Source of the DNA: Oligoflexia bacterium
Lineage (GTDB): Bacteria > Bdellovibrionota > JAFGOL01
Direction: 5' to 3'
Assembly: GCA_016926495.1 (NCBI GenBank)
Contig: JAFGOL010000115.1
Location: 1 to 11,301, forward strand
Length of the DNA: 11,301 bases
This document shows positions 1-11,301 of the stretch, piece after piece (within the stretch, counting starts at the first letter, position 1; the number at the start of each line of letters is the position of its first letter). The position numbers and the translations under genes are program-made. Under the pieces are notes generated by a model. The model saw only the letters and a list, made by a program, of their open reading frames with translations, did no database searches and was not told where the DNA came from.

Positions 1-4
1 AAAC

Positions 5-83
<79 letters not shown>

Positions 84-155
84 ATGTTTCGTATTAAAAA
101 AGGACTTTTATTTAACATATATGAGCCGCCCGCACAACCTGTTTTTAATACTGGC

Positions 156-184
156 TTTACATACAGTATGCATATTAATATATT
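156..184 (+). promoter_or_regulatory. Possible sigma-70-type promoter for the sensor/valS/cobO run
   Basis: A TTTACA box at 156-161 and a TATATT box at 179-184 are separated by 17 nt, close to the sigma-70 consensus. They lie in an AT-rich stretch that also holds the short palindromes TATGCATA (167-174) and TATTAATA (173-180). The -10 box ends only 6 nt before the ATG at 191, so transcription from it would begin at or near the start codon. Either the mRNA is leaderless or the real promoter lies elsewhere. AT-rich sequence gives such matches easily, so support is moderate. Confidence 0.4.
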
Positions 185-190
185 ATCGTT

Positions 191-1282
191 ATGCTGAAAA
201 TACGTTCGTTTAAGGGCAGGATACTTTACCTGTTGTTATTAAGTTATGCTTTTACCCTTGTATCCGGACTGGTTGCCATTTTTACAATAAACAGTATCGT
301 AGACGGTCCCGCGCAGGTGTATACGGACCGTGACAATATAAAGCTTGCGGCCAGGGTGGAGGCTTTTAAAAAGGGATTCGAGCTTTATAAATACGATATT
401 AACAGGCTCATAGCAACAGGCCGGCCCTTAAAATACAGCGATATAGTGAATAACCCGTTAAGGAAAAGCCTCGCTGCGGGTATTCAGGAAATTACGGTGC
501 TTGCACAGGCTTTTGACGATTACAACCGTAACCTGCCAAAAAGCGGTGAGGCTGAGCTTTTAAGGGTTATCGCAGATATTGAAAAGCCTCTGTTTGCGGC
601 AAGGAAGGATGAAACCGGATCTCTTTTCAGCACCCTGGGCTTTATCAGGATCATCATAATTTTAATCCTGCTTGCCCTGCCGGTTTTTGCTTTAATGATT
701 TATTTAAAAGCGGGAGCACTGTCCGCTAATCTGGGCAAGACAACGGAAGCCGTAAGGAACATGGAGTATTCCGATTTTGATCCGGATGTCGTGAGCGGCA
801 GGATACCCCTTGTTGCGGAAACCGAAAGCGAATTTTTTGAGCTTGCGTCGGTACTCAGCAGGCTTGCCTATATAATTCACGGCGAAAAACAGAGGATCTA
901 TGATTACGCCGAAAAGGCTGAAAACGAAAATTCGAGGCACCGTATACTCACATCGTACGCCAATGCCATACTTAATTCCCTTGACGTTGGAATAATGGTT
1001 ACCGACAACCTCAACAAGGTTAGCTATGTAAATTCCGCGTTCGAGACCTACTGGAGAGTTCACAGGGGCGCTATTCTTGAGCAGGATATATCCGAACTTG
1101 CCTTTGTCGGCCTTATAAAGGGATGGAAGGAAGCCCTGCTGACCCCCCCTGCCAGCTTTACCGGCAGGTACAAGATGTCCGGTACTTCTCCTATGAAAGA
1201 AATAATGTTTTCCGTACTTCCGGTATATGATAAAACGGGAAGGGAAAAACTGGGTACCGTCAGCATAACAAAGGAGGCATAG
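191..1282 (+). CDS. Membrane-anchored PAS-domain sensor-like protein, no output domain
   Basis: This 363-residue protein has the layout of the sensing half of a transduction protein. Transmembrane helix 1 spans about residues 10-33. An extracytoplasmic segment (about 35-148) is followed by helix 2 (about 151-172). A HAMP-like linker and short helical region reach about 250, and a PAS-like domain fills about 256-360, marked by 'GIMVTDNLNKVSYVNSAF' and the closing strand 'LGTVSITKEA'. No histidine-kinase H-box or ATPase, GGDEF, EAL or methyl-accepting domain follows: the protein stops at the end of the PAS domain. The ligand is unknown. No Shine-Dalgarno sequence precedes the ATG at 191, but the hydrophobic N-terminus begins right after it, which supports this start. 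The last codons contain the ribosome-binding site of valS, and the stop codon shares one base with the valS GTG, so the two genes are probably co-transcribed and translationally coupled. It may signal through a partner protein, or be the surviving front of a histidine kinase. Confidence 0.75.
   Translation: MLKIRSFKGRILYLLLLSYAFTLVSGLVAIFTINSIVDGPAQVYTDRDNIKLAARVEAFKKGFELYKYDINRLIATGRPLKYSDIVNNPLRKSLAAGIQEITVLAQAFDDYNRNLPKSGEAELLRVIADIEKPLFAARKDETGSLFSTLGFIRIIIILILLALPVFALMIYLKAGALSANLGKTTEAVRNMEYSDFDPDVVSGRIPLVAETESEFFELASVLSRLAYIIHGEKQRIYDYAEKAENENSRHRILTSYANAILNSLDVGIMVTDNLNKVSYVNSAFETYWRVHRGAILEQDISELAFVGLIKGWKEALLTPPASFTGRYKMSGTSPMKEIMFSVLPVYDKTGREKLGTVSITKEA
1271..1277 (+). promoter_or_regulatory. 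Strong ribosome-binding site that sets the GTG start of valS
   Basis: AAGGAGG at 1271-1277 is a near-perfect anti-16S match, placed 4 nt before the GTG at 1282-1284. It lies inside the last codons of the upstream sensor gene. It decides the valS start, because no ATG occurs in frame before the catalytic HIGH-type motif. Confidence 0.85.
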
Positions 1283-3924
1283 TGGACCTTAAATATACAC
1301 CGAGCGAATTCGAGTCCGGTATTTATAAAAAATGGGAAGAAAAAGGTTATTTCAGGAGCGAGGATAAATCGGAGAAACCCCCGTTTGCCATAGTACTTCC
1401 TCCCCCTAATGTAACCGGCGCCCTCCACATGGGCCATGCCCTTACCTGCACGATACAGGACATTATAGTCAGGACGAAAAGGATGCAGGGTTTTAATACC
1501 GTATGGTTTCCTGGCACTGATCACGCAGGCATCGCGACCCAGATGGTGGTTGAAAGGGAGCTTGCGAAAAAAGGCGTCAGCAGGCACGATTTGGGCAGGG
1601 AAAAATTTCTTGAAAAGGTATGGGAAACAGCCGACAGGCACCATGATATTATTATCGACCAGATGAAAACCCTCGGCGTTTCACTGGACTGGGAAAGGGA
1701 AAGGTTTTCACTGGATGAAAAATTCAACGAGGCGGTTAACAGGGTTTTTTGCTCGCTGCACGATAAGGGGTTGCTTTACAGGGGGAAAAAACTGATTTCC
1801 TGGTGCACAAGGTGCGGCACGGCATTGAGCGATCTTGAAGTCAGCCAGGAACCCGAAGACGGCAAGCTGTACTACATAAAATATTCCGCCGAAGGAAGCG
1901 CTTCAGACCATGTCGTGGTTGCCACTACGAGGCCGGAAACACTGCTCGGCGATACGGCCGTAGCCGTTAATCCGGCTGACAAAAGGTTTCGCAGGTTGAA
2001 GGAAAAAAACGTGATAATACCTTTTGTAGAAAGAAAGGTCCCGGTAATTGCCGATGACTACGTTGACATGGAGTTTGGCACCGGCTGCCTCAAGATTACT
2101 CCCGGACATGACTTTAACGACTATGAAATAGGGAACAGGCACGGACTGGAAACAGTCACCGTAATAAATAAAGACGGTGTAATGAATGAAAACGCCGGGA
2201 TTTTCGGCGGACTGAAAGTCAGCGACGCTAGGACGTTAATAATTGAAAAGCTTAAGGACAGCGGTGCCCTTGAAAAAATCGAGGATTACCAGCTTACAAT
2301 TTCAAAGTGCAGCCGCTGCGGTACCGTTATAGAGCCGTTAACCAGCAGGCAGTGGTTTGTAAAAATGGACGGAATGGCGGCAAAGGCAACAGAAGCGGTA
2401 AAAAAAGGGGATATTGAATTTTATCCCCGGGGCTGGTGGGAACAGACTTACTATAACTGGCTGGAAAATATCAGGGACTGGTGTGTTTCAAGGCAATTAT
2501 GGTGGGGTCACAGGCTTCCGGTGTGGTACTGTGATTCCTGTGACGGCTACAAAATATCCTCTGTAAAACCGTCGGCTAAATGCAAATGCGGCAAGGGTGA
2601 ATATTTTCAGGACAGCGATGTTATGGATACATGGTTCAGCGCGGCCCTGTGGCCTTTTGCCGCTTTCGGCTGGCCTGAAAAAACAGACGCGTTAAAAACA
2701 TTCTATCCCAACCAGCTTATGGAAACCGGCTTTGACATAATATTCTTCTGGGTCGCAAGGATGATAATGTTCGGCATAGAGTTCATGGGCGATGTGCCTT
2801 TCAGGCATGTACTTTACCATGCAATGGTCAGGGATGAAAAAGGGCAGAAGATGAGCAAAACCAGGGGTAATGTAATAGATCCTCTGGAGACCATAAAGGA
2901 AAAGGGTGCGGACTCCCTGAGGTTTACCCTGGCGTCGCACGCCGGGCATGCAAGGGACATAAAGCTTTCCGAAAGCGAGATAACGGGATACGGGAATTTC
3001 ATGAACAAGATATGGCAGGCAAGCAGGTTTACCTTTATGAGCCTTGACGGGCTTGACACCGGGTTCGATTTAAAAGACGCCGTGCACTGCATTAATAAGT
3101 GGATAGTATCCCGTCTTAATTCGGTTGCCGCCGAAGTTGAGGCAAAATTTCAGCAGTACCAGCTCAGCGATATCACTGAAATATTATACAGGTTTTTCTG
3201 GCACGAGTTTTGCGACTGGTATATAGAGTTTTCCAAGCCCATGCTTGCCAGCGAAGAATACGGACAGGAAACAAAATATACGCTTGCGTATATTCACAGG
3301 GAAATATTAAAACTCCTGCATCCGGTTATTCCTTTTATCACCGAAGAACTGTACGGGCTTAATCCGTTGAAGGACAACGAATCCATTATGACAGCCTCCT
3401 ATCCGGTGCCTGATAAGGAAGCCGTTGATAAAACCCTTGAAGGCGATATCAGCCTTGTCAGGGATATGATAAGCAGCATCCGTAATATAAAATCAATGTA
3501 CGGCATCACCTCGAAGGTTGATGTTATCGCGATAAGCGAAAAGCACGGCGCCATGCTGGAAATGTTATCCGGGCAGATAGTAAAGCTTGCAGGTTTGAAA
3601 AAACTGGATATTCGTGATGCTTCAAAATCCGGCGCTGTTGAAAGAAAGGGCAATATACGCTCAGTGCTCCCGGATTTGGAACTTGTTATTCCGGCCCGGG
3701 ATATAATCGACATAGAAAAGGAAAAAACCAGGCTGGGCAAAAAGCTTGAATCCGTAAACAGGGATCTTGACATGCTGGCAGGCAAGCTGAAAAACCCGAA
3801 TTTCCTGGAAAAGGCAAGGCCCGAGATCATTGAGAATGACAGGAACAAACACGATGAGCTTGCCAAACTGCGCAGGGAGCTTGGAGACGCCCTGGAGATG
3901 CTTGAATCATGCGCCGTATCATAG
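1282..3924 (+). CDS. valS: Valyl-tRNA synthetase
   Basis: This cytoplasmic class I aminoacyl-tRNA synthetase charges tRNA-Val with valine and edits misactivated threonine. The 880-residue length is normal for bacterial ValRS. The signature region PPPNVTGALHMGH is at 40-52 (HMGH 49-52), followed by GTDHAGIATQ. The editing (CP1) domain carries TTRPETLLGD from residue 215. Cysteine pairs at 175/178, 343/346, 417/420 and 434/436 look like the zinc knuckles of Thermus-type ValRS. The WFSAALWPF block is near 451, and the second catalytic signature is KMSKT at 523-527, with T replacing the more common S. An anticodon-binding domain (about 605-760) follows. The last 65 or so residues form the charged ValRS C-terminal coiled coil. 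Translation starts at GTG with a strong ribosome-binding site. The 3' end overlaps the adenosyltransferase gene by 16 nt. No T-box or leader is visible, and expression probably depends on the promoter before the sensor gene. Confidence 0.98.
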   Translation: MDLKYTPSEFESGIYKKWEEKGYFRSEDKSEKPPFAIVLPPPNVTGALHMGHALTCTIQDIIVRTKRMQGFNTVWFPGTDHAGIATQMVVERELAKKGVSRHDLGREKFLEKVWETADRHHDIIIDQMKTLGVSLDWERERFSLDEKFNEAVNRVFCSLHDKGLLYRGKKLISWCTRCGTALSDLEVSQEPEDGKLYYIKYSAEGSASDHVVVATTRPETLLGDTAVAVNPADKRFRRLKEKNVIIPFVERKVPVIADDYVDMEFGTGCLKITPGHDFNDYEIGNRHGLETVTVINKDGVMNENAGIFGGLKVSDARTLIIEKLKDSGALEKIEDYQLTISKCSRCGTVIEPLTSRQWFVKMDGMAAKATEAVKKGDIEFYPRGWWEQTYYNWLENIRDWCVSRQLWWGHRLPVWYCDSCDGYKISSVKPSAKCKCGKGEYFQDSDVMDTWFSAALWPFAAFGWPEKTDALKTFYPNQLMETGFDIIFFWVARMIMFGIEFMGDVPFRHVLYHAMVRDEKGQKMSKTRGNVIDPLETIKEKGADSLRFTLASHAGHARDIKLSESEITGYGNFMNKIWQASRFTFMSLDGLDTGFDLKDAVHCINKWIVSRLNSVAAEVEAKFQQYQLSDITEILYRFFWHEFCDWYIEFSKPMLASEEYGQETKYTLAYIHREILKLLHPVIPFITEELYGLNPLKDNESIMTASYPVPDKEAVDKTLEGDISLVRDMISSIRNIKSMYGITSKVDVIAISEKHGAMLEMLSGQIVKLAGLKKLDIRDASKSGAVERKGNIRSVLPDLELVIPARDIIDIEKEKTRLGKKLESVNRDLDMLAGKLKNPNFLEKARPEIIENDRNKHDELAKLRRELGDALEMLESCAVS

Positions 3925-4412
3925 TTATAACAGGCAGGGGCAAGGGTAAAACAACCTCCGCGTTGGGGGTCGCAATCCGCGCGTACGGCCAGGGCCTTAA
4001 AGCAGTGATATACCAGTTTTTAAAACCCGCAGACGCTGAATATGGCGAGCACATTTTTTTCCGTAATACGGGCATACCCGTTATTCCCCTGGGATATTCA
4101 GCCAAAAAGGACTTTGTTTACGAGGACGAGGATATTCAGGCCGCGATCAACGGGCTTGATTTTATAAAAAAGGACCTGCTGCCCTATGATCTTATTGTAC
4201 TGGACGAGGTTTCGTACCCTGTAAAATGGGGCTGGATAAGCGAGTCACGGGTTATTGACCTGATAAGGGAGTTTCCGCATAAGAATTTTGTGCTAACAGG
4301 CAGGGAAATGCCCGCCGCCTTTATTGAGATTGCCGATACTGTCAGCAGTGTAGAGGAAATCAAGCATATTTATCAAGAGGGTGGCAAAGCCCAAAAAGGC
4401 TTTGAATTTTAG
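3909..4412 (+). CDS. cobO: Cob(I)yrinic acid a,c-diamide / cob(I)alamin adenosyltransferase, short form
   Basis: The CobA/CobO/BtuR-family enzyme transfers the 5'-deoxyadenosyl group of ATP to reduced corrinoid, giving the adenosyl form of vitamin B12. The 167-residue protein begins almost directly with the P-loop GRGKGKTT (residues 9-16), matching the family GNGKGKTT. The Walker-B-like strand 'LIVLDEVSYPVKWGWI' has D99 and E100. The C-terminal signature 'IKHIYQEGGKAQKGFEF' matches the family ending (KH...G.KAQ.G.EF). It lacks the roughly 25-residue N-terminal extension of enterobacterial CobA, which may make it a compact variant. It starts inside the end of valS (16-nt overlap), with a weak GGAG at 3894-3897, so translation probably depends on coupling. 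No other cobalamin gene and no cobalamin riboswitch is visible in the window. It could serve either de novo synthesis or salvage. Confidence 0.93.
   Translation: MRRIIVITGRGKGKTTSALGVAIRAYGQGLKAVIYQFLKPADAEYGEHIFFRNTGIPVIPLGYSAKKDFVYEDEDIQAAINGLDFIKKDLLPYDLIVLDEVSYPVKWGWISESRVIDLIREFPHKNFVLTGREMPAAFIEIADTVSSVEEIKHIYQEGGKAQKGFEF
4385..4410 (+). terminator. Possible intrinsic terminator at the end of the sensor/valS/cobO run
   Basis: CAAAGCC (4385-4391) and GGCTTTG (4398-4404) form a perfect 7-bp stem around a six-base loop, followed by AATTTT. The hairpin lies inside the last codons of cobO. The T tract is short and interrupted by AA, so termination would be weak. The independent promoter just downstream is consistent with a transcript boundary here. 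Confidence 0.35.
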
Positions 4413-4452
4413 ATAGTTACGTTTTGCCTTTGTATGAGGCGCATCAAATGTT

Positions 4453-4480
4453 TTGAAATAAAGCTGATTTGTTTTATAAT
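4453..4480 (+). promoter_or_regulatory. Sigma-70-type promoter for the small membrane protein
   Basis: TTGAAA at 4453-4458 and a perfect TATAAT at 4475-4480 are separated by 16 nt. Transcription would begin near 4487, leaving a leader of about 26 nt that contains the ribosome-binding site GGAGG (4500-4504), 8 nt before the ATG at 4513. This is the best promoter match in the window. The rest of the 100-nt gap (4413-4512) shows no other clear element. Confidence 0.65.
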
Positions 4481-4512
4481 AAAAGCACGAAAACCGACCG
4501 GAGGATTTAACA

Positions 4513-4860
4513 ATGCGCGCCTGGATAGCCGGTAAAATAGACATGTTGTGGATCAACCGCGGCCTTATCAAGAAGATGCTGCTGGTTATGGGTATACCGA
4601 CGCTGTTTTTTGTAGCAGTCGTTGTTTACCTGGCGGGTACGGGCGGTGTGTCCAATTACACTATTTCGGGGTACGACTCTGATTTTGTTATTACGGACAG
4701 CCTCATGAGGGGCGTGAGGCTTGTGTTTACGTCCATACTTTTTGTAATTATGCCGGTTTATATTTCCGTTATGGCACTGGTCAGAAAAAGCATGGCTTAC
4801 AGGGTAGCAGCCGCTATAGCTAACCTGTTTGCGATATTGTATCTTGCAGTTCTTTTTTAA
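4513..4860 (+). CDS. Small three-helix membrane protein of unknown function
   Basis: I do not recognise this 115-residue protein. It has a basic N-terminus and three predicted transmembrane helices at about residues 22-42, 68-90 and 95-114. Between helices 1 and 2 is a polar loop of about 25 residues, with the sequence GYDSDFVITD. Charge distribution (N-terminal K/R, and R/K at 91-92) suggests the N-terminus and the second loop face the cytoplasm. A good ribosome-binding site (GGAGG, 8-nt spacing) and a near-consensus promoter support it as a real, separately transcribed gene. Its last 41 nt overlap the 3' end of the opposite-strand gene, and it ends in a hydrophobic helix with no soluble tail. 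No residue pattern suggests an enzyme. Confidence 0.72.
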   Translation: MRAWIAGKIDMLWINRGLIKKMLLVMGIPTLFFVAVVVYLAGTGGVSNYTISGYDSDFVITDSLMRGVRLVFTSILFVIMPVYISVMALVRKSMAYRVAAAIANLFAILYLAVLF

Positions 4861-5866
4861 TAAGATCGAATATATCAGCCGTTTTCTGTATGTTTTCCCT
4901 GTTCTTGTTTACCAGTACAGGAATTTCCAGGTTGGTGGCGTGGAATACGCCGTTTGAAATTATAACGTCGTAAGACGGGTAACTTGAAAAGATATCGTAA
5001 ATATGCCTCGGCAATTCAGGATATTCGGTGAACCTTGTAAACTGGTATATCTCCCTCGGCGTTATTCTGGGCGGAAGCGAAAAAAGCGGGTGGGAACCGT
5101 GATGTTCTATTTCCATGATGTTGTTTACGGTATTTACGGTGACACTGCCTTCAGGAAAATATATATTCCAGAGGCTGCCCTTCCTTACTGCCATCATGTC
5201 CGCGCCCTGTGAAAAAAATTGTGCCGGGTTCCGGGTGTCTATAATTTTGTCTTCGGCGGAATTTACCAGGAGCAGACCCGGGATCGGAGAATTGCTCTTT
5301 GAATTGTCAAGATGGTACATGCTCATTTTCAGCTTGTTCCTGATGATCTTTCCGGACCCCGTAATTATTATCAGTGGCTTGATGTTCGGGACGAGGTTAT
5401 TAAGGGTGTGTACAATATGATCTATGAAAAAATAAAATGTTGCCACCATCTCTTTTACCCGTCTTGTAGCATGTATGTTGTAATGGTGAAGGGATTCCAG
5501 CGTTATACATATAAACCTTGCCTTGTTGGCCTCAATGTGGCTGACGGCCGCGGCCCATGTTTTTTTGTCCATTCTTATGGGATCAAGGCTCAGAACGCTT
5601 TCAAGCTTGCTGTAGAATTCCGCCCTGATGTCCGGGGAAGACGGATACAGGTTGAATATTGAGGTTGTATTTTTCATTTCAAAGGAGAATGTGGCAGGAT
5701 ACGAGCCTGTCAGCATGGGAAAAATTGAGTACGGGTAAACAAGTGGAGGGGTGCCCAGAGGATTGTGTATTGTCATGCATTCGGAAACAGACTGCAGTTT
5801 GCCGGCCTCGATTAATTCATCAAGCTCATGCAGCATCAGGTCTTTTATTACGATCAATATAACCAT
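4820..5866 (-). CDS. Alkaline-phosphatase-fold protein, apparently catalytically dead paralogue
   Basis: This 348-residue soluble protein has no signal peptide or membrane helix. By eye it aligns along most of its length with the phosphodiesterase-like protein at the other end of the same operon. Paired segments include 'ELDELIEAGKLQSV' with 'VFNALLESGELPNI', 'PMLTGSYP' with 'PFFTGLFP', 'PLIIITGSG' with 'QTLIVISSDHG' and 'QKTADIFDLI' with 'VRTVDIFPSI'. The active-site residues are lost. The first Asp becomes K8, the nucleophilic Thr becomes Y44, and the D-x-x-x-H pair falls near S125/Y129 (alignment uncertain by two residues). The Asp-His pair becomes S171-G172, and the last His becomes N305. 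It is therefore probably a pseudoenzyme with a binding, regulatory or scaffolding role. The frame is fully open over 1 kb, which argues against simple decay. It starts 3 nt after the exporter stop codon without a clear ribosome-binding site, so translation is probably coupled. The family assignment rests on the paralogue comparison. Confidence 0.7.
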   Translation of the reverse strand: MVILIVIKDLMLHELDELIEAGKLQSVSECMTIHNPLGTPPLVYPYSIFPMLTGSYPATFSFEMKNTTSIFNLYPSSPDIRAEFYSKLESVLSLDPIRMDKKTWAAAVSHIEANKARFICITLESLHHYNIHATRRVKEMVATFYFFIDHIVHTLNNLVPNIKPLIIITGSGKIIRNKLKMSMYHLDNSKSNSPIPGLLLVNSAEDKIIDTRNPAQFFSQGADMMAVRKGSLWNIYFPEGSVTVNTVNNIMEIEHHGSHPLFSLPPRITPREIYQFTRFTEYPELPRHIYDIFSSYPSYDVIISNGVFHATNLEIPVLVNKNRENIQKTADIFDLIKKELQDTISQTG

Positions 5867-5869
5867 AAT

Positions 5870-8305
5870 CTATTTTTTTCTGTTTTCCAGTAACTGTATT
5901 ATCGCGGGCATAACCGTTATGGCTGAAACAAACGCACAGGAAATCCCTATAATGGCAAGCCAGCCTATGCCTTTTAGCCCGTAGTTTTGCGCCGTAGCAA
6001 GGGAGCCGAACCCTATTAAGGTTGTCGCTGCGGAGAGTCCTATCGCGTAACCGACTTCTTTCAGCACATTCATTATGGAACCTTTTCCTTCCTCAAGATA
6101 CCTGTGATAGAGATGTACGGTGCTGTCAATCCCTATTCCCAGCAGGGTCGGGAATATTATCGCGTTCATGAATGTCAGATCAAGTTTAACTACATACATT
6201 ATTCCGAACATTACCAGGATACCGGTAACCAGCGGGATGGTTGTAATTACCACGGCCCTGATCTTTCTGAAATCAATGTATAAAAGCAGGAGCACGGCGA
6301 TCAGGGCGAACAGGACGGCGTAAGGTCCTTCCGATATTATAAGCTTCATTATGTCGGCGTAAATAAGTGTTTCCGCGACAAGCTCGAATTTAATGCCTTC
6401 ATCGGCTGCCTTTTTTATGATCTGGTCCGTTTCTTCGGAAAAAGCAATAGCCTGGTCAACTTCCCACAGGTTTTCATTGTCCATTATTTTGGGATACATC
6501 ATTATGAACCAGCCGTTGTACGGGTCGGGAAGCCTGAGCTTTGATACGATGTCATCCGGTATGTCCCTGAGCGTAAACGGTTTTGAGGAACTGATCCTTT
6601 TAAGCCTGTCTATGTCTTTTTTTTCTTTGCCTTCCAGAAGGTTTAGCACCCTGTCATGGGCCATGCTGTTGAGTTCCCTTATGTACGGGTACTTGGTTTT
6701 CTGGTCCTCGGGAACGATATTCAGGACGTGGAAAAGCTGATCTATGTATGATTTGGATTTTTTTTCGTTCTCCGCCTTAACATCCTTTATGATCTTTTCG
6801 ATTTTAGGTAAATTTTCCATTTTTTCCGTTACTATCAGCGATGGCGATATTGCGGCCCCGAAAACTTCCTCTTCAATCTGGTCCTGCTTGTCGAACAGCC
6901 TGCCCTTGGCTTTCAGTTTTCTGAAATCTCCTTCAAAATTGATGTGGGGCAGCATTATGAGTGAAGCGATTACCGCTATTACCCACACTGCGACGGTGGC
7001 TACGGGGAAAGGAAATTTCTGCGCCTTGCCGGCTGTAACGGAATTTTCTTTTGGTTTTTTTTGTTTGACAGGGCTGAACCTTTCAAGAAGTATGGCAAGA
7101 GACGGAAGTACAAAATAGATTGAGAACAGGCAGATAAGTATACCGGCGCCCGCTATCAGTCCGAACTCGCTGAATCCCCTGAAGTCCATGATGGTAAGCG
7201 TAAAAAAGGTAGCCGAGGTAGTCATTCCCGCGGTGAATGTAGCCTTTCCGGTTGAAGTCAGGATGGCATATATGCTTTCCCTCAGGTCCGTCCCTTTTTC
7301 CCGCTCAAAATTATATCTCATAAACAGATGTATTCCGAAGTCAATGCCCAAACCCGCCAAAACTGCCGCCAGGAACGCTGTAATCAGGTTGACATGACCT
7401 ATTGCGATTGTCGCGAAGGCGGCCGTGTAGCTTATTGCCAAAAGCAGCGGCGTTACAATCAGAAAAACCGAACGGAGTTTTCTGGTCGCCGCTGTAATCA
7501 GGATAAAGGAAAGAATTATAAAGATGATGGACGACCTTGTCAGGTCCTGCATCAGTATCTGGTTTTCCTCTACAAATGTTTTGTACCTGCCTATTACCGA
7601 AACTTCAAGATCGGGGTCGTAGCTTTTAGGGTCAAGATCGTTTATCAGCTTTTCAACCTTGTTTATAAGATCCGTTGAATACTTCATGTCAGAACTCGGC
7701 TTTGTGGGTTTGGCCCTCAACGCGAGTATCGTCCCTTTTTTATTGACGTAGTAGTCGCTTTCCACGTCTGTGGAAGCGGCCTCGTTCCTGTTCTTTTTGT
7801 ACTTGTCCTCTATATCGCTGAAATCCAGGGGCACGTCTTCGCCCAGGAGATCAATGTAAAAGGGGTTTACCTTTTTTCTTTCCACTTTGAGCTTGGTTGC
7901 TATCCTGTCGTGGATCTTTATTACGTCTTCGGTGTCAAGATAGTACAAAAACCGCGGCTCAAGAAAATCCTTGTTTTTGTTCAGTATGACATAACGGATT
8001 TCCTTTAGCTTCAGAAGCTCGTCTGACAGCTTGCGGGCGAATTCCTTTGTCTTTTTTGTGATCTTTTTCGTTTCAAGGGGGATGAGCAGAAAACCCACGC
8101 CGCCGGCCTTTTCAGTGACTGAATTAAGGTCCCTGGCAGAGGGTGTGTCTTCGGGAAGGAGGTCCACGAAGCTGGTTTTAAACTGTATCCTTGAAGCGAT
8201 AAACATGCTCAAAACGGACAAAAGAACGGCTGCAATGATTATTTTAACGTGGTGCCTGAATATAAAATCAAGCAGATACCTGAAATGTTTCTCTTTCAAC
8301 ATCAT
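5870..8305 (-). CDS. MMPL/RND-superfamily exporter (HpnN/COG1033-like)
   Basis: This 811-residue inner-membrane transporter has the two-fold RND layout. Helix 1 is at about 20-38. A large periplasmic domain (about 40-255, with the typical 'SFVDLLPEDTPSARDL' entry) leads to five helices (about 257-408). A charged cytoplasmic linker (410-432) leads to helix 7 (about 434-452). A second periplasmic domain (about 455-655) precedes the final five helices. Each half carries the conserved acidic residue of helix 4 or 10: D322 in GLGIDFGIHLFMRY and D727 in GIGIDSTVHLYHRY, the expected proton-relay sites. Relatives such as HpnN move hopanoids or other lipids; the substrate here is not shown. It is a little shorter than typical HpnN. 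GGAGAGG (8318-8312) lies 6 nt before ATG 8305, with a second in-frame ATG at 8302. The start lies 38 nt inside the VTT gene, and the next gene follows after 3 nt. No outer-membrane or periplasmic adaptor partner is visible nearby. Confidence 0.9.
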   Translation of the reverse strand: MMLKEKHFRYLLDFIFRHHVKIIIAAVLLSVLSMFIASRIQFKTSFVDLLPEDTPSARDLNSVTEKAGGVGFLLIPLETKKITKKTKEFARKLSDELLKLKEIRYVILNKNKDFLEPRFLYYLDTEDVIKIHDRIATKLKVERKKVNPFYIDLLGEDVPLDFSDIEDKYKKNRNEAASTDVESDYYVNKKGTILALRAKPTKPSSDMKYSTDLINKVEKLINDLDPKSYDPDLEVSVIGRYKTFVEENQILMQDLTRSSIIFIILSFILITAATRKLRSVFLIVTPLLLAISYTAAFATIAIGHVNLITAFLAAVLAGLGIDFGIHLFMRYNFEREKGTDLRESIYAILTSTGKATFTAGMTTSATFFTLTIMDFRGFSEFGLIAGAGILICLFSIYFVLPSLAILLERFSPVKQKKPKENSVTAGKAQKFPFPVATVAVWVIAVIASLIMLPHINFEGDFRKLKAKGRLFDKQDQIEEEVFGAAISPSLIVTEKMENLPKIEKIIKDVKAENEKKSKSYIDQLFHVLNIVPEDQKTKYPYIRELNSMAHDRVLNLLEGKEKKDIDRLKRISSSKPFTLRDIPDDIVSKLRLPDPYNGWFIMMYPKIMDNENLWEVDQAIAFSEETDQIIKKAADEGIKFELVAETLIYADIMKLIISEGPYAVLFALIAVLLLLYIDFRKIRAVVITTIPLVTGILVMFGIMYVVKLDLTFMNAIIFPTLLGIGIDSTVHLYHRYLEEGKGSIMNVLKEVGYAIGLSAATTLIGFGSLATAQNYGLKGIGWLAIIGISCAFVSAITVMPAIIQLLENRKK

Positions 8306-8972
8306 CGTTTTCCTCTCCGTTTTTACTGTGGCAGAATTTTCGTTTAATAAAGTTTTCCATGGGTACCCATACTGTCAGCAGAAGCATTATTACGCCGATA
8401 ATTACTATTACCCATGTGGGAAGCTGCAGCATATAGCCGAACAGGGCAAGGGCGGTGAATCTTATGGCCCGGCCCAGAAAGATACCGAACAGGTACCTTG
8501 CCATGGAGTATCCTGAAACAGGCACCAGTATTCTTATGGGATAAAATACGGGAATTATACCCGTGGAAAAAAGCAGCACAGTGATAAAAGGCATTTTTTT
8601 AAAATATTTTACGCCTTTTTTGAACGCGTTTTTTTCCTTTAACGGAGCGATTTTTTTATGGTTGAATGCCTTGGCCACGATGTAATAATCGATGAAGGCC
8701 GATATCGCGGCCCCGAGTGAACCGTAAAACGCTATGGGAACGGGGTGCATTATTTTCGCATAATAGAGTATAAGGGGCTCATGCGGAATGGGTATAAACG
8801 AGTTGGTGGGTATTGAAAGAAAAGTAAGATATACTATCTTTGAGTATTCGGGAAAAAATATAAGTATCGCCACGGAAACCAGACTTATTCCGGCCATAAA
8901 TCTTAAGAAGATTTTCTGGCTTAAGGGCCGCCTGTTCCAGAACCTTACGATACCTTTTAAATGATTTTTCAT
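8268..8972 (-). CDS. VTT/DedA-like (SNARE-associated domain) membrane protein
   Basis: This 234-residue integral membrane protein has hydrophobic segments at about 22-40, 46-60, 77-100, 128-150, 157-180 and 186-205. The middle resembles the VTT (SNARE-assoc, DedA/TVP38-type) domain. The first half has a re-entrant-like PIPHEPLILYYAK segment, then a glycine-rich helix 'GSLGAAISAFIDYYI'. After that comes 'PIRILVPVSGYSMARY' and 'FLGRAIRFTALALFGY', close to the family pattern of an Arg/Pro segment then F..G...R. Members of this superfamily are linked to lipid flipping and transport of undecaprenyl phosphate or phospholipids; the substrate here is unknown. The C-terminus is charged and cytoplasmic. 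Its ATG overlaps the MEMO-family stop by 4 nt (ATGA), with AGGAAAGGA just upstream. Its 3' end overlaps the exporter gene by 38 nt, consistent with coupled translation and a shared membrane lipid role. Confidence 0.8.
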   Translation of the reverse strand: MKNHLKGIVRFWNRRPLSQKIFLRFMAGISLVSVAILIFFPEYSKIVYLTFLSIPTNSFIPIPHEPLILYYAKIMHPVPIAFYGSLGAAISAFIDYYIVAKAFNHKKIAPLKEKNAFKKGVKYFKKMPFITVLLFSTGIIPVFYPIRILVPVSGYSMARYLFGIFLGRAIRFTALALFGYMLQLPTWVIVIIGVIMLLLTVWVPMENFIKRKFCHSKNGEENDDVERETFQVSA

Positions 8973-9817
8973 ACACGGTCCTTTCCTGATTTTCTGAAAA
9001 AAACCATTCCCGCGTAAGCGACTACCTCCCTTGTGTCGCCGGTGATTTCTCCCGAGTTCGAATAATCAACAAGTTCCGTCCCGATTTCCCCGTTAAGGGA
9101 TTTTATGGCTTCAAGCATCACAGCAACCGGGAAAACACCGCACATTGAAATATCGTTTTCCGTAACAGTGTCAATAAGTCCTTTTGCGTCCAGTTTTGAT
9201 ACCTGGGACAGGGCCTGCCTGTCCTTGGCTTCCGCTTTTTCGGAGCTTTCAAAATGCGTCATGTCTGATGACGCGACGATTAAGGGTCTTGGCATGCCTT
9301 TTTTCATCCGGTCAGAAATTATTTTTGCAAGGCAACTCCCGGCTTTTTTGACGATGTCAAGAGGGAGGTGCCCCAGTGTAACAGGGACTATTTTAATATC
9401 AGGATTAAGGTATTGCAAAAACGGTATATGAACTTCCAGGGCGTGCTCACGGTTCTGGGACGCCTCGTCAAACCTTGATACAGGAAGCAGTTCCGAAAAC
9501 TCTTTCAGGAAAGTGGAATCAACGTCTACAGTCCCCATGGGGGTTGCCCATTTTTCCGCGGGATGCAGCGATATGGGAGCTCCCAGTCCTGTGTGGTTGG
9601 GACTCAGAATGATCGCCGTATCCGGAGCGTTTATGGAGCCGTAGACCATGCCCGCCGTTTTACCTGAGTAGATGTACCCCGCGTGAGGTACCATAATACC
9701 CAGTACATCGGAATATTTTTTTTCGGACGGTATTACATATTTGTCCAGACTTGCCTTAAGCTGCTGGGCGTTAAGGGGGTAAAAATGTCCGGCAACCACG
9801 GGATAGCGAATATTCAT
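8969..9817 (-). CDS. MEMO1 family protein (AmmeMemoRadiSam system protein B type)
   Basis: This 282-residue soluble protein matches the MEMO family over its full length. Signatures in order are RYPVVAGHFYP near the N-terminus, VPHAGYIYSGKTAG, SPNHTG, NREHALEVHIPFLQ, VASSDMTHF, a Cys-Gly pair, and DYSNSGEITGD near the end. H45, H75 and C226 fall where human MEMO1 has the metal ligands H49, H81 and C244, so a metal site looks intact. In prokaryotes the family often sits beside an AMMECR1-domain protein (A) and a radical SAM protein of the AmmeMemoRadiSam group; neither is visible here. The fold is related to extradiol dioxygenases, but the bacterial function is unsettled. It overlaps both neighbours by 4 nt (ATGA), so translation is coupled with the phosphodiesterase-like gene and the VTT gene. 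No ribosome-binding site is obvious. Confidence 0.93.
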   Translation of the reverse strand: MNIRYPVVAGHFYPLNAQQLKASLDKYVIPSEKKYSDVLGIMVPHAGYIYSGKTAGMVYGSINAPDTAIILSPNHTGLGAPISLHPAEKWATPMGTVDVDSTFLKEFSELLPVSRFDEASQNREHALEVHIPFLQYLNPDIKIVPVTLGHLPLDIVKKAGSCLAKIISDRMKKGMPRPLIVASSDMTHFESSEKAEAKDRQALSQVSKLDAKGLIDTVTENDISMCGVFPVAVMLEAIKSLNGEIGTELVDYSNSGEITGDTREVVAYAGMVFFRKSGKDRV

Positions 9818-11283
9818 GCGCTTTTATTTAGCACTGACTTGCCGTCAAGTCCATTACCAAATTCATGTCCGAAAAATTCAAGTATGCTTGGAAAAATATC
9901 GACTGTTCTTACATATTCCGTATTGATACCGGCATTCATCGCGAAGGGTACAAACATCTGGCCAGCGTTTATTGCTCCGTGCGTGGCATGATGTTCGTGC
10001 AGTTCAAACCTGGCCCTGAGATCATATCCGGGTCTGGCGCTTATTACCAGATCGCCGGCCCTCTCGGAACGGAAGATCTGCATAAGCTGCAAAAGTCCGT
10101 CAGGATGTTCAGTGTTGTATGTTTCCTTAAGCTCCCTGTCCGGGTCCATGTCATTAAAAGTTTTGTTGTAACCCATGGGATCGGAGCCTGAGAATGTGTA
10201 GGATATTCTGTTGTCTTTCATGGATATTTTTCCCGTGCCTTTTGGATTTCTTACCAGGATATTATTTTGTCCGTCAACGCAGGCAACGATATCTATTCCC
10301 TTAATGTCCAGCAGCAGGTCAAAGAGTCCGGATTTTTCGATTTCATCCGATAACGCCCTGGGTCCCCATTCCCTTTTACCCAGGCGTAAATAGAGATTAA
10401 GCATGCCGTTTCCTGAAACCATGCTCGCGGTTTTTGCGCTGCTTCTCCATATCTTGGGGAAGTGCAGACAGTAGAACCCGTTGTCGTCTAGATGCCTGGC
10501 AATGTCTATATGCGTGTGCGTGTTTGTAAGGCCGTGGTCGCTGCTGATTACGATCAAGGTTTGATCGTAAGTTTTGTTTCGTATCAGTTCGTCACATATA
10601 AAACCTATGCCCCGATCCACCTTCCTGTATTCGTTTATTACCCTGGTTGACGTAATATGGCTCAGATGTGCGTGCTCGTCTATGCCCGGATAAAGGCATA
10701 CCACGCAGTCATGTCCGTTCCTTACCGCGTTCACGGTATATTTTGTCGCGTGCCTGTCCAGAAAGGAAAAGTCCCTGCTTATAAACGCGTAAAGATAATG
10801 AAGGCTTTTAACGTGTGAAGTAAGATCGCATTTGCGCGGACAGCCCTTGGTCAACAGGTTGTATACGTTGGCCGGGTTTTTAAAGTAGTTAAAAAGTGTT
10901 TTGGTTTCCATAATGTCCCTGTTGAAGTTTACTCCGTCAAGCCCCATGTAACTGCATATTCCGGGACTTCTGAACCTGTGCGGTTTCAGATAATTCTTTT
11001 TGGAAAGCCACCTGATGCCCGGAACATTGGCGGTGCCCGGAAAAAGCCCGGTGAAAAAAGGTATAAAAGCGGGACCTGTTGTTGACGGGAAAACGGATAC
11101 GGCCTTTCTTAAGCTTCCCCTGTCTATTACGTGTTTTTTTATATTGGGAAGTTCTCCGGATTCCAGGAGAGCATTGAAAACGTCATACGGAACACCGTCA
11201 ATAAGAAAAAACAGTAATTTATTAAAGTTACGCCCCGTCATTAAAAAAGCATTATCATGAGAAGCCGCTTGCCACAACTTCAA
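9814..11283 (-). CDS. Alkaline-phosphatase-superfamily phosphodiesterase/phosphatase-like enzyme
   Basis: The protein is up to 489 residues, with the type I phosphodiesterase/nucleotide pyrophosphatase fold. Visible active-site elements, numbered from the upstream TTG, are D29 in FFLIDG, the nucleophile region FPSTTGPAF with T69, D202 and H206 in 'YPGIDEHAHLSH', D249-H250 in 'IVISSDHG', and H435 in 'HHATHGAINAGQMFVPF'. That set would bind two zinc or similar metals and cleave a phosphate ester or diester; the substrate is unknown. There is no signal peptide or membrane helix, so it is probably cytoplasmic. TTG at 11283 opens the longest frame, but neither it nor the ATG at 11241 has a ribosome-binding site. 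I prefer ATG 11241 (475 residues), because the first conserved strand begins shortly after it. It is the first visible gene of the five-gene minus-strand run and overlaps the MEMO-family gene by 4 nt. Promoter and any earlier operon genes may lie beyond the right edge. Confidence 0.85.
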   Translation of the reverse strand: MKLWQAASHDNAFLMTGRNFNKLLFFLIDGVPYDVFNALLESGELPNIKKHVIDRGSLRKAVSVFPSTTGPAFIPFFTGLFPGTANVPGIRWLSKKNYLKPHRFRSPGICSYMGLDGVNFNRDIMETKTLFNYFKNPANVYNLLTKGCPRKCDLTSHVKSLHYLYAFISRDFSFLDRHATKYTVNAVRNGHDCVVCLYPGIDEHAHLSHITSTRVINEYRKVDRGIGFICDELIRNKTYDQTLIVISSDHGLTNTHTHIDIARHLDDNGFYCLHFPKIWRSSAKTASMVSGNGMLNLYLRLGKREWGPRALSDEIEKSGLFDLLLDIKGIDIVACVDGQNNILVRNPKGTGKISMKDNRISYTFSGSDPMGYNKTFNDMDPDRELKETYNTEHPDGLLQLMQIFRSERAGDLVISARPGYDLRARFELHEHHATHGAINAGQMFVPFAMNAGINTEYVRTVDIFPSILEFFGHEFGNGLDGKSVLNKSA

Positions 11284-11301
11284 ATTTGTGTGATAGGGTG
11301 T

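Follow-up and report, generated by a model that had tools for sequence, protein, structure and literature searches.

The window analysed here, a stretch of 11,301 nucleotides, is one whole contig (C207) of a genome bin of 1.74 Mb that is 76% complete. Five genes lie head to tail on its minus strand: an alkaline phosphatase (AP)-superfamily enzyme, hereafter the window AP (9814..11283; PF01663, E 1.2e-22); a MEMO family protein (AmmeMemoRadiSam system protein B by family match; 8969..9817); a VTT-domain membrane protein (8268..8972; PF09335, E 6.2e-9); an MMPL/RND transporter (5870..8305; PF03176, E 1.3e-36) that is HpnN-like (TIGR03480, E 6.8e-81, below the curated cut-off); and, last, the orphan gene (4820..5866), whose product of 348 aa is a candidate AP-superfamily pseudoenzyme on the evidence of its open frame, profile score, structural model and codon usage. 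With starts taken from the ORF list, genes one to four overlap by 4, 4 and 38 bases. The orphan gene starts 3 bases past the RND stop and has no ribosome-binding site visible by eye, an arrangement that fits translational coupling to the RND gene. This close packing of five minus-strand genes bears out the original prediction that the orphan gene is the last of an operon that also holds an intact AP relative. All seven ligands are present in the window AP and are invariant across alignment A1 (the window AP and 25 relatives); its frame runs open to the contig end. On the plus strand an ORF of 115 aa (4513-4860), hydrophobic by eye and with no family above cut-off, overlaps the 3' end of the orphan gene tail to tail by 41 bases. 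The window contig (11301) and L022:10911, which belong to two genera, both end just upstream of the AP gene, and the operon start is unseen in both. In the same-family genome G001, cobO comes immediately after the AP and MEMO genes and faces MEMO; neither the VTT-RND-orphan block nor the 115-aa ORF is present at that locus.

The orphan frame is open over 348 codons on the minus strand, as first described, and has the properties of a coding sequence. On a codon scale trained on seven neighbours, with the orphan gene itself left out, only its own frame has a positive log-likelihood (0.211, versus -0.07 to -0.52 in the other five), and its synonymous choice (0.127) resembles that of the neighbours (0.06-0.16). 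Given this codon periodicity and synonymous choice, a non-coding frame is rejected. When 348 AP codons were taken by neutral change, simulated as substitution only, to about 20% identity, a mean of 14.8 stops arose and 0 of 200 runs stayed open; the orphan frame has thus been maintained for most of its history, and long neutral decay, for which about 15 stops would be expected, is rejected as well. A recent release of the gene from selection, with one sequence known, is possible.

Against a profile of 84 AP members, which omits L103, L104, L064 and the loci before L022 as repeats of others, the orphan protein scores 15.9 bits. The best of 5000 shuffles reaches 7.7 bits and the reversed sequence -2.3, and the score is still 15.4 bits with the window AP, L100, L102 and L114 removed from the profile. 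As none of the 5000 shuffles attains the orphan score, sequence homology to the AP superfamily is above chance; the shuffles, the reversed sequence and the leave-out profile together reject a chance resemblance. In pairwise comparison the orphan protein is 17% identical to the window AP (BLASTP E 0.006; phmmer 2.7 bits, E 8.7). The HMM-HMM comparison put forward with the original prediction, carried out by hhalign with 26 AP rows, returned a probability of 7.4% and an E of 0.0048, that is, a very weak resemblance. No Pfam family matches at E 1, PF01663 included, and no PDB sequence at E 10. The three best phmmer matches are L100 (19.2 bits), L102 (12.3) and L114 (11.0), among which L100 alone exceeds chance: unrelated ORFs picked from the phylum score up to 12.8 bits. 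In the profile controls, any ORF that matched A1 at E < 0.01 was classed as AP and does not figure among the 1254. Colinear blocks are shared with the AP subfamily, above all residues 90-156 and 238-345 (phmmer), and the strongest of them, residues 238-304, falls in a region not covered by the best-matching stretches of the profile's PDB hits. Fold landmarks had been reported over most of the protein; the N-terminal ones do fit by eye, but that block alone scores -2.0 bits.

Structure prediction, likewise proposed at the outset as a check, gave a divided answer. The alignment-based model agrees with the AP fold, yet it is not independent: the model, with a pLDDT of 79.3 given the family alignment versus 34 from the single sequence, borrows from relatives that were picked partly for their best scores against the orphan gene. 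The single-sequence model fails, with no structural match at E 0.001. In the Foldseek comparison the TM-scores, normalized to query length, reach modest values of 0.31-0.50 among the 50 matches listed. The orphan protein probably has an AP fold.

Six of the seven catalytic positions are changed in the orphan protein, one fewer than had been claimed, H206 being seemingly kept. K8 (5843..5845, minus strand, as are all positions that follow) replaces the metal ligand D29, with D9 adjacent, and S171-G172 (5351..5356) replaces the metal ligands D249-H250, both according to the MAFFT alignment A2 alone; N305 (4952..4954) replaces the metal ligand H435 by MAFFT and HMMER alike, and the family loop preceding it is deleted. 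These assignments coincide with the earlier ones, while two others had to be redrawn. The nucleophile T69 had been equated with Y44: MAFFT places I48 there (5723..5725), followed by a four-residue deletion (GPAF), and in the HMMER alignment T69 falls within a deletion, with S47 nearby. Similarly D202/H206 had been matched to S125/Y129, but MAFFT and HMMER both give H127..H132 (5471..5488), D202 being replaced by H127 and H206 corresponding to H132 after a one-residue insertion. The two-metal site and the Thr/Ser nucleophile that characterize PF01663 activity are accordingly absent, with only H206 kept; what is left may be a degenerate metal site, one histidine perhaps remaining. Of the columns that are near-invariant in the family, 75 in all, the orphan protein retains 18, has substitutions in 36 and lacks 21. 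Among the lost parts are the PGIRW block and two loops, one following the nucleophile and one ahead of the last metal histidine; the SGNxM columns carry other residues. Since the substrate loops are gone, binding of the same substrate, one of the roles originally suggested, is unlikely. The protein may pair with the active copy, the other role put forward then.

In a tree of 37 proteins the end branch of the orphan protein measures 10 changes per column, versus a median of 0.33. AU tests reject a clade of the orphan protein and the window AP (p-AU 0.0004, with a very long branch), a clade of these two with the G001 AP (0.014), and a clade of the orphan protein with L100 and L102 (0.023); long-branch effects weaken all these tests. 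The idea of a close paralogue of the neighbouring enzyme does not survive the first of these rejections. The same tests reject an origin by recent tandem duplication from the window AP, and also particular kinship with L100 and L102. As judged from the AU rejections and the long end branch, the orphan protein is a deep relative of the window AP's subfamily and not a recent duplicate. The window AP itself clusters in this tree with Poribacteria and G001. It is 46-52% identical to the Poribacteria loci, 52% to G001, and 31-38% to other AP proteins of the phylum; it may have been acquired by horizontal transfer.

No orthologue of the orphan protein was found by protein searches, among 58 relatives, in 367 other genomes of the phylum or in 49 named AP-holding genomes, and the protein is known from one genome only. 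The protein searches use at most 100 five-residue words, and by our estimate relatives below roughly 40-50% identity could escape them; the search of the 49 named genomes (E 0.01), which was empty, contained no known positive. The phylum scan returned weak matches (E 0.007-0.1) in 18 of the 367 genomes besides its own. Nine of these 18 weak-match loci were examined and their ORFs include no orthologue; three of them score 12.2-12.8 bits against the orphan protein (phmmer), and one of the three, at L131, matches the AP profile at E 4.5e-5. This L131 ORF looks like an iPGM. Profile A2 matches 198 of 368 genomes at E 0.001, mostly by weak partial matches, and the 25 of its loci that were checked (L138-L162) hold no second degenerate member, the DHG motif being present in 25 of 25 best ORFs. 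For the VTT protein, the 367 other genomes of the phylum yield no match at E 1e-6.

The surroundings of the AP subfamily were surveyed as well. A single-protein scan of the named genomes with the window AP found nothing; an alignment scan gave 139 AP relatives, of which the best 80 were kept (at least 700 bases upstream in 75 of the 80). Among these best 80 of 139, a gene for MlaC (phospholipid-binding) lies directly upstream of the AP gene in 18 and within the examined flank in 21, and an outer membrane efflux gene is in the examined flank of 19; Pfam confirmed two MlaC examples and one efflux example. The MlaC and efflux neighbours belong to distant AP relatives (L068 onward); neither gene occurs at the Poribacteria loci or in G001, where the nearest kin of the window AP are found, or in the window itself, a distribution that weighs somewhat against the lipid reading. 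The bins with an arrangement of TolC, MlaC and hydrolase (for example L087:7968-11422) carry the titles Latescibacterota, Gemmatimonadetes, Nitrospira and Deltaproteobacteria. An RND gene of the window's type is not seen within the examined flank of any AP locus from other genomes. At L071 (Calditrichota) a VTT relative lies directly upstream of the AP gene (phmmer E 7e-21; 22.7 bits, below the Pfam cut-off). RND relatives adjoin an efflux-like gene, named from its sequence, in G005, and a weak lipid-transport match, below cut-off, in G009. Taken together with the HpnN-like RND transporter, the MlaC and efflux neighbours, the VTT relative and the neighbours of the RND relatives point, with reserve, to an operon that may act in membrane-lipid handling.

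The original prediction of an AP-superfamily pseudoenzyme beside an intact relative holds as far as the profile statistics, the loss of ligands and the intact frame at about 20% identity carry it, the structural model agreeing without being independent. We tentatively favour, at slightly less than an even chance, a catalytically dead AP-superfamily protein that serves as a non-catalytic contact partner, likely complexed with the hydrolase or docking the hydrolase to the transporter, in a lipid operon. The orphan product would be soluble and non-catalytic, co-produced with the RND transporter and the active hydrolase. It would work via protein contacts, as a subunit that interacts primarily with the hydrolase and secondarily with the transporter. 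A complex with the active hydrolase, like those of prozyme-type pseudoenzymes, would be the most likely form, docking of the hydrolase to the transporter the other. By analogy one may go further and envisage a bacterial prozyme-like AP pair, in which the dead subunit couples a soluble phospho-hydrolase to an RND lipid transporter or switches its activity; this more specific version we consider unlikely.

The same features can be read in other ways. It is unlikely that a former enzyme gene is under relaxed selection and has stayed open by chance or through operon coupling: the lack of an orthologue in the protein searches, the phylum scan and the AP-holding genomes, the lack of the VTT-RND-orphan block in G001 of the same family and the very long branch would all suit such a history, but normal codon usage and 348 open codons, where about 15 stops are expected, count against long decay, if not against recent release. 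That branch, at 10 changes per column, could also denote heavy remodelling, and with two histidines at the former D202/H206 positions the protein might have acquired a new activity, catalytic or ligand-binding, for which the AP scaffold would use other residues, for example H127/H132. The other five ligand positions are changed, however, loops are deleted and no conserved new motif is visible from one sequence, and we regard this as quite unlikely. An origin in a more distant branch of the AP superfamily, with arrival alongside the VTT-RND block and no particular kinship to the neighbour, would agree with the rejected clades with the window AP (p-AU 0.0004) and with the window and G001 APs (0.014), with the VTT protein being found in 0 of 367 other phylum genomes at E 1e-6, and with the 2.7 bits of the window AP against the orphan protein. 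It is made improbable by the subfamily profile, which matches the orphan protein where PF01663 does not at E 1, and by the position of the strongest block (238-304), which the best-matching parts of the PDB hits to the profile do not cover; moreover, the AU tests are weakened by the long branch and reject the L100+L102 clade as well (0.023). Very little weight falls to an unrelated fold that resembles AP by chance: the lack of Pfam matches, of PDB sequence matches at E 10 and of structural matches to the single-sequence model at E 0.001 would fit it, and the shuffle and leave-out controls, the colinear blocks and the alignment-based model oppose it.

If the contact-partner reading is true, the two-metal AP scaffold would have been reused as a pure binding part beside an intact relative, a VTT protein and an RND transporter, and the orphan gene would offer a handle on an AP subfamily that adjoins MlaC and efflux genes in some uncultured bacteria. 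With only a single copy known, the gene is a lead that does not yet amount to a system. Among known families, PF01663 (type I phosphodiesterase / nucleotide pyrophosphatase, the window AP's subfamily) shares with the orphan protein the colinear blocks and the modelled fold; the orphan protein differs in six of seven catalytic positions, in the deleted substrate loops, in its length (348 aa versus about 470) and in having no Pfam match. YejM (PbgA, LapC), which is among the Foldseek matches listed for the orphan model, is an AP-fold protein tied to envelope lipids for which, in the passages available from PMC7576196, earlier work is said to have argued a non-enzymatic role, while an intact threonine, a bound metal and Mg-dependent phosphatase activity are reported. 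YejM combines a membrane part with a periplasmic domain; the orphan protein shows no signal or membrane segment by eye and no nucleophile, its 348 aa begin where the AP alignment has its first core strand and lack the N-terminal membrane domain, and it scores 14 bits against the NCBIfam YejM model (cut-off 825). Proteases and kinases are described as especially rich in pseudoenzymes (PMC5201418, in the part available). Among the matches listed in open-licence literature, where subscription journals are mostly missing, there was no described AP-superfamily pseudoenzyme paired with an active relative. In the prozyme-type pairs of trypanosomatids (AdoMetDC, deoxyhypusine synthase) a dead relative is proposed, according to the accessible portions of PMC5201418 and PMC3663545, to act on the active one. 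The orphan protein, too, is related to an active enzyme and is missing essential catalytic residues; the prozyme pairs have other folds, occur in eukaryotes and form complexes shown experimentally, whereas the orphan pairing is a proposed one. Pseudoenzymes that regulate active relatives are already known, and a pair of this kind in the AP superfamily would, judged by the open-licence matches listed, be a new case.
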